A DNA stretch of 64,000 nucleotides, taken from a virus. Of the stretch, positions 1 to 64,000 are shown piece by piece (the stretch's first letter is position 1; every line of letters begins with the position of its first letter). Under the pieces are notes generated by a model. The model was not told the origin of the DNA and made no database searches. It was given only the letters and a program-made list of their open reading frames with translations. The stretch covers positions 54,539 to 118,538 of the IMG/VR virus record IMGVR_UViG_3300030060_004050. One strand, given 5' to 3'. The translations under genes were made by a program, and so were the position numbers.

Positions 1-1
1 A

Positions 2-175
2 AACATGGACATTCGAAAGCAACTATATAAAGAGAAGATGGAGCAACTTGAAGAGGAAATGACTCCGTTTGGATTTATTAATGATGGAAATTCTACAGAA
101 TATGAGATAGATTCAGATGGAACTCTATGGAAAAATATTGATGATGACTCCGGAAGAGGATTATTTGGCTGGTAA
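2..175 (+). CDS. C-terminal fragment, possibly large terminase (gp17)
   Basis: The open frame runs in from the left edge and stops with TAA at 173-175. It encodes a hydrophilic tail rich in Asp/Glu with the segment TPFGFINDG and a terminal GRGLFGW. In T4-like phages the gene directly before the tail sheath gene is the large terminase subunit gp17, the ATPase/nuclease that packages DNA, so position alone suggests this is its C-terminus. No terminase motif lies in the visible part, so the call rests on synteny. An internal ATG at 5 would give a 56-residue protein, but it has no upstream context here to judge. Confidence 0.4.
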   Translation, partial: NMDIRKQLYKEKMEQLEEEMTPFGFINDGNSTEYEIDSDGTLWKNIDDDSGRGLFGW

Positions 176-255
176 ATGAAATACTCGATTAGTATACATA
201 AATCAGAACATAATAATTCCTACTATGAATTAAGTAAGACTCAAGGAGAATTCAC

Positions 256-2259
256 ATGGCATTTAGAGTAAGTCCCGGCGTATCCGTAACAGAGAAGGAT
301 TTCACTAATGTAATCCCTGCTGTTTCGACAACCAGAGGCGCCGCTGTAATTAACTCGGATTTTGGACCAGAAGAACAAAGAGTTCTCGTAGCAAACGAAC
401 CTGAACTTGTATCTCTCTTCGGAAAACCAAACGTAAACAACTATAGAAACTGGCTAAACGTTGCAAACTACCTCAGTTATGGTGGTTCGTGTCTCGTAGC
501 AAGAGCAACCACTACCGACTCGATGAACTCCGGATTCGGTGGATCTGGTAAGCACATTAAGAACGATGATGAATACAACACCGGATTTAGTGCAGGTGGT
601 GCTGTATATGGGACTGGAGTTGCTGCCGGTAGTGTATTCTATGGTAAGTTCCCCGGTGATCTTGGTAACTCGCTAAGAGTTGCGGTTGTTGCTGGAGTTG
701 CATCACAAGCAGGTGGTGGAACCGCACCAAACGGTATCAGAGCAAACTCTGCAACTGTTGCTGGTAGACACATGGGACTTTCTGGTTCCGCAGTCGCAAC
801 TGAAATTCTTGCAAGGACTGGTGGTACTGGTGGACAGACTGCTGCCATTGTAGGCGACACTCTTAAGATTGGAAACATCACCACTAAATTCACCGTCACT
901 GGTGTTACTCACGGTTCTGCTGGTAGTACAATCTCGTTTACACCTGCACTCAGTGACGCTACTGTTGCACTTGGAACCACTGCTGAGTGGGAATTCAAGT
1001 ATGCTAATTTCGTTGAGCGTCCTTACACCACATCTAGCCTAGAATTTGTAGGTGGTACTGGTGATCAATTTACCGTTCTAGTCGTCGATGAAGATGGTAA
1101 GTTTAACGGAACCAAGGATGAAGTTCTTGAAGTGTTCAACGGAGTTTCTCTCGCTAACGATGCTAAGGATGGAGATGGAAACTCTAACTTCTATGTTGAC
1201 ATCATCAACAAGAACTCCAAGTACATCAAAGCAGGAAACCAACTTCTAGGTGTAACTGGTGGATCTGGTGCAAACACAACCGTAGATAACGGTGCTGGTG
1301 GTGGAACTACCTTCGGTAACGTCATCCGACGATATGACTCTGGAGTTTCTGGTGCTTATGGTGCCACCTCCAGCGATACTCAACTTCTCACCGCATACAA
1401 CTTGTACTCTGATCCAGACACAGTAGATGTTTCACTGATCCTTAGTGGTGCTGCAAGTGCATCCCTCGCAGGAAGCATCGTCGATATTGCTGATGCAAGA
1501 AAAGACTGCGTTGCATTCATCTCTCCAGAAGAGGACGACTGTGTTGATGTCGATAACCTAAGCACTGGTGTTTCTAACGTCAAGGACTTTAGAAATACAC
1601 AATTCAACAAGTCTAGTTCCTACGCATTCATGGATAGTGGTTGGAAGTATCAGTATGATCGACACAACGACACTCTTCGTTGGGTTCCACTAAACGGTGA
1701 CATGGCAGGACTCTGTGCTAGAACAGATAATGTCAACGATCCTTGGTTCTCTCCTGCTGGTTTCAACCGTGGACAGGTTCGTGGTGTAGTTAAACTTGCC
1801 ATTAACCCAACACCAGAAGCACAGAGAGATGATCTCTACATCGATCAAATTAACCCTGTCGTTTCTTTCCCCGGAGAGGGAACAATCCTCTTCGGTGACA
1901 AGACTCTTCAGTCCAAGGGAAGTGCGTTTGATAGAATCAATGTTCGAAGACTCTTCATCGTCATGGAGAAAGCAATCTCCACTGCTGCGAAGTTCCAACT
2001 CTTTGAACAGAACGATGCATTTACTCGATCACAGTTCAAGAACCTCATTGAGCCATTCTTGAGAGATATTCAGGGACGAAGAGGTATTACCGACTTTAAG
2101 GTTGTTTGTGACGACACCAACAACACATCTGAAGTCGTCGATGGTAATAGATTCGTTGCAGACATCTTCGTCAAACCAACTCGTTCGATCAACTTCATCC
2201 AACTTAACTTCGTTGCTGCTCGATCTGGAGTAGATTTCAACGAAATCGCAGGTACTTGA
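256..2259 (+). CDS. gp18: Contractile tail sheath protein gp18
   Basis: This 667-residue protein is close to T4 gp18 (659 residues) in length and is followed by the tail tube gene, as in T4. The N-terminus (MAFRVSPGVSVTEKD) is typical of myovirus sheath subunits: a start followed by a PGVxVxE strand that joins neighbouring subunits. The C-terminal third carries the conserved core with an RRLFIVMEKAI helix and a DLYIDQINPV segment. Residues of about 90-350 are Gly/Ser/Thr-rich and probably form the exposed insertion domains. The sheath contracts around the tube during DNA injection. An AAGGAGA ribosome site at 243-249 supports ATG 256. Confidence 0.93.
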   Translation: MAFRVSPGVSVTEKDFTNVIPAVSTTRGAAVINSDFGPEEQRVLVANEPELVSLFGKPNVNNYRNWLNVANYLSYGGSCLVARATTTDSMNSGFGGSGKHIKNDDEYNTGFSAGGAVYGTGVAAGSVFYGKFPGDLGNSLRVAVVAGVASQAGGGTAPNGIRANSATVAGRHMGLSGSAVATEILARTGGTGGQTAAIVGDTLKIGNITTKFTVTGVTHGSAGSTISFTPALSDATVALGTTAEWEFKYANFVERPYTTSSLEFVGGTGDQFTVLVVDEDGKFNGTKDEVLEVFNGVSLANDAKDGDGNSNFYVDIINKNSKYIKAGNQLLGVTGGSGANTTVDNGAGGGTTFGNVIRRYDSGVSGAYGATSSDTQLLTAYNLYSDPDTVDVSLILSGAASASLAGSIVDIADARKDCVAFISPEEDDCVDVDNLSTGVSNVKDFRNTQFNKSSSYAFMDSGWKYQYDRHNDTLRWVPLNGDMAGLCARTDNVNDPWFSPAGFNRGQVRGVVKLAINPTPEAQRDDLYIDQINPVVSFPGEGTILFGDKTLQSKGSAFDRINVRRLFIVMEKAISTAAKFQLFEQNDAFTRSQFKNLIEPFLRDIQGRRGITDFKVVCDDTNNTSEVVDGNRFVADIFVKPTRSINFIQLNFVAARSGVDFNEIAGT

Positions 2260-2294
2260 TCAAAGTAGGCATACATATAGAGAAGGAAACTTAA

Positions 2295-2885
2295 ATGAAC
2301 ATTAATACTTTTAAGAACAATCTAAAGCAAGGTGGAGTTCGACCGAATCTCTTCAGAGTTAACGGTCAAATCGGTCCAGAAGGGACAGACGATTCAGTTA
2401 GTTTTCTATGTAGATCTGCTGCACTACCAGCGTCAAATATGAGTACTATTCTTGTTCCTTTCCGTGGTAGACAGTTAAAACTACCCGGAAACAGAACTTT
2501 TGATGATTGGACAATCACAATCATCAGTGACAGCGAGTTCAATCTTCGCACTAAGTTTGAGCGTTGGTTCGAAGCAATCAATTCTACAATCGGAAACGTT
2601 GCAGAGCAAGCACACGACCTAAGTCAGGGAAGTTTCCTTGCTGGTGGTCTTTTCCCAACATGGAGCGTGGATCAACTAGATCGACAAAATAATCCAATCA
2701 AGACATACTCATTCTTCCACTGTTTCCCAACAGTGATTGGTGATATGGCACTTGATTCTGATGCAAGTGATACTCTCTCTGAGTTCACAGTGACACTAAG
2801 TTACTCCTACTTCTTAGCGAGTGACGCACCTGATGCCAATCTCATCGAATCCGTCGATCTCGGCGCTGTCGGTGAAATCGGTTAA
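2295..2885 (+). CDS. gp19: Tail tube protein gp19
   Basis: The 196-residue product follows the sheath gene at 35 bases and precedes the portal, exactly the T4 order. It has the gp19-like layout: an N-terminal NTFKNNLKQGGVRPNLFRV segment, a central phrase FDDWTITIISD, a helix RTKFERWFEAIN and a C-terminal beta hairpin. Hexamers of this family stack to make the inner tube through which DNA passes. It is about 30 residues longer than T4 gp19. AGAAGGAAAC just before ATG 2295 serves as ribosome site. A diverged relative is encoded at 10654-11190. Confidence 0.92.
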   Translation: MNINTFKNNLKQGGVRPNLFRVNGQIGPEGTDDSVSFLCRSAALPASNMSTILVPFRGRQLKLPGNRTFDDWTITIISDSEFNLRTKFERWFEAINSTIGNVAEQAHDLSQGSFLAGGLFPTWSVDQLDRQNNPIKTYSFFHCFPTVIGDMALDSDASDTLSEFTVTLSYSYFLASDAPDANLIESVDLGAVGEIG

Positions 2886-2909
2886 TCAGATACAAAATGA
2901 GGATTTATA

Positions 2910-4421
2910 ATGCCAGAATTATTCGGATTTAGTTTCGGGAGAAAGAAGAATCCTGACGTACCAGTAAATGATGTAGAGTCTTTCGTCCCAAGAGATAGAG
3001 AAGATGGTGCTACAACAGTAGTATCAGGCGGTTTCTATGGATCGTATCTAGATCTCGAAGGTGATCAAAAATCAGATAGCGGATTTATCAACCACTATAG
3101 AACCATGATTCTTCAACCAGAGGTTGAGATTGCGGTTCAAGATATTGTCAACGAAAGTATTGTGTTTGATGATTACAGAACTCCTGTAAAATTAAATCTA
3201 GATCACTACGATCAAAGCAAAACAATCAAAAGTAAAGTCCAAGAAGAGTTCAAGGAAATTCTATCTCTCCTTGATTTTAATAATAAAGGTATTGACATGT
3301 ACAGGAAGTGGTTTGTTGATGGCAGACTATACTTCCACAAGGTGGTTGACGAAAAGAACACCAAAAAGGGGATCGTTGAATTACGACCTATTGATCCCAC
3401 TCGAATTAAAAAGATTCGTGAGGTTAAAAAAGAAAAAGACAATAAGGGTGTAGAAGTAGTTAAAGAGACAAACGAATTCTACATGTACGACATGTCAGAA
3501 AAGACTTCTAAGTATCAACCACAGTTCGTACAAAAGGGAATCAAAGTATCTCCCGATGCAATCTGCTACGTCACCTCCGGGTTGTTTGATTCTACTAAGA
3601 AAAAGGTAATCGGTTATCTACACAAAGCCATTCGTCCTCTGAATCAATTAAGAATGATCGAGGACTCCGTTGTCATCTATAGAATCTCCCGTGCGCCAGA
3701 AAGAAGAGTGTTCTATGTTGACGTTGGTAACCTACCCAAGAACAAAGCAGAGCAGTATCTAAAAGGTCTAATGAACCAGTATCGAAACAAACTTGTTTAC
3801 GATGCAAACACTGGTGAAATTAAAGACGACAAGAAGCATATGAATATGCTTGAGGATTACTGGTTGCCACGAAGAGAGGGTGGTAGAGGAACAGAGATCT
3901 CCACACTTGATGGTGGACAAAACCTCGGTGAAATGGAAGACGTTCAGTACTTCCAGAAGAAATTGTTCCGATCTCTCGGTATCCCTACCAGTAGACTAGA
4001 AGCCGAAAACGGTTTTAACATGGGACGAAGTGCTGAGATCACCAGAGACGAAGTTCGTTTTTCCAAGTACATCGAACGACTAAGACATCGCTTCAGTGAT
4101 CTATTCATGGATCTTCTTAAGACTCAACTCATTCTGAAAGGCGTTATTACTGCTGATGACTGGAAGCATATCAGTCAAGACGGGTACATCGAATACGCCA
4201 CTGACTCTTACTTCTCTGAACTAAAAGAATCAGAAATTCTTAAAGAAAGAATGGATGTGTTAAGAGAGGTCAATGAATACATAGGTAAGTATTACTCCAT
4301 GGAGTGGATTCGTAAAAACATCCTTAAGTTCAACGAGGATGAAATTAAGGAAATGGATGCTCAGATGTCCAGCGAAAAAGAAGGCGGACTTTACTCAGAG
4401 GGGGATGAAGGAGAACTCTAA
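2910..4421 (+). CDS. gp20: Portal vertex protein gp20
   Basis: At 503 residues this is near T4 gp20 (524). It sits between tail tube and prohead core/protease genes as in T4. Recognisable family features are the central FVDGRLYFHKVVD and LRPIDPTRIKKIREV segments, the EDSVVIYRISRAPERRVFYVDVGNLP region and the DFFQKKLFRSL-like stretch near residue 345. The dodecameric portal initiates head assembly, docks the terminase and serves as the DNA channel. The stop overlaps the next start by one base (TAATG), indicating translational coupling. Confidence 0.95.
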   Translation: MPELFGFSFGRKKNPDVPVNDVESFVPRDREDGATTVVSGGFYGSYLDLEGDQKSDSGFINHYRTMILQPEVEIAVQDIVNESIVFDDYRTPVKLNLDHYDQSKTIKSKVQEEFKEILSLLDFNNKGIDMYRKWFVDGRLYFHKVVDEKNTKKGIVELRPIDPTRIKKIREVKKEKDNKGVEVVKETNEFYMYDMSEKTSKYQPQFVQKGIKVSPDAICYVTSGLFDSTKKKVIGYLHKAIRPLNQLRMIEDSVVIYRISRAPERRVFYVDVGNLPKNKAEQYLKGLMNQYRNKLVYDANTGEIKDDKKHMNMLEDYWLPRREGGRGTEISTLDGGQNLGEMEDVQYFQKKLFRSLGIPTSRLEAENGFNMGRSAEITRDEVRFSKYIERLRHRFSDLFMDLLKTQLILKGVITADDWKHISQDGYIEYATDSYFSELKESEILKERMDVLREVNEYIGKYYSMEWIRKNILKFNEDEIKEMDAQMSSEKEGGLYSEGDEGEL

Positions 4422-5512
4422 TGTCAAACACACATGATCTAGTAAACAGTGCTTTAAATAAAAATCTACAAGAATTTAGACAGCATTTCTCTAAAGTGTT
4501 GGCAGAAAGATCTGTTGATTTTTTAGGTGCTAGATCTACAAATCTATCTAAAGAATTGGTTACCGAGTGTGAGTGTGGTTGCGATGCTCCCATAGATGAG
4601 GTAAAAACCTTACATCAAGACACCCATAAGATTAAAAAGACAAGAAATGGGTATCAGTTGTTTATCTATAGTCCAAGCACTGGTAAGTTTATCGCACAAG
4701 GACCTCCACACAAAACAAAAAGAGCAGCAGAAAAAGACGCAAGGAAGTTTCTAGAAAGTCTAGACGAAGAAAAGGCAACTTCAAGGAATATTGTCAAGGG
4801 ACTCTCTGATGCTGATGGACCGTTTACCGTTGTAGCAATCAAAAACAACAAGGTAATTAAACAAGAAGGCACCAAGATGAAAAACATGCTTCCTGCTATC
4901 GTTAAAGAGATGCGGAAAGATGTTGGTCGTGGGGTTACAATTTCCATCGAGGACAGAAAGGGAACTATTCGTAGTACCTTTAAGGAACAAAAAATCAATG
5001 AGGCAGTAAAAAGCGTTGATCAAAAAATTGCCATTAACGTATATAACAAACTAAAAAAAGGTGATAAAGTAAGAGTAAATTTTGGTAACGTAATGTCCAT
5101 GAACTCAAAACCAATCGAATTAGTTGTAACAAGTCCTCATAGAATTGTAGGTAAATCAAAAGTCGGTAGAATTATTCTCAAGAACCCAAAGAATATGGGG
5201 GGTGTAAAGTACACACTATACAACCGGGGTGGAAAAGTTTCACTCGCTCAGGGAGATATGGGAACAGTTCTTAAAGATATTCAGATTATCAAAGAATCAA
5301 ACCTCTATTCTATCGCAGAATCGGCAAGAACCAAAATGCCGGTTGATATAGATATAGATGGAAATATCGTTCACGTTACACCAGATGTATCAGAGCGAAT
5401 AGTAGACTTACACGATGAATTGAATGAATCGAATCAAAAAGACATGATCAAACTTTTAGAGTCTGATACGAGTTCATTCTTAAAACTAGTTAAATTCACT
5501 CAGGAGAGGTAA
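4421..5512 (+). CDS. Probable prohead core/head-assembly protein
   Basis: The 363-residue product is not a family I can name. It lies where T4 encodes small prohead core proteins (gp67, gp68) between portal and protease. It begins with a helical stretch containing the possible prohead-protease site VLAE (about residue 30), followed by a short Cys cluster CECGC (about residues 49-53). A basic segment GYQLFIYSPSTGKFIAQGP and a beta-rich second half (about residues 190-300) follow. It is coupled to the portal by a one-base overlap and to the next gene by one base spacing. A role in the scaffold core is inferred from position only. Confidence 0.5.
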   Translation: MSNTHDLVNSALNKNLQEFRQHFSKVLAERSVDFLGARSTNLSKELVTECECGCDAPIDEVKTLHQDTHKIKKTRNGYQLFIYSPSTGKFIAQGPPHKTKRAAEKDARKFLESLDEEKATSRNIVKGLSDADGPFTVVAIKNNKVIKQEGTKMKNMLPAIVKEMRKDVGRGVTISIEDRKGTIRSTFKEQKINEAVKSVDQKIAINVYNKLKKGDKVRVNFGNVMSMNSKPIELVVTSPHRIVGKSKVGRIILKNPKNMGGVKYTLYNRGGKVSLAQGDMGTVLKDIQIIKESNLYSIAESARTKMPVDIDIDGNIVHVTPDVSERIVDLHDELNESNQKDMIKLLESDTSSFLKLVKFTQER

Positions 5513-5513
5513 A

Positions 5514-5942
5514 ATGGACCAAAGAGTAAACAATATTTTAAACCAAATTCTTAATGGTAATCTAGTAGAGACTAAGGATGAACTCCAGTCTGTTCTTTTC
5601 TCAAAAGCAAACATGTTCATTGAGGGTAAAAAGAAGAGCAACCTATACGGTGAGTTAGATCCAGTTGGTAAAGAAGACGACGACGTTGACAACGACGGAG
5701 ATGTCGATTCATCCGACAAGTATCTAAAGAAGCGCCGTAAGGCTATTGGTAAGTCAATGAAGAATGAGCAAAGAAGACCTGTTGGAGAACCTAGACCGGG
5801 AAGTCCTTATGGTAAGCAAGATCCATACTCCGGAATGGATCCGCGAAAACGTCGAGAGATTGGTAAGAAAAGACCTTCCGCTGCTGTAAACTTTGCAAGA
5901 GCATCAGAACTATCTGGTGGTATGCCATCATCAATGGGTTGA
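5514..5942 (+). CDS. Small prohead core-like protein with an EF-hand-type loop
   Basis: This 142-residue, strongly basic protein has an N-terminal helical part and then a perfect calcium-loop pattern (DVDNDGDVDSSD, about residues 61-72) running into SDKYLKKRRKAIGKS. The rest is Pro/Gly/Arg-rich. It fits the gp67/gp68 prohead core position between portal and protease genes, but sequence identity to those T4 genes is not evident. The start ATG 5514 follows CAGGAGAGG. The loop looks competent to bind calcium (Asp at 1, 3, 5; Gly at 6; Asp at 12). Confidence 0.55.
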   Translation: MDQRVNNILNQILNGNLVETKDELQSVLFSKANMFIEGKKKSNLYGELDPVGKEDDDVDNDGDVDSSDKYLKKRRKAIGKSMKNEQRRPVGEPRPGSPYGKQDPYSGMDPRKRREIGKKRPSAAVNFARASELSGGMPSSMG

Positions 5943-5947
5943 AGTAA

Positions 5948-6343
5948 ATGAATCTATACGAAAAGTACAATCTACTAGAGCAAGGTATGCCCCCACAACT
6001 CGCAGCAATGATGGGTGGAGGTCCGGGAGGTCCGGGAGGTCCGGGAGGTCCACAGGGCCCCCCTCCTAGTATTGCAGATAAACTTTTTGATAGAGTTAGA
6101 GCATACCCAAAAATTGATTTATTCATTCAAAAGTTGCAACAAGCAGGAGTTTCAGACTCTCGTATTCTAGATGAGATCTATGAAAAATTTAAACCAGAGT
6201 TTGTTTATTTTGCTAAAGAAATAATTCAACAGGAAAACAAACCCAAACCACCTGCTGGACCTGGAGGTCCCGGTGGTATGCCTGGTATGCCTGGTATGCC
6301 TCCAATGCCTGCTGGTGAACCCATGGGTGCAGGAGGAGAATAA
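5948..6343 (+). CDS. Gly/Pro-rich small virion protein with targeting-like N-terminus
   Basis: The 131-residue product has three parts. The N-terminal segment MNLYEKYNLLEQ is almost identical to the start of the gene at 11195 and ends in an LLE|Q site that would suit the prohead protease. A central helical domain of about 60 residues contains IADKLFDRVRAYPKIDLF. Two collagen-like Gly-Pro-rich tracts, GGPGGPGGPGGP and a GMPGMPGMPPMP tail, flank that domain. It sits directly before the protease gene. I infer a head-interior or core protein, but no enzymatic motif is visible. Confidence 0.55.
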   Translation: MNLYEKYNLLEQGMPPQLAAMMGGGPGGPGGPGGPQGPPPSIADKLFDRVRAYPKIDLFIQKLQQAGVSDSRILDEIYEKFKPEFVYFAKEIIQQENKPKPPAGPGGPGGMPGMPGMPPMPAGEPMGAGGE

Positions 6344-6347
6344 TCAA

Positions 6348-6992
6348 ATGAAACTAATTACAGAAACAACTGAAGACATTAAACTCATCAAAGAAAATGT
6401 AGAGGGTGGTAATCCAAACTATTACATTAGTGGTGTGTTTATGCAAGCCGAACAAAAGAACCGAAACGGGAGAATCTATCCCAAAGATGTTCTCATGAAC
6501 GAAATTAAAAAGTATAATCAAGACTTTGTTTCGGGAAAGAGAGCATTTGGTGAACTTGGACATCCGGACGGTCCAACCGTAAACCTAGAAAGAGTATCCC
6601 ACCTTATTACAGATTTACATGAAAATGGCGATGATGTGATGGGTAAAGCAAAAATCATGGACACCCCCATGGGTAAGATTGTAAAGAATCTTCTTGATGA
6701 AGGCGCTCAACTTGGAGTTTCCTCCCGAGGAATGGGTAGTTTAGAAGAAAAAGGTGGTAAGAAAATCGTAGGTAAAGATTTTATGCTTGCTGCCGTTGAT
6801 ATTGTCGCAGATCCATCTGCACCAAATGCATTCGTCGATGGAATCATGGAAGGTAAAGAGTGGATTTGGGACAATGGTATGATCAAAGAGTCTACCATTG
6901 CTGGATATAAGAACATAATCAATAAAGCAAGTCAAAGAACAGAAGACGATATCGCAACTTTCTGTTTTGCCGACTTTTTGTCCAAATTATAA
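6348..6992 (+). CDS. gp21: Prohead core protease gp21 (peptidase S77)
   Basis: This 214-residue protein matches T4 gp21 in length and position before scaffold and capsid genes. After an N-terminal propeptide-like stretch come NRNGRIYP, the histidine segment FGELGHPD (His72) and the serine segment LGVSSRGMG (Ser125/126), the expected catalytic residues of the family. In T4-like phages gp21 cleaves scaffold, capsid and internal proteins after [L/I]xE sites during head maturation. I placed the start at ATG 6348 because AGGAGGAGAA lies just upstream and the longer frame would overlap the previous gene. Confidence 0.93.
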   Translation: MKLITETTEDIKLIKENVEGGNPNYYISGVFMQAEQKNRNGRIYPKDVLMNEIKKYNQDFVSGKRAFGELGHPDGPTVNLERVSHLITDLHENGDDVMGKAKIMDTPMGKIVKNLLDEGAQLGVSSRGMGSLEEKGGKKIVGKDFMLAAVDIVADPSAPNAFVDGIMEGKEWIWDNGMIKESTIAGYKNIINKASQRTEDDIATFCFADFLSKL

Positions 6993-6997
6993 AAAAG

Positions 6998-7005
6998 TAT
7001 AAATA
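6998..7005 (+). promoter_or_regulatory. Late promoter box TATAAATA before scaffold gene
   Basis: An exact copy of the T4 late-promoter -10 box lies 34 bases before the scaffold gene, just after the gp21 stop. In T4 such boxes are read by host RNA polymerase carrying gp55, and a gp55 gene is present at 15659. The leader then has an AAGGAG ribosome site before ATG 7040. Confidence 0.8.
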
Positions 7006-7039
7006 AACCTATAAGTACCAAAACTAAGGAGAATCTCCA

Positions 7040-8398
7040 ATGAACAGTGTAATTAACAGCGCCCGAAACCTTATGGAGCGGGCACAGCAAGAATCGGCAA
7101 AACGATCAGACGGTAGAGTTGATTTAGTAATCTCTGAACTCAACTCTATGGGCGTTTCTGATCAGTACATCGGCGGTGTTTTAGAAAGACTTTCAGTCTT
7201 CGACAACGAGTCCGACCTCGCAGAAGCAATCGACAGAGAACTTTACAAGGCAGCACAGTTCGCTCTTATGGAAGACGACGAAGAGGATGCTACTGGTAAG
7301 GGTTCTGAGGATGCTTCCGGTAAAGGTGCTGTCTTTGCTCGTCCCGTTGCAAAGCAGGACGCAGCAAGCACCCTAAAGGGTAAAAAGAAGAAGAAGATGG
7401 AAATGGCTCATGAGGGTTACCATGAAGATGCTCACGCTTCCATGGAAGATCCTGATGACGAAAAGAAGAGAATCAAGATGATGGCCGCGTACATGAAAGA
7501 GTACGGTGGTGGTATGAAGGAAATGCACCACGGTAAGAAGAAGATGAACGCTGGTTACCATAAAGAGATGGCTCATGGTGGTAAAAAGAAGATGAACGCA
7601 GGTCACATGATGAATGCTGGACACAGCATGAAGATGGAGCATCTCGACGCTCTGTTCTCCGGCGAAGATCTAACCCCAGAGTTCAAGGCAAAGACTGCTG
7701 CAATCTTTGAAGCAGCAGTTAACGCTAGAGTTGAAGAAGTTCAAGCAGAACTAGTTCGTCAGTCAAGAGACGTATTCGTAGAGGAAGTCACTTCTGCAAA
7801 GGCAGATATGGCAGAAAAACTAGACGATTACATGAACTATGTTGTCTCTGAGTGGATGAGCGAAAACGAACTCGCCATTGATTCTGGTATTCAGACTGAA
7901 GTTACTGAGTCATTCATGACTGGTCTTCGTGATCTCTTTGAGAGTCACTACATCGAAGTTCCTGAAAGCAAGGTTGATTTGGTTGATGCACTTACCAGCA
8001 AGGTAGATGCTCTTACTGAAAAACTCAACGAGAGCATTCATGAAAACGTTCAACTAAGCAACGCAAAGACTGTATCAAACTGTGATGCACTCTTTGAAGC
8101 CGCTTGTCACGGACTAGCAGCAACCGAAGTTGAAAAGTTTAAGTCCCTCGCAAGAGGTATTGAATATCGAACCGAGGATGAGTTTGCTACCAAACTAGCA
8201 ACCATCAAGGAAAGTTACTTTAACAGTTCAGCAAGAGGCGTTTCCGGACTTCTCACTGAAACAGTTGAAGACTACACTCTACCCTCGAACGCAGTCGCCT
8301 CTACTCCTATCGTAGAGAATCTAGATCCAAGAATGTCTGCGTACTTCAACAGCGTTGGTAGACTCGCTGATCACGAACGCCAGAACTCACAGTCGTAA
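7040..8398 (+). CDS. gp22: Prohead scaffold protein gp22
   Basis: The 452-residue acidic, helical protein lies between protease and major capsid genes, as T4 gp22 does, and would form the internal scaffold that gp21 degrades. Residues of about 115-203 are an unusual insertion rich in Lys, Met and His, with GKKKMNAG repeated at about 165 and 181 and a shortened copy after it. This is unlike the plain coiled-coil scaffold of T4 (269 residues) and explains the greater length. The C-terminal half returns to a helix-rich pattern (VDALTSKVDALTEKLNES). A late box and a good ribosome site precede ATG 7040. Confidence 0.88.
   Translation: MNSVINSARNLMERAQQESAKRSDGRVDLVISELNSMGVSDQYIGGVLERLSVFDNESDLAEAIDRELYKAAQFALMEDDEEDATGKGSEDASGKGAVFARPVAKQDAASTLKGKKKKKMEMAHEGYHEDAHASMEDPDDEKKRIKMMAAYMKEYGGGMKEMHHGKKKMNAGYHKEMAHGGKKKMNAGHMMNAGHSMKMEHLDALFSGEDLTPEFKAKTAAIFEAAVNARVEEVQAELVRQSRDVFVEEVTSAKADMAEKLDDYMNYVVSEWMSENELAIDSGIQTEVTESFMTGLRDLFESHYIEVPESKVDLVDALTSKVDALTEKLNESIHENVQLSNAKTVSNCDALFEAACHGLAATEVEKFKSLARGIEYRTEDEFATKLATIKESYFNSSARGVSGLLTETVEDYTLPSNAVASTPIVENLDPRMSAYFNSVGRLADHERQNSQS
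7382..7650 (+). repeat. Lys/Met/His-rich repeat segment inside scaffold gene
   Basis: This in-frame segment encodes runs of Lys-Lys-Lys, Met and His, with the unit GKKKMNAG occurring twice in full (codons at 7532 and 7580) and part-units such as MNAGH afterwards. It appears to have grown by short tandem duplications. His/Met clusters are typical metal ligands, but function is unknown. Confidence 0.75.
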
Positions 8399-8413
8399 AT
8401 TTTAAAATTACTA

Positions 8414-8421
8414 TATAAAAA
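8414..8421 (+). promoter_or_regulatory. Possible late promoter before major capsid gene
   Basis: TATAAAAA lies 50 bases before gp23 in the 72-base gap after gp22. It differs from the late consensus TATAAATA at one base. A separate promoter for the most abundant virion protein would be expected, so I list it as possible. Confidence 0.4.
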
Positions 8422-8470
8422 GAACTCATAAACAGGTCTTTAACAACAGACAAACAAGGAGAATCATCAA

Positions 8471-9958
8471 ATGAGTAATCTCGAAACCGCAGCCCAGTTC
8501 TTGGGTGAGAAATGGAAGCCCATCATTGAGCATCCAAGTCTTCCCGCCATTAAGGACTCATATAGAAAGAACGTCACAACCGTTCTTCTTGAGAACCAAG
8601 AGAAGGCACTTCAAGAGCAGGCTAACAACATTGTAGGTGGCGGTATGTCGCCTGTCGTAGGTAGTGAAGGTGAGATTAAGGGTTTCGATCCTATTCTTAT
8701 CTCGCTCGTTCGTCGTGCTATGCCTAACCTAATGGCATACGATATCTGTGGTGTTCAGCCAATGACTGGACCTACTGGACTTATCTTCGCACTTCGTGCT
8801 AAGTTTGCCACACAGGATGGTACTGAAGCCCTCTTCAACGAACCTGACTTTACCTTCTCCGGTTCTACCAGTGCAACTGGTGGTACTGGTATCACTCACG
8901 GTGCTTCCGGTACTGATGGTGATCCAATTGGTCAAGCAGCATTCCGAGATGGTGCTAGTGCTGATGGTAACGCCAACTCTTACTCCGGTGCTACCGTACA
9001 GGGTGGTCTTTCTACTTCTGTCGGTGAAGTCCTTGGTGCATCTGGTAACTTCGTATTCCCAGAGATGGCATTCAGCATCGAGCGAACCTCGGTTGAAGCC
9101 AAGACTCGCGCCCTCAAGGCAGAGTACACCACTGAACTCGCACAGGACCTCAAGGCTGTTCACGGACTAGACGCTGAGACTGAACTTGCTAACATCCTTA
9201 GCACCGAAGTCCTTGCTGAAATCAACCGTGAAGTCATCCGTACCATCTACCGAATTGCTAAACTTGGTGCCCAGCAGAGTGATCTCTACTTTGGACCAGG
9301 TGGTACTACAACTGCTGGTGCCCTCAAGGCAGCAACTGGTGGTGGTGCAACCGCTATCGCAACTGCTGGACTCGGTGGTATCTACGACCTCGACAAGGAC
9401 TCTGACGGACGTTGGAGTGCTGAGAGATTCCGTGGACTCCAGTTCCAGTTAGAGCGTGAAGCCAACCAGATCGCTAAGGATACTCGTCGTGGTAAGGGTA
9501 ACTTCGTCATCGTCACTGCTGACGTTGCTTCCGCCCTCGCTATGAGTGGTTTCCTTCAGATCTCCGGTGCTGCTGGACTCGAAGGTGAAGTTGATGACAC
9601 TGGTAACACCTTTGTCGGTACTCTCAACGGTAAACTCAAGGTTTACATCGATCCATACTCTGCTGGTACTAACTACGCATGTGTGGGTTACAGAGGTACT
9701 TCACCTTATGACGCTGGACTGTTCTACTGTCCATACGTCCCACTCCAGATGGTTCGCGCCGTTGGTGAGAACGACTTCCAGCCTCGTATCGGGTTCAAGA
9801 CTCGTTACGGAATGGTAATGAACCCATTCGCTGGTGGTACTAACGCCTACGCTGATCTCGAACCTTCGAGCGATGCCGCACTTCGAAAGAACCAGTACTT
9901 CCGTATCTTCCGTATTGACGGACTCCACGGTGGACAGGTAATCTCGCCAGGTATCTGA
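8471..9958 (+). CDS. gp23: Major capsid protein gp23
   Basis: The 495-residue product is the HK97-fold capsid protein of T4-like phages (T4 gp23 is 521). It shows the family start (FLGEKWKPIIEHPSLP), the LVRRAMPNLMAYDICGVQPM segment, the RTSVEAKTRALKAEYT hinge and the C-terminal FKTRYGMVMNPF. The N-terminal about 50-60 residues should be removed by gp21. Codon choice is noticeably more biased than in neighbours (few rare codons), fitting very high expression. AAGGAGAATC before ATG 8471 is a strong ribosome site, and a TTCG hairpin terminator follows. Confidence 0.97.
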   Translation: MSNLETAAQFLGEKWKPIIEHPSLPAIKDSYRKNVTTVLLENQEKALQEQANNIVGGGMSPVVGSEGEIKGFDPILISLVRRAMPNLMAYDICGVQPMTGPTGLIFALRAKFATQDGTEALFNEPDFTFSGSTSATGGTGITHGASGTDGDPIGQAAFRDGASADGNANSYSGATVQGGLSTSVGEVLGASGNFVFPEMAFSIERTSVEAKTRALKAEYTTELAQDLKAVHGLDAETELANILSTEVLAEINREVIRTIYRIAKLGAQQSDLYFGPGGTTTAGALKAATGGGATAIATAGLGGIYDLDKDSDGRWSAERFRGLQFQLEREANQIAKDTRRGKGNFVIVTADVASALAMSGFLQISGAAGLEGEVDDTGNTFVGTLNGKLKVYIDPYSAGTNYACVGYRGTSPYDAGLFYCPYVPLQMVRAVGENDFQPRIGFKTRYGMVMNPFAGGTNAYADLEPSSDAALRKNQYFRIFRIDGLHGGQVISPGI

Positions 9959-9975
9959 TAAACTAGGATGAATGA

Positions 9976-10003
9976 GGGGGAGTCCTTCGGGACTCCCCCC
10001 TTT
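9976..10003 (+). terminator. Rho-independent terminator after gp23
   Basis: A perfect 10-bp stem (GGGGGAGTCC / GGACTCCCCC) closed by a TTCG tetraloop is followed by CTTTCC, starting 17 bases after the capsid stop. The stable UUCG loop and the G-rich 5' arm are typical of strong phage terminators that end or limit capsid transcription. Confidence 0.92.
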
Positions 10004-10010
10004 CCTGGCT

Positions 10011-10018
10011 TATAAAAA
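10011..10018 (+). promoter_or_regulatory. Possible late promoter after the gp23 terminator
   Basis: TATAAAAA immediately follows the terminator and lies 17 bases before ATG 10036, with AAAGGA as the ribosome site between. It is one base off the late consensus. Its place directly after a terminator makes a restart of transcription plausible. Confidence 0.4.
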
Positions 10019-10035
10019 AAAGAAAGGATACTAAG

Positions 10036-10575
10036 ATGCATAGATTTCAACCCGGAGACGACAACCCAGTTCTAAACGATAAACTTCTTCGTGAAGCGTT
10101 TGAAGCAGGTCGTCTTGACGCTCTAAATGAGCAAATGGGAGGCGGTGGTAATCAATTTGCTGCTGGAGGTATGCCGACGCCTGGTGCTGCTAGACAATTA
10201 GGATCTAGAGCAATGGCTGATGCAATGTACGGAACCGACTCTGATATTCAAAACTACACTGGTTACGGACCAGGTCCAATGGAAAGAGGAGAACGACCAT
10301 TCGGTGGTAGAATGGGATCTGCAAGTGGAAAAGGCCCGGTGGATATGCAGGCAGGTAAAATTCCACCCGGACCAGGAACTCGCCCCGGTGGTGTTTACGA
10401 TCCACAGGACGGTACTCCCCCACAGGAAGTAGTTCCAGAGTGTCCATTCCCAATGCCAAAGGGATCCGATTATAAGTGGGTTAACGGTCAATGGATGGTA
10501 ATAGGACCTAATGGATATCCATACTACTACTACGCTTATCCGCCAGGGCGATGGATGCCTGTAATGGCTATGTGA
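10036..10575 (+). CDS. Gly/Pro- and Tyr-rich small virion protein
   Basis: I do not recognise this 179-residue protein. The N-terminus is helical and ends in LDALNEQMGG, a potential prohead-protease site (LNE|Q). Next comes a Gly/Pro/Met-rich low-complexity middle. The C-terminus is compact and aromatic, with YKWVNGQWMVIGPNG followed by five consecutive aromatic-rich residues and PPGRWMPV. A similar aromatic module occurs in the proteins at 12096 and 57958. It lies alone between two terminators, right after the capsid gene, which suggests an abundant virion component such as a head decoration or internal protein; that is inference. Confidence 0.5.
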   Translation: MHRFQPGDDNPVLNDKLLREAFEAGRLDALNEQMGGGGNQFAAGGMPTPGAARQLGSRAMADAMYGTDSDIQNYTGYGPGPMERGERPFGGRMGSASGKGPVDMQAGKIPPGPGTRPGGVYDPQDGTPPQEVVPECPFPMPKGSDYKWVNGQWMVIGPNGYPYYYYAYPPGRWMPVMAM

Positions 10576-10601
10576 TGAACCTCACATTAAAACAAATAAA
10601 G

Positions 10602-10630
10602 AAGCACTCCTCTCGGGGAGTGCTTTTTTT
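10602..10630 (+). terminator. Rho-independent terminator
   Basis: AAGCACTCC and GGAGTGCTT form a 9-bp stem around a TCTCGG loop and are followed by seven T residues. The T-run merges directly into the late box TATAAATA at 10630, so the end of one transcript and the start of the next share bases. Confidence 0.9.
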
Positions 10631-10637
10631 ATAAATA
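10630..10637 (+). promoter_or_regulatory. Late promoter box TATAAATA
   Basis: An exact late consensus starts at the last T of the preceding terminator. It lies 17 bases before ATG 10654, with TAGGAGAA as the ribosome site between. It should drive 10654 and the genes after it. Confidence 0.8.
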
Positions 10638-10653
10638 GAGTAGGAGAATACAC

Positions 10654-11190
10654 ATGACAACTGATCTTCCAGGTCTGTCTTCTAAAGTTTCACAAGACAT
10701 CACGGCAAGGCAACCTTCAAACACAAACTATATTCAGAACACAGGGTTCTTCTTTAGCATTCAAAGACTCCCCTCTGTTCAATTCTTTTGTCAGGAAGTA
10801 AATCTACCAGCAGTCAACTTTGGTGAGATCATTCAACCCACTCGGTTTATTAATGTAAAGCATCCCGCAACTAAACTAAGTTTTGATAATCTAGAAGTCA
10901 CCTTTGTAGTAGACGAAGATATGAAAAACTGGAGGGAAGTCTTTGATTGGTTAAAAACCATCGTACCCATCGAAGATACCGTCGAACAGATTCCAGCAGA
11001 CGATCACTTCTGTGACGCGACTCTAACGCTCCTGAACAGTGCAATGAACGAGAACTTAAGAGTTACATTCAAGAACTGCTTTCCCACTGCACTAACTGGA
11101 CTTCAGTTCATTACCACACCAGGCGAGACTGAACCTCAAACGGCAACTATGACCTTGACATTTGATACATATGAAATAGAAAAGGTATGA
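10654..11190 (+). CDS. Second tail-tube-like virion protein
   Basis: The 178-residue product resembles the gp19 tube family in layout: a FFFSIQRLPSVQFFCQEVNLP segment like the tube start, then KLSFDNLEVTFVVDEDMKNW matching the DDWTITIISD-type strand, and a helix WREVFDWLKTI. The C-terminus alternates beta strands (TATMTLTFDTYEIEKV). This pattern is found in tail tube, tube-initiator and tail-completion proteins of T4-like phages (gp19, gp54, gp3-like). It is separate from gp19 itself at 2295, so a baseplate-proximal or terminator tube ring is plausible. An exact late box and a terminator lie just upstream. Confidence 0.65.
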   Translation: MTTDLPGLSSKVSQDITARQPSNTNYIQNTGFFFSIQRLPSVQFFCQEVNLPAVNFGEIIQPTRFINVKHPATKLSFDNLEVTFVVDEDMKNWREVFDWLKTIVPIEDTVEQIPADDHFCDATLTLLNSAMNENLRVTFKNCFPTALTGLQFITTPGETEPQTATMTLTFDTYEIEKV

Positions 11191-11194
11191 TTAA

Positions 11195-11746
11195 ATGAAC
11201 CTATACGAAAAATACAATTGGTTATTTAATGAATCTTCTAAACCCATTCCGGGTTTGATAAAAAGATACTATGATCAATACCAAGATGGAACCCCCGTTC
11301 CCGATGGATTTGTATATGATTGGAATAGAGATCAGAGTGTAAAAGTTCCATCTCAAGAAGAAGAGGAAGATGGGGGTGATGTGGAGGTTCCGAACATTCC
11401 ATACGGAGAATGGCTTGCTGAGAAACCGTTTGATTATAACAGAGACGGAGTAGTAGATGAAAACGATTATAAAATCTGGTCATTGAATCAATATGGATAC
11501 AGTATAATTGATCTTGTTTTAATGTTCCCAGACTGGTTCCCAAATGTAATCTACTATGATCCATCTATGGGTAGAGATGTTTTCCCGGTGCAAACTCCCA
11601 ATGGAATTCAAATAGTAATGGCTCCATTTAATAATAACGAAGCAGGGTATTATGTAATAGGACAGGATGGGTCCTTAATTCCACTTGAAGAGTACTTTGC
11701 TCCATTCCAATATGAGTTAGATGTAGAAGAGGCAGGACAACCATGA
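11195..11746 (+). CDS. Small virion-associated protein with one dockerin-type calcium loop
   Basis: The 183-residue protein begins MNLYEKYNWLFNES, nearly the same as the start of the gene at 5948, suggesting a shared targeting signal. Residues of about 75-100 contain FDYNRDGVVDENDYKIWSLNQYG, a textbook calcium-binding loop (Asp, Asn, Asp at 1, 3, 5; Gly 6; Asp 12) followed by the helix seen in dockerin half-repeats. The remainder is aromatic and acidic. No enzymatic motif is visible. It starts four bases after the tube-like gene and its stop overlaps the next start (ATGA). Confidence 0.5.
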   Translation: MNLYEKYNWLFNESSKPIPGLIKRYYDQYQDGTPVPDGFVYDWNRDQSVKVPSQEEEEDGGDVEVPNIPYGEWLAEKPFDYNRDGVVDENDYKIWSLNQYGYSIIDLVLMFPDWFPNVIYYDPSMGRDVFPVQTPNGIQIVMAPFNNNEAGYYVIGQDGSLIPLEEYFAPFQYELDVEEAGQP

Positions 11747-12093
11747 CAGAATACGAAGATTTCGATTTTGGATTCACTACAGTAGACGCCGATGATGTCG
11801 AGGGTGGTGAAGATAGAGTTACTGAAACACAGATCGCTAACGAAGTGGCGTCTGAGGTTTCCGATTCTATTTTAAGTAGAATGGAAGAACTTGAAGGTAA
11901 GATTGAAGATATTCGTGATTGTGTGCAAACAAGTCAACAAACGAAAAACAAAATGGAAGAGGTTGAAAATCTCGTTCTTCCCCTCTTGTATAATCTTTTA
12001 AAGAACCCAGAACGAGAATACATCTGTTGGCCTAACAGAACAGAAGTAATCCAAAAACAGATTGACAAAATTTTGTCGGTAACTAGAGAATAG
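11743..12093 (+). CDS. Conserved coiled-coil phage protein
   Basis: This 116-residue protein has a very acidic N-terminus, a central heptad-rich helix (MEELEGKIEDIRDCVQTSQQTKNKMEEVENL) and a conserved-looking end, NPEREYICWPNR followed by a short helix. The WPNR ending is familiar from small proteins of marine T4-like phages with no assigned role. It is translationally coupled to the preceding gene by an ATGA overlap. An oligomeric structural or assembly role is the most that can be inferred. Confidence 0.5.
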   Translation: MTEYEDFDFGFTTVDADDVEGGEDRVTETQIANEVASEVSDSILSRMEELEGKIEDIRDCVQTSQQTKNKMEEVENLVLPLLYNLLKNPEREYICWPNRTEVIQKQIDKILSVTRE

Positions 12094-12095
12094 AC

Positions 12096-12524
12096 ATGTC
12101 AGAATTTAAACAGTATCTAAGAGAATCATTACGGTTACACGAAGCAATTGGTATTCCGGGCCCCGGTGTAATAGCACCCATGATCCTACCGCTCATCAAA
12201 CCAGATGGAGGACAGGAGGCAGAACCAGAAGTGCCTCAGAATGATCCACCTGTAGAAGTAATGCCTTGGTGGCAAGATCCAGGCGCAAAAGACGGTAGAC
12301 CACATCTACCGACAGATTTTCCAGAGGACGGAGAAGGAACTTGGGTTATAGGTGAAGGTTTTGGATACTATATGTACACATTCACCATGAATGGTAGAAC
12401 ATATACAATATACTTCGATCCTGTCACACAAACTTGGTCCACATATCCGCCTGGAAGAAAACCTCAATTCGACTTCGATCCTCCACTACAAACATTCCCC
12501 CCAGATCCAACAGATATCGTTTGA
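12096..12524 (+). CDS. Pro-rich virion-associated protein with targeting-like N-terminus
   Basis: The 142-residue product opens with MSEFKQYLRESLRLHEAIG, which resembles the cleavable capsid-targeting sequences of T4 internal proteins and carries LRE and LHE sites for the prohead protease. A Gly/Pro/acidic stretch follows. The end is aromatic, with FGYYMYTFTMNGRTYTIYFD and TWSTYPPGR, comparable to the module at the end of the 10036 protein. It is the last gene of the structural block, before a sigma70-like promoter. Function is unknown; packaging inside the head is an inference. Confidence 0.45.
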   Translation: MSEFKQYLRESLRLHEAIGIPGPGVIAPMILPLIKPDGGQEAEPEVPQNDPPVEVMPWWQDPGAKDGRPHLPTDFPEDGEGTWVIGEGFGYYMYTFTMNGRTYTIYFDPVTQTWSTYPPGRKPQFDFDPPLQTFPPDPTDIV

Positions 12525-12548
12525 CTTCTGATTTATTTGTGATATACT
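12521..12548 (+). promoter_or_regulatory. Sigma70-like promoter giving a leaderless uvsY mRNA
   Basis: TTGACT (12521-12526), a 16-base spacer ending in TGA, and TATACT (12543-12548) form a near-consensus extended -10 promoter. Only six bases separate TATACT from ATG 12555, so the usual start, seven bases after the -10 box, is the A of the start codon. Identical geometry occurs at 15625, 22414 and 40982. No ribosome site is present. Confidence 0.85.
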
Positions 12549-12554
12549 TTATGC

Positions 12555-12989
12555 ATGGATATTAGAGACATACAAAAACTAGTGGCAGAAGATATGCCTA
12601 TCGACGATACCGAACTGGATATCGAGTCGATGAACATTCCCCAACTCCACAGCAAGTATCTCAACATTTACATGGATGAGAAACTTGTTCTACAAAAACT
12701 CAACAGCGACTACTATAGGCTGAAGAAGGTAAAGTGGGAATACTATACAGGCAAACTCGATCAAGAACAACTCGATGATTATGGTTGGGAACCTTTTCAA
12801 CTAAAGATTCTCAAACAGGACATCGATCTGTATATGGATTCCGACGAGGATCTACAAAAAATCCTAAACAGAGTTGCATATCAGAAGGAAAAGGTAAACT
12901 ACCTAGATTCCGTTCTGAAGTCTATCAACAACAGGCAGTGGAACATCAAGGGTGCTATTGAATGGAGAAAGTTCATCAATGGACAGTGA
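12555..12989 (+). CDS. uvsY: Recombination mediator UvsY
   Basis: At 144 residues this matches T4 UvsY (137) in length and pattern: an N-terminal helix DIRDIQKLVAEDM, a segment YYRLKKVKWEYYTGKLDQEQLDDYGWEP and the conserved ending SINNRQWNIKGAIEWRKF. UvsY helps load UvsX recombinase on ssDNA covered by gp32. It starts a recombination gene run (uvsY, uvsW, gp47, gp46) and is preceded by a sigma70-like promoter whose predicted start is the A of this ATG, so translation is expected to be leaderless. Its end overlaps the following gene. Confidence 0.88.
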   Translation: MDIRDIQKLVAEDMPIDDTELDIESMNIPQLHSKYLNIYMDEKLVLQKLNSDYYRLKKVKWEYYTGKLDQEQLDDYGWEPFQLKILKQDIDLYMDSDEDLQKILNRVAYQKEKVNYLDSVLKSINNRQWNIKGAIEWRKFINGQ

Positions 12990-13458
12990 GGTTGCAGAGT
13001 TCATAGAAAACGATGCAATGAATCGTATCTACCTGAGACATGCCTATCAATACGCACAGTCTTACAGTAATCACCCAACTAATCAACTTGGAGCAGTGCT
13101 TACACAACCCTCCGTAGGAGTCGTAGGATGGGGCGTGAACGTCTTCGTCGGGACAAATCCAGATATAGAGGGTGGTTGGGAGTTACCAGAGAAAAACGTG
13201 ATTTATAAGTGTGCTTGTAGAGGAATATGCACTGCTGAACTGATTTTATACTGTCCTCAATTCACATCTGATCAGGGTGCTAGAGCCATTATACAGTCCG
13301 GTGTACAAGCAGTGGTGGTACACGATACAGTATGTTCTCTGGAAAACAATGTCGGTGTTCAGATGGTAAGAGACGCAGGACTACTTGTCAAATCTTGGAA
13401 CGGTGAAATCGGTAATAATATATCCGTTCGAATAAATGGAGACACTCTTTCCCCCTAA
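12979..13458 (+). CDS. Degenerate dCMP deaminase-like protein
   Basis: The 159-residue product aligns along its length with phage deoxycytidylate deaminases: RHAYQYAQSYSNHPTNQLGAV at the start and ARAIIQSGVQAVVVHD after the zinc site. The metal ligands are gone, however. The family HAE motif reads LPE (catalytic Glu kept, His lost), and the CPxxxCxxC segment reads CPQFTSDQG with both Cys replaced by Ser and Gly. Three Cys occur nearby in KCACRGIC. It is probably not an ordinary deaminase; it may be a regulatory or binding homologue. ATG 12979 follows GGAGAAA and overlaps the uvsY end by 11 bases. Confidence 0.7.
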   Translation: MDSEVAEFIENDAMNRIYLRHAYQYAQSYSNHPTNQLGAVLTQPSVGVVGWGVNVFVGTNPDIEGGWELPEKNVIYKCACRGICTAELILYCPQFTSDQGARAIIQSGVQAVVVHDTVCSLENNVGVQMVRDAGLLVKSWNGEIGNNISVRINGDTLSP

Positions 13459-13461
13459 ATA
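13455..13461 (+). promoter_or_regulatory. Late-type box CTAAATA with leaderless geometry before uvsW
   Basis: CTAAATA, a variant of the late box, sits five bases before ATG 13467. In T4 the late start site is about six bases past TATAAATA, so the A of this ATG would be +1. T4 uvsW is known as a late gene, which fits. The GAGGG in the five bases could also act as a weak ribosome site for longer transcripts. Confidence 0.45.
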
Positions 13462-13466
13462 GAGGG

Positions 13467-14978
13467 ATGAGTGAACTTATTATTACAAACATCGATTCTG
13501 TGAATATTCATGTAGAATGTGACAAAAGCACCGCGAAGGAACTTTCGGATTTTTTCACGTTCAAAGTTCCGGGTCATGAGTACATGCCTGCTTTTCGTAA
13601 CAAACTGTGGGATGGACAGATCAAACTATACAACATATACAAGCAAACCATATACAAAGGTTTGTATGATTATGTCATCAAGTTTGCTAGGGATCGAAAG
13701 TATAAAGTAGTCGAACCCGAACCAATCACAGTTCGTAAGTCGATTCAACCAGAACACATTCAAAAATTTATAGACGAACACCTAAAGCCATTTGCTGGTG
13801 GTGAATCTATTACTGCACACCAACACCAAATCGAAGCAGTCACCCACGCAATAAATCATGATCGATGTCTTCTTCTTTCCCCAACGGGATCTGGTAAGAG
13901 CCTTATCATCTATGCACTCGTTCGATACTACTTAGATCGCATTGCACCAGATAAAAAGATTCTTATCATTGTACCCACAACATCGTTGGTACGACAGATG
14001 CTTTCTGATTTTACCGAATACTCATCCGATGATAAATGGAAAGCAGAAAACAACTGCCACTGTGTGTTTGCAGGGAAGGATAAGATCTCGAAGAAGCGAG
14101 TGATCATCTCTACATGGCAAAGCATATACAAGTTAGGAACTGACTACTTCGATAATTTTGAGGCAGTTTTTGGTGATGAGTGTCACTTGTTTAAATCCAA
14201 GTCTCTTACCACCCTAATGACTAAACTTCTCAAGTGTCCATATCGTATTGGAACTACAGGCACTCTTGATGATTCTCTCACACACAAACTTGTAATTGAA
14301 GGATTGTTTGGTAGAGTACAACATGTGACTACCACTAAGAAACTCATGAACAAGGATCTTCTATCTAAATTGAAGATCGACTGCCTATTGTTAAACTACC
14401 CAGAGAAGGTGCGTCTCGAAAACAAGAGAATGAAGTATCAGGACGAGATCGACTGGATTGTAACAAACGAAGATCGAAACAAGTTCATAACCGATCTTGC
14501 AGTAAATCTAAAAGGTAACTCGCTTGTTCTTTTCCAGTACGTTGAGAAGCACGGTAAACCACTACACGAAATGATTAAACAAAAAGCGGGGAACGATAGG
14601 GATGTGTTCTTCGTGTTTGGTGGTACGGACGTTGAACTGCGAGAGAAGATTAGAAAAATTACAGAGACAAAAGATAATGCAATTATTGTTGCATCCTATG
14701 GAACATTTTCCACAGGGATCTCTATCAGAAGACTACATAACATTATCTTTGCCTCACCATCTAAAAGTAGAATCAGAATTTTGCAAAGTATAGGTAGACA
14801 GTTGCGTAAGTCAGAACACAAGGACACAGCAAAACTATACGACATCGCGGATGATATTCATTGGAAGTCATACAAAAACCATACTCTAAACCACTTCGAG
14901 AGAAGAGTTAAAATTTATGAGTCTGAAGGATTTGACTACAAGAAAATATCCCTACATATACAAGGGAACAAAAAATGA
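13467..14978 (+). CDS. uvsW: UvsW-like DNA/RNA helicase (SF2)
   Basis: The 503-residue protein has the SF2 helicase motifs: Walker A SPTGSGKS (Lys144), motif Ia IIVPTTSLVRQM, DEAD-box variant GDECHLF, motif III TTGT and the C-terminal QSIGRQLRKSEHK motif VI. The N-terminal domain before Walker A (about 110 residues) matches the UvsW arrangement. In T4, UvsW unwinds R-loops and branched DNA and moves replication from origin to recombination mode. Its context after uvsY agrees. A late-type box precedes the start; the stop overlaps the next gene (ATGA). Confidence 0.92.
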   Translation: MSELIITNIDSVNIHVECDKSTAKELSDFFTFKVPGHEYMPAFRNKLWDGQIKLYNIYKQTIYKGLYDYVIKFARDRKYKVVEPEPITVRKSIQPEHIQKFIDEHLKPFAGGESITAHQHQIEAVTHAINHDRCLLLSPTGSGKSLIIYALVRYYLDRIAPDKKILIIVPTTSLVRQMLSDFTEYSSDDKWKAENNCHCVFAGKDKISKKRVIISTWQSIYKLGTDYFDNFEAVFGDECHLFKSKSLTTLMTKLLKCPYRIGTTGTLDDSLTHKLVIEGLFGRVQHVTTTKKLMNKDLLSKLKIDCLLLNYPEKVRLENKRMKYQDEIDWIVTNEDRNKFITDLAVNLKGNSLVLFQYVEKHGKPLHEMIKQKAGNDRDVFFVFGGTDVELREKIRKITETKDNAIIVASYGTFSTGISIRRLHNIIFASPSKSRIRILQSIGRQLRKSEHKDTAKLYDIADDIHWKSYKNHTLNHFERRVKIYESEGFDYKKISLHIQGNKK

Positions 14979-15556
14979 ATGATAAAAGTTTGTATCGTAT
15001 CATTAACCTCGACAGCGGCGATAATTTAATCGCTCAGGTTTCTGAGGTAAAAGAAAGTGGAATCACCCTGTATCGTCCTTTCCAAATGAAAGTGATTACA
15101 ATGCTGGACGAGGAAGGTCCAATGTCGATTCAATTTAGAAAAGAGGCATTAATTTTCCGAAACTGGTTAGAATTTTCCACAGATCAAAAGGTAACCATTC
15201 CTAGAAGCAAAGTGATTGCCATGACTCAACCAAACAATATGGTAAGCACCCTGTATGATCAAGAAAAGGAAAAAGAAGACAATCCCAAGTTCATGCAGGA
15301 ACTTATTGAAAAAATGAAAAAGCATAACCTCGAAGAAGAACTCGAAGAGGTCTTGGATGAAGTCGAAGAAGAATTTGATCTAGATCAGGATGAACTTGAT
15401 TCGATTGCGGAAATTTCTGTAGAGATCGATCCGGATGATATCAGAGACATCGTACATAAAATAATAGAGGACGCTAAATCTGATAGGTCCTCTGACGACG
15501 ATGATTCAATTGATGATACCAACTATGATCAAGATAAGGATATGTATGGTTGGTAA
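14975..15556 (+). CDS. Acidic conserved phage protein with Sm-like N-terminus
   Basis: I do not recognise a named family. The first about 85 residues look like a small beta barrel (LYRIINLDSGDNLIAQV, SGITLYRPFQMKVI, VTIPRSKVIAMTQP), the strand order expected of an Sm/LSm-like fold; this is a pattern-level guess. The C-terminal half is extremely acidic, with Glu/Asp runs (LEEELEEVLDEVEEEFD) and a DDDD tract, a DNA-mimic-like composition. It is coupled to uvsW by an ATGA overlap. A role in nucleic-acid binding or in competing for DNA-binding proteins is possible but unproven. Confidence 0.45.
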   Translation: MNDKSLYRIINLDSGDNLIAQVSEVKESGITLYRPFQMKVITMLDEEGPMSIQFRKEALIFRNWLEFSTDQKVTIPRSKVIAMTQPNNMVSTLYDQEKEKEDNPKFMQELIEKMKKHNLEEELEEVLDEVEEEFDLDQDELDSIAEISVEIDPDDIRDIVHKIIEDAKSDRSSDDDDSIDDTNYDQDKDMYGW

Positions 15557-15624
15557 TATATTATATCCTTTTGATTCCAGACAAAGAAATTATAACCCCG
15601 AAAAAAAAGTTGTCAAGAAATAAT

Positions 15625-15652
15625 TTGACAAATGTGAAAAAAAGAGTATACT
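15625..15652 (+). promoter_or_regulatory. Sigma70-like promoter giving a leaderless gp55 mRNA
   Basis: TTGACA (15625-15630), a 16-base spacer and TATACT (15647-15652) are followed by exactly six bases and ATG 15659, which puts the predicted +1 on the start codon. The 102-base gap before gp55 holds nothing else recognisable. Confidence 0.88.
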
Positions 15653-15658
15653 TATATC

Positions 15659-16258
15659 ATGAGTAAAGAAAAAGATACATCAAGTCATTATGTGAACAAC
15701 AAAGAGTTCTTCGAAGCCATGAAAGAGTGGAAGAAGGTAGTTCACGAATGCGAAGAAGCAGACGAACCGAAACCACCAGTCACAGATTATATTGGTGAGT
15801 GTTTCTTGAAGATTGCTGAACACCTTTCATATCGACCTAACTTTATCAACTATGCATACCGAGAAGAAATGGTAGGCGATGGTATTGAAAACTGCTTGAT
15901 GTATGCCAGTAATTTTGATCCTGAAAAGTCAGACAATCCCTTCTCATACTTTACTCAAATTATCTACTACGCCTTTCTTCGACGAATACAGAAAGAGAAG
16001 AAACAGGATTATGTAAAGTATAGGTGTTTCGAAATTATGGATCAAAACGGTGTCATTCCCGAGGACTTCAAAAAGCAAATACAAGAGAGGTTTGATTCAG
16101 CACAGAATCCATACGCAAGTATGATGAAGTTAACAGAAAAAGACATAGAGAACTTTACTCCCAAGAAAAAGAAGAAAAGAAAACAGACAAAGAATGAGTC
16201 GAACAATTTGGATTCAATATTAGAAGAGGATAAGTCTGGTGAAGATAGCAGTAATTAA
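15659..16258 (+). CDS. gp55: Late-transcription sigma factor gp55
   Basis: The 199-residue protein shows the gp55 core: DYIGECFLKIAEHLSYRPNF, YREEMVGDGIENCLMYASNFDP and FSYFTQIIYYAFLRRIQKEKKQ, corresponding to sigma region 2. gp55 directs host polymerase to TATAAATA late promoters and interacts with the gp45 clamp, also encoded here. T4 gp55 is 185 residues. The C-terminus is basic and then Ser/Glu-rich. Its promoter predicts a leaderless message. The gp47 frame begins inside its last codons (20-base overlap). Confidence 0.93.
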   Translation: MSKEKDTSSHYVNNKEFFEAMKEWKKVVHECEEADEPKPPVTDYIGECFLKIAEHLSYRPNFINYAYREEMVGDGIENCLMYASNFDPEKSDNPFSYFTQIIYYAFLRRIQKEKKQDYVKYRCFEIMDQNGVIPEDFKKQIQERFDSAQNPYASMMKLTEKDIENFTPKKKKKRKQTKNESNNLDSILEEDKSGEDSSN

Positions 16259-17291
16259 TGATACGCACTTTGGTGCTAGAGGTGATTCACAATTATTTTT
16301 CGATCACTTTATGAAGTTTTTTGATGATGTGTTTTTTCCGTACCTCAAAGAAAACAAAATCAAGACAGTAATTCATGCAGGTGATCTTATGGATCGCCGA
16401 AAGTATGTTAACTTTAGTATTCTTAATCAAGTCAGAACCAGATTCATGGATAGACTTCATGCTGATGGTATTGATCTGCATTGTATCCTAGGCAACCATG
16501 ATGTATACTACAGAAATACAAACGAGATTAATTCCATCCGTGAATTGTTTGAGGGTGATCTGAAACTATATGAAAAGCCAGAGGTGGTAAACTTCGACGG
16601 ACTAGATGTTGCATTCTTACCTTGGGTAAACAAGGAGAATGTAGACGAAAGCATTGAGTTTATCAAGACTGCTGCTGCACCTATTCTGTTCGGACACTTA
16701 GAACTTGAAGGATACGAAGTTATTCGCGGGGTAAACTTTAATGGAGGAGGAACTGATCCCGGACTGTTCAGTAGATATGAAAAGGTTTTTTCGGGACATT
16801 TTCATTGTCGTCAAGAAAAGGGAAATGTTTACTACATGGGAACACAGTATCAGATCACGTTTGGTGATTTGAACGAGACGAAGGGATTCCATGTATTCGA
16901 TACAGATACCCGAGACATAAAGTTTATTGAAAATCCATACAAGATGTTCCACACTCTCAAGTATGACGACGCCGATGGACCGATTGATGCAGACAATCTA
17001 ACAGGTCTAGAATATTTGAAGAACTCGTATGTCAAACTGTTTGTTGAAAATAAAAAGCACCCATACGCCTTTGATAGATTTATGGACAAGTTGTATGACA
17101 TAGGCGTCTCAAAGATAACTGTAGTGGAAGATATCGAACAATCTGACTGGACTAAGGAAGAAATACTTGACATGGCTCAAGATACTGTTACTATTATCAA
17201 TAACGAAATAGATTGTATCGAAGAGGTACAAGATAAAAACAGAATGAAACGCCTTATCAAAGACTTGTACATGGAAAGTTTATCCCTATGA
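16239..17291 (+). CDS. gp47: Recombination nuclease subunit gp47 (SbcD/Mre11 family)
   Basis: At 350 residues (T4 gp47 is 339), this carries all calcineurin-like phosphoesterase motifs: NDTHFG (residues 7-12), GDLMDRR, LGNHD and SGHFHCR. Together with gp46 it forms the Mre11/Rad50-type complex that resects DNA ends for recombination-dependent replication. The start is GTG 16239, with AGAGGA nine bases upstream and an overlap with gp55. The stop overlaps the next start as ATGA, so gp55, gp47, the 17288 gene and gp46 form one coupled unit. Confidence 0.93.
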   Translation: MKIAVINDTHFGARGDSQLFFDHFMKFFDDVFFPYLKENKIKTVIHAGDLMDRRKYVNFSILNQVRTRFMDRLHADGIDLHCILGNHDVYYRNTNEINSIRELFEGDLKLYEKPEVVNFDGLDVAFLPWVNKENVDESIEFIKTAAAPILFGHLELEGYEVIRGVNFNGGGTDPGLFSRYEKVFSGHFHCRQEKGNVYYMGTQYQITFGDLNETKGFHVFDTDTRDIKFIENPYKMFHTLKYDDADGPIDADNLTGLEYLKNSYVKLFVENKKHPYAFDRFMDKLYDIGVSKITVVEDIEQSDWTKEEILDMAQDTVTIINNEIDCIEEVQDKNRMKRLIKDLYMESLSL

Positions 17292-17845
17292 ATATTTTTG
17301 TTGTAAACAAATCACCCGAAGAATCTGCTAAATCTCTGTGTGACAAGCACATCGTAAAAATGGTTCTAGAATCTGCACAGATGATTTCTACGGCGCATCG
17401 TGTTCTAGATGGATGGCCTTGTGAACGAAGAAATCCGAACGGAAGACTTGTTAAGGATTGGATGTTGGACGATGAACGAGAGGATCTAATCTATAGAGGA
17501 CACCAACCAAACCATCCGTGTACAATCTGGACAAGACAAACCACAGCAAACTATGACTGGCATTGTGAACATGCAATGGAACTTTCAAGAGAGTATACTC
17601 GTCGCTATGACAAGGTACACAAGGTTACACCTATTCTAGAGTACCTATCTAAAAACCAACCCGAAAACCTTCCCGTAGGATCACTTACACCATTTGCACA
17701 AGCAATGCCTGAGATCTACAAAGATCCAGAAAATGCTGTTATTGCATATCGCAACTACTACATCAATACAAAGGCAAGGTTTGCAAAATGGAAGATGGGA
17801 AACATTCCAATATGGTTCAAGGAGTCATGTATTGATAACGTTTGA
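17288..17845 (+). CDS. Conserved phage protein between gp47 and gp46
   Basis: The 185-residue product belongs to a family seen in many tailed phages: the start MNIFVVNKSPEESAKSLCDKH, then IVKMVLESAQMISTA, HPCTIWTRQTTANYDWHCEHA and the ending IAYRNYYINTKARFAKW. Members are sometimes annotated as pyrimidine-dimer glycosylase-like, but I cannot confirm that from motifs here. Conserved His, Cys and Trp suggest an enzyme acting on nucleic acid. It sits between the two halves of the gp46/47 nuclease complex, starting with an ATGA overlap and ending inside the gp46 start region, so a repair role is plausible. Confidence 0.6.
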   Translation: MNIFVVNKSPEESAKSLCDKHIVKMVLESAQMISTAHRVLDGWPCERRNPNGRLVKDWMLDDEREDLIYRGHQPNHPCTIWTRQTTANYDWHCEHAMELSREYTRRYDKVHKVTPILEYLSKNQPENLPVGSLTPFAQAMPEIYKDPENAVIAYRNYYINTKARFAKWKMGNIPIWFKESCIDNV

Positions 17846-19544
17846 AACATTGAGTTGGAAGAACTTTCTTTCAACAGGAAATCATAAAACAACTATTGAT
17901 TTCACTAGACATAATAATACCTTGATCTCAGGAGAAAACGGTGCGGGTAAGTCAACTATGCTTGACGCACTTACTTTCTCTTTGTTTGGTAAATCGTTTC
18001 GTGGTATCAATATACCTCAACTTGTAAACTCCATCAACGAGAAAGAGTGTGAGGTAGAGATTAACTTTAAATTAGGATCCGATGACTATAAGGTGTTTAG
18101 AAGTCTAAAACCAAAGAAGTTTGAAATCTACAAAAATGGTGACTTGCTAGATCAAGATGCAAAAGCAAAAGACTACCAGAAGATTTTAGAAGAGCAGATT
18201 CTAAAAATGTCTTATAAGTCTTTTTGTCAAGTTGTTATTCTTGGTTCATCGAACTATGTTCCGTTCATGCAACTTAGTGCCTCCGACAGAAGACTCGTTG
18301 TTGAAAATCTTCTCGACATCGATGTGTTCTCCGTTATGAATACTCTTGTTCGAGCCAGACTGCAAATGACTAAAGAGTATGTGAAAGACATTGATACTAA
18401 GATTGAGATTACGAAAAACAAAGTAGATGACAAACAAAAACTAATCGAAACCCTAGAAAAGAAATCTAGTGACTCGGTGGAGGAGTATCAAAAAGAAATT
18501 GAACAGTCTAGAGACGCTGTAGAGGCACTAAATGTAGAAATCAAAGAACTCAGAAATGAAATCTGCAAGATGATCCAGACTGTAAAAGATAGAGACTCTG
18601 AACCTAAGTCATTAATTAAAATGGAGTCTCTGGAGTCTCAACTAAAAACAAAGATAAAGACGATTACTAAAAATGCAAAGTTTTACGAAGAAAACGATAC
18701 ATGTCCTACCTGTAAGCAAAACATCCAAGAACACCATAAGAAAAATGTGTGGGACGAAATGCAAAAGGAAAAAGAGGAAATTGAAACTGCTATCTCAGAA
18801 CTGGGTGAGAAAATTGAAAGCAGCGAGAAAAGGTTAACAGAAATTAATCTTGTTCTGGAAAAAATCAGAGGACTAGAGGGAAACATATCCACCAAAGAAA
18901 GCGAGATAAGTGCCTCTAATCAATACATCGATAAGATGCAACGAAGCATCGAGTCTGTAAGTGTAGAAGGAACAGAGATCCAAGAAGCAAAGGATCAACT
19001 CAGTCAGTTTATCGGTGAAGGTAAAGGTCATGTAGAAAAAAGAAAAGATCTCATCGAAGATCGACATTACCTAGACATCGCATCAGTTCTTCTAAAAGAC
19101 AGTGGGATTAAGTCTAAGATCATTAAGCACTACTTACCAATCATGAACAAACTGATTAATAAGTATCTAACGGATATGGACTTCTTCTGTCAGTTTAATC
19201 TAGACGAGAACTTTAACGAGACAATCAAGAGTCGCCATCGTGATGAGTTTTCCTACCACAGTTTCAGTGAAGGTGAACGATTGCGTATCGACCTGTCTTT
19301 GCTTCTTGCATGGCGAGAGATTGCACGACTGAAGAACAGCGTAAATTGCAACTTACTGATTCTTGATGAAGTGTTTGATTCAAGTCTTGACTCTGTTGGC
19401 ACAGAGGAGTTTCTAAAACTATTGACATCATTTGGTAACCGTGCTAATATATTTGTAATCAGTCACAAGTCTGATACAATGACGGACAAGTTTCAGAATC
19501 ACATCGTGTTTGAAAAGAAGAACAATTTTAGTAGGATAAAGTAA
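17832..19544 (+). CDS. gp46: Recombination nuclease subunit gp46 (SbcC/Rad50 family)
   Basis: The 570-residue protein has Walker A GENGAGKST (residues 34-42), a long coiled coil with a CPTC zinc hook at 291-294, a signature-like FSEGERLRIDLSLLLAWR and Walker B LLILDEVFD. It is the ATPase partner of gp47. I place the start at TTG 17832: AAGGAG (17819-17824) lies seven bases upstream and the protein then begins ITFETLSWKNFLSTG, the normal gp46 start. No in-frame ATG fits. It overlaps the preceding gene by 14 bases and the next start by one base. Confidence 0.93.
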   Translation: MITFETLSWKNFLSTGNHKTTIDFTRHNNTLISGENGAGKSTMLDALTFSLFGKSFRGINIPQLVNSINEKECEVEINFKLGSDDYKVFRSLKPKKFEIYKNGDLLDQDAKAKDYQKILEEQILKMSYKSFCQVVILGSSNYVPFMQLSASDRRLVVENLLDIDVFSVMNTLVRARLQMTKEYVKDIDTKIEITKNKVDDKQKLIETLEKKSSDSVEEYQKEIEQSRDAVEALNVEIKELRNEICKMIQTVKDRDSEPKSLIKMESLESQLKTKIKTITKNAKFYEENDTCPTCKQNIQEHHKKNVWDEMQKEKEEIETAISELGEKIESSEKRLTEINLVLEKIRGLEGNISTKESEISASNQYIDKMQRSIESVSVEGTEIQEAKDQLSQFIGEGKGHVEKRKDLIEDRHYLDIASVLLKDSGIKSKIIKHYLPIMNKLINKYLTDMDFFCQFNLDENFNETIKSRHRDEFSYHSFSEGERLRIDLSLLLAWREIARLKNSVNCNLLILDEVFDSSLDSVGTEEFLKLLTSFGNRANIFVISHKSDTMTDKFQNHIVFEKKNNFSRIK

Positions 19545-19951
19545 TGTGTTTGTTTGATAATGACACAAAAGAAGAAACAAAAGAATGCACTAAGTGTAAG
19601 CGAGAATTACCAAAGTCAAACTTCGGGCCTTCTAGTGGTGGAGTTTACTTACGAGGTGAGTGCAGAGAGTGCGCCCGTAAGGCAACAAAACTTGTTAAAG
19701 AACTAAGAGAGAAACAGAGCAAACCAAAAGAAACATATACTTGTCCCATATGTGAAAAAAATATAACAGAGATACAAGGTAATTCATGGTGCTTGGATCA
19801 TGATCACAAAACAAAAAAATTCAGAGGTTGGTTATGTCATAAGTGTAATCGAGCCTTGGGAAACTTTGACGATGATATTGAATTGCTTAAAAAAGCGATA
19901 GAGTACATAAAGAAAGATCGCAATGACGACACAAATCAAACCTTATTATGA
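19544..19951 (+). CDS. gp49: Recombination endonuclease VII (gp49-like)
   Basis: The 135-residue protein has an N-terminal Cys cluster (CTKCKRELP and CRECARK) and a C-terminal endonuclease VII domain: CPICEKNI, WCLDHDH, KFRGWLCHKCNRALG and a terminal helix. The four Cys plus DHDH match the zinc-binding His-Me finger of phage endonuclease VII, which resolves Holliday junctions and trims branched DNA during packaging. T4 gp49 is 157 residues. It begins on the gp46 stop (TAATG), continuing the recombination operon. Confidence 0.88.
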   Translation: MCLFDNDTKEETKECTKCKRELPKSNFGPSSGGVYLRGECRECARKATKLVKELREKQSKPKETYTCPICEKNITEIQGNSWCLDHDHKTKKFRGWLCHKCNRALGNFDDDIELLKKAIEYIKKDRNDDTNQTLL

Positions 19952-21518
19952 GCGAAACGAACATGTGATAAACTCACATGTAAACTGTAATTTCGAAGAC
20001 TTGCTTGAGATGACTCCCGACGAGTTTCGTGAGTGGGTAGTTGAAATGCGTAAGGTGGTTAAGGATGCATGGGACACCCATGGTTGTCCTCCACGCACAG
20101 GAAAAGATGAAGAAGAAATCGTTGATGCTTTCAATAAGATTGCAGAGTATCCTGTTCATCAATTTACACATACCGATGAACTGTCGGATGTAGAAAACGA
20201 TGTAATCATCAACAAGTCTCGTATGGCAGTTGAAGTTGATCAGTGGTTCTCTAATATGTTCAAGACAAGAATTAACTACACGGAGAAGGACAACGGGTAT
20301 TCAATTTATGATTTGGTTGCAGACGACAATCGCCTTGATCAAGTGGTAAAAGGTGCAATGCGACACCTTCGCCGAGATTCTTTTTACACACATGCCTTGT
20401 CTGCGATAAAGCATGATAGTAAGTATGCTATTGTAGATGTGTCTTCTGGTGAAGAGTGGATGCAAGTGTTTTTTGATAATCCTAAAATCTTCAAAGGACA
20501 TGACTTTCTTCTCGAACAAATTAAAATTAGAGAAGGCGTAAACTCCGGTTACTTTCAACTAGAGCAAGATGATGTTCTACAACTTACCAGAGAACAAGTA
20601 GAAAAATTTAAAGATAAGATGTCATACCGTCATCATTCTACATTTGACATTGATAATATGCCAGATGATAAAGTATATGCCATTAGAATTTACAAGACGG
20701 GAAGAAAAGTTTTTCCAGCAGGATTCAAGTCTTTTCGTATTGGATATATTCAACCTGCTGTAAACTTCCCACCAATGACTGCTAAATACTTGTATGAAAG
20801 ATTTACAGATGACATTAAAAATCAAGAACGTATTGTCATCTATGATCCGTCAAGTGGTTGGGGCGGTCGTATACTTGGTGCTATGGGTGTTCGGGATGAT
20901 CGTAGGATTCATTATGTGGGGACTGATCCTAATCCTGATAATCTTATTAATGATGGGACTTATAGTAAGTATGAGTCTCTTGCCGATTTTTATAATACCA
21001 AGACATATCGCGGAAACCCATTCTTTTCAGAAACGAATACTTTCGACGTATTCCAAGAGGGTTCGGAAGTAATTCATCTAAACAAAGACTTTCAAAAATA
21101 CAAGGGAAGTCTTGACTTGGTATTTACTTCACCCCCATACTTTAATAGAGAAGCGTACTCAGAGGACGACAACCAATCCTACAAGAAGTTTAATTCCTAC
21201 GAGTCTTGGAGACATGGATTCCTACGTCCAACTCTAGAAACTTGCGTCGAATATTTGCGAGAAGAAAGATACCTTCTTTGGAATATTGCAGACCTTCTGG
21301 TTAGTGGTGACTATCTTCCTCTTGAAAAAGATAGCAGAGATATTCTAGAATCATTGGGTATGGAATATAAATATACTTTGAAGATGGCATTAGAGGGTAT
21401 GCCTGGAAAGAACAGAATTGGTGAAGACGGAAAACCAACATGTAAAAATTTCTGTCAGGTTGATGGTAAGTACCTAAAGTATGAACCAGTATTTGTATTC
21501 TGGAAACCCAAACAATGA
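19923..21518 (+). CDS. Orphan DNA amino-methyltransferase
   Basis: The 531-residue protein has a C-terminal methyltransferase domain with motif I YDPSSGWGGRILG (Asp308 region) and motif IV FTSPPYF (from residue 402). The TSPPY form is typical of DNA N4-cytosine and some N6-adenine methylases. About 270 residues before it are helical and of unknown role, perhaps target recognition. No cognate nuclease of restriction type is adjacent; the neighbour is endonuclease VII, with a 29-base overlap. It may protect phage DNA against host restriction. The stop overlaps the next start (ATGA). Confidence 0.75.
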   Translation: MTTQIKPYYERNEHVINSHVNCNFEDLLEMTPDEFREWVVEMRKVVKDAWDTHGCPPRTGKDEEEIVDAFNKIAEYPVHQFTHTDELSDVENDVIINKSRMAVEVDQWFSNMFKTRINYTEKDNGYSIYDLVADDNRLDQVVKGAMRHLRRDSFYTHALSAIKHDSKYAIVDVSSGEEWMQVFFDNPKIFKGHDFLLEQIKIREGVNSGYFQLEQDDVLQLTREQVEKFKDKMSYRHHSTFDIDNMPDDKVYAIRIYKTGRKVFPAGFKSFRIGYIQPAVNFPPMTAKYLYERFTDDIKNQERIVIYDPSSGWGGRILGAMGVRDDRRIHYVGTDPNPDNLINDGTYSKYESLADFYNTKTYRGNPFFSETNTFDVFQEGSEVIHLNKDFQKYKGSLDLVFTSPPYFNREAYSEDDNQSYKKFNSYESWRHGFLRPTLETCVEYLREERYLLWNIADLLVSGDYLPLEKDSRDILESLGMEYKYTLKMALEGMPGKNRIGEDGKPTCKNFCQVDGKYLKYEPVFVFWKPKQ

Positions 21519-22417
21519 ATTGTTTAATTACAGGTGGAGCAGGACATATAGGATCTCACCTCGCCCTTAGATTGCACGAAGAGGGACATGAGGTTGACAT
21601 CATCGATAACCTATCGGTAGGAAACCGTGATGCAATAAAAGATCTAGAAAATCTGGGATGGAAGGGCGAGTTTACTAAAGCAAGTATCAATGATCCTCAA
21701 ATGGTGGCATATGCACTTCAATTAAAGAAGTATGATGTGTGTTTTCATTTAGCAGGTTACACTGTCCCACAGGACTCTGTTGAAAAACCAGTGGTTTATT
21801 ATGAAAACAACTTGTCCCCGTTTACTCAGTTTCTATCCTCTCTCATATTCCATGGTGTTAATAGGGTAGTCTTGTGTAGAACTGAAAATACCTACACTCC
21901 TTGTGAAACATCTGCCAGAACAGTAGAGCAAATTATTTACGATGTATGTAAGGTAACTCCTAACATAAACTACTCATCTTTTAGATTACCAGAGGTAGTT
22001 GGAAATAATATTGATGGTAAGATTGGAGACTATGGGTTTGGTAAAAAAAATAAACTCATTTGCAATTGTATGTCCGCATCTGCAAACATTATTCCGCAGG
22101 TGGTGGTGGACAATGGAGCCGATTCACACAAATTAATTCATGTGGATGATGTGGTTGAAGAACTAATTAAGTCCTTAAGCGACACGAAGAATCAAATTCA
22201 TCATGTAAACCCAGCCATAATTACAACTGCCAGAAGTATAGTTGAATCGTGTATAAAGGTAACTGCCGGTAAATACCCTGTCATCGAGAAAAAGTATGAT
22301 CAGGATCAAGTTGATACCGTCGATATTAAAGTAAATAAAAGTGCCTCTATAACTTGCCTAGATACAATTACAAAATCAATTTGGAATTGGATCAAAAGAG
22401 TTAAAAAGATTCCTTGA
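21515..22417 (+). CDS. NAD-dependent epimerase-like protein lacking the catalytic dyad
   Basis: The 300-residue product is an extended short-chain dehydrogenase by its start, LITGGAGHIGSHLALRL, and acidic IIDNLSVGN after beta-2. The catalytic region is broken: where active relatives have PYxxSK before VEQI, this one has PCETSARTVEQII, so Tyr is Cys and Lys is Ala. The Ser/Thr segment reads CRTENTYT. Compare the intact NPYSVSK in the paralogue at 48057. It likely binds a nucleotide sugar or NAD without ordinary catalysis. It is coupled to the methyltransferase gene by an ATGA overlap. Confidence 0.7.
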   Translation: MNCLITGGAGHIGSHLALRLHEEGHEVDIIDNLSVGNRDAIKDLENLGWKGEFTKASINDPQMVAYALQLKKYDVCFHLAGYTVPQDSVEKPVVYYENNLSPFTQFLSSLIFHGVNRVVLCRTENTYTPCETSARTVEQIIYDVCKVTPNINYSSFRLPEVVGNNIDGKIGDYGFGKKNKLICNCMSASANIIPQVVVDNGADSHKLIHVDDVVEELIKSLSDTKNQIHHVNPAIITTARSIVESCIKVTAGKYPVIEKKYDQDQVDTVDIKVNKSASITCLDTITKSIWNWIKRVKKIP

Positions 22418-22441
22418 CTTCCTCAATATTTGTGTTATACT
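22414..22441 (+). promoter_or_regulatory. Sigma70-like promoter giving a leaderless mRNA
   Basis: TTGACT (22414-22419), a 16-base spacer ending TGT, and TATACT (22436-22441) precede ATG 22448 by six bases. The -35 box overlaps the last codons of the epimerase-like gene. The predicted +1 is the A of the ATG. Confidence 0.88.
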
Positions 22442-22447
22442 ATTTAC

Positions 22448-22927
22448 ATGTCTAAGAAGAAAACCAAGAAGACGGAACGAAAGTGGACTAGCGGGATTAA
22501 CCCAAAGTCCAGTATGTCATATGAAAAATACATAAGGTCCGCCTTTCAGATGATCGATCCAAGGCGATTGACAATCCGAGAGTACAAACTGGCAGATAAA
22601 GAAGAGTATCCTGCATTTCAAAGAGGCAAAGATCTTCGCATCGTAGTGTTCTGGGATAATAAACCTGCAATTGATACTAATGGTAGAAAGTATGAATTCA
22701 TTATTGAAAATGCTTTCTGGAGGCAGTCAAACAAAAACAAAGAAGATCGTGAATATATGCGTGATCACGCAAACATTCATGTGAAGACGTTCCATGATGC
22801 TGTGCAACAGGGTAAGGAAACTGCCGCAGCAAAGAGAGCAAAGAAGAAAACAAAGAAAACAACAAGGAAGACTCGGAGCAAAATTGGATCTACCCAAAAA
22901 GCATTCGAGGACGCAAAGAAAAAATGA
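22448..22927 (+). CDS. Lys-rich hypothetical protein, early-type
   Basis: This 159-residue protein is not recognised. It has a basic N-terminus (MSKKKTKKTERKW), a central folded-looking domain with YEKYIRSAFQMIDP, DLRIVVFWDN and YEFIIENAFW, and a long Lys/Arg/Thr tail (AKKKTKKTTRKTRSK) that suggests nucleic-acid binding. It is the first gene behind a strong sigma70-like promoter and directly precedes RNase H with a four-base overlap. In T4 the rnh neighbourhood holds small transcription factors (dsbA, gp33), so a regulatory role is possible. ATG 22448 was chosen because the upstream TTG lies inside the promoter. Confidence 0.55.
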   Translation: MSKKKTKKTERKWTSGINPKSSMSYEKYIRSAFQMIDPRRLTIREYKLADKEEYPAFQRGKDLRIVVFWDNKPAIDTNGRKYEFIIENAFWRQSNKNKEDREYMRDHANIHVKTFHDAVQQGKETAAAKRAKKKTKKTTRKTRSKIGSTQKAFEDAKKK

Positions 22928-23775
22928 TTCTCATAGACAACAACCAATTAATCATTGCAAATGTTTTTGCATCAATGAAACATCACAACATCGAAGATGA
23001 AAGCATTCTTCGACATCTTGTGGTAAACACTTATAGATTTTACAATAGCAAGTTCAAGGATAAGTATGGTGACATTGTAATCTGTCATGATTCTGCACAC
23101 TGCTGGCGTAAAGACTTTTTTCCACTGTATAAGGCAAACAGAAAAGCAACAAAGGAAAAGTCAAAGCACGATTGGGATAAAATCTTTAACACCATGACAG
23201 AAATTCGTGGAGAGATTGAAGAGAACTTCCCTTGGAAGAATATTTCTGTTCCAAAGACAGAGGCAGATGATGTCATTGCATGTATCGCAAAGAACTCATC
23301 TCCCATGGAGCCAGTTTTGATTGTTTCTGCTGACAAAGACTTTCAACAACTACAGAAATATTCTAATGTGGAACAGTGGAGTCCGATGAAGCAAGACTTT
23401 TTGGTTTGCAATAATCCCGAAGACTTTCTTGTTTCTCATATTATTTCAGGTGATTCGTCAGACGGAGTTCCAAATATTTTGTCGGACGATGATACCTTTA
23501 TCGTAGAAGGTAAGCGTCAGCGTCCTTGTGGTAAAAAGAAGGTGCAAATCTTCAAGGATCGTTACTTGAATGAGAACACAATAGACGATGATGTAAAGAA
23601 AAATTGGGATAGAAATACAAAAATGATTGACTTCGATTCTATTCCAGAAGAAGTAGAAAAGGAAATCATGGAAGAATTTAATAAGGAACATGTTCGAGAA
23701 ACCAAAAATATTTTCCCGTATCTCGTTGAACACAAGTTGATTCAACTTCTAGAGTCTGTGGAAGAATTGTACTGA
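22924..23775 (+). CDS. rnh: RNase H / 5'-3' exonuclease (T4 Rnh-like)
   Basis: The 283-residue protein has the FEN-1/Rnh family pattern: MILIDNNQLI at the start with the metal-binding Asp, KDFFPLYKANRK, TEADDVIACIA with the paired Asp, VSADKDFQQLQ and GDSSDGVPN. It removes RNA primers and flaps from lagging strands in the T4 system, where Rnh is 305 residues. It sits just upstream of the sliding clamp region, as expected for replication genes. ATG 22924 overlaps the preceding stop. Confidence 0.9.
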   Translation: MILIDNNQLIIANVFASMKHHNIEDESILRHLVVNTYRFYNSKFKDKYGDIVICHDSAHCWRKDFFPLYKANRKATKEKSKHDWDKIFNTMTEIRGEIEENFPWKNISVPKTEADDVIACIAKNSSPMEPVLIVSADKDFQQLQKYSNVEQWSPMKQDFLVCNNPEDFLVSHIISGDSSDGVPNILSDDDTFIVEGKRQRPCGKKKVQIFKDRYLNENTIDDDVKKNWDRNTKMIDFDSIPEEVEKEIMEEFNKEHVRETKNIFPYLVEHKLIQLLESVEELY

Positions 23776-23778
23776 GCA

Positions 23779-23970
23779 ATGGCTAAGAACAAAAGAAAGA
23801 ATCGGGGTAAGAAGCAAGGCGAGTCCTTACATTATGAAGACTACTATGATCTTCGAAAGACTACAAAAAGACCTACAAAACATAGAAGAGTAAAGGATAA
23901 GAAATATCTTAAAGATATGATGCGGGGAGATATTGACATTGAATCGTATCACGACTATAATGGTAATTGA
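23779..23970 (+). CDS. Small basic hypothetical protein
   Basis: A 63-residue product rich in Lys/Arg (MAKNKRKNRGKKQGE) with Tyr-rich HYEDYYDLRKT and a final acidic patch IDIESYHDYNG. It fills the space between rnh and the clamp gene. Basic, unstructured N-termini of this kind are common in small nucleic-acid-binding phage proteins, but nothing more can be said. It is coupled to rnh with a three-base gap. Confidence 0.55.
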   Translation: MAKNKRKNRGKKQGESLHYEDYYDLRKTTKRPTKHRRVKDKKYLKDMMRGDIDIESYHDYNGN

Positions 23971-23987
23971 ACACGGAGATCTAAATC

Positions 23988-24689
23988 ATGGAAACTACAA
24001 TGACATCAACTAAAATTTCAAACGAAACTCTAGAAGTATTAAAGAACTTCTCATCAATCAACTCAAATATTCTCGTTAAGGAGGGAAATGTACTGACTAC
24101 CATTTCCCCCGTCAAGAATGTAATGGCAGAAGCAACTGTCCCCGAAACTTTCGATCAGGAGTTTGGTATCTGGGATCTTAACAAGTTCCTTGGAACCATT
24201 TCCCTTTTCGATAGTCCTGAGTTTATGTTTGAGGATAAGTTTGTAACGATCAGTTCGAGCAAAAACAATTCGTCTGTTCGATACTACTACTCAGAACCTT
24301 CTCTTCTTACCACGGTAAACAAGAAGATTAATATGCCCGAACCAGTTGTCACTTGTTCGATTACCCAAAAGGTATTCAATGACATCCTTAAGGCATCTTC
24401 CGTTCTTCAGGTTAGCGACATTGCAATTCAGTCTGACTCCGACGAACTGCAAATTGTCGCACTGGATAAGAAGGATAAGAGCAGCAACAGTTACTCCATC
24501 AAGATTGCAGACATGCCTATTGGTGGACCTACTTTTGCTTTCTACTTCAAGGCAGAAAACCTGAAGATGCTTCCGGGTGATTATGATGTAAACATCACGG
24601 AGAAGGTTGTGAGTGAGTTCACCAACACAAACCGAAGTCTTAAGTATTGGGTAGCACTGGAATCTGACTCATACTACCAGGCACCATGA
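23988..24689 (+). CDS. gp45: Sliding clamp gp45
   Basis: The 233-residue protein is close to T4 gp45 (228) and carries the expected phrases: TLEVLKNFSSINSNILVKEGN, EFGIWDLNKFLGTISLF and SVRYYYSEPSLL. The trimeric ring tethers DNA polymerase gp43 and activates late transcription through gp55. In T4 it is followed at once by gp44; here three sugar genes intervene. ATG 23988 has CGGAG nine bases upstream; ATG 24000 is an alternative. The stop overlaps the next start (ATGA). Confidence 0.93.
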   Translation: METTMTSTKISNETLEVLKNFSSINSNILVKEGNVLTTISPVKNVMAEATVPETFDQEFGIWDLNKFLGTISLFDSPEFMFEDKFVTISSSKNNSSVRYYYSEPSLLTTVNKKINMPEPVVTCSITQKVFNDILKASSVLQVSDIAIQSDSDELQIVALDKKDKSSNSYSIKIADMPIGGPTFAFYFKAENLKMLPGDYDVNITEKVVSEFTNTNRSLKYWVALESDSYYQAP

Positions 24690-25591
24690 ACACTTTAGTA
24701 ACAGGTGGAAGTGGACTTGTTGGATCTTGTGTCGGAGGAACGCATAAACCGCGTTCTTCCGATCTTGATCTATTAAATTATGATCAGGTATACCAATACA
24801 TTAAAGATCACAACATAAAAAGAATAGTTCACTGTGCTGCTAGGGTGGGTGGTGTAAAAGAAAATACAGAAAAACCAGCAGACTTCTTCTATGACAATAT
24901 GCAGATGACACTGAACGTAATTCATGCTGCTAAAGAATGTAATGTTGAAAAAGTTATTTGTATGCTATCTACATGCATCTTTCCATATCAGGTAGAATAT
25001 CCATTGACAACCGAACAGATTCATCTTGGAGAACCCCACCCGTCAAATTATGGGTATGGTTTTGCTAAGAGAATGACTGAAGTAAACGCTAGAGCATATA
25101 GAGAACAGTATGGAATGAATATAGTTACTGTTGTTCCGTGTAATGTATATGGCATAGGTGACAATTTTAACTTGGATAGTTCTCATGTTATTCCGGGATT
25201 GATTCATAAGTATTATCTTGCATCAAGAGATGATACTGATGTTACAATCTGGGGAGGTGGACAAGCAAAAAGAGAATTTATATACAATAAGGATCTGGGT
25301 AAAATTGTAGACTGGGTTGTTGACAACTATGATGATGAAGAGCCTCTTATAATTTCACCCGATGAAGAAATTAGCATCGCTAGTCTTTCTAATGAAATTG
25401 CATCAATTTTTAGTTTCTTCAATACAATCTTTTTTGATAATTCGATGCCTGACGGAATGCTAAGAAAACCATCAGATAATAGCAAACTCAAAGAGTTGCT
25501 CCCTGATTTTTCTTATACATCTTTAGGAGAAGGACTTCAAGAAACCATAGATTGGTTTGTGGAAAATTACGATAAAGGTATTAGATTATGA
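24686..25591 (+). CDS. GDP-L-fucose/GDP-L-colitose synthase-like epimerase-reductase
   Basis: The 301-residue protein belongs to the WcaG/Fcl group of extended SDRs. It shows VTGGSGLVGS, RIVHCAARVGG and the catalytic YGFAK. The two epimerase residues are retained: Cys in LSTCIFP and His in SSHVIPGLIHKY. GDP-fucose synthase converts GDP-4-keto-6-deoxymannose to GDP-L-fucose; its homologue ColC converts the 3-deoxy product of ColD to GDP-L-colitose. As a ColD-like gene follows, the ColC role is favoured. The gene overlaps gp45 and the next gene by four bases each. Confidence 0.85.
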   Translation: MNTLVTGGSGLVGSCVGGTHKPRSSDLDLLNYDQVYQYIKDHNIKRIVHCAARVGGVKENTEKPADFFYDNMQMTLNVIHAAKECNVEKVICMLSTCIFPYQVEYPLTTEQIHLGEPHPSNYGYGFAKRMTEVNARAYREQYGMNIVTVVPCNVYGIGDNFNLDSSHVIPGLIHKYYLASRDDTDVTIWGGGQAKREFIYNKDLGKIVDWVVDNYDDEEPLIISPDEEISIASLSNEIASIFSFFNTIFFDNSMPDGMLRKPSDNSKLKELLPDFSYTSLGEGLQETIDWFVENYDKGIRL

Positions 25592-26757
25592 AAACCATGA
25601 AAAAATGGAAGTTGATGGATGATGCCATCACACAAGAACAAAGAGAAAAACTTGCAGCCTTCTGCTTAAAGAGCGACAGGTTTTCTCAGGGACAGGAAGT
25701 ACGAAAATTTGAAGAACAGTGGAGCAAGTGGCAGGGTTGTAAATACTCTGTATTTTGCAATTCCGGTTCCTCTGCAAACTTCTTGATGGTGCAAGCAGCA
25801 AAAGAACTTTGGGCCCCGCACCCCGGAGCAACTTGGGTTTCTCAGGCATGTACATGGGCAACTACAGTTTCTCCTATAATGATGTCGGGTGACAATTTGC
25901 AACTTTGTGATGTGAGTCTTCCCTCTCTTGGACCTGATAAAAAGAATCTTGAAAAGATTTTCCATGATGGTTGTTTTAATGGAGACTGTCCACGTTATCT
26001 TTTCCTCGCACACCTTCTAGGATTCTCTGCGATTGATAATGAAATTCTTCAAATGTGTGACTACTATGGAGTAACTCTATTGGAAGATTGTTGCGAATCT
26101 CATGGTGCAACATACAGAGGGAGAAAGATTGGAAACTTTGGTGATATGTCCTCCTTCTCATTCTATTACGGTCATCATATGACAACGATTGAAGGCGGAA
26201 TGGTTTGCACTAACCATAAAGATCTGTATGAAAAACTATTGCTCCTCCGCTCACATGGACTCATGAGAGAACTACCAGAGGACTCAAAAGAAGAATATAA
26301 AGATCATGTGGTGGATGATAACTTTACTTTTATGTTGCCTGGTTTCAACATGAGATCCACCGACTTCAATGCTATTCTAGGTCAAATGCAACTAGAAGAT
26401 CTCGACAAACACAATGACATTCGAACAGAAAACTTCGATGTGTTTGCCAATAAATTAGACAGTGAAAAGTATTACACCGATTTTAGAACAGAAGGAAACT
26501 GTAGTTTTTGTTTCCCTGTTATTTGTAAAGATGGTGGATCGAAAAAACTAAGAGAAGTTCTAGAGAAAGAGGGTGTCGAAACTCGACCTGTTATTGCGGG
26601 TAACCTACACAGACATCCGTTCATGAAGAAAGTAAATCAGTTTAGATATGATGATAACGCAGAGATCGTTCATAAGAATGGTTTCTACATTGGTAACAAC
26701 CACTCCGTGCAGACAGGAGATGTAGAGTGGTTGGTAGATTTATTGAATAGGAGTTGA
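25588..26757 (+). CDS. ColD-like GDP-4-keto-6-deoxymannose 3-dehydratase (PLP, His at active site)
   Basis: The 389-residue protein is a DegT/DnrJ/EryC1-type PLP enzyme: NSGSSANFL, LLEDCCESHGATY and NFGDMSSFSF. In sugar aminotransferases the motif is SFxxxK; here it is SFYYGHHMTTIEGG, with His in place of the PLP lysine. That substitution defines ColD and RfbH, which dehydrate instead of transaminating. The length fits ColD (about 388) and not the longer Fe-S enzyme RfbH. With a Gmd gene next, the reaction should be 3-deoxygenation of GDP-4-keto-6-deoxymannose towards colitose. Coupled on both sides (ATGA; two-base gap). Confidence 0.78.
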   Translation: MKTMKKWKLMDDAITQEQREKLAAFCLKSDRFSQGQEVRKFEEQWSKWQGCKYSVFCNSGSSANFLMVQAAKELWAPHPGATWVSQACTWATTVSPIMMSGDNLQLCDVSLPSLGPDKKNLEKIFHDGCFNGDCPRYLFLAHLLGFSAIDNEILQMCDYYGVTLLEDCCESHGATYRGRKIGNFGDMSSFSFYYGHHMTTIEGGMVCTNHKDLYEKLLLLRSHGLMRELPEDSKEEYKDHVVDDNFTFMLPGFNMRSTDFNAILGQMQLEDLDKHNDIRTENFDVFANKLDSEKYYTDFRTEGNCSFCFPVICKDGGSKKLREVLEKEGVETRPVIAGNLHRHPFMKKVNQFRYDDNAEIVHKNGFYIGNNHSVQTGDVEWLVDLLNRS

Positions 26758-26758
26758 T

Positions 26759-27757
26759 GTGAAAAAAGCATTAATAACCGGAATTAGTGGACAAGATGGA
26801 TCTTATCTTGCAGAATTTTTGCTGGGTAAAGATTATGAAGTTCATGGAATTATTAGAAGAAACTCAGTTGCAGAAAATCAAACGGCAAGACTCAAGAACG
26901 TATTTGACGATGATCACCTTCATCTCCATTATGGAGACGTTGAAGATTTATCTTGTCTTATTGAATTGTTGCAGAAGGTACAACCAGAGGAAGTGTATAA
27001 CCTAGCAGCACAGTCTCATGTTAGAATTAGTTTTGATGTTCCTTTGTATACTGCTGCTGCAACTGGACTCGGTAGTCTTAAGGTAATCGAGGCATGTAGA
27101 TTGGTTTGTCCAGATGCTAGAATTTATCAAGCGTCTTCGTCTGAGATGTTCGGAAATAGTATCGATGATGACGGGTTTCAAAGAGAGTCAACACCTCTAT
27201 CTCCGGTGAGTCCATATGGATGTTCAAAAGTTTTTGCCTATAACATTGCGAGAAACTATAGAAACTCATATGACATGTTTATCTCAAACGGTATTCTGTT
27301 TAATCATGAATCGCCTAGAAGAGGATCTAACTTTGTAACAAGCAAAGTAGTGAAGGGTGCATGTGCAATTAAGATGGGTGAACAAGAAAATCTAAAACTA
27401 GGAAACTTAGATGCAACTAGAGATTGGGGACATGCAAAAGATTATGTCGAGGCAATGTGGATGATACTTCAACACAGTGTACCCGACGATTTTGTTTGTG
27501 CGACCGGAGTATCGCATAGTGTTCGTGATCTATGCGAATATACCTTTAAAGTTCTTGACATGGACTATAAACAGTATATAATTACAGATGAAAAGTACCT
27601 TCGTCCAGAAGAACTAGAGGATCTAAAAGGAGACTCGTCTAAACTTAGATCACAAGTAGGATGGAAACCGAGGTACTCTTTTGAATTGATGATCAATGAA
27701 ATGATTGAGCATGAACTTTGGAATGAATATCAAGTGAGTTTGGAGGACATTATATGA
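26759..27757 (+). CDS. gmd: GDP-mannose 4,6-dehydratase
   Basis: The 332-residue protein is a close Gmd relative: ITGISGQDGSYLAEFL, GIIRRNS, QSHVRISFDVP, QASSSEMFG, PYGCSKVFAYNI with the catalytic Tyr/Lys, NHESPRRGSNFVTSK and GNLDATRDWGHAKDYVEAMW. It makes GDP-4-keto-6-deoxy-D-mannose from GDP-mannose, the common substrate of the two preceding genes. It starts with GTG 26759 after AGGAG at proper distance. The stop overlaps gp44 by four bases, so the sugar genes are embedded in the replisome operon. Confidence 0.93.
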   Translation: MKKALITGISGQDGSYLAEFLLGKDYEVHGIIRRNSVAENQTARLKNVFDDDHLHLHYGDVEDLSCLIELLQKVQPEEVYNLAAQSHVRISFDVPLYTAAATGLGSLKVIEACRLVCPDARIYQASSSEMFGNSIDDDGFQRESTPLSPVSPYGCSKVFAYNIARNYRNSYDMFISNGILFNHESPRRGSNFVTSKVVKGACAIKMGEQENLKLGNLDATRDWGHAKDYVEAMWMILQHSVPDDFVCATGVSHSVRDLCEYTFKVLDMDYKQYIITDEKYLRPEELEDLKGDSSKLRSQVGWKPRYSFELMINEMIEHELWNEYQVSLEDII

Positions 27758-28707
27758 CGGTTGCTGAAGCAACAAAAGATTTTTTGTGGGTGGAGAAGTA
27801 TCGCCCTAACACTATTGCAGACTGTATTCTCCCGAAAGATATCAAAGATACCTTTCAGGCTATTGTTGATTCTGGTGAACTTCAAAACCTTCTCCTATCA
27901 GGTGGAGCAGGATGTGGTAAAACCACGATTGCAAAAGCACTTTGTAATGAGATGGGTTCAGACTGGATTATCATTAACTGTTCGGAAGATGGTAACATTG
28001 ATACCCTTCGAACGAAGATTAGAAACTTTGCAAGCAGCGTTTCAATCGGTGGTGGTAACAAGGTAGTAATCCTAGATGAGTTTGATTATGCTAATGCACA
28101 GAGTATGCAACCTGCTCTTCGTGGGTTCATCGAGGAATTTGCTAATAATTGCCGTTTTATTCTGACTTGTAACTTCAAGAACAGGATTATTGAACCTCTT
28201 CATTCTAGATGTACCAATATAGAGTTTCGTATTCCCAATGCAGAGAAACCTGCAATGGCAGCAGGATTCTTGGATAGGATTGAATACATTCTCAACCAAG
28301 AGGGAATTGAATATGAGCAGCGAGTTCTAGCAGAACTTGTGATGCGACACTTTCCCGACTTCCGCAGAGTAATCAACGAACTTCAAAGATACTCTGTTGC
28401 AGGGACAATTGACATTGGTATACTTTCTAGAGTTGGTAGTGTAAAAATCAACGAACTCATGGATGCGATGAAGATGAAGAAGTTTACTGACGTTCGTAAG
28501 TGGGTTGTTGAAAACCTTGATAACGATCAGACTAGAATCTTCAGAAAGATCTATGATGGTTTGTATGAAACTATGGAACCACAAAGTATCCCGAGAGCAA
28601 TTCTTGTTCTTGCCGATTATCAGTATAAGTCTGCATTCGTAGCAGATCAAGAGATTAACCTTACAGCATGTTTAACAGAACTAATGATGGAGTGTGAATT
28701 CAAATGA
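27754..28707 (+). CDS. gp44: Clamp loader large subunit gp44
   Basis: At 317 residues (T4 gp44 is 319), this AAA+ ATPase starts with DFLWVEKYRPNTIADCILP. It carries Walker A GGAGCGKT (residues 50-57), Walker B VVILDEFDYAN and a sensor-1-like RFILTCNFKNRI, followed by the arginine-finger region HSRC. With gp62 it loads the gp45 clamp. It is separated from gp45 by the sugar cassette and from gp62 by the GroES-like gene, an expanded version of the T4 order 45-44-62-regA. Confidence 0.95.
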   Translation: MTVAEATKDFLWVEKYRPNTIADCILPKDIKDTFQAIVDSGELQNLLLSGGAGCGKTTIAKALCNEMGSDWIIINCSEDGNIDTLRTKIRNFASSVSIGGGNKVVILDEFDYANAQSMQPALRGFIEEFANNCRFILTCNFKNRIIEPLHSRCTNIEFRIPNAEKPAMAAGFLDRIEYILNQEGIEYEQRVLAELVMRHFPDFRRVINELQRYSVAGTIDIGILSRVGSVKINELMDAMKMKKFTDVRKWVVENLDNDQTRIFRKIYDGLYETMEPQSIPRAILVLADYQYKSAFVADQEINLTACLTELMMECEFK

Positions 28708-29003
28708 AGGGATTTAAACCACATGGAGATAAAGTAGTCATCGAACTCTGCGAAAAGAAGAAGGAGTATGAAAACATTATCTACGAAGACAAGAAGAATA
28801 TTCCTTGGATAAAGGGTAGAGTTTTATCAATTGGTGCAGGGACAAAGGATGAAAGCGGTAAAGTTTACCCTGCTGAATTTGAAGTGGATGACTATGTTGT
28901 TTTTGATAAAACCAAAGGCGTGGATACATACGAGGGTTTAGCAATCGTAGACATACGATCTGTCGTCATGGTTGTAGATAAAGATACAGAGATATCAGGA
29001 TGA
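28704..29003 (+). CDS. GroES-like co-chaperonin
   Basis: The 99-residue product has the GroES barrel pattern: FKPHGDKVVIEL at the start, a mobile-loop region around residues 18-33, IKGRVLSIGAG, a charged turn, then EFEVDDYVVFDKTKG and a final strand VDIRSVVMVV. T4 carries its own co-chaperonin gp31 (111 residues) for folding the capsid protein with host GroEL. This may be the equivalent, although it is located between clamp-loader genes, unlike T4 gene 31. It is coupled by four-base overlaps on both sides. Confidence 0.72.
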   Translation: MKGFKPHGDKVVIELCEKKKEYENIIYEDKKNIPWIKGRVLSIGAGTKDESGKVYPAEFEVDDYVVFDKTKGVDTYEGLAIVDIRSVVMVVDKDTEISG

Positions 29004-29383
29004 AACTGGGAGACTATCTAAAGGCGATCAACAAGAGCAAAGAAGCACTCATGGACTCTGATGATGAGTTCATCGAGAGGGACTATGTGCCATTTGTCGT
29101 AAACAGATGTCTTTCGTTTTTTCCCGACACGATAATCCAAACCAACGAAGTAAATTTAAGATCCTCCATGGATAAGAAAATGCAGTTTGATTTTCTAAGA
29201 GGAACCATCCGAAAGGGTAATAGATATAGTCCTTGGATGAAGGAAAATTTACCCAAGGATATTGAAGTGGTGAAGGAGTACTTTAACTACAGCAATAAAA
29301 AAGCCAAAGAAGCACTTGAGATACTCACTCCAGAAGACCTTGAGAACATCAAAAATAAACTCTCAAAGGGCGGAAAAATATAA
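29000..29383 (+). CDS. gp62: Clamp loader small subunit gp62
   Basis: The 127-residue protein resembles gp62 of marine T4-like phages: MKLGDYLKAINKSKEAL, then YVPFVVNRCLSFFPDTIIQTNEVN, MQFDFLRGTIRKGNRYSPW and a C-terminal helix ALEILTPEDLENIKNKLSKG. T4 gp62 is 187 residues, so this is a shorter form. Position just before regA supports the call. The stop codon lies inside the late box TATAAATA at 29379. Confidence 0.85.
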   Translation: MKLGDYLKAINKSKEALMDSDDEFIERDYVPFVVNRCLSFFPDTIIQTNEVNLRSSMDKKMQFDFLRGTIRKGNRYSPWMKENLPKDIEVVKEYFNYSNKKAKEALEILTPEDLENIKNKLSKGGKI

Positions 29384-29386
29384 ATA
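29379..29386 (+). promoter_or_regulatory. Late promoter box TATAAATA before regA
   Basis: An exact late consensus overlaps the gp62 stop codon (TAA 29381-29383). The start would be near 29392, leaving a leader of about 35 bases with AAGGA before the regA ATG at 29427. In T4 regA is mostly early/middle, so this suggests added late expression of regA and the glycosyltransferase genes after it. Confidence 0.75.
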
Positions 29387-29426
29387 GTATAAACGTTATG
29401 CCATTTATATAAGAAGGAACGTGAGC

Positions 29427-29834
29427 ATGGAAAGACAAAAAATATCAGTAGATGATTTAATCGAGGTTGAACTGTACGAAGACGATGACTTTCTTAAAAT
29501 CAAAGAAACATTGACTCGAATAGGGATATCATCACGCAAAGAAAAAAAGTTATATCAATCTTGCCATATCTTACATAAGAGAGGTAAGTATTATATTGTC
29601 CACTTCAAAGAACTTTTTTCTCTGGATGGACTACCTTCAAATCTAACCGAAGAAGATATCGCAAGAAGGAACACCATTGTAAATCTATTAGATGAATGGG
29701 AACTCTGTGAAACTGTCGATCCGGAAAAGACAAAAGATCCAGTCCTAAACATAAAACAATTAAAGATTTTGTCCCACAAAGAAAAACAAGACTGGGAATT
29801 GTGTCCTAAATATCATATAGGAAAGAAGAAGTAA
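29427..29834 (+). CDS. regA: RegA translational repressor
   Basis: The 135-residue protein aligns well with T4 RegA (122): VELYEDDDFLKIKETLTRIG, LYQSCHILHKRGKYYIVHFKELF, NLTEEDIARRNTIVNLLDEW and the ending DWELCPKYHIG. RegA binds ribosome-binding regions of early mRNAs such as gp44, gp45 and gp62 and represses their translation. I use ATG 29427 because AAGGA (29413-29417) is nine bases upstream; GTG 29421 would be too close. Leaderless messages, as predicted for some genes here, might escape or change this control. Confidence 0.92.
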   Translation: MERQKISVDDLIEVELYEDDDFLKIKETLTRIGISSRKEKKLYQSCHILHKRGKYYIVHFKELFSLDGLPSNLTEEDIARRNTIVNLLDEWELCETVDPEKTKDPVLNIKQLKILSHKEKQDWELCPKYHIGKKK

Positions 29835-29850
29835 CAGGGGTTTTTATATA

Positions 29851-30537
29851 ATGAAAATTGATATTCGTGATGTGACTTGTCGCTGGATTAACCTAGACAG
29901 CGACACAGAAAATGCTAAAGAAATGGAAACCCAATTTAAAGAACTTGGGTTCGACAACCACAAAAGATTTTCTGCCAGAGTAGTAGATGCACCAGAGGGT
30001 ACTCCGTACAATCTCAGGCATTATGTCGGTTGTGCCCAGTCCCATATTGATGTGTTAACAGAAGAGTTTGATAGCGGACACCTCCTAGTATTGGAGGATG
30101 ATGTTGTTACAACCCCATGGTATAAAGATACAATAGAAGTTCCCGATGACACGGATGCTGTGTATCTTGGTGTTTCGCATGGAAATCAAAATTACCTCGC
30201 ACAAGATATATCAGAGCCGGGTGGAGAATGGTTAGCAAGAATACAGGGAGTATTTGCAACTCACGCCATTCTTTACTTGACAAACAAATACAAGCAAGCA
30301 ACAATCGACATCGCAAAAGAATACGCATACAATCGTAGCACTCCGTTTGACGTTGGTTGTGCAGAAATACAAAAATCGTTTAACGTTGTAACACCACACC
30401 TTCCTTTCTTTTATCAATCCGATGATCGAAGAAATGAAAACAACTGGGGTGATATAACGTCTCAACCATTAAGAATGATGGCTTATGGATCAGGACCACT
30501 AGGACCGGGATACGGTAGAGGACCACAAGGAGGTTAA
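29851..30537 (+). CDS. GT25-like glycosyltransferase, copy 1
   Basis: The 228-residue protein has the GT25 (LPS/collagen galactosyltransferase) pattern: WINLDSDTENAKEME like INLxxxxxRxxxM, then VGCAQSHIDVL and HLLVLEDDV, where EDD would bind the metal and sugar nucleotide. It is shorter than bacterial LgtB-type enzymes. The C-terminus is Gly/Pro-rich (GSGPLGPGYGRGPQGG), unlike the family. A paralogue with the same start (MKIDIRE) is at 39501. It opens the glycosyltransferase cluster and is coupled by one base to the next gene. Confidence 0.72.
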   Translation: MKIDIRDVTCRWINLDSDTENAKEMETQFKELGFDNHKRFSARVVDAPEGTPYNLRHYVGCAQSHIDVLTEEFDSGHLLVLEDDVVTTPWYKDTIEVPDDTDAVYLGVSHGNQNYLAQDISEPGGEWLARIQGVFATHAILYLTNKYKQATIDIAKEYAYNRSTPFDVGCAEIQKSFNVVTPHLPFFYQSDDRRNENNWGDITSQPLRMMAYGSGPLGPGYGRGPQGG

Positions 30538-30538
30538 T

Positions 30539-31420
30539 ATGTTATGTTTTCCAAGATTAGGTGATTACGGTTACTTAGGTAACGCAATGTTCCAGTACTC
30601 TGCTCTACTCGGTATTGCAGATAAACATGGATACACCCCCGTTTATGATTATGAAAAAACAGGGACAATGGTTACCCTTCATGATCATTTTAAGATTACA
30701 AAGGCAGAGCAACTTGAACAATGGAAGCAAGTTCACGGAATGAAGAGAGTTTGGAAAGAACCTCACTTTAATTTTTCCGAATATGCATTTATGGACAAAC
30801 CTCCGCTATCAAGCGAAAGAAAAAAGAAACTTGGTATTGTTGACGAGTCTCCTCCTATCGTTCGAGAAGACACAGGACTAAATGGATACTTCCAGTCAGA
30901 GAAGTATTTCAATCACATTGAAGATACAATTCGATCCGAGTTTACCTTTAGTGATGAGGTGCGGGAACAATGTGAAGAAACAATCAAACCCATTAGAGAG
31001 AAGGACAAGATTGTAGTGTCCTTACATGTTCGATTAGGAGACTACAAGATGCTCGAACATGTCTATGTCCCTCTGGTAAAAACTGATTATTATCAAAAGG
31101 CAATCGCTTACCTATCAAATGAATTTGGTGAGGACAACCTACACTTTATTGTTTTCTCAGATGAACCTCAAATTTGCAAGCAGATTTTTCAAGGAGAGAA
31201 TATTGCTTACGCTGAAGGTGGATCTCAGACTCAAGATATGTGCCTGATGTCAATGTGTGATCACAACATCATCGCTAACAGTTCATTCAGTTGGTGGGGT
31301 GCATGGTTAAACAACAACAAGGACAAGAAGGTAATTGCTCCACACGGTTGGTTCCAACCAAATGAAAAAGATCCAAAGAACACTAAGGATCTATACTGTG
31401 AAGATTGGATTATTCTGTGA
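30539..31420 (+). CDS. GT11 fucosyltransferase-like enzyme
   Basis: The 293-residue protein shows the GT11 (alpha-1,2-fucosyltransferase) signatures: GYLGNAMFQYSALLG near the start, SLHVRLGDY with the donor-binding Arg, IVFSDEP and NSSFSWWGAWLN. GT11 enzymes move L-fucose, and some relatives move its 3-deoxy form colitose, from GDP-sugar. Such a donor is exactly what the cassette at 24686-27757 would supply. GGAGG is present just before ATG 30539. The stop overlaps the next start (GTGA). Confidence 0.88.
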   Translation: MLCFPRLGDYGYLGNAMFQYSALLGIADKHGYTPVYDYEKTGTMVTLHDHFKITKAEQLEQWKQVHGMKRVWKEPHFNFSEYAFMDKPPLSSERKKKLGIVDESPPIVREDTGLNGYFQSEKYFNHIEDTIRSEFTFSDEVREQCEETIKPIREKDKIVVSLHVRLGDYKMLEHVYVPLVKTDYYQKAIAYLSNEFGEDNLHFIVFSDEPQICKQIFQGENIAYAEGGSQTQDMCLMSMCDHNIIANSSFSWWGAWLNNNKDKKVIAPHGWFQPNEKDPKNTKDLYCEDWIIL

Positions 31421-33027
31421 AAAACATACTCTCATTTTATGGTGGACATGATGCATCTGTTACGTTTGTTGATAAGCAAGACAGGGTAAGAGTTATCGAA
31501 GTAGAGCGATATGTTAAGCAACGCTACGCTGCTTTCTCTTCATATCAAAACAAAAGATCTTTTGGTATTAGTGATGCGAAGAGATTAGATTTTCTAAATT
31601 ACTTGTATGACTCTGTTTTCGATCCGGAAAAGATCGACACTATTTTATACATGGGTTTGTCTGAAGATGATGCAAATCTAATTAAAAAGTTTTTTCCTAA
31701 TGCAGAGTTTAAACACATGAATCATCATCGTTCACATGCCTATTGTGGACATTACCAGTCGGGTTTTGAAAAGAGTATTATATTTTCAGTAGATGGTGGT
31801 GGTGTGGATCATGGACAGACGGTAACCACAAAAGTATTTTTAGGCAACGGAAACGACATCGAGGAACTTGAAGATTGTAAAATTGATTTCGGAACCGCCT
31901 ACATGTCAGTTGGTAAATATATTTCTGAAATCAAAAAAAAGCAAGACGACTCCCTTGCCTGGGCAGGAAAAATCATGGGACTTTGTGCCTATGGTGAAGT
32001 AAGAGAAGAATGGGTAGAACCCATGACAAGGTTCTATAAAACAATATCAGAAAAAACACATGAAAATATTGCATCTTCTGATCAAAGTTTCGGATCTGAA
32101 ATCATTCAAGAACTGTTTCCAGACACAGTTCTAACTCAAGACTGTCTAAAGGGTAAAGACAGTTATGATCTTGCTGCAACCAGTCAACATGTGTTTGAAG
32201 AACTTTTGTTCGAGTGGATGGAACCATATGTTAACGAATACAGAAGAGATGTTGTTTTAGTTGGTGGGTGTGCATTAAACGTTCTATACAATCAGAGATT
32301 CTCTGAGTATATGTTTGAAAAGAACATGAATAAACTGTACGTTCCACCAAACCCCAATGACTGTGGATTGTCTCTCGGATTTTTCCTAGAGGAGTGTCCT
32401 GAGTTAAGAGGTAAAGATTTCGTGTACGAAGGAATTGAACTCCTAGACAGAGACGATCTACAAAAGCATGTTTCTGAAAGAAACGCGAAAGAAGTCAATA
32501 CATCAGATATTGTTGACATTATCAAACGAGGAGAAATTGTTGGTTTGGTATATGGTGACTCTGAGATCGGACCTAGAGCATTAGGAAACAGAAGTATTAT
32601 CTGTGATCCCTCTTTCGAAAACATGAAGGACATCTTGAACAAGAAAGTAAAGTTTAGAGAGTGGTACAGACCTTTTGCCCCTGTTTCAATGCTACACCAC
32701 TCCAACACATACTTCCACAAGGTGTTCGAATCAAACTACATGAGTTTTGCACCAAAGGTTAAAGAAGAGTATCAGGAAAAACTTCGTGCCATTACTCATG
32801 TTGATGAAACCTCTAGACTACAAACTGTTTGTAAAGTCGGAGGACACCGAGGGTTCATGGACATTCTAGAGGAGTTGAATCGTAGAGAAGAGATCCCTGT
32901 CATTCTAAACACATCTTTTAATATCAGAGGGTATCCGATCCTCACAACGATAGAGGACGCACTTCATGTTCTGGATAATACTGAATTGGATCATGTTGTG
33001 GTAGAGGGTTACTTGTTTTCAAAATGA
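31417..33027 (+). CDS. Carbamoyltransferase (NodU/CmcH family)
   Basis: The 536-residue protein has the two-domain layout of sugar/antibiotic O-carbamoyltransferases: ILSFYGGHDASV at the start, the HHRSHAYCGHY metal site, IFSVDGGGVDHG, LVGGCALN, then GDSEIGPRALGNRSI in the YrdC-like half and a C-terminal EIPVILNTSFN. It should carbamoylate a hydroxyl group, here presumably on a sugar made or transferred by its neighbours. I start at GTG 31417 (KNILSFYGG), which overlaps the GT11 stop; an upstream TTG is less likely. Confidence 0.88.
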   Translation: MKNILSFYGGHDASVTFVDKQDRVRVIEVERYVKQRYAAFSSYQNKRSFGISDAKRLDFLNYLYDSVFDPEKIDTILYMGLSEDDANLIKKFFPNAEFKHMNHHRSHAYCGHYQSGFEKSIIFSVDGGGVDHGQTVTTKVFLGNGNDIEELEDCKIDFGTAYMSVGKYISEIKKKQDDSLAWAGKIMGLCAYGEVREEWVEPMTRFYKTISEKTHENIASSDQSFGSEIIQELFPDTVLTQDCLKGKDSYDLAATSQHVFEELLFEWMEPYVNEYRRDVVLVGGCALNVLYNQRFSEYMFEKNMNKLYVPPNPNDCGLSLGFFLEECPELRGKDFVYEGIELLDRDDLQKHVSERNAKEVNTSDIVDIIKRGEIVGLVYGDSEIGPRALGNRSIICDPSFENMKDILNKKVKFREWYRPFAPVSMLHHSNTYFHKVFESNYMSFAPKVKEEYQEKLRAITHVDETSRLQTVCKVGGHRGFMDILEELNRREEIPVILNTSFNIRGYPILTTIEDALHVLDNTELDHVVVEGYLFSK

Positions 33028-33851
33028 AAGTTGCTGAAGAAAAACTAAAATTATTCGTAGTGGGTGTCGATCCTTGCTGGACAGATCCAAAACAAATATA
33101 CCAAACAACAAACTCAAAGTGGACTCTTGATGAATCTGGTGTCAAGATTTTTGTTGATCATATGTTGGTAGAGGGCTTGTCCTGTCCAGACGAAAACAAA
33201 TATGCTTGGATATACGAACCAGCATCTGTCATACCAGACTTCGTTGATCACATAAAAAGTAGTGTGCATCTGTATGCTAAAACATATAATAAACTGTTTA
33301 CCCACAACAGACAGATTGCAAACCTACACGATAATTTTGTTCTTGTAGATCCCGGTTTTCCTAGTTGGATTGATTCACCAAAGATACACAAGAAGTCCAA
33401 AGTAGCGTCTATGATTACCTCCACGAAAAACTTTACACCGGGACACCGACATAGAATACATTGGGCGAATAAACTTCATGGACAGTTGGATCTATATGGA
33501 AGAGGACATAACGAAATTGAGTCAAAGGAAGACGGACTAAATGACTACATGTTCTCGGTTAGTCTGGAAAATGATGATACCGTATACACCGAAAAACTCT
33601 TAGATTGTTTTCTAACAGGCACTGTACCCATTTATTGGGGAAGCGATGATGTTAAAAATATTTTTAATAACGACGGAATCATATGGATTGACAGCAACTT
33701 TAGCGTAGATTCCTTGACAGAGGAACTATATAATTCTAAGAAAGAAGCAATACAAGAGAACTTTGAAATTGCAAAACAGGTAAACAAAGGCATCCCGGAA
33801 ATGGTAGACTTTTTCGTTGATGATTATATTTTAGGAGATATAAATGAGTGA
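33024..33851 (+). CDS. GT10 fucosyltransferase-like enzyme
   Basis: The 275-residue protein has the GT10 (alpha-1,3/1,4-fucosyltransferase) core: KVASMITSTKNF, GHRHRIHWANKLHG, LDLYGRGHNEI and the diagnostic DYMFSVSLENDD followed by YTEKLLDCFLTGTVPIYWG. It uses a GDP-beta-L-fucose-like donor. With a GT11 gene two positions upstream, the phage has two potential users of the GDP-sugar made from 24686-27757. Overlaps of four and eight bases couple it to its neighbours. Confidence 0.88.
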   Translation: MKVAEEKLKLFVVGVDPCWTDPKQIYQTTNSKWTLDESGVKIFVDHMLVEGLSCPDENKYAWIYEPASVIPDFVDHIKSSVHLYAKTYNKLFTHNRQIANLHDNFVLVDPGFPSWIDSPKIHKKSKVASMITSTKNFTPGHRHRIHWANKLHGQLDLYGRGHNEIESKEDGLNDYMFSVSLENDDTVYTEKLLDCFLTGTVPIYWGSDDVKNIFNNDGIIWIDSNFSVDSLTEELYNSKKEAIQENFEIAKQVNKGIPEMVDFFVDDYILGDINE

Positions 33852-35103
33852 TATTCCAGAACTAGGATTGTGCATGATTGTCAAAAACGAAGAGCATGTT
33901 ATTGAAAGATGCTTGGAGTCTATTCACAAATATATTGGATACTGGGTAATTTGTGACACAGGATCTACAGACAAAACAAAAGAAGTCATCGAGTCATTTT
34001 TCGAAAAGAAGGGAATCCCCGGTGAGGTAGTTGACATTCCTTGGGAGGGATTCGGTGCATCTCGAACGAAGGCACTTGAATGTGCTAAGGGAAAAATGAA
34101 GTATGCATGGATGATTGACGCAGACGATAGCGTCGAGGGAACTCCAAAACTACCCAACCTTAGCAATCCTGTTGATGGTTACTCCTTGAAAATTAAAAGA
34201 GGTGACTTTACATGGTGGAGAAATCATATTTTCAGACTAGAAAGTAACTGGAGATATGAGGGTGTTCTTCACGAATATGCAACATGTGATGCAGGCGCTG
34301 CTATGGTTTGTCTACCAATGAATGGAAATTACCATATCGAAGCAAGAACAGAGGGTGGTAGAAACGTCGATGTGACATCTCAAGAAAAGTATCTCAAAGA
34401 TGCTGAAGTGATTATGGATGCACTTACAAACGAAAAGTCTCCACACTATGAACCAGAAAACAGTCGGTATATCTTTTACCTTGCTCAAAGTTACTTCGAT
34501 GCTGGTGAATATGAACTCGCAAAGGAGTGGTATATTCAAAGAGCAAAGGCAGGAGGATGGGAAGAAGAAGTATTCTATGCGATGTATCGTGTAGGTATTT
34601 GTAACGTTCTTCTTGAACGTCCATGGCAAGAAATTCAAGATGCTTTTATGCAAGCATGGTCATATCGTCCTTGTAGAATTGAACCTCTGTGGCAGATTTC
34701 AAGACTCTATAGGCAGAACGGAAACCCAAGACTAGCATATCTGTTTGCAAACCAAGGACTGGGTGTTCCCTTCCCCGAACAAGATATTCTTTTCCTTGCT
34801 CACGACATTTGGGACTGGCAAATTCTAGACGAAGTTGCAGCAACCGCATACTATGTTCATGAATTTGAAAAGGGACTTGCTGCATCTAATATGCTGCTGA
34901 AGAATCCCAACTTCCCCAAAGAGCATCACGAAAGAACTCTAACAAATATCAAACTATATCAAGAAGCACTAGCAAACAAGCAAAAAGCAATACAAGAGAG
35001 AGAAGAGCGTCTGAAAGGACACTCTGACTATGGTGCTACTTCAAAGAAAAGACCTGAAAGAAAGAAGTCATTTAAGAAGAGAAAGAAACAAAAGGCAAGG
35101 TAA
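33844..35103 (+). CDS. GT2 glycosyltransferase with TPR-like tail
   Basis: The 419-residue protein begins with a GT-A domain: LGLCMIVKNEEHVIERCLESI, WVICDTGSTDKT and WMIDADDSVEG (the DxD-type motif), ending near residue 170. The rest is helical and reads like tetratricopeptide repeats (FYLAQSYFDAGEYELAKEWY), with a very basic end (KKSFKKRKKQKAR). This combination is common in phage and bacterial GT2 proteins acting on glycans. It is the last gene before the tail-fibre group and overlaps the GT10 gene by eight bases. Confidence 0.85.
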   Translation: MSDIPELGLCMIVKNEEHVIERCLESIHKYIGYWVICDTGSTDKTKEVIESFFEKKGIPGEVVDIPWEGFGASRTKALECAKGKMKYAWMIDADDSVEGTPKLPNLSNPVDGYSLKIKRGDFTWWRNHIFRLESNWRYEGVLHEYATCDAGAAMVCLPMNGNYHIEARTEGGRNVDVTSQEKYLKDAEVIMDALTNEKSPHYEPENSRYIFYLAQSYFDAGEYELAKEWYIQRAKAGGWEEEVFYAMYRVGICNVLLERPWQEIQDAFMQAWSYRPCRIEPLWQISRLYRQNGNPRLAYLFANQGLGVPFPEQDILFLAHDIWDWQILDEVAATAYYVHEFEKGLAASNMLLKNPNFPKEHHERTLTNIKLYQEALANKQKAIQEREERLKGHSDYGATSKKRPERKKSFKKRKKQKAR

Positions 35104-35111
35104 TAATTTTC

Positions 35112-35118
35112 CTAAATA
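35112..35118 (+). promoter_or_regulatory. Possible late-type box CTAAATA before tail-fibre genes
   Basis: CTAAATA lies 15 bases before ATG 35134, with AGGAG as ribosome site between. The box is one base and one position away from TATAAATA. A late promoter is expected here because the following genes encode virion parts. Confidence 0.45.
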
Positions 35119-35133
35119 CAATAGGAGAAACAT

Positions 35134-35598
35134 ATGGCAGCAGGCGAATATGACATTTTAGCAGAGCAAGGTACGACCTTCAAGTTATCTTTAACCTATA
35201 AAGACTCATCGGATGCGGTGATTGATCTGGAAGGACAAACGGGTAATATGCAAGTGCGTAGATCCGTTAGTGACAATCAGGCACTACTGTTCCTTTCTGG
35301 TCCTACGGGATCACATGTTGCACCGGGAATCCGAGGATCGTTGACAGGTGGTGGATCCACTGGAGAATTTACCACCGGAACTACTCAAGGACAAACCGGA
35401 ACTGGCGGTGTTATGCTTAACACCAGTTCTACTGGTGGAACAGGGACAACTGGTGGAATCTATATTCAAATTGATTCATCTACAATGGCAAACGTACCTG
35501 CTGGTAACCACATTTATGATTTAGAATTGGTTTCGGGTTCATCTGTAACTAGAATTCTACAGGGTAGATTCGAGGTAACTGCGGAAGTCACTAGATGA
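35134..35598 (+). CDS. Tail-fibre/baseplate adaptor-like virion protein
   Basis: The 154-residue product starts with a beta-rich domain, [28 protein letters not shown], and ends with a matching strand pair ([26 protein letters not shown]). This pattern is seen in N-terminal domains that attach receptor-binding proteins to baseplates. The middle is Gly/Thr/Ser-rich (GGTGTTGG). It directly precedes the collagen-like fibre gene with a four-base overlap. A connector or fibre-base role is inferred from this layout. Confidence 0.55.
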
Positions 35599-37805
35599 GT
35601 TTCAAGATTGTAGTAAACGATAACAACGAACCAAACAAAGTCGTAGTAAACAACGACATTGTTACTGTTATCGCTCAATCCATAGAAGAAGATTCCACTA
35701 GTGTCTTCATTAATTCTCCGTCTGGGGTAGGACCTGGTGGAGATAAAGGTGATCCGGGAGCAACAGGAACCACAGGTTCTACAGGTCCAACAGGCGCTCA
35801 GGGAACTACTGGAACCACAGGGACTACAGGAACCACTGGTGCAACTGGTGCAACTGGTTCACAGGGTGTTCAGGGTATTCAAGGAACTACTGGAACCACT
35901 GGAACCACAGGGGCAACTGGCGCTACTGGTTCACAAGGTGTTCAGGGTATTCAAGGAACCACTGGGACTACCGGAACTACAGGCACGACAGGTGCAACAG
36001 GCGCGACAGGTGCAGATGGAAGTCAAGGTGTACAAGGAACAACTGGCACTACGGGTTCCACAGGAACCATAGGAAGGGTAGGAATTTGCGGTGGTTCTTC
36101 GTTCGACAATAATGAATCTCTTCTGTTCTTCTCTACAACCGATGGTTTAACATTAACATCATCTCAAAGTGGGACGGTAACTAAAGTCTTGTTTGATGGT
36201 GATGGACTTCTTGGTGCTGGTATGCAGGAAGCATTGTATACCTACGGTTTGACTAGTGGTGAATTGAATGCAGTTTCTCCGTCAAGCAATGGTGAATTGC
36301 TATTCAACGAAACCAACAACCAATTAGGAATTTTTAAATTTGACAACAGCGGCAGGGATTTCAGAACACAACTTTCTTCTGCTATAAACAATAATGCCAC
36401 TGGTAGAGTTGTCTTGAGATTCGATGATGGTATTCAAGCCAGATCATTTGAATTTGACGGAACTGATTCCGATGCTGTGTATAACGGAACGTTTTTCAGA
36501 ATTCCAGTTACTCAAATTAACGGCGGAACAGCAGGTAGCGGTAAAATAGTTGGGGTTGAAATTGAACTAGACAACCAGACTATGGGACCTGGTACAGCAT
36601 TCCGTCTTCCCGGTGGAGGAGAAACTTTCACCAGCGTTGTCACAATGCTTAATGGATTTACTGGTGGTATCACGCTCAATCACGGAGCAGGAATTACCAC
36701 TGCTGGTGCATCTGCCACTGGTATAACAATAGGGATTGATCCCTCCTCCACAATAAAGGTTGCAGGAATTTCATGCGATGGTGGTGCTACGTTTGGTAAT
36801 AATGTTAGATTCACCTCCGGCAATCACCTCGATATGGGAGAATCTACAATCCGAGGAGGAGGTAGTGCTGGTAATGCGTTGATGGGACTTGACCTCAATG
36901 AAACCCGACACTCCTTACAATTTGGTGAAATTGATACCGAACGCAACTCTACTATTCTTTTTATAAATGATCTTAATAAAGAGTATACTTTTTCCGCAGA
37001 TAGTGGTTGCACGGTAGACATCAATGGAAAACTTGAAGTGAGTGGACTGGTTGAGGCCACTGCTGGTATCGCTTCCGGTAAGGGAATAACATTTGCAAAT
37101 GATTCGGATATAATTTTTAATGGTGCATCATCTTCTTCGATCATTCAAAACGGCAACACCGTAGTGTTGTTTGATGATGCTAATGGACTTGTTAGATTTC
37201 CTGTTTTTGCAGTTGATATCGAGCAAAGACTCTCGCATGAGGGAGATAGTGACACATACTTAGACTTCACTACTAACAATTTAAAGATTCTTACAGGCGG
37301 AAATACCGCATTCAATGCTAACGCCACAGGCACAAATATTGGTGGAGTATCATTCGGAGTCACCGCCGGCGGAGTGACATTTGGTGGTCCAATAACATTC
37401 CCCGATGGAACAACACAATCTACCGCCGCAGATAAACAAGAAACTGTTGCACACTTTACTTTAACTTCATCCAGCGGACTTACCTCCGGTTCTAGAATTC
37501 ATAACTTACACTTTGTTCCTTTCAATGCAACAGCAAAACAGATAGGCATAAAAACTTGCGTCACTGGTGGAATCACCGCATCAATTCTTGCTGCTAACTT
37601 TGCATCTCCATTTGGTGCAACCCAAGCATCAGGAACAAGAACAATCGCAACACTAAACGCAGCAACCGCATCCTTTGGTGCAACAGGAACAACGATGTCC
37701 TCGGCAGCAATTACCGGAGGTTCCTTCTTGTACCTTAAGATCGACGGAATATCTTTCCCAGGCATTACTGGTGTTCAAGCATTCTTGACGTATGAGAGGT
37801 CATAA
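35595..37805 (+). CDS. Collagen-like, Thr-rich tail fibre protein
   Basis: The 736-residue protein has a short beta N-terminus and then a collagen-like Gly-X-Y tract at residues 46-163 dominated by GTT, GAT and GVQ triplets. Beta-rich repeats of fibre type follow, ending in a compact C-terminal domain with Ala/Thr/Gly strands. Collagen-like triple helices are used as stiff stalks in phage fibres. The X-Y positions hold Thr at an unusually high frequency, offering many O-glycosylation sites, and the gene is flanked by GT25-like enzymes. The stop overlaps the next start by one base. Confidence 0.8.
35730..36085 (+). repeat. Gly-Thr-Thr collagen-like tandem repeats
   Basis: About 39 consecutive Gly-X-Y triplets, containing two nearly identical copies of a longer unit ([15 protein letters not shown]) visible in both DNA and protein. 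The DNA is built from GGAACC/GGTGCAACT-type hexamers. Such tracts change length readily by recombination. Confidence 0.85.
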
Positions 37806-38977
37806 TGGCACTAACTGATGTATTCATTTCACCCGCTGGTGCTGGAGATAACTCTGGTAGTTCTGTTGCAAACGCTCTCCCTGCGATTAGCAGTGGTGAT
37901 TGGTCAACGAACATCGAAGGACTCGACCGAGCAAACAAGAGATTTGTGTTTCTTACTGGAACTTATGATGTTACAACCAAGTTGACATTCAGTGGTTCTG
38001 CTCCATCAGCAACCCAACCAAATCAATGGATCGGTGCAGACTCAAGTGGAAATCCTCTTCGACCAAAGTTTGATGAATCAGGTCTTCGACTGGTCACGAC
38101 AGACTATCCTAAATTTGTGTGTAGTACGAATGTCGCAATGGTTGATACAGAAGAAAACACATACTACAAGTGCTTATCGTTTGAAAACACAAGCACATCG
38201 TACTCCCTAACTTCTATTATTGAAACCACAACTACCGATGTTGACCAACAAATGTGGTTTGGTTGTGAATTTAAAACAGAGTATTCCCGTGCCAGTAGTA
38301 CGCTTGTTGTCATGACTGTTACCACCGCCGCTTTTTCAGATTGTGTATTTGAAGTAGGGGGTGGTGGAGGTTTTTCTCAGTTCGACTGCGTGGTAGAAGC
38401 GACTAGTAACAATACATTTGACAATTGTAGGATTATTGGTCCATTCTCCCCAGCGGACCCCCAACTCGTTGGTTCCGCTGGAGATCAAGTTGGATTGAGA
38501 ATAACTGCACTTACAACGAAGGTGAGAAACTGTGTGATTACGAGAGTGAATGGAACTGCGGTTGAACTTGAATTCTCAAACACTAAGACAGAAATTGATG
38601 TTGCTCATTGTACCATTTGTGATGCGAATGATGGAATCGTCACCAGCAGTGCCGCTTCCGCACTCCCCGGAAAAGGTTCGTTAGAGGGAAACATTGTATT
38701 TGGTTGCAGTTCTAATGGGATAGAGACGAACGCGGATGACTCCCGACAATCTGGCGCACAGATATTAGCAATGGGTTCTAATGGTAGTAATTTTGATTCC
38801 AACATGGACTCATACGAAGACATGATTGATGTAATTGCAATTACGACTGGTGACTTTTTTGATTACAACAACCAAGACTTCAGAATCAAGAGAGATTCTC
38901 CTTTGTATAAATTTTACGGAACTAGAAACTTTGGTGCGATTCAAAACGAGGACTTTGAAATAGGATCGGTAGGATAA
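37805..38977 (+). CDS. Beta-helix tail spike-like protein
   Basis: The 390-residue product has the short-strand repetition of a right-handed parallel beta-helix: FSDCVFEV, FDNCRIIG, VRNCVITR, VAHCTICDA, GNIVFGC, each spaced about 20-30 residues. The N-terminus (TDVFISPAGAGDNSGSS) matches the start seen in many phage and bacterial spike/pectate-lyase-like proteins. Such proteins bind or cut surface polysaccharides. It lies right after the collagen-like fibre. No catalytic residues can be assigned from sequence. Confidence 0.68.
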   Translation: MALTDVFISPAGAGDNSGSSVANALPAISSGDWSTNIEGLDRANKRFVFLTGTYDVTTKLTFSGSAPSATQPNQWIGADSSGNPLRPKFDESGLRLVTTDYPKFVCSTNVAMVDTEENTYYKCLSFENTSTSYSLTSIIETTTTDVDQQMWFGCEFKTEYSRASSTLVVMTVTTAAFSDCVFEVGGGGGFSQFDCVVEATSNNTFDNCRIIGPFSPADPQLVGSAGDQVGLRITALTTKVRNCVITRVNGTAVELEFSNTKTEIDVAHCTICDANDGIVTSSAASALPGKGSLEGNIVFGCSSNGIETNADDSRQSGAQILAMGSNGSNFDSNMDSYEDMIDVIAITTGDFFDYNNQDFRIKRDSPLYKFYGTRNFGAIQNEDFEIGSVG

Positions 38978-38981
38978 AAAA

Positions 38982-39479
38982 ATGAAATATGAAGTAAACA
39001 TACCAGCGGGAGTTTCGGGAGACTACAAAATAGTTGAAGGACTCGACACCATCTTACAACAAAACATCAATGGTGAGTGGTTAACTATAATGGCAGATAG
39101 TGAACTGGAGGCGCACCAAGCAAAAGAATTCTTAGATGCTGCCACTGGAGATGTTTTACTTGCTGGACTTGGAATCGGAATGGTTCTTCAACCACTAATC
39201 GATAACGACAATGTTACCAGTATCACCGTAGTAGAAAAATTTCAAGAAGTTATTGATTTGGTGTGGACACATACACCATCGTCGAGTAAGATTACTCTAG
39301 TAAATGATGACATATACACATGGACTCCTGACAAAAATTACGATGTTGCTTGGTTTGATTCTTTCATAAATCCCATAGACGGATTAGACAACTTGGGAGA
39401 ATATAAGACTCAAATGCAAAATAAATATGAGAACATCGTTGGTTCTGGTTTCTTCTGGCCATCTCATCAAGGTTGGTAA
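38982..39479 (+). CDS. SAM-dependent methyltransferase-like protein
   Basis: The 165-residue protein has a Rossmann methyltransferase core: DVLLAGLGIGMVLQPL as motif I, SITVVEKFQEVIDLV with the acidic residue after beta-2, KITLVNDDIYTW and NYDVAWFDSF. It resembles the spermidine-synthase-like class. The substrate is unknown; its place between a spike gene and a GT25-like gene makes sugar or fibre modification possible. It begins five bases after the spike stop. Confidence 0.7.
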   Translation: MKYEVNIPAGVSGDYKIVEGLDTILQQNINGEWLTIMADSELEAHQAKEFLDAATGDVLLAGLGIGMVLQPLIDNDNVTSITVVEKFQEVIDLVWTHTPSSSKITLVNDDIYTWTPDKNYDVAWFDSFINPIDGLDNLGEYKTQMQNKYENIVGSGFFWPSHQGW

Positions 39480-39500
39480 ACAAAAGGAAAACTTTACATT

Positions 39501-40160
39501 ATGAAAATTGATATTCGTGAAATGAGAACCAAGTGGATCAATCTCGACAAAGATACCACTAAAGCCGAACAAATGATAACTCTACTAGACAGTCATGGGT
39601 TTACTTCCCATGACCGTTTTAATGCAATGTGTGAAGACGAAGAGTTCGGAATTACAAGAGATAACTGTCAATGGTTCGGAACTCATATGTGTGGACTGTC
39701 TCATAGAAAACTTTTACAAGACACAATTATAGCAGATGGAAAACCTATCTTTGTTTTAGAAGACGACGTTGAAGTAGAGATGGATAAAATTAAATATGAG
39801 ATTGAAGTTCCCGATGATGCCGATGCTGTCTATCTAGGAACTTCTCAGGGCGATTGTAACTACTCTGCCATAAGTGTAAACGAAGATATAGCAAGGGTAG
39901 AGAGAATATTTGCCACACATGCAATCATTCATTTCAACCCAGAATACTCCAAAGCAGTAGCAAAAATAACTGAGGATGCAGTCAAAGGTGATGGACCTTT
40001 TGATGTTGGTATAGCGTATGGTGTACAAAAAGACTTCAACGTATACGCAGTAAAAACTCCATACTTTTATCAAGCAGATTCAAAGAATACCGTGAACAAA
40101 TACGAGTACATAACTCGAATCCCACTACTTTTAAATGATGAGGAATCTAACTTACTATGA
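39501..40160 (+). CDS. GT25-like glycosyltransferase, copy 2
   Basis: The 219-residue protein is a paralogue of the 29851 product. Both begin MKIDIR and share WINLDxDT, a GLSHRKLL/AQSHIDVL segment, the EDDV motif, VPDDxDAVYLGxSxGxxNY, FATHAI and a late FDVG followed by YFYQ/FFYQ. This copy lacks the Gly/Pro-rich tail. GT25 includes LPS and collagen galactosyltransferases. The two copies bracket the tail-fibre genes. AAAGGA precedes ATG 39501. The stop overlaps the dUTPase start by four bases. Confidence 0.72.
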   Translation: MKIDIREMRTKWINLDKDTTKAEQMITLLDSHGFTSHDRFNAMCEDEEFGITRDNCQWFGTHMCGLSHRKLLQDTIIADGKPIFVLEDDVEVEMDKIKYEIEVPDDADAVYLGTSQGDCNYSAISVNEDIARVERIFATHAIIHFNPEYSKAVAKITEDAVKGDGPFDVGIAYGVQKDFNVYAVKTPYFYQADSKNTVNKYEYITRIPLLLNDEESNLL

Positions 40161-40663
40161 CGCAACTTTCTTTTTATAAAATTTATGATGATGTTATATC
40201 ACCAAAACATGCCACCAGTCAATCAGCATGTTTTGATATCCACGCATACATTAAAGACGACATTCCTGTTACGGTGTATGGCATGGAAAATTTAAAAGGT
40301 TCTGTCAACCCAACCGATGGTGTCTTTGAACTTTTACCGGGAGACAGAGCATTGATTCCAACGGGATTGATCTTTAATATACCTGATGATTGTTCTGTTA
40401 GAATACATACTAGATCTAGCGTTTCTTTGAAAAAGGGTTTGATTAATCCCAATGGAGAGGGTATAATTGATGCAGACTACTACCACGAATCTTTTGTTAT
40501 TTTGTATAACTCAAGTGGTTGTGTCGCTATAATTGAAAATGGAGATAGGATCGCCCAAGGCGAACTAGTAAAACTAGAGTCGTATCCTCTAGTAGAAACC
40601 ACAAAAGAACCAGAACAAACCACCACCCGTGTAGGCGGATTCGGATCCACAGGAGTTAAATGA
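40157..40663 (+). CDS. dut: dUTPase
   Basis: The 168-residue protein has all five trimeric dUTPase motifs in order: ACFDIHAY (1), IHTRSSVSLKKGL (2), GIIDADYYHE (3), NGDRIAQGEL (4) and TRVGGFGSTG (5). An insertion between motifs 1 and 2 (about residues 35-60) makes it longer than the usual 145-155. It hydrolyses dUTP to dUMP, supplying the thymidylate synthase at 48971 and keeping uracil out of DNA. It overlaps both neighbours by four bases. Confidence 0.93.
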   Translation: MTQLSFYKIYDDVISPKHATSQSACFDIHAYIKDDIPVTVYGMENLKGSVNPTDGVFELLPGDRALIPTGLIFNIPDDCSVRIHTRSSVSLKKGLINPNGEGIIDADYYHESFVILYNSSGCVAIIENGDRIAQGELVKLESYPLVETTKEPEQTTTRVGGFGSTGVK

Positions 40664-40980
40664 TGAACAGAGAAGAACTATTGAACCACCATGCAGACAT
40701 TTGTAAAGAGGCACTAGAAATCATGAAGAAGAAAAATCATGATTATGCAGGGGAAGGCGGCGAGTCTCCTTTTGCCAACTTTACTCGCTCGGAGGACATG
40801 GGTATCTGTACAACCGAACAAGGATTTCTCGTTCGTCTCTGTGACAAACTTTCTCGTCTTTCTACGTTTGCCAGTGCCGGTGAACTAAAGGTAGACAACG
40901 AAGGTTATCACGATGCCATTCTTGATATCATTAACTACTGTATTCTGTTTGATGGTTATGTAAGTTCTAAGGATAATTAA
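40660..40980 (+). CDS. DUF1599-like nucleotide-metabolism protein
   Basis: The 106-residue helical protein fits the DUF1599 family found with nucleotide-modification genes: KKKNHDYAGEGGESPFANF, TEQGFLVRLCDKLSRLSTF and DAILDIINYCILFDGY. The pattern resembles all-alpha MazG-like NTP pyrophosphatases, where acidic residues bind magnesium, but the exact substrate is unknown. Adjacent to dUTPase, a role in the dNTP pool is likely. ATG ATG at the start overlaps the dut stop. Confidence 0.7.
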   Translation: MMNREELLNHHADICKEALEIMKKKNHDYAGEGGESPFANFTRSEDMGICTTEQGFLVRLCDKLSRLSTFASAGELKVDNEGYHDAILDIINYCILFDGYVSSKDN

Positions 40981-40981
40981 T

Positions 40982-41009
40982 TTGACTTTACCCTAAGTTG
41001 TGGTATACT
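40982..41009 (+). promoter_or_regulatory. Sigma70-like promoter giving a leaderless lysozyme mRNA
   Basis: TTGACT (40982-40987), a 16-base spacer ending TGG, and TATACT (41004-41009) are followed by six bases and ATG 41016. The predicted +1 is the A of the ATG, as at three other sites. It would also feed gp43, which starts within the lysozyme gene. Confidence 0.88.
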
Positions 41010-41015
41010 CTGTAT

Positions 41016-41444
41016 ATGAAAACGACAGTGTTTACCGTACTTCTCGCCATGGTTGCTTCTCTCGAAGATATGAGTAGCAACTCTCTTCATGTAGATCTGT
41101 TAGCAGCCGTGTGCGAGGTAGAGTCAAACTGCGATCCTAGTGCAGTAGGAGATAACGGCAACGCTATCGGCGCATATCAAATTTGGTATGACTACTGGTA
41201 CGATGCCGTTACTTTTAAAAATAACGACAACCTTAAACTCTCGGATGGTTACGAAAGTTGCTACGATAAAGATTATTCTGAGAGAGTGGTGCTTGCATAT
41301 TGGGGAAGGTATGCTACAATTAAGCGTATTGGAAGAACACCCACAGACGAAGATCGAGCAAGGATCCATAACGGAGGCCCGAATGGATACAAGAAAGACT
41401 CCACATTAAAGTATTGGAGAAAGATACAAAATGCAAGTAGATAG
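41016..41444 (+). CDS. Secreted lysozyme/transglycosylase-like protein (candidate endolysin)
   Basis: The 142-residue protein has a hydrophobic N-terminus (MKTTVFTVLLAMVASL) that could be a signal or signal-anchor segment. A lysozyme-like domain follows: AAVCEVESNCDPSAVGDNGNAIGAYQIW, with the likely catalytic Glu in the ExES region, and an ending ARIHNGGPNGYKK that recalls i-type lysozymes. It would cut peptidoglycan after export, so a holin may not be strictly needed. It lies far from the membrane lysis genes at 53.5-55.1 kb. The true start is ATG 41016, directly after the promoter. Confidence 0.75.
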   Translation: MKTTVFTVLLAMVASLEDMSSNSLHVDLLAAVCEVESNCDPSAVGDNGNAIGAYQIWYDYWYDAVTFKNNDNLKLSDGYESCYDKDYSERVVLAYWGRYATIKRIGRTPTDEDRARIHNGGPNGYKKDSTLKYWRKIQNASR

Positions 41445-43941
41445 GTTCTATACGAACATTGCAATGCGGGGTAAGAATATTCTTGCCCGTGGGTATGACT
41501 CAAACGGAGATGTCTTCAAAGAGAAGATTGAGTTTCGTCCTACTATGTTTGTACCCACAACCAAAGAAACCAAATACAAGACTCTCAATGGATTGTGTGT
41601 TGAACCCTTTCAACCAGGCAACATAAACGACACAAGAGACTTTATTGAAAAGTATCAAGACGTAAGTGGATTTGATATTTACGGAAACACAGATTTCATA
41701 TATCAATACATCGGAGAAAATTATAAGGGAGAGATTGATTATGATCCTGCTAAAATCAAAGTTGCGATTGTTGATATTGAATGTGAGTCTGAGTATGGAT
41801 TTCCTAGACCTGAAGTTGCTAACGAGAGAATCAATGCAATCACCGTTGACTTCAATGGTTGGATTTATGTATTCGGTTTAGGTGAGTTTGAACTAGACGA
41901 CTCTTCATATGACGGTAAACTCCGTCAGTTTGTATTTGAAACCGAGGAGGAACTTCTAAAGTCATTCTTATCAACGTGGAATCTTGAATCTCCAGATGTG
42001 GTTACTGGTTGGAATGTCAGGTTCTTCGATATTCCCTATCTTGTAAACCGAATCGAAAGAGTTCTGGGAGACGGTGAATCTAAAAAGTTGTCTCCTTGGA
42101 ACGTCACCAAGGAAAGATCTATTCGTAAAATGAACAGAGAAAACCAAACCTATGAGTTGGTTGGTATTTCTACTCTGGACTATTATGAATTGTACAAGAC
42201 GTTTACTTATGTAAATCAAGAGTCATATCGACTTGATCATATCGCATTCGTAGAACTTGGTGAGAAGAAGTTGTCGTATGATGAATACGACAGTATGGCA
42301 ACTTTCTATAGAAATGACTTTCAAAAGTTTGTCGAATACAACGTCAAAGATGTTGAACTCGTAAAGAAACTAGAAGACAAGATGAAGTTGCTTGAACTTG
42401 CTGTATCTCTTGCATATGCAGCGAAGGTAAACTTTATGGATGTGTTTGGACAAGTTCGTATGTGGGACTGCATCATTTACCACTACCTCATGGATCACAA
42501 CATTGTACCTCCTCCAAAGAAACTGAGCAGAAAGAACGCACAGTATGCAGGTGCTTATGTTAAAGATCCGATTGTGGGTATGCACGATTGGGTTGTGTCA
42601 TTTGACTTGAACAGTCTGTATCCGCACTTGATCATGCAGTATAACATCAGTCCTGAAACAATGATTGATGAAAAGAAAGACGTATACGTTTCTCCAGACA
42701 CCGTGCTTTCGGGTGTTCGACCTAACACGGGAAACTATTCTGTCGCCGCAAACGGTACGAAGTATACCAAGAATCATCAGGGGTTTCTTCCTGCACTCAT
42801 GGATAAGTTGTACAAAGAACGCAAGATGTACAAGGGAAAGATGATTGAGTGTCAAAAGAGACAACAAGCAGGAGAAAATCTAGAGAACGAGATTGCGAAA
42901 TATAACAACTTTCAGTTGGTTCGTAAGATTCAACTTAACTCCGCTTATGGTGCAATTGGTAACGAGTTCTTCCGCTACTTCAACGTTGACATGGCGGAAG
43001 CGATCACACTTTCAGGACAGTTAAGCATTCGCTGGATTGCGGATCGACTAAACGAATTTTTAAACAGAACAGTCGGGACGGAGGACTACGATTATGTTGT
43101 TGCGAGTGATACCGATTCTGTGTATCTTAGGCTTGGTAATCTTGTCGATAAAGTATGTGGTAAAAAGTCAAAAGAAGAAATAGTTGATTTCCTTGATAAA
43201 GCATCGGAAGAAATTATCCTTCCTTTCATCAAGAAGCAGTACGACAAACTTGCCACTATTATGAATGCATATCAAAACAAGATGGTGATGGATCGTGAGT
43301 GTATTTCAGACAAGGCGGTATGGACTGCCAAGAAGCGTTACATGATGCAAGTGTTTGATTCGGAGGGTGTTCGTTATGAAACACCAAAGAACAAGATCAT
43401 GGGAATTGAAACCACTCGATCTTCCACACCTCAAGTTGTTAGGGACAACCTTAAGAAAGCAATCACTTTGATTCTAACAACGGATGAGGAAACGGTAATA
43501 GAGTTTATTGATTCTTTCCGAGAAGAGTTCAATAAATTTGATCCAGAGGACATAGCATTTCCAAGGGGTGTAAATGGTATGAACAAATACTCAAACAGTT
43601 CTACCATTTATGAGAAGTCAACTCCCATAGCAGTTAAAGGTAGTTTGCTATACAACCACTACATCAAGAAGAACAAACTACATAATAAGTACCGACAGAT
43701 TGTTGATGGTGATAAAATCAAGTTCATACATCTAAAGAAACCGAACCCACTCGGAGGAATCGCGGGAACAGATCAGGTTATTGCCTTCCCTAACAGCCTC
43801 CCCGGAGAATTCAATCTTGGTGAGTTTATTGATTATGATGTTCAGTTTGAAAAAGCATTTTTAGATCCAATCAAAAACATCTTGGACAAAATAGGTTGGA
43901 ACCACGAAAAGGTTTCTTCTCTAGAGGAATTTTTTGGATGA
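41431..43941 (+). CDS. gp43: DNA polymerase gp43 (family B)
   Basis: The 836-residue protein (T4 gp43 is 898) has a 3'-5' exonuclease with VDIECES (Asp115/Glu117) and VTGWNVRFFD, polymerase motif A SFDLNSLYPHLIMQYN (from 391), motif B KIQLNSAYGAIGNEFFRY and motif C ASDTDSVYL (about 558-566). The C-terminal LEEFFG is the expected clamp-binding peptide for gp45. It starts inside the lysozyme gene (14-base overlap) and its stop overlaps the next start. Confidence 0.97.
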   Translation: MQVDRFYTNIAMRGKNILARGYDSNGDVFKEKIEFRPTMFVPTTKETKYKTLNGLCVEPFQPGNINDTRDFIEKYQDVSGFDIYGNTDFIYQYIGENYKGEIDYDPAKIKVAIVDIECESEYGFPRPEVANERINAITVDFNGWIYVFGLGEFELDDSSYDGKLRQFVFETEEELLKSFLSTWNLESPDVVTGWNVRFFDIPYLVNRIERVLGDGESKKLSPWNVTKERSIRKMNRENQTYELVGISTLDYYELYKTFTYVNQESYRLDHIAFVELGEKKLSYDEYDSMATFYRNDFQKFVEYNVKDVELVKKLEDKMKLLELAVSLAYAAKVNFMDVFGQVRMWDCIIYHYLMDHNIVPPPKKLSRKNAQYAGAYVKDPIVGMHDWVVSFDLNSLYPHLIMQYNISPETMIDEKKDVYVSPDTVLSGVRPNTGNYSVAANGTKYTKNHQGFLPALMDKLYKERKMYKGKMIECQKRQQAGENLENEIAKYNNFQLVRKIQLNSAYGAIGNEFFRYFNVDMAEAITLSGQLSIRWIADRLNEFLNRTVGTEDYDYVVASDTDSVYLRLGNLVDKVCGKKSKEEIVDFLDKASEEIILPFIKKQYDKLATIMNAYQNKMVMDRECISDKAVWTAKKRYMMQVFDSEGVRYETPKNKIMGIETTRSSTPQVVRDNLKKAITLILTTDEETVIEFIDSFREEFNKFDPEDIAFPRGVNGMNKYSNSSTIYEKSTPIAVKGSLLYNHYIKKNKLHNKYRQIVDGDKIKFIHLKKPNPLGGIAGTDQVIAFPNSLPGEFNLGEFIDYDVQFEKAFLDPIKNILDKIGWNHEKVSSLEEFFG

Positions 43942-44120
43942 TGGACTACACGACAGTAAAATTTATAGAAGAAACACTCAAGTCTTTGCTAGAAGAAGAA
44001 AGATCTAAACTAGGCAACATGATGCGAGACAAAGATTGTAGTATGGAAATATACGAAAATACACTGGACAACTGTAAGAAATTAGAGTATAGTATAGAAC
44101 AATTGGAGAAAATGATATGA
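43938..44120 (+). CDS. Small coiled-coil protein between gp43 and uvsX
   Basis: A 60-residue acidic helical protein ([21 protein letters not shown], then [15 protein letters not shown]). It starts with ATG ATG overlapping the gp43 stop and ends with a four-base overlap into uvsX, so it is certainly translated with them. It is a conserved type of small spacer gene in marine T4-like phages, without known role. Confidence 0.6.
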
Positions 44121-45157
44121 GCGACTTTCTAAAAACTATTATTAAGAATTCTGGAAACGAGTATGCAGGAATTGCCTCAGACGGGATTGAGGGTTCGGAT
44201 GTCACAGGGTTTATTGATACTGGCTCTCATGTGTTCAATGCCTTGCTGTCTGGTTCTTTGTATGGTGGTATACCAAACAATAAAATTATGGCGTTGGCAG
44301 GAGAGTCTGCTACTGGTAAAACTTATTTTGCACTTGGTATGTGTAAGAAATTCTTGGATGACAATCCAGATGGTGTGGTATTGTATTTCGACACGGAGCA
44401 AGCCATCACTTCAAGTATGATTTCTGAGAGGGGAATGGATCCCAATAGAGTCGCTGTATTCCCAGTTGCTACAGTCGAGACTTTTCGACACCAAGCAATT
44501 AGTATTGTTGATAAGTACATTGAGACAAAAGACAGTAAACCTGTCTTTGTGGTTCTTGACTCTCTTGGTATGCTTTCCACAGAGAAAGAAATGAACGATA
44601 CCGCCGAGGGTAAGTCCACTAGAGACATGACTCGCGCCCAAGTTATCAAGGCGACATTCCGTGTGCTTACTCTCAAGTTAGGTAAAGCAGGCATTCCTCT
44701 TATCATGACAAACCACACCTACGATGTTGTCGGTGCTTATGTTCCAATGAAGGAGATGGGTGGTGGTTCTGGTTTGAAGTACGCCGCATCTACGATTGTC
44801 TATCTTTCAAAGAAGAAGGACAAGGATGGAACAGATATCATTGGTAATATTATCAAGTGTAAGTTGTTCAAGGGTAGGTTTACCAAAGAAAACAAGGTTG
44901 TTGAAGTTCAGTTAAACTATGACACCGGACTCAATCCTTATTATGGATTAGTTCCAATCGCAGTAAAGTATGATATATTCAAGAAGGTTTCTACTAGAAT
45001 TGAATTGCCTGATGGAAAGACTGCCTTTGAGAAGTCCATCAACAACGATCCTGAAAAGTATTTCACACCCGAAGTTATGGAAAGACTCGAAGATGCAGTT
45101 GCAACAGAATTCAAGTATGGTAGCGTAGAGGAGGAAAGCACAGATGTCGAAGAATGA
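44117..45157 (+). CDS. uvsX: RecA-like recombinase UvsX
   Basis: The 346-residue protein (T4 UvsX is 391) has Walker A GESATGKT (residues 62-69), [10 protein letters not shown], Walker [11 protein letters not shown] and a RecA-type loop with [11 protein letters not shown] followed by [11 protein letters not shown]. It catalyses strand invasion with UvsY and gp32. It continues the replication operon: gp43, a small gene, uvsX, two small genes, gp41, gp61. The end overlaps the next start by 14 bases. Confidence 0.95.
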
Positions 45158-45371
45158 ACCACCCCCACCCCCCGGCGGAGGAGAACCGATCAAAGAGATT
45201 AGAGTGAATGGAAAGAGTGTTGGTATTGGAGATACTGTTTCTAAATTTATTAAGATGATGTCTCGCGGTAAAATACAAGAGTGTCCTCAGTGTGAGAAGA
45301 GAAAAGAAAAACTCAACGAAATGTTTCCATATAAGAAGAACGATGATGAAGAAAAAGTACAGGACAATTGA
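45144..45371 (+). CDS. Small CxxC protein downstream of uvsX
   Basis: The 75-residue product has a Pro/Gly-rich start ([12 protein letters not shown]), a middle segment [15 protein letters not shown], a CPQCEKRK pair that could form half a zinc site, and a conserved-looking [10 protein letters not shown]. Proteins of this form often lie between uvsX and the helicase in marine T4-like phages. It could help UvsX or gp41 but that is inference from place. AGGAGGAAA precedes ATG 45144. Confidence 0.6.
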
Positions 45372-45633
45372 AGGACAAGAGGAAGGAAACATTAGAATCT
45401 TAGACGATAGATTCAACGGTGTTGCAGTTTCTATAGGGAAAGTTTCTATAGTTCCAATAGAGGATTCAGACGAAGCAAAACTAAAGTATGACTACGATGT
45501 CCTAGAGTTACCAGAGGGTATGGAACTCAACAAGGAGTTTGATGCCCTGCTGGGAGATATTGTAGTTGATATCTTAGAATCAAAACTAGAGGAAGATCCA
45601 AAGTCTTTGAGGTTTAAAGATAGTGCAGATTGA
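45343..45633 (+). CDS. Small acidic hypothetical protein before gp41
   Basis: The 96-residue product ([17 protein letters not shown], then beta-rich ILDDRFNGVAVSIGKVSIVPI and an acidic helical end) overlaps both neighbours: it starts 29 bases before the preceding stop and ends 11 bases into gp41. I prefer ATG 45343 or 45346 to upstream non-ATG starts. It is not recognised. Confidence 0.5.
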   Translation: MMKKKYRTIEGQEEGNIRILDDRFNGVAVSIGKVSIVPIEDSDEAKLKYDYDVLELPEGMELNKEFDALLGDIVVDILESKLEEDPKSLRFKDSAD

Positions 45634-47008
45634 AAAAATTATTTTACATTCTATATCATGTGACGAACAGGTCTCCAGATCTGTCATTCCTTTTCTGAAG
45701 GGTGAATATTTTCATGAGGATGAACACAAGGTTGTTTTCGAAAAAATCAACGAGTACATTCAAGAGTACAACTCCCTCCCTTCGAAGGAGGCGATTTCTA
45801 TTAGTGTCGGTAAACTACCGCAAACAGACGATCAGCAAAAACTCTGTCAGTCCCTTATTGAAGAAGTGTTTTCTGTTGACAGTGACTACGACAAAGAGTG
45901 GATCGTCAAGGAGTCGGAAAACTTCTGCAAAGAAAAAGCGGTATACAATGCGATTCTAGAATCCATTCATATCATCGAAGGAAAGAGTCAGACACAATCA
46001 GAAAATGCTATACCCGGAATTCTTTCTGATGCTTTGTCCGTGGGATTCGATACACACATTGGACACGACTATATCGAGGATGCTAATGAGCGTTTCGAAT
46101 TTTATCACAAGAAGGAAGATAGGATTCCGTTTGATTTGGAAATGTTCAACACCATCACAAATGGCGGAACTCCTAAAAAGACTCTAAACATTATCATGGC
46201 TGGTACGGGTGTTGGTAAGTCTATGTTTATGTGTCACCATGCTGCTGCTTGTCTCGCACAAAACCTTAAGGTTCTTTATATCACATGTGAGATGGCAGAA
46301 GAACGGATTGCAGAACGCATCGACGCTAACCTTATGAACATCGCAATGGATGATCTTCGTTGTTTACCCAAGGACATGTATGATAAGAAACTCAGCAATG
46401 CTACCATGGGATTCAATGGAAAACTAATCGTCAAAGAGTATCCCACAGCAACTGCAAATGTAAATCATTTTAGACACTTGCTCGATGAACTTAAACTCAA
46501 GAAAAAGTTTGAACCTGATATTGTGTTTATTGATTACCTAAACATCTGTGCCGCTGCTAGGTTTAAGAATGCTGCAAATGTAAACTCATACATGTATGTG
46601 AAAGCAATCGCAGAGGAACTACGAGGACTTGCGATTGAGAAGGGACTACCGATATGGTCTGCTACTCAAACAAACCGACAGGGATTTGCAAACACTGACG
46701 TAGGACTTGAAGAAGTATCTGAGTCATTCGGACTTCCACAAACAGCAGACTTCATGTTTGCGTTAATCGGAACAGAGGAACTAGACGAACAGGGACAACT
46801 CTTGGTAAAGCAACTCAAGAATCGATACAACGATCTGGCAACAAACAGAAAGTTTGTCATTGGAATTGAAAAAGCAAAAATGAAATTCAGTGATGTTTCC
46901 CTCTCCGAGAATGATGATATAATGGGAACCGGAAACGATGGTGATATGGGACTTGTTGAAAAACAAGCATCTAAGTACACAGAGAAGTTTACAGAGTGGC
47001 AAATGTAA
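45623..47008 (+). CDS. gp41: Replicative DNA helicase gp41 (DnaB family)
   Basis: The 461-residue protein (T4 gp41 is 475) has an N-terminal DnaB-like domain, then Walker A AGTGVGKS (from residue 193), LYITCEMAEERIAERIDANLM, Walker B DIVFIDYLNIC and the WSATQTNRQGF arginine-finger region. It unwinds DNA ahead of gp43 and works with primase gp61, encoded next. The start is GTG 45623. The stop overlaps the gp61 ATG by one base (TAATG). Confidence 0.95.
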   Translation: MQIEKIILHSISCDEQVSRSVIPFLKGEYFHEDEHKVVFEKINEYIQEYNSLPSKEAISISVGKLPQTDDQQKLCQSLIEEVFSVDSDYDKEWIVKESENFCKEKAVYNAILESIHIIEGKSQTQSENAIPGILSDALSVGFDTHIGHDYIEDANERFEFYHKKEDRIPFDLEMFNTITNGGTPKKTLNIIMAGTGVGKSMFMCHHAAACLAQNLKVLYITCEMAEERIAERIDANLMNIAMDDLRCLPKDMYDKKLSNATMGFNGKLIVKEYPTATANVNHFRHLLDELKLKKKFEPDIVFIDYLNICAAARFKNAANVNSYMYVKAIAEELRGLAIEKGLPIWSATQTNRQGFANTDVGLEEVSESFGLPQTADFMFALIGTEELDEQGQLLVKQLKNRYNDLATNRKFVIGIEKAKMKFSDVSLSENDDIMGTGNDGDMGLVEKQASKYTEKFTEWQM

Positions 47009-48060
47009 TGTGCATACATATAGATCAGACATATATCAACAGAGTCTCTCCGATGCTAGATCGGTTTGCCTGGAAAAAGTCAAACTTAGCAAATTGTAGG
47101 TGTCCCATTTGTGGGGACTCTCAGAAAAACAAATCGAAAGCAAGAGGGTTTTTCTATCAAAAAGGAACCTCTTACTTTTACAAGTGTCATAATTGTGGAC
47201 ATGGTTGCAACCTGTATAATTTTTTGAAGAGTGTGTCCTCTCAACTAGCAAAAGAATATTCTCTGGAACGGTGGAAGAAGAATGATAAGAATGATAAGAA
47301 AGAAGATGATAAAATGTTTGGTATTCTAAGTCAGAAACCAGAGTTTAAGAAGAAGGACAAAATACTAGATCACGCAGTGTGCATCAATGATTTACCAGAG
47401 GATCATGATGTTGTAAAGTTTGCAAACATGAGAAAGATCCCAAAGCAGCATTGGAATATTTTATACTTCTCTGATGATTTTGGTAAATTTATGAAGAGGG
47501 TGGATCCAGACGTTAGAGCCCATTTGACTGTCGGACAAGAACCCCGTTTGGTAATTCCATTTTTCAACAAGAAAGGTGATGTAGTTGCAGTTCAAGGTAG
47601 ATCCATAAACTTTAGAGATGAATACAATGCGAGGACAACTGCAAAATATCTAACTGTAAAGTCGGACAAAAGCATTGATCGTCTTTGGTATGGTTTATGG
47701 AGAGTTGATCCGAGCAAAAGAGTTTATGCTGTCGAGGGACCTATTGATAGCATGTTCTTAAACAACGCAGTTGCAATGGTTGGTGCTGGAGCATTGGACA
47801 CACTACCAGCAAGATTGGAAAATAGTCCCATGACTTTCATCCTAGATAATGAACCAAGAAACCTACAGATCTGCAAGTACAACGAAAAACTAATTCAGAT
47901 GGGAAAGCAAATCTGCATCTGGCCAGATAGTGTAAAAGAAAAAGATATTAACGATTTAGCGTATAGAATGTCTACTCGAAAAATTCAGAAGATGATTGAC
48001 GAGAATACATTCAGTGGACTAGAAGCAAAGTTGAGATTTAAATCATGGAGAAAAGTATGA
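47008..48060 (+). CDS. gp61: DNA primase gp61
   Basis: The 350-residue protein (T4 gp61 is 342) has the N-terminal zinc ribbon CRCPICGD followed by YKCHNCGHGCN and a TOPRIM domain with YAVEGPIDSMFL and TFILDNEPRN. It makes RNA primers for lagging-strand synthesis with gp41. I start at ATG 47008, which overlaps the helicase stop; the GTG at 46996 lies within gp41 and lacks a ribosome site. The stop overlaps the epimerase start (ATGA). Confidence 0.93.
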   Translation: MCIHIDQTYINRVSPMLDRFAWKKSNLANCRCPICGDSQKNKSKARGFFYQKGTSYFYKCHNCGHGCNLYNFLKSVSSQLAKEYSLERWKKNDKNDKKEDDKMFGILSQKPEFKKKDKILDHAVCINDLPEDHDVVKFANMRKIPKQHWNILYFSDDFGKFMKRVDPDVRAHLTVGQEPRLVIPFFNKKGDVVAVQGRSINFRDEYNARTTAKYLTVKSDKSIDRLWYGLWRVDPSKRVYAVEGPIDSMFLNNAVAMVGAGALDTLPARLENSPMTFILDNEPRNLQICKYNEKLIQMGKQICIWPDSVKEKDINDLAYRMSTRKIQKMIDENTFSGLEAKLRFKSWRKV

Positions 48061-48974
48061 AGTACTTAGTCACCGGCGGTGCCGGATTTATTGGATCTAA
48101 TATTGTCACCCGTCTGTTAGATGAGGGACATGATGTAGTTGTTATAGATAATGAATCCTCAGATGCTCACGAACAGTTTTACTGGGACGAACGAGCAGAA
48201 AATTATAACTATGATATCTCGAATCATGAGTTCTACTTCACCAGATTATTTGAGGGTGTTGATACTGTTTTTCACTGTGCAGCCGAAGCAAGAATTCAAC
48301 CCGCAATAATTAATCCTATTCTTGCTGTTAAAACCAACGCACTTGGAACTTGTAGCGTTTTGCAAGCAGCAAGAGAACATGGGGTTCGCAGAGTGGTATA
48401 TTCTTCTACGTCCTCTGCTTATGGTCTTATTAACGATGTTCCAAACGTAGAAACACAACCAGAGGATTGTTTAAACCCATACTCTGTCTCAAAGGTGTGT
48501 GGAGAAAAATTGTGTAAAATGTACCACTCATTGTTTGGGTTAGAAACTGTTGTGTTCCGATACTTCAATGTATACGGAGAACGACAACCGATCAAGGGAC
48601 AATATGCTCCCGTGGTTGGTAGATTTCTAAAGCAGGCAGAAAATGGAGAACCACTAACCATTGTCCCAGACGGAGAACAGCGTCGAGACTATACTCATGT
48701 TTCAGATGTGGTAGAAGCAAACATTCTTGCCTCTAGGGTGGAGTCTAATTTAATTGGACGAGGAGAAGTCTTCAATATTGGAACAGGATCAAACACTTCT
48801 GTAAACGAATTAGCAGCAATGATTTCAGACAACACCGTAATGGTAGAACCTAGACTGGGCGAAGCAAGATTAACTCTTGCAGACAACAGCAAAATGAAAA
48901 GTGTAATGGGTTGGAAACCAAAGGTTAAACTAGAGACTTGGGTTCAGGATCAACTAGAAATGGCAAACACATGA
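48057..48974 (+). CDS. NAD-dependent nucleotide-sugar 4-epimerase-like enzyme
   Basis: The 305-residue extended SDR has the intact nucleotide site VTGGAGFIGSNIVTRL, IDNESSD after beta-2, YSSTSSAYG and the catalytic NPYSVSK. It further shows FRYFNVYGERQ, DGEQRRDYTHVSDV and FNIGTGSNTSVNEL, typical of UDP-glucose/GlcNAc 4-epimerase-type enzymes. It probably supplies UDP-galactose-like donors, which would suit the GT25-like enzymes. ATG 48057 follows GGAG and overlaps the primase stop. Confidence 0.85.
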   Translation: MKYLVTGGAGFIGSNIVTRLLDEGHDVVVIDNESSDAHEQFYWDERAENYNYDISNHEFYFTRLFEGVDTVFHCAAEARIQPAIINPILAVKTNALGTCSVLQAAREHGVRRVVYSSTSSAYGLINDVPNVETQPEDCLNPYSVSKVCGEKLCKMYHSLFGLETVVFRYFNVYGERQPIKGQYAPVVGRFLKQAENGEPLTIVPDGEQRRDYTHVSDVVEANILASRVESNLIGRGEVFNIGTGSNTSVNELAAMISDNTVMVEPRLGEARLTLADNSKMKSVMGWKPKVKLETWVQDQLEMANT

Positions 48975-49684
48975 AAGTTTTAAATAAAGGACATGTAGAA
49001 CTCGTAGATTCAATGGGTTCGGATCTAACAGTCTGTAATGCTGCCCGAGTTTCGTTTTCAAAAGATACAGATTGGGAGATCGACGAGGATGTTGTTGCAA
49101 GACTCAAGGATACTGGATCGAATTACCATGAAGAGGATGTGCGAAAGTTGTCGGAACGAGATCAGAAACTTATTCGCTATCTTGCAAAACACAACCACTG
49201 GACTCCGTTTGCTCACCCACAGATCACCCTACGGATCAAAGCACCCATCTCTATTCGGACACAGTTCTTTAAGCATAAGCAAGGATTCGTGGAGAATGAG
49301 ATTAGTCGGCGCTATGTCTCCTTTCAACCTGACTTTTATATCCCCCAGTGGAGAGGAAAGCCTAAGGGAAGTGCGAAGCAGGGTAGCGATGAGTTTATTG
49401 CGTTAAGTGCAGACAATATTCGCTCATATGGAAATGCTCTAGAACTATGTCTATACACATATGATCAACTCATAGAAGAAGGTGTCGCACCCGAACAAGC
49501 AAGATTTGTTTTACCACAAGCAATGTACACAGAATGGTATTGGACAGGATCTCTTGCTGCCTATGCAAGATTTTACAAGCAGCGTATTGATGAACATGCA
49601 CAGTGGGAAATTCGTGAATACGCAAACGCAATTGGTGAAATAATTCAACCCATTTTTCCAGCATCCTGGTCCGAACTCGTATAA
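48971..49684 (+). CDS. thyX: Flavin-dependent thymidylate synthase ThyX
   Basis: The 237-residue protein has the ThyX core: AARVSFSKD near the start, IRYLAKHNHWTPFAHPQITLRIKAP, and a variant signature FKHKQGFVENEISRRYVSF (usual RHRxxSxNxxSxRY, here Lys for the first Arg and Phe-Val-Glu-Asn in the middle). It ends with a helical FAD-binding part ARFVLPQAMYTEWYWTGSL. It converts dUMP to dTMP using FAD and folate, working with dUTPase. ATG 48971 overlaps the epimerase stop; the longer frame is excluded by context. Confidence 0.92.
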   Translation: MKVLNKGHVELVDSMGSDLTVCNAARVSFSKDTDWEIDEDVVARLKDTGSNYHEEDVRKLSERDQKLIRYLAKHNHWTPFAHPQITLRIKAPISIRTQFFKHKQGFVENEISRRYVSFQPDFYIPQWRGKPKGSAKQGSDEFIALSADNIRSYGNALELCLYTYDQLIEEGVAPEQARFVLPQAMYTEWYWTGSLAAYARFYKQRIDEHAQWEIREYANAIGEIIQPIFPASWSELV

Positions 49685-49687
49685 ATA
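49680..49687 (+). promoter_or_regulatory. Late promoter box TATAAATA before the ribonucleotide reductase
   Basis: An exact late consensus overlaps the thyX stop and lies 39 bases before ATG 49727; TAGGAG serves as ribosome site. Late expression of a nucleotide reductase is unusual compared with T4, where nrd genes are early/middle, so dual control is possible. Confidence 0.72.
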
Positions 49688-49726
49688 AAAAACACAGCAG
49701 ATATTAGTAATAGGAGATATTGATAT

Positions 49727-51652
49727 ATGTCATTACCAACACCATTTCAAGATTTCATTCACTTAAGCAGATACTCTAGGTGGATGGAAGATAAAGGAAG
49801 AAGAGAAACTTGGGACGAAACAGTTTTCCGCTACTTTGATTTTTTTGTACAGCATTTAGAAGAGAATCAAAACTATAAGGTTTCAAAGAAAGAAAGAGAA
49901 GAACTGCAAAGTGCAATCATCGGTTTGGATGTAATGCCATCCATGAGAGCATTAATGACAGCAGGCGAAGCACTAAAACGAGATCACGTTGCTGGATACA
50001 ATTGTGCTTATGTTAGTGCTGGTAGAGTTCGATCCTTTGATGAAATTCTTTATATCCTAATGTGCGGCACTGGTGTTGGGTTTAGCGTCGAACGAGACTT
50101 CTTAGATAAATTAGCGACAATCGCAGAGGAGTTTGAAGAGAGTGATACCACCATTGTTGTACAAGATAGTAAGTTGGGTTGGGCAAAGGCCTACAAGGAA
50201 CTTACGTCGCTACTCATTGGAGGTCAAGTACCACAATGGGATCTTTCAAAGGTTAGACCTGCGGGGGAACGACTTAAGACTTTCGGAGGTCGTTCTTCCG
50301 GACCGGATCCTTTGGATGATTTGTTTAGATTCACAGTGGATACCTATAAAAAGGCTCATGGAAGAAAACTCACTTCCATCGAATGTCACGATATCATCTG
50401 CAAGATTGCTGAGATTGTCGTGGTGGGGGGTGTCAGAAGAAGTGCCCTTATTTCCCTCTCGTCGCTCACCGATGAAAGAATGCGAGACGCAAAGACGGGA
50501 CAGTGGTGGCATGACAACCCACAAAGAGCCTTATCAAACAACTCGGTTGCGTATAAAACAAAACCAGAGGTAGGTACATTCATGGAGGAGTGGATTTCTC
50601 TTTACAAGAGCAAGTCCGGTGAACGTGGTATCTTTAATAGAGCAGCAGCAAAGAAAACCATAGAAAAACTAGGAGACAGAAGAGATCCTAATCACGACTT
50701 TGGTTGCAACCCATGTTCCGAGATCTTGCTGAGAGATCGAGAGTTTTGCAATCTCACAGAAGTTGTCGTTCGTAAAGAGGATACACCAGAGGACTTGAAG
50801 GAAAAGGTCAGACTTGCAACCATTCTTGGAACATGGCAATCAACCTTGACTAACTTTCGTTATCTTTCCAGTGAGTGGAAAAATAACTGTGAAGAGGAAC
50901 GTCTTCTTGGAGTATCATTGACTGGTATCATGGACAACGATCTTCTGAACGGAAAGCAGGGACAGGATGTCCTAATGAAGACACTAGAGGAAATGAGAGA
51001 GGTTGCAGTAAACACCAACAAGGAACTAGCAAGAAAGTTAAAGATTAATCAGTCTGCCGCCATTACTTGTGTAAAACCAAGTGGAACCGTCTCTCAGTTG
51101 GTTGATGCTGCCTCTGGTATTCACGCTCGACATAACCCCTACTATATTCGCACCGTTCGTGCTGATATTAAGGATCCCCTATGCATTTTCATGAGGGAAA
51201 GGGGTTTCCCATGTGAACCTGATGTAATGAAACCAGATCACACCATGGTGTTCTCATTCCCAGTAAAGGCACCAGAAAATTGTGTTGTCCGTACAGACAT
51301 GACTGCTATCGAACAACTAGAACACTGGTTGCTTTACCAGCGACATTGGTGTGAACATAAACCAAGCATTACCGTCACTGTCAAGGAACATGAATGGATG
51401 CAAGTTGGTTCGTGGGTATATGATCATTTTGATGAGGTAAGTGGAGTTTCATTCCTACCCCACTCAGATCACACATATAAGCAGGCACCATATCAAGACT
51501 GTACAGAGGAAGAATATAATGAACTTCTTTCTCAGATGCCGGTTGATGTAGACTGGTCGGAGTTGTCGAACTATGAAAAGGAAGACAATACCGCTGGTTC
51601 TCAAACAATGGCATGTTCAGGTAATTCGTGTGAGATAATAGATCTCACTTGA
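49727..51652 (+). CDS. Class II (B12-dependent) ribonucleoside-triphosphate reductase
   Basis: The 641-residue protein matches the monomeric adenosylcobalamin-dependent RTPR family: GYNCAYV with the first redox Cys, LMCGTGVGFSVERD, GCNPCSEILL with the thiyl-radical Cys, FCNLTEVVV, KPSGTVSQLVDAASGIHARH, and a C-terminal Cys pair in MACSGNSC for re-reduction. It is shorter than the Lactobacillus enzyme (739). No small radical subunit is encoded nearby, as expected for class II. It makes the phage depend on host cobalamin. A late box precedes it. Confidence 0.9.
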   Translation: MSLPTPFQDFIHLSRYSRWMEDKGRRETWDETVFRYFDFFVQHLEENQNYKVSKKEREELQSAIIGLDVMPSMRALMTAGEALKRDHVAGYNCAYVSAGRVRSFDEILYILMCGTGVGFSVERDFLDKLATIAEEFEESDTTIVVQDSKLGWAKAYKELTSLLIGGQVPQWDLSKVRPAGERLKTFGGRSSGPDPLDDLFRFTVDTYKKAHGRKLTSIECHDIICKIAEIVVVGGVRRSALISLSSLTDERMRDAKTGQWWHDNPQRALSNNSVAYKTKPEVGTFMEEWISLYKSKSGERGIFNRAAAKKTIEKLGDRRDPNHDFGCNPCSEILLRDREFCNLTEVVVRKEDTPEDLKEKVRLATILGTWQSTLTNFRYLSSEWKNNCEEERLLGVSLTGIMDNDLLNGKQGQDVLMKTLEEMREVAVNTNKELARKLKINQSAAITCVKPSGTVSQLVDAASGIHARHNPYYIRTVRADIKDPLCIFMRERGFPCEPDVMKPDHTMVFSFPVKAPENCVVRTDMTAIEQLEHWLLYQRHWCEHKPSITVTVKEHEWMQVGSWVYDHFDEVSGVSFLPHSDHTYKQAPYQDCTEEEYNELLSQMPVDVDWSELSNYEKEDNTAGSQTMACSGNSCEIIDLT

Positions 51653-51677
51653 CATATAAAGAATAAACATATATAAT
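51649..51677 (+). promoter_or_regulatory. Sigma70-like promoter with a short leader
   Basis: TTGACA (51649-51654), a 17-base spacer and TATAAT (51672-51677) are close to the bacterial consensus. The expected start is A 51684. Unlike the four leaderless promoters, it makes a leader of about 66 bases containing a GGTGC/GCACC hairpin (51694-51707) and an AAAGGAG ribosome site before ATG 51750. Confidence 0.8.
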
Positions 51678-51687
51678 ATTTACATTT

Positions 51688-51717
51688 ATGAAAAGGTGCA
51701 TCCGCACCGCCCCTTAG
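51688..51717 (+). other. Possible nine-codon leader ORF in the 51750 transcript
   Basis: ATG 51688 opens a reading frame of nine codons (MKRCIRTAP) that ends at TAG 51717 and spans the leader hairpin. It begins only four bases after the predicted transcription start. It may act as a leader peptide coupling ribosomes to the hairpin, or be chance. Confidence 0.3.
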
Positions 51718-51749
51718 CCGGGTTACACTTAACAAAAGGAGAATAAGTT

Positions 51750-51956
51750 ATGGCTAATAAAGTTTGTCCCAAAGAGGACTGCCCAGTGACAGGAAACTGT
51801 CAGAAGGATATCGTAAGCAGATCACTTGCAAAGGTAGGTGTATGCCGAAGTATGCTATTCACCCTAGCACTTCTTCCATTCGCATGGGAAGGTGTCGTGT
51901 GGGTAGCGAGTGCGGTTAAGTCCATCTGGGACGCAGCAACCACAGCAGTTGGTTGA
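51750..51956 (+). CDS. Small Cys-rich membrane protein
   Basis: The 68-residue product has an N-terminal Cys cluster (CPKEDCPVTGNC) and one membrane segment (SMLFTLALLPFAWEGVVWVASAV), followed by a short amphipathic end. It is the only gene between a consensus-like promoter and a strong terminator, so it is a self-contained early-type unit. Such small membrane proteins often act on the host envelope (holin-like, exclusion, or takeover), but no family is recognised. The ribosome site AAAGGAG is strong. Confidence 0.65.
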   Translation: MANKVCPKEDCPVTGNCQKDIVSRSLAKVGVCRSMLFTLALLPFAWEGVVWVASAVKSIWDAATTAVG

Positions 51957-51991
51957 TAGAGCGAGTCCCGAACGCTCTTACATAACTGAAA

Positions 51992-52020
51992 CCCTCTGGT
52001 GAAAACCAGAGGGTTTTTTT
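51992..52020 (+). terminator. Strong rho-independent terminator
   Basis: CCCTCTGG and CCAGAGGG form a perfect 8-bp stem with a TGAAAA loop and are followed by seven T residues. It ends the long plus-strand block exactly where the convergent minus-strand gene stops (TAA complement at 52019-52021). Confidence 0.93.
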
Positions 52021-52312
52021 ATTCAACAGGTGGTCTTTTCATCGATCCGAGGAACCAGTCTTCCCCAATCATGGCATCTGCTCCACCCATGTCATTTCCA
52101 AAATCAGATACACTTTGCGACGATGCTGGTCTATATCTTTGATCGTGAGTTAATCCTTTTCCATACTTGAACATGGTTAAAAGATCTGGATCAAAAGGAA
52201 AGTCTTGTCCTTGGGGTGTAATTTCTTGATTTGGTTCTGCGTCCGCGCCGCCTGGATCCATTGGGCGAAATTTACGTCCTCTTAGTTTAATGTAGTCTGA
52301 TCTCTTTCTCAT
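52019..52312 (-). CDS. Small hypothetical protein
   Basis: The 97-residue product has a basic start (MRKRSDYIKLRGRKFRP), a Pro/Gly/acidic middle and a short DDWFLG-like end (MIGEDWFLGSMKRPP). It is not recognised. It is coupled to the PAP2-like gene by an ATGA overlap and ends at the shared terminator. A virion role is possible because marine T4-like phages carry similar small Gly/Pro proteins, but there is no direct evidence. Confidence 0.5.
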   Translation of the reverse strand: MRKRSDYIKLRGRKFRPMDPGGADAEPNQEITPQGQDFPFDPDLLTMFKYGKGLTHDQRYRPASSQSVSDFGNDMGGADAMIGEDWFLGSMKRPPVE

Positions 52313-52893
52313 TCTTTACTTTCCTTAAAGTTGCCAAACAAAACATGTGCTAATGTTTGTCCTGCTAAATTATCTGTCGGGTAATTGTTTGAGGAGAGCA
52401 ATCTAGAATTTGCTATCTTATTTGCCATTTCCATAAACACCTCTTTATATAGGGGAAACTGATCGGCAAAGTATAATGAAAAGAACATGGATTCCGTCGA
52501 GTGACCTGATGGATATGATCCGTTAAACTCCGATTGAACTGTTTCCTTTAATTCAAATCCTTGCTTTTCTGCGACAACAATAGGTCTATTCCTAGCATGT
52601 TTTGTTTTTTCTAGAAGAACTATGCTTTTCAAATCTTCCGCTATCTCAAAAATTTCTTGCTCGTTTACGTTTAGCGAAAATTGATCAACAAGATGTAAGT
52701 ACTGATTAAGAATATCACCATTATAGTTTTCAATAATATTTACATCATCCTGCTTTAATCTCCTACCCACATTTTCCAACAACTCCAGTTCAACGCTAGT
52801 TTTTTCACTAGAGTCTTCTGGAGGAGACATTAACAGGGAAGTTGTGTTCACCTGTAGTCTCTTCAAATGAATGTTGTTATGGATGTTGTTCAT
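52309..52893 (-). CDS. PAP2-type phosphatase-like protein with altered nucleophile
   Basis: The 194-residue protein shows the three acid-phosphatase motifs: KTKHARNRP (KX6RP), YPSGHSTES (PSGH) and SRLLSSNNYPTD (SRX5HX3D). In the third motif the nucleophilic His is Asn. Active PAP2 enzymes remove phosphate from lipids or small molecules; with this change it may bind without turnover. No signal peptide is seen. I start at ATG 52893, five bases after a late-type box CATAAATA; a longer frame to 52917 would contain that box. Confidence 0.75.
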   Translation of the reverse strand: MNNIHNNIHLKRLQVNTTSLLMSPPEDSSEKTSVELELLENVGRRLKQDDVNIIENYNGDILNQYLHLVDQFSLNVNEQEIFEIAEDLKSIVLLEKTKHARNRPIVVAEKQGFELKETVQSEFNGSYPSGHSTESMFFSLYFADQFPLYKEVFMEMANKIANSRLLSSNNYPTDNLAGQTLAHVLFGNFKESKE

Positions 52894-52898
52894 AAAAA

Positions 52899-52906
52899 TA
52901 TTTATG
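52899..52906 (-). promoter_or_regulatory. Late-type box CATAAATA with leaderless geometry
   Basis: On the minus strand CATAAATA is followed by TTTTT and ATG 52893, so the T4-like late start site falls on the A of the start codon. This matches the layout before uvsW. Confidence 0.5.
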
Positions 52907-52946
52907 TGTATTGACACCTACATATTGTAGATAAAGGAGAATTACG

Positions 52947-53537
52947 ATGGTAATTGCAGGAATAGATTATAGTTTAAGAGGACCAGCAATCTGTGTTTTT
53001 CATGGTGTAGACTCTTACACCGGAAAAAAGGTTGAAAAATTCTCTTTTAAAAACTGCTCTTTCTTTTACCTAACAGACGTTAAGAAATACGCATCCACCT
53101 TCATGAAGAACATTCATGGTAAGTTGTTTTCTGACGTTGAATGTGATCCTCAAAGGTACAACAGCATATCAGACTGGGCGATAGAAGTCTTAAAAAAGTA
53201 CAATTGCACTCAGGTTGCACTTGAGGGTTACTCCTTTGGTTCTAAGGGAAAGGTTTTTCACATCGCAGAGAACACCGGAGTTCTTAAGTATAGATTGTTT
53301 CAAGAGTCCATCCCAGTGGACATTATTCCTCCAACAACAATTAAAAAGTTTGCGACGGGAAAGGGTAATGCAGATAAAAAGGCGATGCATGAGGCATTTG
53401 AAAAGGAAACATGTCTAAATCTACATCAGGTGATAACACCCAAGAAAAAGGAAGTAACAAATCCTGTTTCTGATGTAGTTGATGCCTTTTATATTTGTAA
53501 AATGTTTTATGAAAGACTAACCAACGATAAAGAATAG
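52947..53537 (+). CDS. RuvC-like Holliday junction resolvase/nuclease
   Basis: The 196-residue protein has a RNase H-fold nuclease pattern of the RuvC type: AGIDYSLRGPAI with Asp7, QVALEGYSFGSKG with Glu93, then KFATGKGNADKKAM and a C-terminal SDVVDAFYI supplying the last acidic residues. It is the only plus-strand gene in this part and has its own AAAGGAGA ribosome site. It could resolve branched DNA before packaging, in addition to the endonuclease VII at 19544. A TTGACA at 52910 lacks a matching -10 box, so its promoter is unclear. Confidence 0.82.
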   Translation: MVIAGIDYSLRGPAICVFHGVDSYTGKKVEKFSFKNCSFFYLTDVKKYASTFMKNIHGKLFSDVECDPQRYNSISDWAIEVLKKYNCTQVALEGYSFGSKGKVFHIAENTGVLKYRLFQESIPVDIIPPTTIKKFATGKGNADKKAMHEAFEKETCLNLHQVITPKKKEVTNPVSDVVDAFYICKMFYERLTNDKE

Positions 53538-53539
53538 TA

Positions 53540-53803
53540 TTATCGAGGTAACTCTTTAGCAATTGACATCATCCTGTTTGTAGACCATTCTCTGTTCTTG
53601 TCTACGTTATCGATGATGTTGTCGATCTCTCTTCTGAGTTCTCTCTCGTTGCGTTGTCTCATTTCTCTCTCACTTGAGATGGTTCTCTCTAGTGTAGATA
53701 CTTTATGACTGATTTTCCAAACAAATCCAATCAGGGTGAACACGGCGGTGCCTAGTGCTGTCATTACGAAATCCATGAAGTAGTTGCTTAATGCATCTTC
53801 CAT
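53540..53803 (-). CDS. Membrane-anchored coiled-coil protein (possible holin/antiholin or spanin-like)
   Basis: The 87-residue product has one N-terminal membrane segment (FVMTALGTAVFTLIGFVWKI) followed by a highly charged helix with heptads (KVSTLERTISSEREMRQRNERELRREI). This is the layout of inner-membrane spanins and of some small phage membrane proteins. It is the last gene of a minus-strand group with a 3-TM protein and a lipoprotein. AAGGAG precedes ATG 53803. Confidence 0.6.
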   Translation of the reverse strand: MEDALSNYFMDFVMTALGTAVFTLIGFVWKISHKVSTLERTISSEREMRQRNERELRREIDNIIDNVDKNREWSTNRMMSIAKELPR

Positions 53804-53851
53804 GCGATTTCTCCTTGCGGGGGTTTTTTTAGTTACACCATATATATAATT

Positions 53852-54451
53852 TCAACCTGTCCAATTTGTTAATAAAATACCAAGATCTTCTGCATCCACG
53901 ATACCGTCTGAGTTGAAGTCTGCTGCTCCATCCATGCCCCATTGAGAGAACAGCATACCTAAGTCCCACCCGTCGATGTCACCATCGTCGTTGAAGTCAC
54001 CCCATACTTGTATCTCCACGGAATAAATCCAGTCCCTTGTGAATGGTATACCGCTTGCAAGAGCCGCATCTGTGTAGAACACAACTTGACCGTCATCAGC
54101 ACACACTTCATAATCTGTATCATGTTGTGTGATTGTGTATTCACCTTTCGGGACGGTAACGTAGTGTCTGTATTTAATGCGTCTTGCTTGAGGGGTTTGA
54201 TTCGTAAACGTGACTGTGCCCTGCGAGTCGAATAGGTTGGTTACAATTATTCGGTTATCAATGTAGTCAACTTCAATTACACGGGTATCGCTTACAACCC
54301 CACCAGTGGTATGCAGATATCCGTTTTCTAGTTCAAGTCTATGCACATCGAAGGAAACCAATGGCGGGGGACAAGAATCTTGTGCTGTGGTGGGGGTTGT
54401 TGTGAAAAAAACAAAGTATAATAAACTAGTTGAGAGTATCCTCTGCTTCAT
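53852..54451 (-). CDS. Secreted protein with tandem dockerin-type repeats
   Basis: The 199-residue protein has a signal peptide (MKQRILSTSLLYFVFFTTTPTTAQ), then a beta-rich domain of about 110 residues (IEVDYIDNRIIVTNLF, GTVTFTNQTP). The C-terminus holds two EF-type loops, DFNDDGDIDGWDLGMLFSQWG and DFNSDGIVDAEDLGILLTNW. Each has Asp/Asn at 1, 3, 5, Gly 6 and Asp 12, with the helix of dockerin half-repeats. Such endings are typical of secreted planctomycete proteins. I use ATG 54451 because it starts the signal peptide. It overlaps the upstream lipoprotein gene. Confidence 0.7.
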   Translation of the reverse strand: MKQRILSTSLLYFVFFTTTPTTAQDSCPPPLVSFDVHRLELENGYLHTTGGVVSDTRVIEVDYIDNRIIVTNLFDSQGTVTFTNQTPQARRIKYRHYVTVPKGEYTITQHDTDYEVCADDGQVVFYTDAALASGIPFTRDWIYSVEIQVWGDFNDDGDIDGWDLGMLFSQWGMDGAADFNSDGIVDAEDLGILLTNWTG

Positions 54452-54686
54452 CTTTCGCTGCTTTCTTGGTGGGTTTAAAAGCCGCATACGTTAAATATAT
54501 AGCACCCAAAAGCAACGGAGAATAAAATAACCAAAAGGCAGTGGAAGAAGTTTTTTCAATTTGAGCGTTATTCTTTACGGTGTGGACTTCAGGAATCGCA
54601 CCATGCTGTTGAGCATTTCCGTCAACTCGCATATAACCACTGCAAGATGTCATGAGTAAACTACAGACTAGAATCAAACTTCTCAT
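54426..54686 (-). CDS. Candidate unimolecular spanin (lipoprotein plus TM)
   Basis: The 86-residue product begins with a lipoprotein signal (MRSLILVCSLLMTSCSG; Cys15 as lipidation site). A short hydrophilic part follows, then a membrane segment (FWLFYSPLLLGAIYLTYAAF) and a charged tail. A lipid anchor in the outer membrane plus a C-terminal inner-membrane helix is the layout of u-spanins such as T1 gp11, which fuse the two membranes at lysis. At 86 residues it is short for that job. It is coupled to the 3-TM gene by an ATGA overlap. Confidence 0.55.
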   Translation of the reverse strand: MRSLILVCSLLMTSCSGYMRVDGNAQQHGAIPEVHTVKNNAQIEKTSSTAFWLFYSPLLLGAIYLTYAAFKPTKKAAKDEAEDTLN

Positions 54687-55126
54687 CGTCTAGAACTCTT
54701 TCCTACTGCTTGTCCAAAGTAGAAACCTACAATCGCCAGCAGAACCTGTCTGTTCTCTTCGGTGAATAAGTAACCATAAATTTCATGGAAGGTTACTCTT
54801 TGACCTCCACCAATACCAAGGAATGAACCCTCAGTTTCAGTAATCTCCACCACTGTTGGAATTCCAAAGAAAGGAAGAATAAACGGAGCCATTATTGTAC
54901 CAAACAATATGGTAACTACAATAAGTCTCCTAACGGTTTTTCCCGCCTCGATTCCGACTCTAGCAACGGCAAGATCTTGACTCTCATCTTGTCTCTTGCT
55001 TGCACCGATCATCCGCTCGAAGATCTCTTTTTGATCTTGTCGTTTTTCTGCCATAAACTTAAAAAGGAAGCCAGTTAAACTGCTACCAATCAAAGTAAGA
55101 AATTCTGGTGTTAGAAATGCACTCAT
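54683..55126 (-). CDS. Three-TM membrane protein, candidate holin
   Basis: The 147-residue protein has three hydrophobic segments: EFLTLIGSSLTGFLFKFM, LIVVTILFGTIMAPFILPFFG and VLLAIVGFYFGQAV. A charged helix with KRQDQKEIFERMIGASKRQ lies between the first two. Such three-TM proteins fit class I holins, including the 3-TM holin group of gene-transfer agents. It sits upstream of the candidate spanin, so a lysis role is plausible. ATGA overlaps couple it on both sides. No sequence-level proof is visible. Confidence 0.55.
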   Translation of the reverse strand: MSAFLTPEFLTLIGSSLTGFLFKFMAEKRQDQKEIFERMIGASKRQDESQDLAVARVGIEAGKTVRRLIVVTILFGTIMAPFILPFFGIPTVVEITETEGSFLGIGGGQRVTFHEIYGYLFTEENRQVLLAIVGFYFGQAVGKSSRR

Positions 55127-55956
55127 TTGTATGCCTCCTTGAATGGTGTAATGGTTCCATCCTTAGTTCTCAAAGCAATTTTAGTACCTTTGTTTTTATA
55201 TGAATATCTACGAATCGCGTTTTTCATTTTTTCATCGAGCGACTCATAGTTCCACTTTTGATATTTCTTTCTTCCGTGAATCATGCTGTGTGGCATATCA
55301 TCCACATCAAAAACTGCCATTCCTGCAATCATCTCTGGAGCAACTTTTATATCTTCGTGTATATACTCGACAGATTCTCTGCTTACGATAACTTCTTCGC
55401 CAGAATCTAAATGGACAGCAGTGTATAGGGGAATTGAAACCATTTCTGTTAATGGTAGTTTTTCATTTCCCACGATGATAATTTCACCTTCTTGTATTGT
55501 TTCGAACGATGGGGTTACGATTTCCTGACAAGCAACATAAACGCCTGGTTTCATGGTGGGTTCAAATGTGCTTTCGAACAAAACGTCAGCGTCCCTATTT
55601 GTGTCTGTTAAACGCTCTAGGATCCTCTCTACGAGGAGATCTCCCCCCGTTTCATGCTCCCCATTGTGTTGCTCCTTCAATAAGAACAAAGCAGTAGCAT
55701 AGGAACCCAGTTTGCTTTTCAAACCCGGCACTCGTAACATAATCTTCTTTAGATTCCAACAGAGGGTATGGAAGATAGTGTAGGCGGTTCGTTCATCGCC
55801 TCTTAGATCTTTTCTCTTCTTGAGAATGTTCCCATCCTTATCAATTATACCCATCTTAAATGCATCAGTATCTTTAAAATCTGTGGTTAAGATCTTGATG
55901 AATTTATAGGCGACAAGCATATCAACTTGTTCGTTTAACTGAGTTTGATGGTTCAT
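55123..55956 (-). CDS. Conserved T4-like phage protein of unknown role
   Basis: The 277-residue protein has an N-terminal helical part (MLVAYKFIKILTTDFKDTDAFKMG, then TAYTIFHTLCWNLKKIMLRV) and a C-terminal basic half ending in GTKIALRTKDGTITPF. The N-terminal pattern is familiar from marine T4-like genomes, where it remains unassigned. It begins a minus-strand run behind an exact late box and AAGGGAG ribosome site, and is coupled to the 3-TM gene. Virion assembly is a guess from late expression. Confidence 0.55.
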   Translation of the reverse strand: MNHQTQLNEQVDMLVAYKFIKILTTDFKDTDAFKMGIIDKDGNILKKRKDLRGDERTAYTIFHTLCWNLKKIMLRVPGLKSKLGSYATALFLLKEQHNGEHETGGDLLVERILERLTDTNRDADVLFESTFEPTMKPGVYVACQEIVTPSFETIQEGEIIIVGNEKLPLTEMVSIPLYTAVHLDSGEEVIVSRESVEYIHEDIKVAPEMIAGMAVFDVDDMPHSMIHGRKKYQKWNYESLDEKMKNAIRRYSYKNKGTKIALRTKDGTITPFKEAYK

Positions 55957-55958
55957 GT

Positions 55959-56357
55959 CTACAACTCCCTTAGTTTATTTATAACAAATTGATCTAGGGG
56001 AATCTCTACTAAATCGGCTTCTGGTATATCTTTCTCTGGTAGGTAATTCAGATACACTAAAAACGTCTTTAATAGATCATGCATTTCCTCTTCTATTTTA
56101 TAGAATAGTATTCTGGTTGCAGATTCTACACCAAATACGTTGTAGAATATAATGATGTGATTAAGTATAAGCCTCTCTCGTAGTATGTCGCTGTTGCGAA
56201 ACTTTCGAAAGAGGCGTTTAATATACTTTATTCTGTTAAGGTCTTCTTGGAACTCGTCCATACCGATACACTGTGGATTGTCATAATGCTTCATCGCATA
56301 CATCATGTAAGTGTTTGGGTTTAACTGATCATTCAGTTGCATAATACAAAGTTCCAT
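55959..56357 (-). CDS. Conserved hypothetical phage protein
   Basis: The 132-residue helical protein contains GMDEFQEDLNRIKYIKRLFRKF, LRERLILNHIIIFYNVFG and a C-terminal LLKTFLVYLNYLPEKDI, a pattern repeatedly present in marine T4-like phages without known function. It lies two bases upstream of the next gene in transcription order. Two other Met codons (residues 6 and 18) are possible starts. Confidence 0.6.
   Translation of the reverse strand: MELCIMQLNDQLNPNTYMMYAMKHYDNPQCIGMDEFQEDLNRIKYIKRLFRKFRNSDILRERLILNHIIIFYNVFGVESATRILFYKIEEEMHDLLKTFLVYLNYLPEKDIPEADLVEIPLDQFVINKLREL
55976..55983 (-). promoter_or_regulatory. Late promoter box TATAAATA (minus strand)
   Basis: An exact late consensus read on the minus strand lies 19 bases before ATG 55956, inside the end of the upstream gene. 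AAGGGAG follows as ribosome site. It would drive the 55123 gene and the candidate lysis genes late in infection. Confidence 0.78.
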
Positions 56358-56373
56358 AATATATTCTTTTAAT

Positions 56374-56781
56374 TTAAGAAATCTTGCCAGTCATTTTATA
56401 TAGTCCACTTTCATCTTGTGAAATTGATACAGTTAAGTTCATGCCAGTTGAAATTGGACTTTGATCATTGAAGTCTACATCAAAGTCATCAATCTCCATG
56501 CCTCTACCAAACACTTCTGTTGCCTTCTTTAGTGGGAAAGTAACAGATCCGCTGGCTGGAACTTCCTTGTTGTCGAAGTCAAAACCAACAAAGTTTAGTT
56601 TAGTTCTTAGGTTATCGATTGCATTTTTTGGACTGATATAACCTTTGTTCAATTCAAAATTAACTGCTTGGTTAATGTTTGCAATTGTTTCTGGGTCTGT
56701 CTTATCGACTTGATATCGTCCCTGTCTGGTGCTACCAACACCAATGGAATTTCCGTCTCTGATTTCTTTGAATCTTTTCAT
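56374..56781 (-). CDS. Small virion-like protein
   Basis: The 135-residue product is not recognised. It has a basic start (MKRFKEIRDGNSIGVGSTRQGRY), a helix (TIANINQAVNFELNKG) and a beta-rich acidic second half (FDFDNKEVPASGSVTFP, DDFDVDFNDQ, MNLTVSISQDES). It overlaps the upstream gene by four bases. Position in a block of putative head-associated proteins suggests a virion role. Confidence 0.5.
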   Translation of the reverse strand: MKRFKEIRDGNSIGVGSTRQGRYQVDKTDPETIANINQAVNFELNKGYISPKNAIDNLRTKLNFVGFDFDNKEVPASGSVTFPLKKATEVFGRGMEIDDFDVDFNDQSPISTGMNLTVSISQDESGLYKMTGKIS

Positions 56782-57104
56782 TTCTTGTTCCTAAAATATT
56801 CTGCTGCGTTCTCCCAGTCCTTTACCTGATCTTTGGTAGTTGACTGATCCCCTGCGTTTGATTTGGAAAGATAACTCTTGTAGATGTTTTGCTTATCTTC
56901 GAGAGTCTTAGCATTTGATGCAAGTTCTCCTGCTGCCTTTGCTGATTGTAGAAGGTGATCAGGAAGGGTAGTTGGGGTTGAACTTGTTACCTTTTCGATA
57001 TCACGGATCAACGATAAATTTGCATCACTGTTGTCGGTAAACGCACCTTGGGGGTTGAAGTTACCTTGTCCAGTTTCTACGGGATTGCTTTCTGGTTCAC
57101 TCAT
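56778..57104 (-). CDS. Small Asn/Ser-rich hypothetical protein
   Basis: The 108-residue hydrophilic product has a disordered-looking start (EPESNPVETGQGNFNPQG) and a helical remainder (LIRDIEKVTSSTPTTLPDHLLQSAKAAGELA, DWENAAEYFRNK). It is not recognised. ATAAAGGAGATT before ATG 57104 is a strong ribosome site. It belongs to the minus-strand virion-like block. Confidence 0.5.
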   Translation of the reverse strand: MSEPESNPVETGQGNFNPQGAFTDNSDANLSLIRDIEKVTSSTPTTLPDHLLQSAKAAGELASNAKTLEDKQNIYKSYLSKSNAGDQSTTKDQVKDWENAAEYFRNKK

Positions 57105-57137
57105 ATTGAATCTCCTTTATCATATGTATGTATAAAT

Positions 57138-57974
57138 TCAGCCTTCTCGCTGCATCCTACGACGATTCTTTTCTCTTTCCTGTGCAACGTCAATTTCACG
57201 TTCGTGCTTTGTCCTGATTCTTTCGTTTTCAGCACGATGTCTACGCTTTATTCTTTCTACTGGTGAGGCCTGTTCTCCAAAAATACCAAACGGGGCAGTA
57301 AAGGGTAGGTACTCTAGGTAGGGCGTCATGGTAGAGACGCCTCGGATCAGGGTTGGAATTATACTGTTGTCTGGGTTAATTGGACTTACACCACCACCAC
57401 CGATTGGTTTAACTCCTCCGGGAATTATATCTCCGGGTTGTACTGTAGGTCCAAAGATGTGCGGATACATATCTTCTAAAGTATCTGCTGCTATATCTAA
57501 ATTGTTAAGCATCCACGATCTAAGAAGATCTCTAAATATATTTTGCAACGCATTACCCTGTATTCCTAGTAGATCGAGAACTTGTCTCAGGAATGGGAAT
57601 CTGTTAAACAGTGTATTTGGAATATGGGGACGATAGAAAAATCTCATGATTGATAGAAAATTACCAAAATTAAGCACAAAACCAACCGCTGGATATTGCT
57701 GAATAAATACTTGATAAACTCCAAACATGGGATGTGATGCGTTTGCCGCTCCACCGGCAGGGGGTAGCAACCAAGGCGGGAAGTGGTAACCATGGGTGCT
57801 TAAAGATCCGGGATTCACTCCGGGAGGAACGTCTACTTCTGGTCTTTGAATAAGATCTGGAATACCATTACCGTCTTGATCCCAACTCGGATTTCCAGAA
57901 GTGTTGCCCATCATTTGTTCTAGAATCATGTCTGCTCGGTTTAATGATTCTGCTATTTTACTTAGATCTGACAT
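57138..57974 (-). CDS. Virion-associated protein with targeting-like N-terminus and calcium-type motif
   Basis: The 278-residue product begins MSDLSKIAESLNRADMILEQ, which has prohead-protease-type sites (IAE|S, ILE|Q). A WDQDGNGIPDLIQ motif follows, a thrombospondin-type-3-like calcium loop. The middle has hydrophobic stretches (FVLNFGNFLSIMRFF) and a Gly/Pro part (GGVKPIGGGGVSP); the end is strongly basic (RIKRRHRAENERIRTKHERE). It could be a DNA-associated head protein. It overlaps the polyprotein gene by 17 bases. Confidence 0.5.
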   Translation of the reverse strand: MSDLSKIAESLNRADMILEQMMGNTSGNPSWDQDGNGIPDLIQRPEVDVPPGVNPGSLSTHGYHFPPWLLPPAGGAANASHPMFGVYQVFIQQYPAVGFVLNFGNFLSIMRFFYRPHIPNTLFNRFPFLRQVLDLLGIQGNALQNIFRDLLRSWMLNNLDIAADTLEDMYPHIFGPTVQPGDIIPGGVKPIGGGGVSPINPDNSIIPTLIRGVSTMTPYLEYLPFTAPFGIFGEQASPVERIKRRHRAENERIRTKHEREIDVAQEREKNRRRMQREG

Positions 57975-60672
57975 CTTTAAACTTCTTTCTAAATCTTTCG
58001 ACTCCGCAGGCCTGCCCGGGTGTCATGATTTGATGATATTCTCTTGCCTTAGTTGTTCCATCTTCCATTGCTTCATTTTTTCTAGAAAAACTACGATTGG
58101 AACTCTTAGACTTTACCCTTAAATTCTTATCACCATTATTTAGGGGATTTCGATCTTTGTGATCGACATCTTTACCATCACCGAGACGAACTCTACCCTG
58201 TGCCTCTAGTTTTCTTCGTGCTTTATTTCGACTGCTTCTTTTGTCAATTTGATCTTGCTTACCTTGGTAGTTGTCGTACTCTTTTTTGTAGTTTCTGTCT
58301 TCATTTTTAGGAACACAGTTGGGAACCATCTTTCCGCCTTTTTTCTTCATACCTCTTTGAACATGTGTGTCCCAACACTCAGCAAACAATGATTCAAACT
58401 GTTCGTTTTTTTCCTTGGTTTTCTTCTTCATCTGGTTAATGTACTTACGATACACTGCCGCCTCTGATGTCTTACCCATCTCTCTTGCTCTTTGTTCCAT
58501 TGCAACTGCTGCTTGGATTTTGTGAGCGTGGGATCGATCAGAGGACTTGATTTTACTTACAGACGCCTTTGCTGTTTCAACATCTTTAAATCCCAATCCC
58601 TTGATTGTTCCCTTTGGATTTTCGTCTGTATATAAGTCGGAGTGCTTCTTAGAATTTGCAGGTTGTCCCTTCTTACGAGGGATTCTGGGGTTGTCTTCTT
58701 CTTTGAGTGTTGCTCTGTTTGTCTTACTGCTATATTTGTAATTACCTTTTGACTTACCAGAGTACTTCGCCGCACGATCTTTTGCACGATCCTCGGCGCT
58801 CATTGAGTTTCTTTTCTTACCCTTGTCGGTTAGTTCCTGCGATCCTTTTTTGAGGATTCCTCTTTTCTGAAGAGACGCAGTGGCGATAGCATAGGTCTTG
58901 GATTTAGACCAAGATGGGTTTTTATCTTTGAGTTGATTAACAAGTCTGTCTAGAATATCAGGTTCTGTTAGTAAACGACTCTCCACAACGGTAGGTCTTG
59001 GGCCTCCGCCTCCACCGGGAACCGTGTGAATCGGACCGGGACTGTATGGAACTTCATGAGGATTGTCGATATCGTCAGGACCAGGGATCCTTGGATCGCT
59101 TGGATAAAATGGTTTCTCGCCCCATCCACCAGGCTGACGTTTACCAACTATTGGACCAAAAGGTCTTTTCCAAGATGGAATTAGTCTTACGGGAATCGGT
59201 TGCGAGTGCATCCCACCCGGTCCTTTAAAAACAACCATCCATTCACCAGTGTTTGGATTAAAATAGTAATACCAACCAAACTGAGGTATACCGGGATTAC
59301 CAGAGGTAGGATCGGTTGGATTAAATGGTGAAGGTTGGAAGTATCCTCCCGGACCTGGACCGTCGGACGGTAAGAATTGTTCCTTTACATTTCCACGAAG
59401 TTTAGCGATTCTTTCTCGTTCTTGGGTTCGAATTCCCGGAAGAAGTTTTTGTGCTACCTTTGCAATTCTTGCAGGAGAATACTTCTTCTTTAGTCTCTTC
59501 TCGATTGCCTCTTTTTCAGCAAAACCCAAAGACTGCCAACTTCGGTTCTTAAGCATCTTCTTCTTGAACCCAGTAATAGCAGCCTTTCGTGCCTTCTTCT
59601 TTAAATCCTCAGCACCCTTCATCTTTCGTGCTTTGATTTTTCTACGCATTGATCGACGCTTTGAAGTTCTTCTGGCTGCTCTTGCCATTTTTCTTCTTGC
59701 TTCTTTTGAGAGTTCGTCAAGTTGAGTGGATTCGTTTATCTCTTGGTTTAAACCAATGTTGTCGCCAACATTACCACTGAATGTTCCTGCATTTACTTCG
59801 AGGACATACTTGGCAGGTTTATTTGGCATTCGTGTATTTAGATCATGCGGTTGAAGAGTGGCAATATCAACAATTGTGCCTTCTTCGTTGATCCAAACAA
59901 CGTCGAGAGGAATGTAAGTATTCTTCATCCAGATACCATGGTGATCCTCTTCGTCGAATACGAAAAGCATACCATCTTCATTGTCCATGGACTTTACATC
60001 CATGAGTCCCTTTTCTCTGGTTTCGTCGGTATCTGCTAGTCTAACATTGAATGTCTGCTCACCAAACGAAGCGTATTCTTCTTTCAGTCCCATTCCTTTT
60101 CGGATGGACTTAAAGAGACGAAGTGCAACTCTCTTGTTTACCTTTGCGGGAACACCCTTTATGAATTTTTCAAACTCGTCGTCTACTGCTGCCTTTCTCA
60201 TTTTCGATCCAGACATACCAACGACACCCTCTGCATCAGGATCTCGTTCACCAGCAGACAAGACTTCAAAAACTTCTAAGTCCTTGGTGTATGGTTTCAT
60301 TCTCTTGGTAAATTCGCCTACACGATCACCACCAACCACCATGTATACTTTGGTGTATCCCTCTTTGTATAAAGAGTCTAGTACTTGAAATGGAGTTTTT
60401 GCCGATCTGTCATCGACAATATTGGCTCCTGAAAACATCTTTCGCATAAATAGTACTTTATCCTTGTGCGAAAGAGGATTTTGCTTTTTGTCTTGCGAGT
60501 GGCTGGGATAGATCCTATGTTCCGCTCCTCGCTTTTTTGCTTCTCTTATAACTGTGTTGATGAGAAGTTGGTGCCCCGATGTGGGAGGCTGAAACCTTCC
60601 GAAAGTAAACACCACAGACTTACCTTCAGTCTGTTCCCGAATGTTTGCTTGTATTTCTCGGTATGATTTCAT
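57958..60672 (-). CDS. NMNAT-like / DUF192 / HNH multidomain protein, probably head-packaged
   Basis: The 904-residue protein starts MKSYREIQANIREQ, resembling a T4 capsid-targeting sequence with an IRE|Q site. Domain 1 (about 18-200) is a nucleotidyltransferase: VFTFGRFQPPTSGH (NadM-type GRFQPxxxGH) and GMSGSKMRKA. Domain 2 (about 207-309) is DUF192: GLMDVKSM, GMLFVF, IWMKNTYIPLDVVW. A very basic helical region (about 320-435), a Gly/Pro/Tyr region with GWYYYFNPNTGEWM, and basic repeats follow. The C-terminus has an HNH-type DVDHKDRNPLNNGDKNLR. Internal LKE, LDE and LTE sites suggest processing into pieces. The upstream GTG 60699 was rejected. Confidence 0.75.
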   Translation of the reverse strand: MKSYREIQANIREQTEGKSVVFTFGRFQPPTSGHQLLINTVIREAKKRGAEHRIYPSHSQDKKQNPLSHKDKVLFMRKMFSGANIVDDRSAKTPFQVLDSLYKEGYTKVYMVVGGDRVGEFTKRMKPYTKDLEVFEVLSAGERDPDAEGVVGMSGSKMRKAAVDDEFEKFIKGVPAKVNKRVALRLFKSIRKGMGLKEEYASFGEQTFNVRLADTDETREKGLMDVKSMDNEDGMLFVFDEEDHHGIWMKNTYIPLDVVWINEEGTIVDIATLQPHDLNTRMPNKPAKYVLEVNAGTFSGNVGDNIGLNQEINESTQLDELSKEARRKMARAARRTSKRRSMRRKIKARKMKGAEDLKKKARKAAITGFKKKMLKNRSWQSLGFAEKEAIEKRLKKKYSPARIAKVAQKLLPGIRTQERERIAKLRGNVKEQFLPSDGPGPGGYFQPSPFNPTDPTSGNPGIPQFGWYYYFNPNTGEWMVVFKGPGGMHSQPIPVRLIPSWKRPFGPIVGKRQPGGWGEKPFYPSDPRIPGPDDIDNPHEVPYSPGPIHTVPGGGGGPRPTVVESRLLTEPDILDRLVNQLKDKNPSWSKSKTYAIATASLQKRGILKKGSQELTDKGKKRNSMSAEDRAKDRAAKYSGKSKGNYKYSSKTNRATLKEEDNPRIPRKKGQPANSKKHSDLYTDENPKGTIKGLGFKDVETAKASVSKIKSSDRSHAHKIQAAVAMEQRAREMGKTSEAAVYRKYINQMKKKTKEKNEQFESLFAECWDTHVQRGMKKKGGKMVPNCVPKNEDRNYKKEYDNYQGKQDQIDKRSSRNKARRKLEAQGRVRLGDGKDVDHKDRNPLNNGDKNLRVKSKSSNRSFSRKNEAMEDGTTKAREYHQIMTPGQACGVERFRKKFKDVRSK

Positions 60673-60770
60673 TTTACTTATTGAGATTGGATCACGCACC
60701 CTTTCTTGGTAAGGATTACCTCCACATCGGGGCGGACCAACTCTCCAGTTATTAAGAGATTAACAGGGAA

Positions 60771-60896
60771 TCAGTCTTTGTTCCACGGGAAGAACTTTCG
60801 AGTCCACTCCCATGCCGGACGACCGATAAGTGCGCCTGCTACAAAAACAATAATAGTGTGTGCTACTAAGCCGTAAGTTGTTGTTAAAAATTCCAT
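60771..60896 (-). CDS. Small membrane protein of 41 residues
   Basis: MEFLTTTYGLVAHTIIVFV is followed by AGALIGRPAWEWTRKFFPWNKD: one membrane helix of about 20 residues and a basic, Trp-rich end. ATG 60896 has AAAGGAG nine bases upstream and a late-type box at 60935-60942, so it looks like a real, late-expressed gene despite its size. It may be a holin-like or virion membrane peptide. No family is recognised. About 98 bases between this stop and the polyprotein start hold only a weak GGTAA/TTACC hairpin. Confidence 0.6.
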   Translation of the reverse strand: MEFLTTTYGLVAHTIIVFVAGALIGRPAWEWTRKFFPWNKD

Positions 60897-60934
60897 AGTT
60901 AATCTCCTTTGTTTAAATGTGAATAACCATAATG

Positions 60935-60942
60935 TATTTATG
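60935..60942 (-). promoter_or_regulatory. Late-type box CATAAATA (minus strand)
   Basis: The box lies 38 bases before ATG 60896 on the minus strand. It is part of a small inverted repeat (AACCATAA/TTATGGTT, 60926-60946), whose plus-strand copy is followed by a T-run, so the same bases may form a hairpin as well as a promoter. Confidence 0.55.
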
Positions 60943-60955
60943 GTTTTTTTATGGT

Positions 60956-61567
60956 TTATCCAATAACATCATCGTCGTTACCGAAGCCATCGAAGTCATC
61001 CATACATGTCCAACAGAAACCACTGCCGGGTATTACGTTTCCGTCTGCATCATATTGTGGGGGGAAAGAATTTAAAAGGTACATGAGGTTAAAGAAATCC
61101 TCTGCTGTTTGAATTCCTCCTAATCCTAACACACCACCCAACCCAGAAATACTATTAGTTCCAGACAACAGAAGGATTGCATTAATCATGTCACTTTGTG
61201 GATTAAAGAAAAACTGCTCGAACCATTGTTCATAATCATCCCATGTCTGTGGGTATGTATCTACATCGTTGGGGTTAAAAAAATCAGGATTGAACACACC
61301 CTCATCATCACCAATTCCATCTCCATCATCATCAAGAAAATCACCGAGCATCTCCGCCCGAGTTTTTGGTGCAGAAGGCGCTTGTGAGGTTATCTGAGGA
61401 CCCTTACCAACAATCGGTTGTGCTGACAGAGATGTCACTGCTGAAGGTTGTGACATCTTCTGTGTAAATGGATCCATCCGTAAAGATAGTTCATCATCCT
61501 TGAACGATGCAACCGAAGCGGTTGTCATTTGTTCGTATAGAAATTGTTTGGTTCCGAAGTCGGACAT
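60956..61567 (-). CDS. Acidic virion-associated protein with Asp-rich calcium-type motif
   Basis: The 203-residue product begins MSDFGTKQFLYEQ, again a short helical start with a prohead-protease-type LYE|Q site. Residues of about 80-95 contain FLDDDGDGIGDDEG, a calcium-loop-like Asp cluster. The second half is hydrophobic and Gly-rich (MINAILLLSGTNSISGLGGVLGLGG), with a late CWTC pair. I chose ATG 61567 over the upstream frame, which overlaps the small basic gene. Function is unknown. Confidence 0.5.
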   Translation of the reverse strand: MSDFGTKQFLYEQMTTASVASFKDDELSLRMDPFTQKMSQPSAVTSLSAQPIVGKGPQITSQAPSAPKTRAEMLGDFLDDDGDGIGDDEGVFNPDFFNPNDVDTYPQTWDDYEQWFEQFFFNPQSDMINAILLLSGTNSISGLGGVLGLGGIQTAEDFFNLMYLLNSFPPQYDADGNVIPGSGFCWTCMDDFDGFGNDDDVIG

Positions 61568-61571
61568 GAAC

Positions 61572-61739
61572 TCAGTCCTTCTTAGCAGTTTTCTTTGCTT
61601 TCTTTTCAACCTTCTTTGGTTTTACTTCAGCAACGGTTTCCTCTGCTCTAAGACCACGCATAACGCTGGATCTGCTGTTGAGGACTGCTCTTCCGAGTTT
61701 GCTGTCGTCTGTTCTTCTTACTTCTTCTCTAGTTGCCAT
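61572..61739 (-). CDS. Small basic hypothetical protein of 55 residues
   Basis: MATREEVRRTDDSKLGRAV is followed by a Lys-rich tail of the KKVEKKAKKTAKK type, like histone-like or DNA-compacting tails. ATG 61739 has AGGAGA upstream (TTTAGGAGAAAACCC). It fits exactly between its neighbours. Nucleic-acid binding in the head or in the host is plausible. Confidence 0.6.
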   Translation of the reverse strand: MATREEVRRTDDSKLGRAVLNSRSSVMRGLRAEETVAEVKPKKVEKKAKKTAKKD

Positions 61740-61789
61740 GGGTTTTCTCCTAAACAGAAATGTTGGTTAACTGTATTATGTATGCCGCG

Positions 61790-62995
61790 TCAACCTTTTA
61801 CCCAGTTTTTTGCAGCAGTAAAGTTTTGTCTTGAAAATTCAAGTCTATCGACGAGTTTAAGTGCTTTTGTGCCATATCTGTCGATTGCGACGTATCCTTC
61901 GGGTGCGGTTACGTCAAAACCGTCTCCGCTTCTGATGAAAGTACCGATTGATTTGATTTTTTCGAACTTTCGAACCAAAACAATCTTCGCTTCACCCAAA
62001 AGTGCATGGAGTTTGAACGCCTGATCAATTTTTGCTCCATTTTGTGCGATGAAAGACATGATTTTGTCTTTTTGCTCTTGCTTTCGCTTCTTACCACTCT
62101 CTGATTTCAATTTATCCACCTGAGATTGTAGTTTTTTGTCCATGTAAGCGGCGAAACCCTTTATGTTTCCGGTAGAAACGCCCTGACGAACGTTTGCATT
62201 GATATAAATCTTGATTTCATCGATGATCGACTTGTTTTTAATAAATTTGGTAAGGAAACTTCGGTTTTTGGACAGCAAAGCGTTGATGTTTTTGATAAGT
62301 TTATCGATTTTTGCAACCTCCTTGTTAGTGAGTGTTGCGTTGCCTGAAACATCTTTCAAATATGCATCATCAAACCACACATCGGATGTCTTTTTGAACC
62401 CACTAACGTTAACACCGAACGATGCACTTAGATCTGCGATGCTTTTACCACTATATTTCGTGTGAAAAACGATACCAATCCTTGCTCTCTCTATTCGTTT
62501 TGCAAGATCGGAGTCTTTAGGTACGGCATATGTGATAGTATTGGGTGTAAACGTAATGTGTGGTTCACCATTGATCGACTCTGTACCCAAATCGTCGTTC
62601 ATAAACATCATATCACCTTGGATAATACCATCGAACCCAAGTTTGGGTAGGTGATTAAGTGCAACATGGAGACGATCTGCTAATCCACCGGAGTGGTTTG
62701 CACGAATGTCATCGTGGGTGTAGTTAATTTTAGGTGTCTTGTTAAACAGACTCTTTGTAGCAACAAAGAATTTACCGTTTTCGGGATCCTTACCACAAAA
62801 TATAGCAGGCGCACCGTCCCATTTTACAGTGATATCAACTCCGCTCTTTGAATTTCCGCGAAGCATGTCTACCACGGAGTTCAAAAAGTTCACTGCATTA
62901 GAAACGCCTTTTGCGCCTTCGTTAAAAACAGAATCTTCAATGTGTTCCATATGAAGATTCTTGGATTCCTTCAAATATGTAAGGAAGTTTTTCAT
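61790..62995 (-). CDS. DUF6267-type protein with ligase-like nucleotidyltransferase motifs
   Basis: The 401-residue protein starts MKNFLTYLKESKNLHMEH, a targeting-like segment with LKE|S. It carries covalent nucleotidyltransferase-type motifs: VKWDGAPAIF with candidate lysine 58 (motif I KxDG), FDGIIQGDMMF, and a late PEGYVAIDRYGTKALKLV resembling motifs IV and V of DNA/RNA ligases. A long basic helical insertion sits between them. It may be an RNA/DNA ligase or capping-type enzyme carried in the head. ATG 62995 overlaps the upstream stop; the GTG frame start at 63025 lies inside that gene. Confidence 0.65.
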   Translation of the reverse strand: MKNFLTYLKESKNLHMEHIEDSVFNEGAKGVSNAVNFLNSVVDMLRGNSKSGVDITVKWDGAPAIFCGKDPENGKFFVATKSLFNKTPKINYTHDDIRANHSGGLADRLHVALNHLPKLGFDGIIQGDMMFMNDDLGTESINGEPHITFTPNTITYAVPKDSDLAKRIERARIGIVFHTKYSGKSIADLSASFGVNVSGFKKTSDVWFDDAYLKDVSGNATLTNKEVAKIDKLIKNINALLSKNRSFLTKFIKNKSIIDEIKIYINANVRQGVSTGNIKGFAAYMDKKLQSQVDKLKSESGKKRKQEQKDKIMSFIAQNGAKIDQAFKLHALLGEAKIVLVRKFEKIKSIGTFIRSGDGFDVTAPEGYVAIDRYGTKALKLVDRLEFSRQNFTAAKNWVKG

Positions 62996-63930
62996 CAGTC
63001 CTCCACTTTGGAACCGGCTCTCCACTGCTTACACGACCAGTATCGTGCTTTAGTCTTGGGTCCGGGGTTGTCACAATTATGTCTAGCACGGAAGTTCTTT
63101 CTTCGTTCCGGATCGTCTCGCTTGATCTCCATGTTGGGATCACCGAAACGAACAGTCTTTATATTTCCTGTGCTTGGATCTTTTACATAAACCTTAAACT
63201 TTTTATTCCCACCAGAGTCTCTCATGATTTTGTTGAGAGGACCCTTTTTCTTCTTCTCTTCTTCGAAGATGGGACTGGTGTAAGATTCAGGAAGACGCTT
63301 TCCCTTTGTCGGGGCAGTTGTTCCTATATCTAGTTTCTTAGCACGAATGTCATTTACTTTTGGTGCCTCGGGAACTTCTAGATCAGGTGGTGCAAATTGA
63401 TTGTTCCACTCATAAGCCCACAAAGGCCATATTCCTGACTGCCAAATTTGAGTCATTAAAGTATGATCCTCTTGAGTAAGCACACCATCTCCATTGAAAT
63501 CGTAATAGTAAACATAGTCTGGGGCATATACCCCGGAATCAATAAAACCTTGCAATTGATTCAATCCTCCCTGCCACGATTGATTCGCCTCAAGTCGTAG
63601 TGGGTGTTGAGAATCCATGGGGAGAAGATAAAGGTGATCTTTCCACCAAGATTCGAGATTGACATTCTGTGGTGGTGGATTCGGAACGCCTTGTGACCAT
63701 AACGAAAGAATAAGAGTTAAATCGTTGAATGTAATTTCACCATCACCGTCCCAATCATGTCTGGCGATAGTGAGGGACGAAGGATTTGTGTGTGTCATTA
63801 GTGCTTGAATGACCTGTACTCTATCCCACCACATATGATCACTTGTTCCTTCTGGATAAGGATTCGTTGGAGTCTGCTGTTCGTTTAGGTTAACAGACTC
63901 TTGAAGATAGTTTTGAAAACGAGTACTCAT
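62995..63930 (-). CDS. Virion-associated protein with two dockerin-type loops
   Basis: The 311-residue product begins MSTRFQNYLQESVNLNEQQ, a targeting-like segment with LQE|S and LNE|Q sites. It contains two calcium-type loops, DWDGDGEITFNDLTLILSLW and DFNGDGVLTQEDHTLMTQIW, separated by about 80 residues, each followed by a dockerin-like helix. The C-terminus is a conserved basic domain (KFKVYVKDPSTGNIKTVRFGD, then RARHNCDNPGPKTKARYWSCKQW) seen in marine phage proteins. Head association is inferred. AAAAGGAGAA precedes ATG 63930. Confidence 0.6.
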   Translation of the reverse strand: MSTRFQNYLQESVNLNEQQTPTNPYPEGTSDHMWWDRVQVIQALMTHTNPSSLTIARHDWDGDGEITFNDLTLILSLWSQGVPNPPPQNVNLESWWKDHLYLLPMDSQHPLRLEANQSWQGGLNQLQGFIDSGVYAPDYVYYYDFNGDGVLTQEDHTLMTQIWQSGIWPLWAYEWNNQFAPPDLEVPEAPKVNDIRAKKLDIGTTAPTKGKRLPESYTSPIFEEEKKKKGPLNKIMRDSGGNKKFKVYVKDPSTGNIKTVRFGDPNMEIKRDDPERRKNFRARHNCDNPGPKTKARYWSCKQWRAGSKVED

Positions 63931-64000
63931 TTCTCCTTTTCCTTTCTCCAAGTACCACCCTTACTCTTGTAGTCCTTGGATGCCCATGCGTTTGCATATG
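63927..64000 (-). CDS. C-terminal fragment of a further minus-strand gene
   Basis: The frame enters from the right edge and ends at TGA (63927-63929), overlapping the next ATG as ATGA. It reads YANAWASKDYKSKGGTWRK and a short basic tail. Coupling and the basic, aromatic character suggest another member of the head-associated block. Too little is visible to name it. Confidence 0.5.
   Translation of the reverse strand, partial: YANAWASKDYKSKGGTWRKEKEK

Follow-up and report, generated by a model that had tools for sequence, protein, structure and literature searches.

Dockerins are an old domain family. The Firmicutes are the phylum in which cellulosomes have their home, and position 11 of each calcium loop is a recognition position in cellulosomal dockerins, where it helps to choose the cohesin. 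Outside that setting, a cohesin/dockerin complex termed the “Planctosome” was proposed for the Nemodlikiaceae, a freshwater family of Phycisphaerae, its suggested role being to attach peptidases to the outer membrane (PMC6461901). One dockerin-like gene has been reported from a phage, namely gene 40 of Vibrio phage VvAW1, which was found to be dockerin type I-like by BLASTP (PMC3558961). A search of the open-access literature, which leaves most subscription papers outside it, returned no phage-encoded planctomycete-type dockerins, no exchange of such dockerins and no baseplate dockerin. Here we describe a phage protein with a putative export signal that ends in a dockerin of planctomycete type, and compare it with these systems.

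The virus and the layout of the gene

The window, by which we mean the whole stretch of 64,000 nucleotides that was analyzed, is the final 64 kb of a 118.5-kb IMG/VR record. Markers of T4-like myoviruses were identified (tail sheath, portal, scaffold, a gp23-type capsid protein, UvsX, DNA polymerase and baseplate wedge proteins), with PHROGs 138, 23, 213, 219 and others matched and the gp23-type protein about 55% identical to those of Prochlorococcus phages. Judged by this gene content, the phage is a T4-like myovirus. No tRNAs were found in the window, and a promoter and terminator scan gave no matches above chance level. The gene of interest and its protein, designated family A, are laid out as follows.

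53852..54451, minus strand: family A coding sequence, 199 aa, a predicted secreted beta-domain protein with a C-terminal dockerin (open reading frame, with a start conserved in relatives)
54383..54451, minus strand: putative Sec signal peptide, residues 1-23, MKQRILSTSLLYFVFFTTTPTTA (read from the sequence)
54008..54373, minus strand: beta-sandwich-like domain, residues about 27-148 (AlphaFold model, 13 sequences)
53855..54001, minus strand: dockerin pair, residues 151-199 (profile, solved-structure and AlphaFold matches)
53963..53998, minus strand: putative calcium loop 1, DFNDDGDIDGWD, residues 152-163 (sequence)
53885..53920, minus strand: putative calcium loop 2, DFNSDGIVDAED, residues 178-189 (sequence)

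The longest possible start, an upstream in-frame ATG, would lengthen the gene to 53852-54487 on the minus strand. The ATG at 54451, giving 199 aa, is the likely start because relatives begin with MKQ at the same place. The N-terminus, MKQRILSTSLLYFVFFTTTPTTAQ, was judged by eye to be an export signal, and relatives retain a hydrophobic N-terminus ending in A-Q-E. The C-terminal dockerin repeat pair is GDFNDDGDIDGWDLGMLFSQWGMDGAADFNSDGIVDAEDLGILLTNWTG; this module terminates at the stop codon, and the protein ends LLTNWTG. The sequence-only reading had proposed a signal peptide, a beta domain and two dockerin half-repeats ending LLTNW, and this arrangement is real and lies on the minus strand, the export signal remaining a prediction.

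The dockerin module and the beta domain

Both loops of the window protein are canonical for type I dockerins, with D1, N3, D5, G6, D9 and D12 in place. Profile scores for this single protein lay below the model cut-offs, at 19.8 bits (E=9.2e-4; cut-off 22.9 bits) for Pfam Dockerin_1 (PF00404) and 16.6 bits (E=0.0076; cut-off 29 bits) for NCBIfam dockerin_GC (NF041540). The Pfam dockerin cut-off was passed by family A in 8 of 11 related viral records, either alone or with in-frame neighbours. Solved cellulosomal dockerins matched the window dockerin at E=2.4e-4 (the CelS dockerin, about 45% identity). An AlphaFold model built from 3 sequences had a pLDDT of 43 and was unusable; it was replaced by a model from 13 relatives with a pLDDT of 79, which shows a beta sandwich followed by two helices, the dockerin part mostly above 90. 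The best structural match of this model was the dockerin 2y3n_B (Z 8.1, 2.9 Å over 55 residues), followed by the solved dockerin 2ozn (Z 7.3).

Across 12 distinct viral sequences, D1, D5 and D12 are invariant in loop 1, as are D1, N3, D5 and D12 in loop 2, and position 11 is hypervariable in each loop. Within this set of only 12 sequences, the predicted calcium ligands are fixed, and the dockerin columns that vary most include position 11 in both loops. The module is not a chance resemblance, because it is conserved in 14 viral contigs, and we consider it almost certain that the window carries a real dockerin of host type.

The beta domain comprises ∼120 residues, for which the 13-sequence model gave a mean pLDDT of about 75-90 from model residue 40 on and poor values earlier. 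Comparison with CBM3-type sandwiches yielded Z 5.0-5.8, a TM of about 0.35 and 4-12% identity, tied with unrelated sandwiches. This weak likeness to CBM3 is not decisive, since at Z 5-6 the CBM3 and AP2 mu sandwiches are indistinguishable from a generic sandwich. No catalytic signature was seen in the domain.

Relatives of the protein and exchange of the dockerin

Family A was found in 13 further viral contigs (14 in all); the copies that were measured share 50-80% identity with the window protein. A viral member at greater distance is suggested by A0A516MFS6, a structure match in BFVD (E=1.5e-12, 28% identity). The full-length protein had no relative in the cellular genomes scanned or among the reference phages of INPHARED. 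INPHARED likewise held no detected relative of the consensus dockerin, the 87-aa neighbour or the beta-helix-type family described below (the last with no homologue among 50,697 reference phages); note that low-complexity filtering in these searches may conceal short dockerins. In the genomes scanned, the beta domain had relatives in viruses only. Given that no full-length cellular relative was found, the beta domain, unlike the dockerin, appears to be viral.

Across pairs of family A members, identity in the beta domain correlates poorly with identity in the dockerin (r=0.36). Nucleotide identity between L023 and L037 is 93-100% along most of the beta domain but 53-76% from the first dockerin codons onward. 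For L022 and L023 the pattern is reversed, with 92% amino acid identity in the dockerin versus 80% in the beta domain, and the DNA is unrelated immediately past the stop codon. When maximum-likelihood trees were built for the beta domain and the dockerin, the AU test rejected each tree on the data of the other (p=1.3e-4 with dockerin data, about 0 with beta data). Because the identity pattern runs in both directions, faster evolution of one part fails as an explanation. Recombination at the module boundary can explain it, and these comparisons indicate that the dockerin is swapped independently of the rest of the gene. An assembly chimera was considered and rejected: although L037 is located at the end of its contig, a break of the same kind occurs in L022, L023 and L033, all of them internal. 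Separately, five viral contigs (L035, L036, L037, L039 and L040) break within or beside the gene of family A, which is what strains with a common beta domain but different dockerins and flanks would give.

Taxonomy of the dockerin and the probable host link

A profile of the phage dockerins was used to search cellular genomes, and its closest matches were in the order of a Phycisphaera-like MAG. This MAG (G003), the first close match, has about 80 matching dockerin domains. In its order, 28 of 121 genomes matched at E≤1e-10; a phylum-wide planctomycete sample gave 3/294 (1e-8) and a Firmicutes control 1/299 (1e-6). Phyla beyond Planctomycetota and Firmicutes were covered by a pattern scan over 84,980 species alone, which returned at least 4 confirmed loci; 3 of those listed were Planctomycetota, and the best among the matches listed (62%) was in a MAG named after Phycisphaera mikurensis. 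The phage dockerin is up to 66% identical to C-terminal dockerins of this candidate host order (best 65-66%). The dockerins of the order also occupy extreme C-termini, and one ends ILLSNWTG versus ILLTNWTG in the phage.

The sequence-only reading had pointed to planctomycetes, on the strength of a resemblance to their secreted proteins. That link is supported and made sharper, the profile being closest to the Phycisphaera-like order and far weaker in Firmicutes, and the protein search it had called for placed the best cellular matches of the dockerin, among the matches listed, in planctomycetes. The resemblance itself holds for the dockerin and not for the beta domain, which was found in viruses only. 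Of 301 genomes of the same order, 30 have homologues of the second phage family found beside family A in relatives, which is of beta-helix type. When 12 kb of the window were searched for spacer and prophage matches in 400 genomes of the order, only short repeat-like matches came back, and these were judged to be noise; many genomes match the stretch that contains the best of them (32 bp, 94%). On indirect evidence, the host is probably a Phycisphaerales-type planctomycete.

No Pfam cohesin was detected in the dockerin-rich MAG G003, which may be incomplete. Pfam cohesin matches in three related genomes (G383, G359 and G391) were weak.

Other dockerins in these phages

An ∼830-aa protein with a baseplate-wedge domain and a dockerin near its C-terminus was identified in G001, G410 and G412.

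L012 7322-9796: baseplate wedge protein with dockerin near the C-terminus
L046 3119-5611: baseplate wedge protein with dockerin near the C-terminus
L048 3676-6168: baseplate wedge protein with dockerin near the C-terminus

In G001 the wedge-protein dockerin scored 30.3 bits with Dockerin_1, over the Pfam cut-off, and the wedge dockerins of G001 and G410 are 57-60% identical to the best host dockerins. The wedge homologue of the window phage (G000; L014 14114-16306) lacks the dockerin and sits between two other wedge genes. G001 and G410 each have a secreted-type and a baseplate dockerin, and the presumed recognition residues differ between the two; a shared receptor is therefore not evident.

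Half-dockerins occur in a ∼620-650-aa, exported-looking, host-like protein of beta-helix type in five contigs. In six contigs, a member of this protein's family sits immediately upstream of family A. In G410, family A adjoins a further dockerin protein.

L023 7706-9562: ∼620-aa half-dockerin protein with relatives in Phycisphaerales-order genomes
L022 2549-4483: the same
L002 5593-7476: the same
L045 1423-2451: 342-aa protein ending in a dockerin, adjoining family A in G410

Dockerins on the baseplate wedge and on the host-like beta-helix protein of relatives therefore amount to a repertoire. The 342-aa protein has a GDSG motif reminiscent of trypsin-like proteases. A serine-protease reading was rejected, the GDSG motif standing alone and a PDB sequence search matching EF hands only.

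Within the window itself a second candidate was found.

62995..63930, minus strand: dockerin/EF-hand-like protein fused to a DUF5754-like domain, without a signal peptide (Dockerin_1, 23.6 bits)

This score is barely above the Dockerin_1 cut-off, and the protein has two dockerin/EF-hand-like repeats. Its N-terminus, MSTRFQNYLQESVNLNEQQ, resembles the N-termini of several large proteins of phages in which V-E-L-D-E motifs are repeated; the product is possibly a head-packaged protein processed by the prohead protease. A lone EF-hand-like motif, FDYNRDGVVDENDYKI, with a weak dockerin-profile score (E=0.013), was seen at 11195-11746 on the plus strand.

Gene neighbourhood

The family A gene is flanked by three small genes encoding putative membrane-associated products.

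53540..53803, minus strand: 87-aa membrane-anchor and coiled-coil-like protein (gene-neighbourhood clustering)
54426..54686, minus strand: putative lipoprotein of 86 aa, with an LMTSC lipobox (judged by eye) and another hydrophobic stretch (sequence)
54683..55126, minus strand: 147-aa membrane protein, PHROG 38283, of unknown function (PHROG match)

The 87-aa family lies beside or near family A in 6 viral contigs, and its best lysis match was a weak one to an Rz-like spanin (E=0.05). The putative lipoprotein gene lies upstream of family A within one operon-like run, and no convincing family was found for it in Pfam, NCBIfam or PHROG. PHROG 38283 lies near family A in three contigs. The family A protein had no significant lysis-family match in PHROG, Pfam or NCBIfam, and in other relatives its gene has quite different neighbours. 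The earlier placement of the gene in a candidate lysis block, with a role on the envelope at release, was not upheld: no significant lysis-family match was obtained among the neighbours, and the neighbours vary in relatives.

Other genes of the window were recorded in passing. Near family A, in this T4-like phage, 52309-52917 (minus strand) encodes a PAP2-superfamily phosphatase (E=1e-6). A Nol-like carbamoyltransferase (PHROG 1601, E=1e-112) at 31405-33027 (plus strand) is a possible surface-glycan or nucleotide modification gene. The 913-aa product of 57958-60699 (minus strand) is multidomain, with a cytidylyltransferase-like domain at its N-terminus and a segment resembling HNH; it may be a polyprotein that is processed.

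Discussion

We propose that family A is an exported host-mimic that docks to the host envelope and alters the infected-cell surface, a reading to which we give about an even chance. During infection the phage would export the protein into the envelope of its host, a planctomycete and most probably one of the Phycisphaerales. There the dockerin, whose loops are predicted to bind calcium, would copy the C-terminal dockerins of the host and be retained by whatever binds those, either a cohesin-like receptor or a sorting or anchoring machine on the host surface. Once retained, the protein would display its beta domain, which would most likely alter or mask the infected-cell surface so as, for instance, to keep out a second phage or hinder host surface proteins. 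The dockerin would serve as a swappable specificity module, traded among phages so that the beta cargo matches whichever receptor the present host has. Surface docking as the mode of action of the dockerin could as easily be right as wrong; superinfection exclusion as the purpose of the protein is doubtful, though worth naming.

The dockerins on wedge proteins, above the Pfam cut-off in G001 and with the same architecture in G410 and G412, suggest another possibility, in which the protein, either released or mounted on particles, would use its dockerin to help the virion hold the host surface. The N-terminus of family A is of export type, however, which is unusual for T4-like virion proteins, as these are assembled in the cytoplasm; its gene is distant from the tail genes, and the wedge homologue of the window phage has no dockerin. 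We regard this adsorption role as unlikely. A role in lysis, with family A part of a holin-spanin-like block that acts on the envelope at release, would suit the small putative lipoprotein, the 147-aa membrane protein and the 87-aa anchor/coiled-coil protein that recurs in six contigs, yet the missing lysis-family match, the quite different neighbours in other relatives and the lack of a catalytic signature in the beta domain make it improbable.

Two further explanations dispense with a host partner. The gene may be a moron, a captured fragment of a host surface protein in which the calcium-binding domain serves just to stabilise a secreted protein without docking to the host; dockerin-bearing genes are numerous in the presumed hosts, so random capture would be easy. 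Against this, the architecture is kept in fourteen viral contigs, the calcium ligands and core residues have stayed fixed through the exchange and diversification of the module, and dockerins occur on several unrelated proteins of relatives. Passive capture, too, has a small chance of being correct. Alternatively, the dockerin might build a phage-only complex in the envelope or virion. Several phage proteins have dockerins, and a very weak cohesin-like signal (E=0.0037, below cut-off) was obtained in a baseplate protein of G000, but that protein is a clear baseplate wedge subunit (PHROG 219), and no cohesin was matched in seven related phage records, several of them fragments. A phage-encoded partner is very improbable. 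We retain the exported host-mimic as the working interpretation.

Phycisphaerales-type planctomycetes have dozens to more than 100 dockerin-tailed proteins. A phage that copies and swaps this tail, and in relatives also places it on the baseplate, marks the host dockerin system as a surface worth attacking. The phage dockerin, used as bait, is a handle for finding the host receptor, and it ties uncultured T4-like phages to a host group via a feature other than spacers. More speculatively, and with considerable doubt, a group of T4-like phages may exploit the dockerin-based system by which Phycisphaerales assemble their surface, with interchangeable cassettes that recognise the cell when on the tail baseplate and occupy or remodel the same receptors after infection when on exported proteins. 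If that is true, dockerin-receptor specificity is an axis of phage-host coevolution.

Comparison with known systems

The Planctosome resembles the present case as a proposed use of cohesin/dockerin modules in a Phycisphaerae lineage beyond cellulose degradation; it is cellular and hypothetical, and the word “phage” has 0 occurrences in its description (PMC6461901). Gene 40 of VvAW1 is likewise a phage gene with reported dockerin similarity, likened here by description only. VvAW1 differs from the window phage in phage type and host, and module, secretion and exchange were not analyzed there (PMC3558961). With cellulosomal type I/II dockerins (PF00404) the phage dockerin shares the calcium-loop pair and the fold (2y3n, 2ozn), but the linker between its repeats is shorter and there is no cellulosome. 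The nearest named model for Phycisphaerales-type dockerins is NF041540, below whose cut-off the window protein falls; most phage copies end in WTG or WKD.. rather than GC, and some end in Cys. The closest likeness is to the compact C-terminal dockerins of Phycisphaerales type themselves, which are borne by exported proteins and with which the phage module shares a length of about 48-50 residues, loops about 14 residues apart, the DLGxLLxxWG/NWTG core, the C-terminal position and 60-66% identity to the best of them.

Follow-up and report, generated by a model that had tools for sequence, protein, structure and literature searches.

A putative prohead protease-processed precursor of injected effector proteins in a marine T4-like phage

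Results

In this study, a 904-aa open reading frame (57958-60672, minus strand) was analysed in a window of 64,000 nucleotides (positions 54,539 to 118,538 of IMG/VR record IMGVR_UViG_3300030060_004050) from a marine T4-like phage of bacteria, and we propose, with a probability of roughly 0.6, that it encodes a precursor of internal head effector proteins which is led by a capsid-targeting sequence and cut by the prohead protease. The N-terminal targeting sequence would direct the whole precursor of 904 aa to the core of the prohead, where a gp21-type protease would cut after [LIV]xE, taking off the targeting sequence and separating an NMNAT-like enzyme, DUF192, a basic protein, small cassettes and an HNH-like domain. 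These pieces would remain in the head beside the DNA and enter the cell upon infection, where the adenylyltransferase may join AMP to a nucleotide-type substrate before phage gene expression, the basic piece would probably bind DNA or neutralise its charge, and the HNH-like piece would probably nick or cut nucleic acid.

The span of the original prediction is right for an ATG start at 60672; if translation began at the in-frame GTG at 60699, the protein would be 913 aa long. The ATG start is favoured because conservation with the relative L118 (75% identity) sets in at MKTY and the residues upstream differ. Three domains in this single ORF, NMNAT-like, DUF192 and HNH, had been predicted, and all three were recovered by PHROG, Pfam and Foldseek matches and by motif conservation; the T4-type targeting start, a basic helical domain and further cassettes had been overlooked. 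Except where stated, the features below lie on the minus strand.

The NMNAT/NaMNAT-type adenylyltransferase domain (residues 26-207 of 913; 60079-60624) matches the PHROG cytidyltransferase family (E=7e-55) and, 0.2 bits below the cut-off, Pfam CTP_transf_like (E=5e-4). Its AlphaFold model (pLDDT 88.7, pTM 0.82) matched NadD, NadM and PPAT structures in Foldseek with E values of 5e-6 to 5e-4 (NadD/NadM E~1e-5), so that structure prediction did not reject the adenylyltransferase fold. The motifs GRFQPPTSGH (60571-60600) and SGSKMR (60196-60213), read from the outset as adenylyltransferase signatures, hold T40-x-G42-H43 and S163-x-S165-K-x-R168, in agreement with (H/T)xGH and a C-terminal S-x-(S/T)-x-x-R, and across 92 homologues most residues of GRFxP..H and S-x-S-K-x-R reach a conservation of 91-100%. 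A phmmer search of PDB with the domain alone gave no significant match; only fold comparison and a profile built from 84 sequences worked, the latter with MjNMNAT (1f9a, E=7.5e-4), NadD, NadR and NadM as top matches. A somewhat less than even chance is given to a substrate other than NMN/NaMN (e.g. CTP-, FMN-, pantetheine- or tRNA-related), in which case the fold would be right and the NAD reading wrong: database names say cytidyltransferase, Foldseek also matched PPAT, FAD synthetase and TmcAL (E 5e-5 to 5e-4), identity to solved enzymes is 9-18%, and there is no NadV in the record, but the top profile and structure matches are NMN/NaMN enzymes. By sequence and model, the substrate is most likely NMN or NaMN, giving NAD(+)/NaAD. 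A NAMPT/NadV-type gene (PF04095) is absent from the 118.5 kb record, which may be a fragment, so no partner gene that would supply NMN was found there, and a dedicated NAD-reconstitution pair (NadV plus NMNAT, NARP2-like) is unsupported. Rebuilding of NAD against NAD-depleting defences, as first raised, would be a speculative use of the enzyme.

The DUF192 core had been called clear, and the domain (COG1430, PF02643; residues 217-308; 59776-60051) indeed scored 96.1 bits against a curated cut-off of 27 (E=1.4e-27) and matched 3pjy and 3m7a in Foldseek (38% and 32% identity, E~1e-7). DUF192 is present in 7 of 50,697 phage records, in none of which it was seen fused to NMNAT, and L119 carries it as a separate gene. 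The HNH-like cassette (residues 801-880, RNYKKEYDNY...GDGKDVDHKDRNPLNN; 58060-58299) stands just below the Pfam HNH_3 cut-off (23.2 against 24.8 bits, E=5.5e-5) and matches phrog_4578, "HNH endonuclease" (E=9e-5), and the NMNAT-headed relatives L053 and L065 score above the HNH_3 cut-off. Among 38 distinct relatives, nearly all retain the catalytic/metal residues DVDHKxxNPxNN (in one the last N is replaced by K), in agreement with the HNH-like reading of VDHKDRNPLNN; this conserved DVDH..RNPxNN family is also widespread as stand-alone proteins of ~75-120 aa. An [LIV]xE site ahead of the HNH cassette was expected but rarely seen among HNH relatives, since most of these are stand-alone genes.

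The ORF opens with a T4-type capsid-targeting start, MKSYREIQANIRE/Q (60634-60672; the slash marks the predicted cut), a short N-terminal sequence ending in [LI]xE as in T4 internal proteins. It resembles MKTYKYFLKENIFE/Q of L118 (MKTYKYFLKE) and, in NC_000866, MKTYQEFIAE/A of T4 ipII/ipIII and MKTFKEF...TITE/A of ipI. A strict targeting pattern is found in 21 of 51 NMNAT ORFs and 25 of 56 DUF6267 ORFs versus 28 of 476 other ORFs; L118 fits it, and the start of the window protein fits the loose pattern only. The same phage encodes a gp21-type prohead protease (6273-6992, plus strand; Peptidase_S77, E=1.4e-38) and a major capsid protein of the gp23 type (8471-9958, plus strand), which has LxE sites close to its N terminus (ALQE/QANN). 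A predicted cleavage site, LKE, lies directly after the NMNAT domain (60079-60087), where the alignment of 92 homologues has [LVI] in 95% and E in 82% and the sequence beyond diverges; INE and LDE follow DUF192 (59713-59739; ending at residues 323 and 329), and LTE-579 and LKE-667 are further candidate sites. Several [L/I]xE sites had been noted in the linkers, and we count eight in the ORF, six at the start or in linkers and two within folded domains (an NMNAT helix and DUF192). Outside known domains [LI]xE is enriched 2.0-fold, against 1.65-fold for the control pattern [LI]..E, a real but modest excess that is not decisive.

Homologues have been found in purified virions of cyanophages S-SM1 (T4-GC190 = SSM1_190, PMC3037559), S-SZBM1 (S-SZBM1_140, PMC9146016), S-SCSM1 (ORF91, PMC9602691) and S-CREM2 (ORF154, PMC10665884). 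It is quite improbable that the protein is instead an ordinary late-expressed metabolic fusion enzyme which stays unpackaged, with [L/I]xE, a common tripeptide, occurring by chance and the virion detections due to contamination or carry-over, as cautioned by the S-CREM2 and S-SCSM1 authors (PMC10665884, PMC9602691), in view of the targeting-like starts, the conserved post-domain site and the fact that no fewer than four cyanophage proteomes independently detected such proteins. Together with the gp21-type protease, this evidence supports the original view that the protein is probably processed and packaged; packaging of the window protein itself is well supported by inference from its sequence and from the virion proteomics of its homologues.

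The remaining cassettes comprise a basic helical one (residues 330-437; 59389-59712), a Pro/Gly-rich one (443-574; 58978-59373), cassette A of the KTYAIATASLQK type (580-665; 58705-58962), cassette B of the HSDLYTDENPKGT type (668-770; 58390-58698) and a CWDTHVQRGMKKKGGKMVPNC cassette (58300-58377), the last shared in type with Melnitz18, S-SM2_109 and Bellamy123. Close relatives differ by gain or loss of cassettes. The Pro/Gly-rich cassette is without relatives in the rest of the window and is missing in four of four close relatives; its joints fall 1-2 residues away from VKE and VVE. L118 has an extra 57-aa cassette after DUF192, at the INE/LDE sites. Cassette B, which L002/L004 lack, recurs across many unrelated large phage ORFs. 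It opens S-SM2_109 and Bellamy gp123, where VKE and IEE also flank DUF192. Other NMNAT-headed ORFs carry RimK plus Zn-protease, SET, zeta toxin-type kinase, DUF5824 or PolyA_pol(-like) cassettes. Four of eight distinct breakpoints among close relatives lie within 3 residues of [LIV]xE, as do ~10% of positions; the other four (624, 760, 800, 877) have no such site nearby.

T4 internal proteins lose only their N-terminal propeptide, which speaks for a different, rather unlikely course, in which the packaged protein loses its targeting sequence alone and the remainder is delivered into the host in one piece, as a multidomain "polyvalent" protein. Most SPN3US head substrates likewise lose only the N-terminal propeptide (PMC10052503), polyvalent proteins are large and multidomain (PMC5512222), and half of the cassette breakpoints are away from [LIV]xE. 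The published cyanophage virion detections do not show internal cuts (PMC3037559, PMC9146016, PMC9602691, PMC10665884). On the other hand, the post-NMNAT [LIV]xE is conserved in 92 divergent homologues with differing downstream cassettes, and cassettes are also encoded by genes of their own that begin with a targeting sequence, as is the basic helical one in Melnitz and other phages; both argue for a precursor cut into separate pieces.

The upstream partner is a DUF6267 gene with the start MKNFLTYLKE/S (61790-62995), and of 104 NMNAT loci, 72 have such a gene in the flanking sequence retrieved. Its motifs KWDGAPA, EGFV and KLVDR raised the possibility of a ligase, but neither a PDB profile search nor hhalign against T4 RnlB/gp30 gave support, and thus no ligase claim is made. 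Beyond it lies a gene with a targeting-like start, MSTRFQNYLQE/S, and dockerin/EF-hand-like repeats (62995-63930). The next downstream gene encodes a Pro/Gly-rich protein of 278 aa (57138-57974), and the basic tail at its C terminus is similar to the one that L118 carries fused to the ORF.

Discussion

The domain set had been described as unfamiliar. This is true of the combination of an NMNAT-like domain with DUF192 and HNH, which is rare, but packaged NMNAT-like proteins have been published for cyanophages together with speculation on an NAD role (PMC3037559, PMC9146016, PMC9602691, PMC10665884), so the NAD idea is not new. Searches of the literature on cytitidyltransferase, on DUF6267 and on RimK together with zeta toxin brought up nothing useful.

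More generally, there is about an even chance that in marine T4-like phages the prohead protease serves to process polyproteins, with effectors that are led by one targeting sequence, punctuated by [LIV]xE, cut in the head and injected together, and with lineages swapping NMNAT, DUF192, HNH, RimK plus Zn-protease, SET, kinase and PAP cassettes between the sites. If so, hundreds of ocean phages would deliver finished, interchangeable enzymes to the cell ahead of all gene expression, and the [LIV]xE rule would let cassette borders be read from sequence. For a large class of marine phage ORFs now called "hypothetical", this would yield lists of effectors predicted to be injected, and the purpose of the NMNAT-like core protein that T4-like cyanophages carry in their virions would become directly testable.

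Comparison with known systems

The T4 internal proteins IPI-IPIII and Alt of Escherichia phage T4 share the N-terminal targeting start with an LxE/IxE site, which is cut by gp21, but have one functional unit per precursor, whereas the window ORF has many cassettes behind one start. In Methylophilales phage Melnitz, genes 16-18 encode DUF6267, the basic protein and NMNAT in this order, and each has a targeting-like start, but the basic protein is a separate gene and neither DUF192 nor HNH was seen in the NMNAT ORF. The T4-GC190 "cyti(ti)dyltransferase" of T4-like cyanophages has the same NMNAT-like domain (tblastn ~47-50% identity, S-SM1 and kin), is present in virions and has a DUF6267-type gene directly upstream, and in S-SM1 it also shares the targeting start (MKKFSAFLNE/AE); the cyanophage ORFs differ in their length, mostly ~385-450 aa, and in containing no DUF192, HNH or basic cassette. 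Polyvalent proteins (Iyer et al. 2017, PMC5512222), in a paper where a text search found neither DUF192 nor cyanophages, are likewise large, multidomain, predicted to be injected, endowed with swappable enzyme domains and compared to polyproteins, and the window ORF and its relatives do hold several unrelated effector domains in one phage polypeptide of variable composition. However, their release is proposed via embedded peptidase domains, whereas the window ORF, in which Pfam detected no embedded peptidase or signature polyvalent domain, would rely on the prohead protease. The ejection proteins of SPN3US/phiKZ-type phages are comparable in that the prohead protease cuts several head proteins after a short E-ended motif, but the reported cuts are propeptide removal and the motif is A-x-E rather than the [LIV]-x-E of the window ORF (PMC10052503). 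A virion-borne NAD-type enzyme is already known in cyanophages; the cut-and-swap cassette design proposed here would be a new form of T4 internal and polyvalent proteins.

Results

The reading frame, at 57958-60672 as originally predicted, lies on the minus strand within a portion of an IMG/VR virus record of 118,538 bases, and encodes 904 aa from the ATG at 60672. Starting instead at a GTG in frame nine codons earlier would lengthen the product to 913 aa, the frame in which residues are numbered here, but the ATG is the likely start because MKTYK... is kept in the related locus L118 and the preceding residues are not. The N-terminal residues, MKSYREIQANIRE/Q (slash, predicted cut after [LIV]xE), loosely fit the T4 capsid-targeting sequence (CTS) pattern. 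L118 starts with MKTYKYFLKENIFE/Q and many homologues with MKKFSAFLNE, MKSFTEYLSE or MKTYQRFMTE; the T4 starts (NC_000866) are MKTYQEFIAE/A for ipII and ipIII and MKTFKEF...TITE/A for ipI. A strict version of the pattern is matched by 21 of 51 NMNAT ORFs and by 25 of 56 ORFs of the upstream partner gene, DUF6267, as against 28 of the 476 remaining ORFs at these loci; among the 28 are several that look like genuine targeting starts. Targeting-like starts were also seen in a gene close to the capsid genes (12096-12524, plus strand; MSEFKQYLRES) and in a protein at 62995-63951 (minus), which shares DxDGDG repeats, dockerin/EF-hand-like, with that at 53852-54487 (minus). Between two genes with head-protein-like starts sits an unannotated 41-aa ORF (60771-60896, minus) with a good Shine-Dalgarno sequence (AAAGGAGATT) and one hydrophobic segment.

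All three domains of the original prediction were recovered. The NMNAT-like region matched CTP_transf_like at residues 32-134 (Pfam E=4.7e-4, 0.2 bits below cut-off), and the ORF matched a PHROGs cytidyltransferase (E=7e-55). An AlphaFold model from an 84-sequence alignment was confident (pLDDT 88.7, pTM 0.82), its top PDB matches being the NaMN/NMN adenylyltransferases NadD and NadM (E ~5e-6 to 1e-4), with PPAT, FAD synthetase and TmcAL ranking next; the best profile match was M. jannaschii NMNAT (E=7.5e-4), and G34, R35, F36, P38, H43, P75, G123, S163, R168 and G182 are invariant in 92 distinct homologues. Together these settle an NMNAT-type fold, a statement about fold and not substrate. 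DUF192 (residues 217-308, Pfam E=1.4e-27) was confirmed by fold comparison (3pjy, 38% identity), and the HNH-like C-terminus (HNH_3, residues 841-868, Pfam 5.5e-5, slightly below cut-off) is a member of a large family, made up of small phage proteins with GDGxDVDHKxxNPxNN. The targeting start had been missed, as had a basic helical domain (330-437), a Pro/Gly-rich stretch (443-574), cassettes A (580-665) and B (668-770) and a short CWDTHVQRGMKKKGGK cassette (775-800). In the model of all 904 aa (mean pLDDT 60.9), disordered linkers surround folded islands.

The record encodes a gp21-type prohead protease (E=1.4e-38) and the major capsid protein gp23. Immediately past the NMNAT domain, 95% of the 92 homologues have L/V/I, with E two residues later in 82%, and beyond this column the sequences diverge. 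Between the window ORF and its close relatives L002-L004 (85-88% identity) and L118 (75%), the differences are of whole cassettes, with eight distinct readable breakpoints. Four (322, 442, 574 and 667) lie within three residues of [LIV]xE, where about 10% of positions are so placed (p ~0.005 by hand for 4/8; scripted p=0.0025 for 4/7), and the other four lie away from such sites. Lesser support for cutting comes from [LI]xE density, 2.0-fold higher outside known domains, where one control pattern gave 1.65-fold. In Melnitz (MKKFSELTSELIE/RKAV) and at several other loci the basic cassette is encoded by a gene apart, which has a targeting start of its own; locus L119 has DUF192 as a stand-alone ORF, and VKE and IEE flank DUF192 in S-SM2_109 and Bellamy123.

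Of 50,697 phage records, 535 have the NMNAT domain; most of these are cyanophages, though jumbo phages are represented too. DUF192 was found in 7, none of which showed an NMNAT fusion, and the only fusions observed were those of the window, L002-L004 and L118. The NMNAT head of other marine contigs carries RimK ATP-grasp plus Zn_protease (L037, L039, L042, L062), a possible packaged ribosomal-protein-modifying pair of RimK-type ATP-grasp and RimB-like protease, or DUF5824 (15 of 40). At further loci it is joined to RimK with no Zn_protease detected (L059), SET plus HNH (L040 and L053, whose ORFs are 1317 and at least 1875 aa long), a kinase of the zeta toxin type (L007, L016) or PolyA_pol parts (L018 and one other). 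Among 104 NMNAT loci, 72 have DUF6267 in the flanking sequence retrieved, again with targeting starts. In the window (61790-62995, minus) it has an invariant KWDGAPA-type motif, (P)EGFV and KLVDR, which by sequence are reminiscent of covalent nucleotidyltransferases/ligases, and an invariant HxxHxED close to its start. A ligase assignment was unsupported by PDB profile search and by hhalign against T4 ligases. Searches of the 118.5 kb record, which is possibly incomplete, recovered no DNA ligase of either the NAD-dependent (PF01653) or the ATP-dependent (PF01068) type.

Discussion

The best reading is that the ORF encodes a CTS-led precursor that would be packaged, cut by the prohead protease and injected into the host as several separate proteins, of which the NMNAT-like enzyme would act early, the basic piece would probably bind DNA and the HNH-like piece would probably cut nucleic acid. 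T4-GC190, the annotation of S-SM1 protein SSM1_190, is among the proteins detected in purified virions of S-SM1 (PMC3037559), and NMNAT-like/cytidylyltransferase proteins have been detected in virions of S-SZBM1 (PMC9146016), S-SCSM1 (PMC9602691) and S-CREM2 (PMC10665884), S-CBWM1 being cited there as a further case. The S-SCSM1 and S-CREM2 papers cautioned about carry-over and had already proposed a role in host NAD (PMC9602691, PMC10665884), thus the idea of a packaged NMNAT is not new. As for the speculative suggestion that NAD would be rebuilt against NAD-depleting defences, the record, which may be incomplete, yielded no NAMPT/NadV gene. Although without the embedded peptidase of polyvalent proteins, the ORF is like them in content, and it is like a T4-type internal protein in both its address (CTS) and its cut site.
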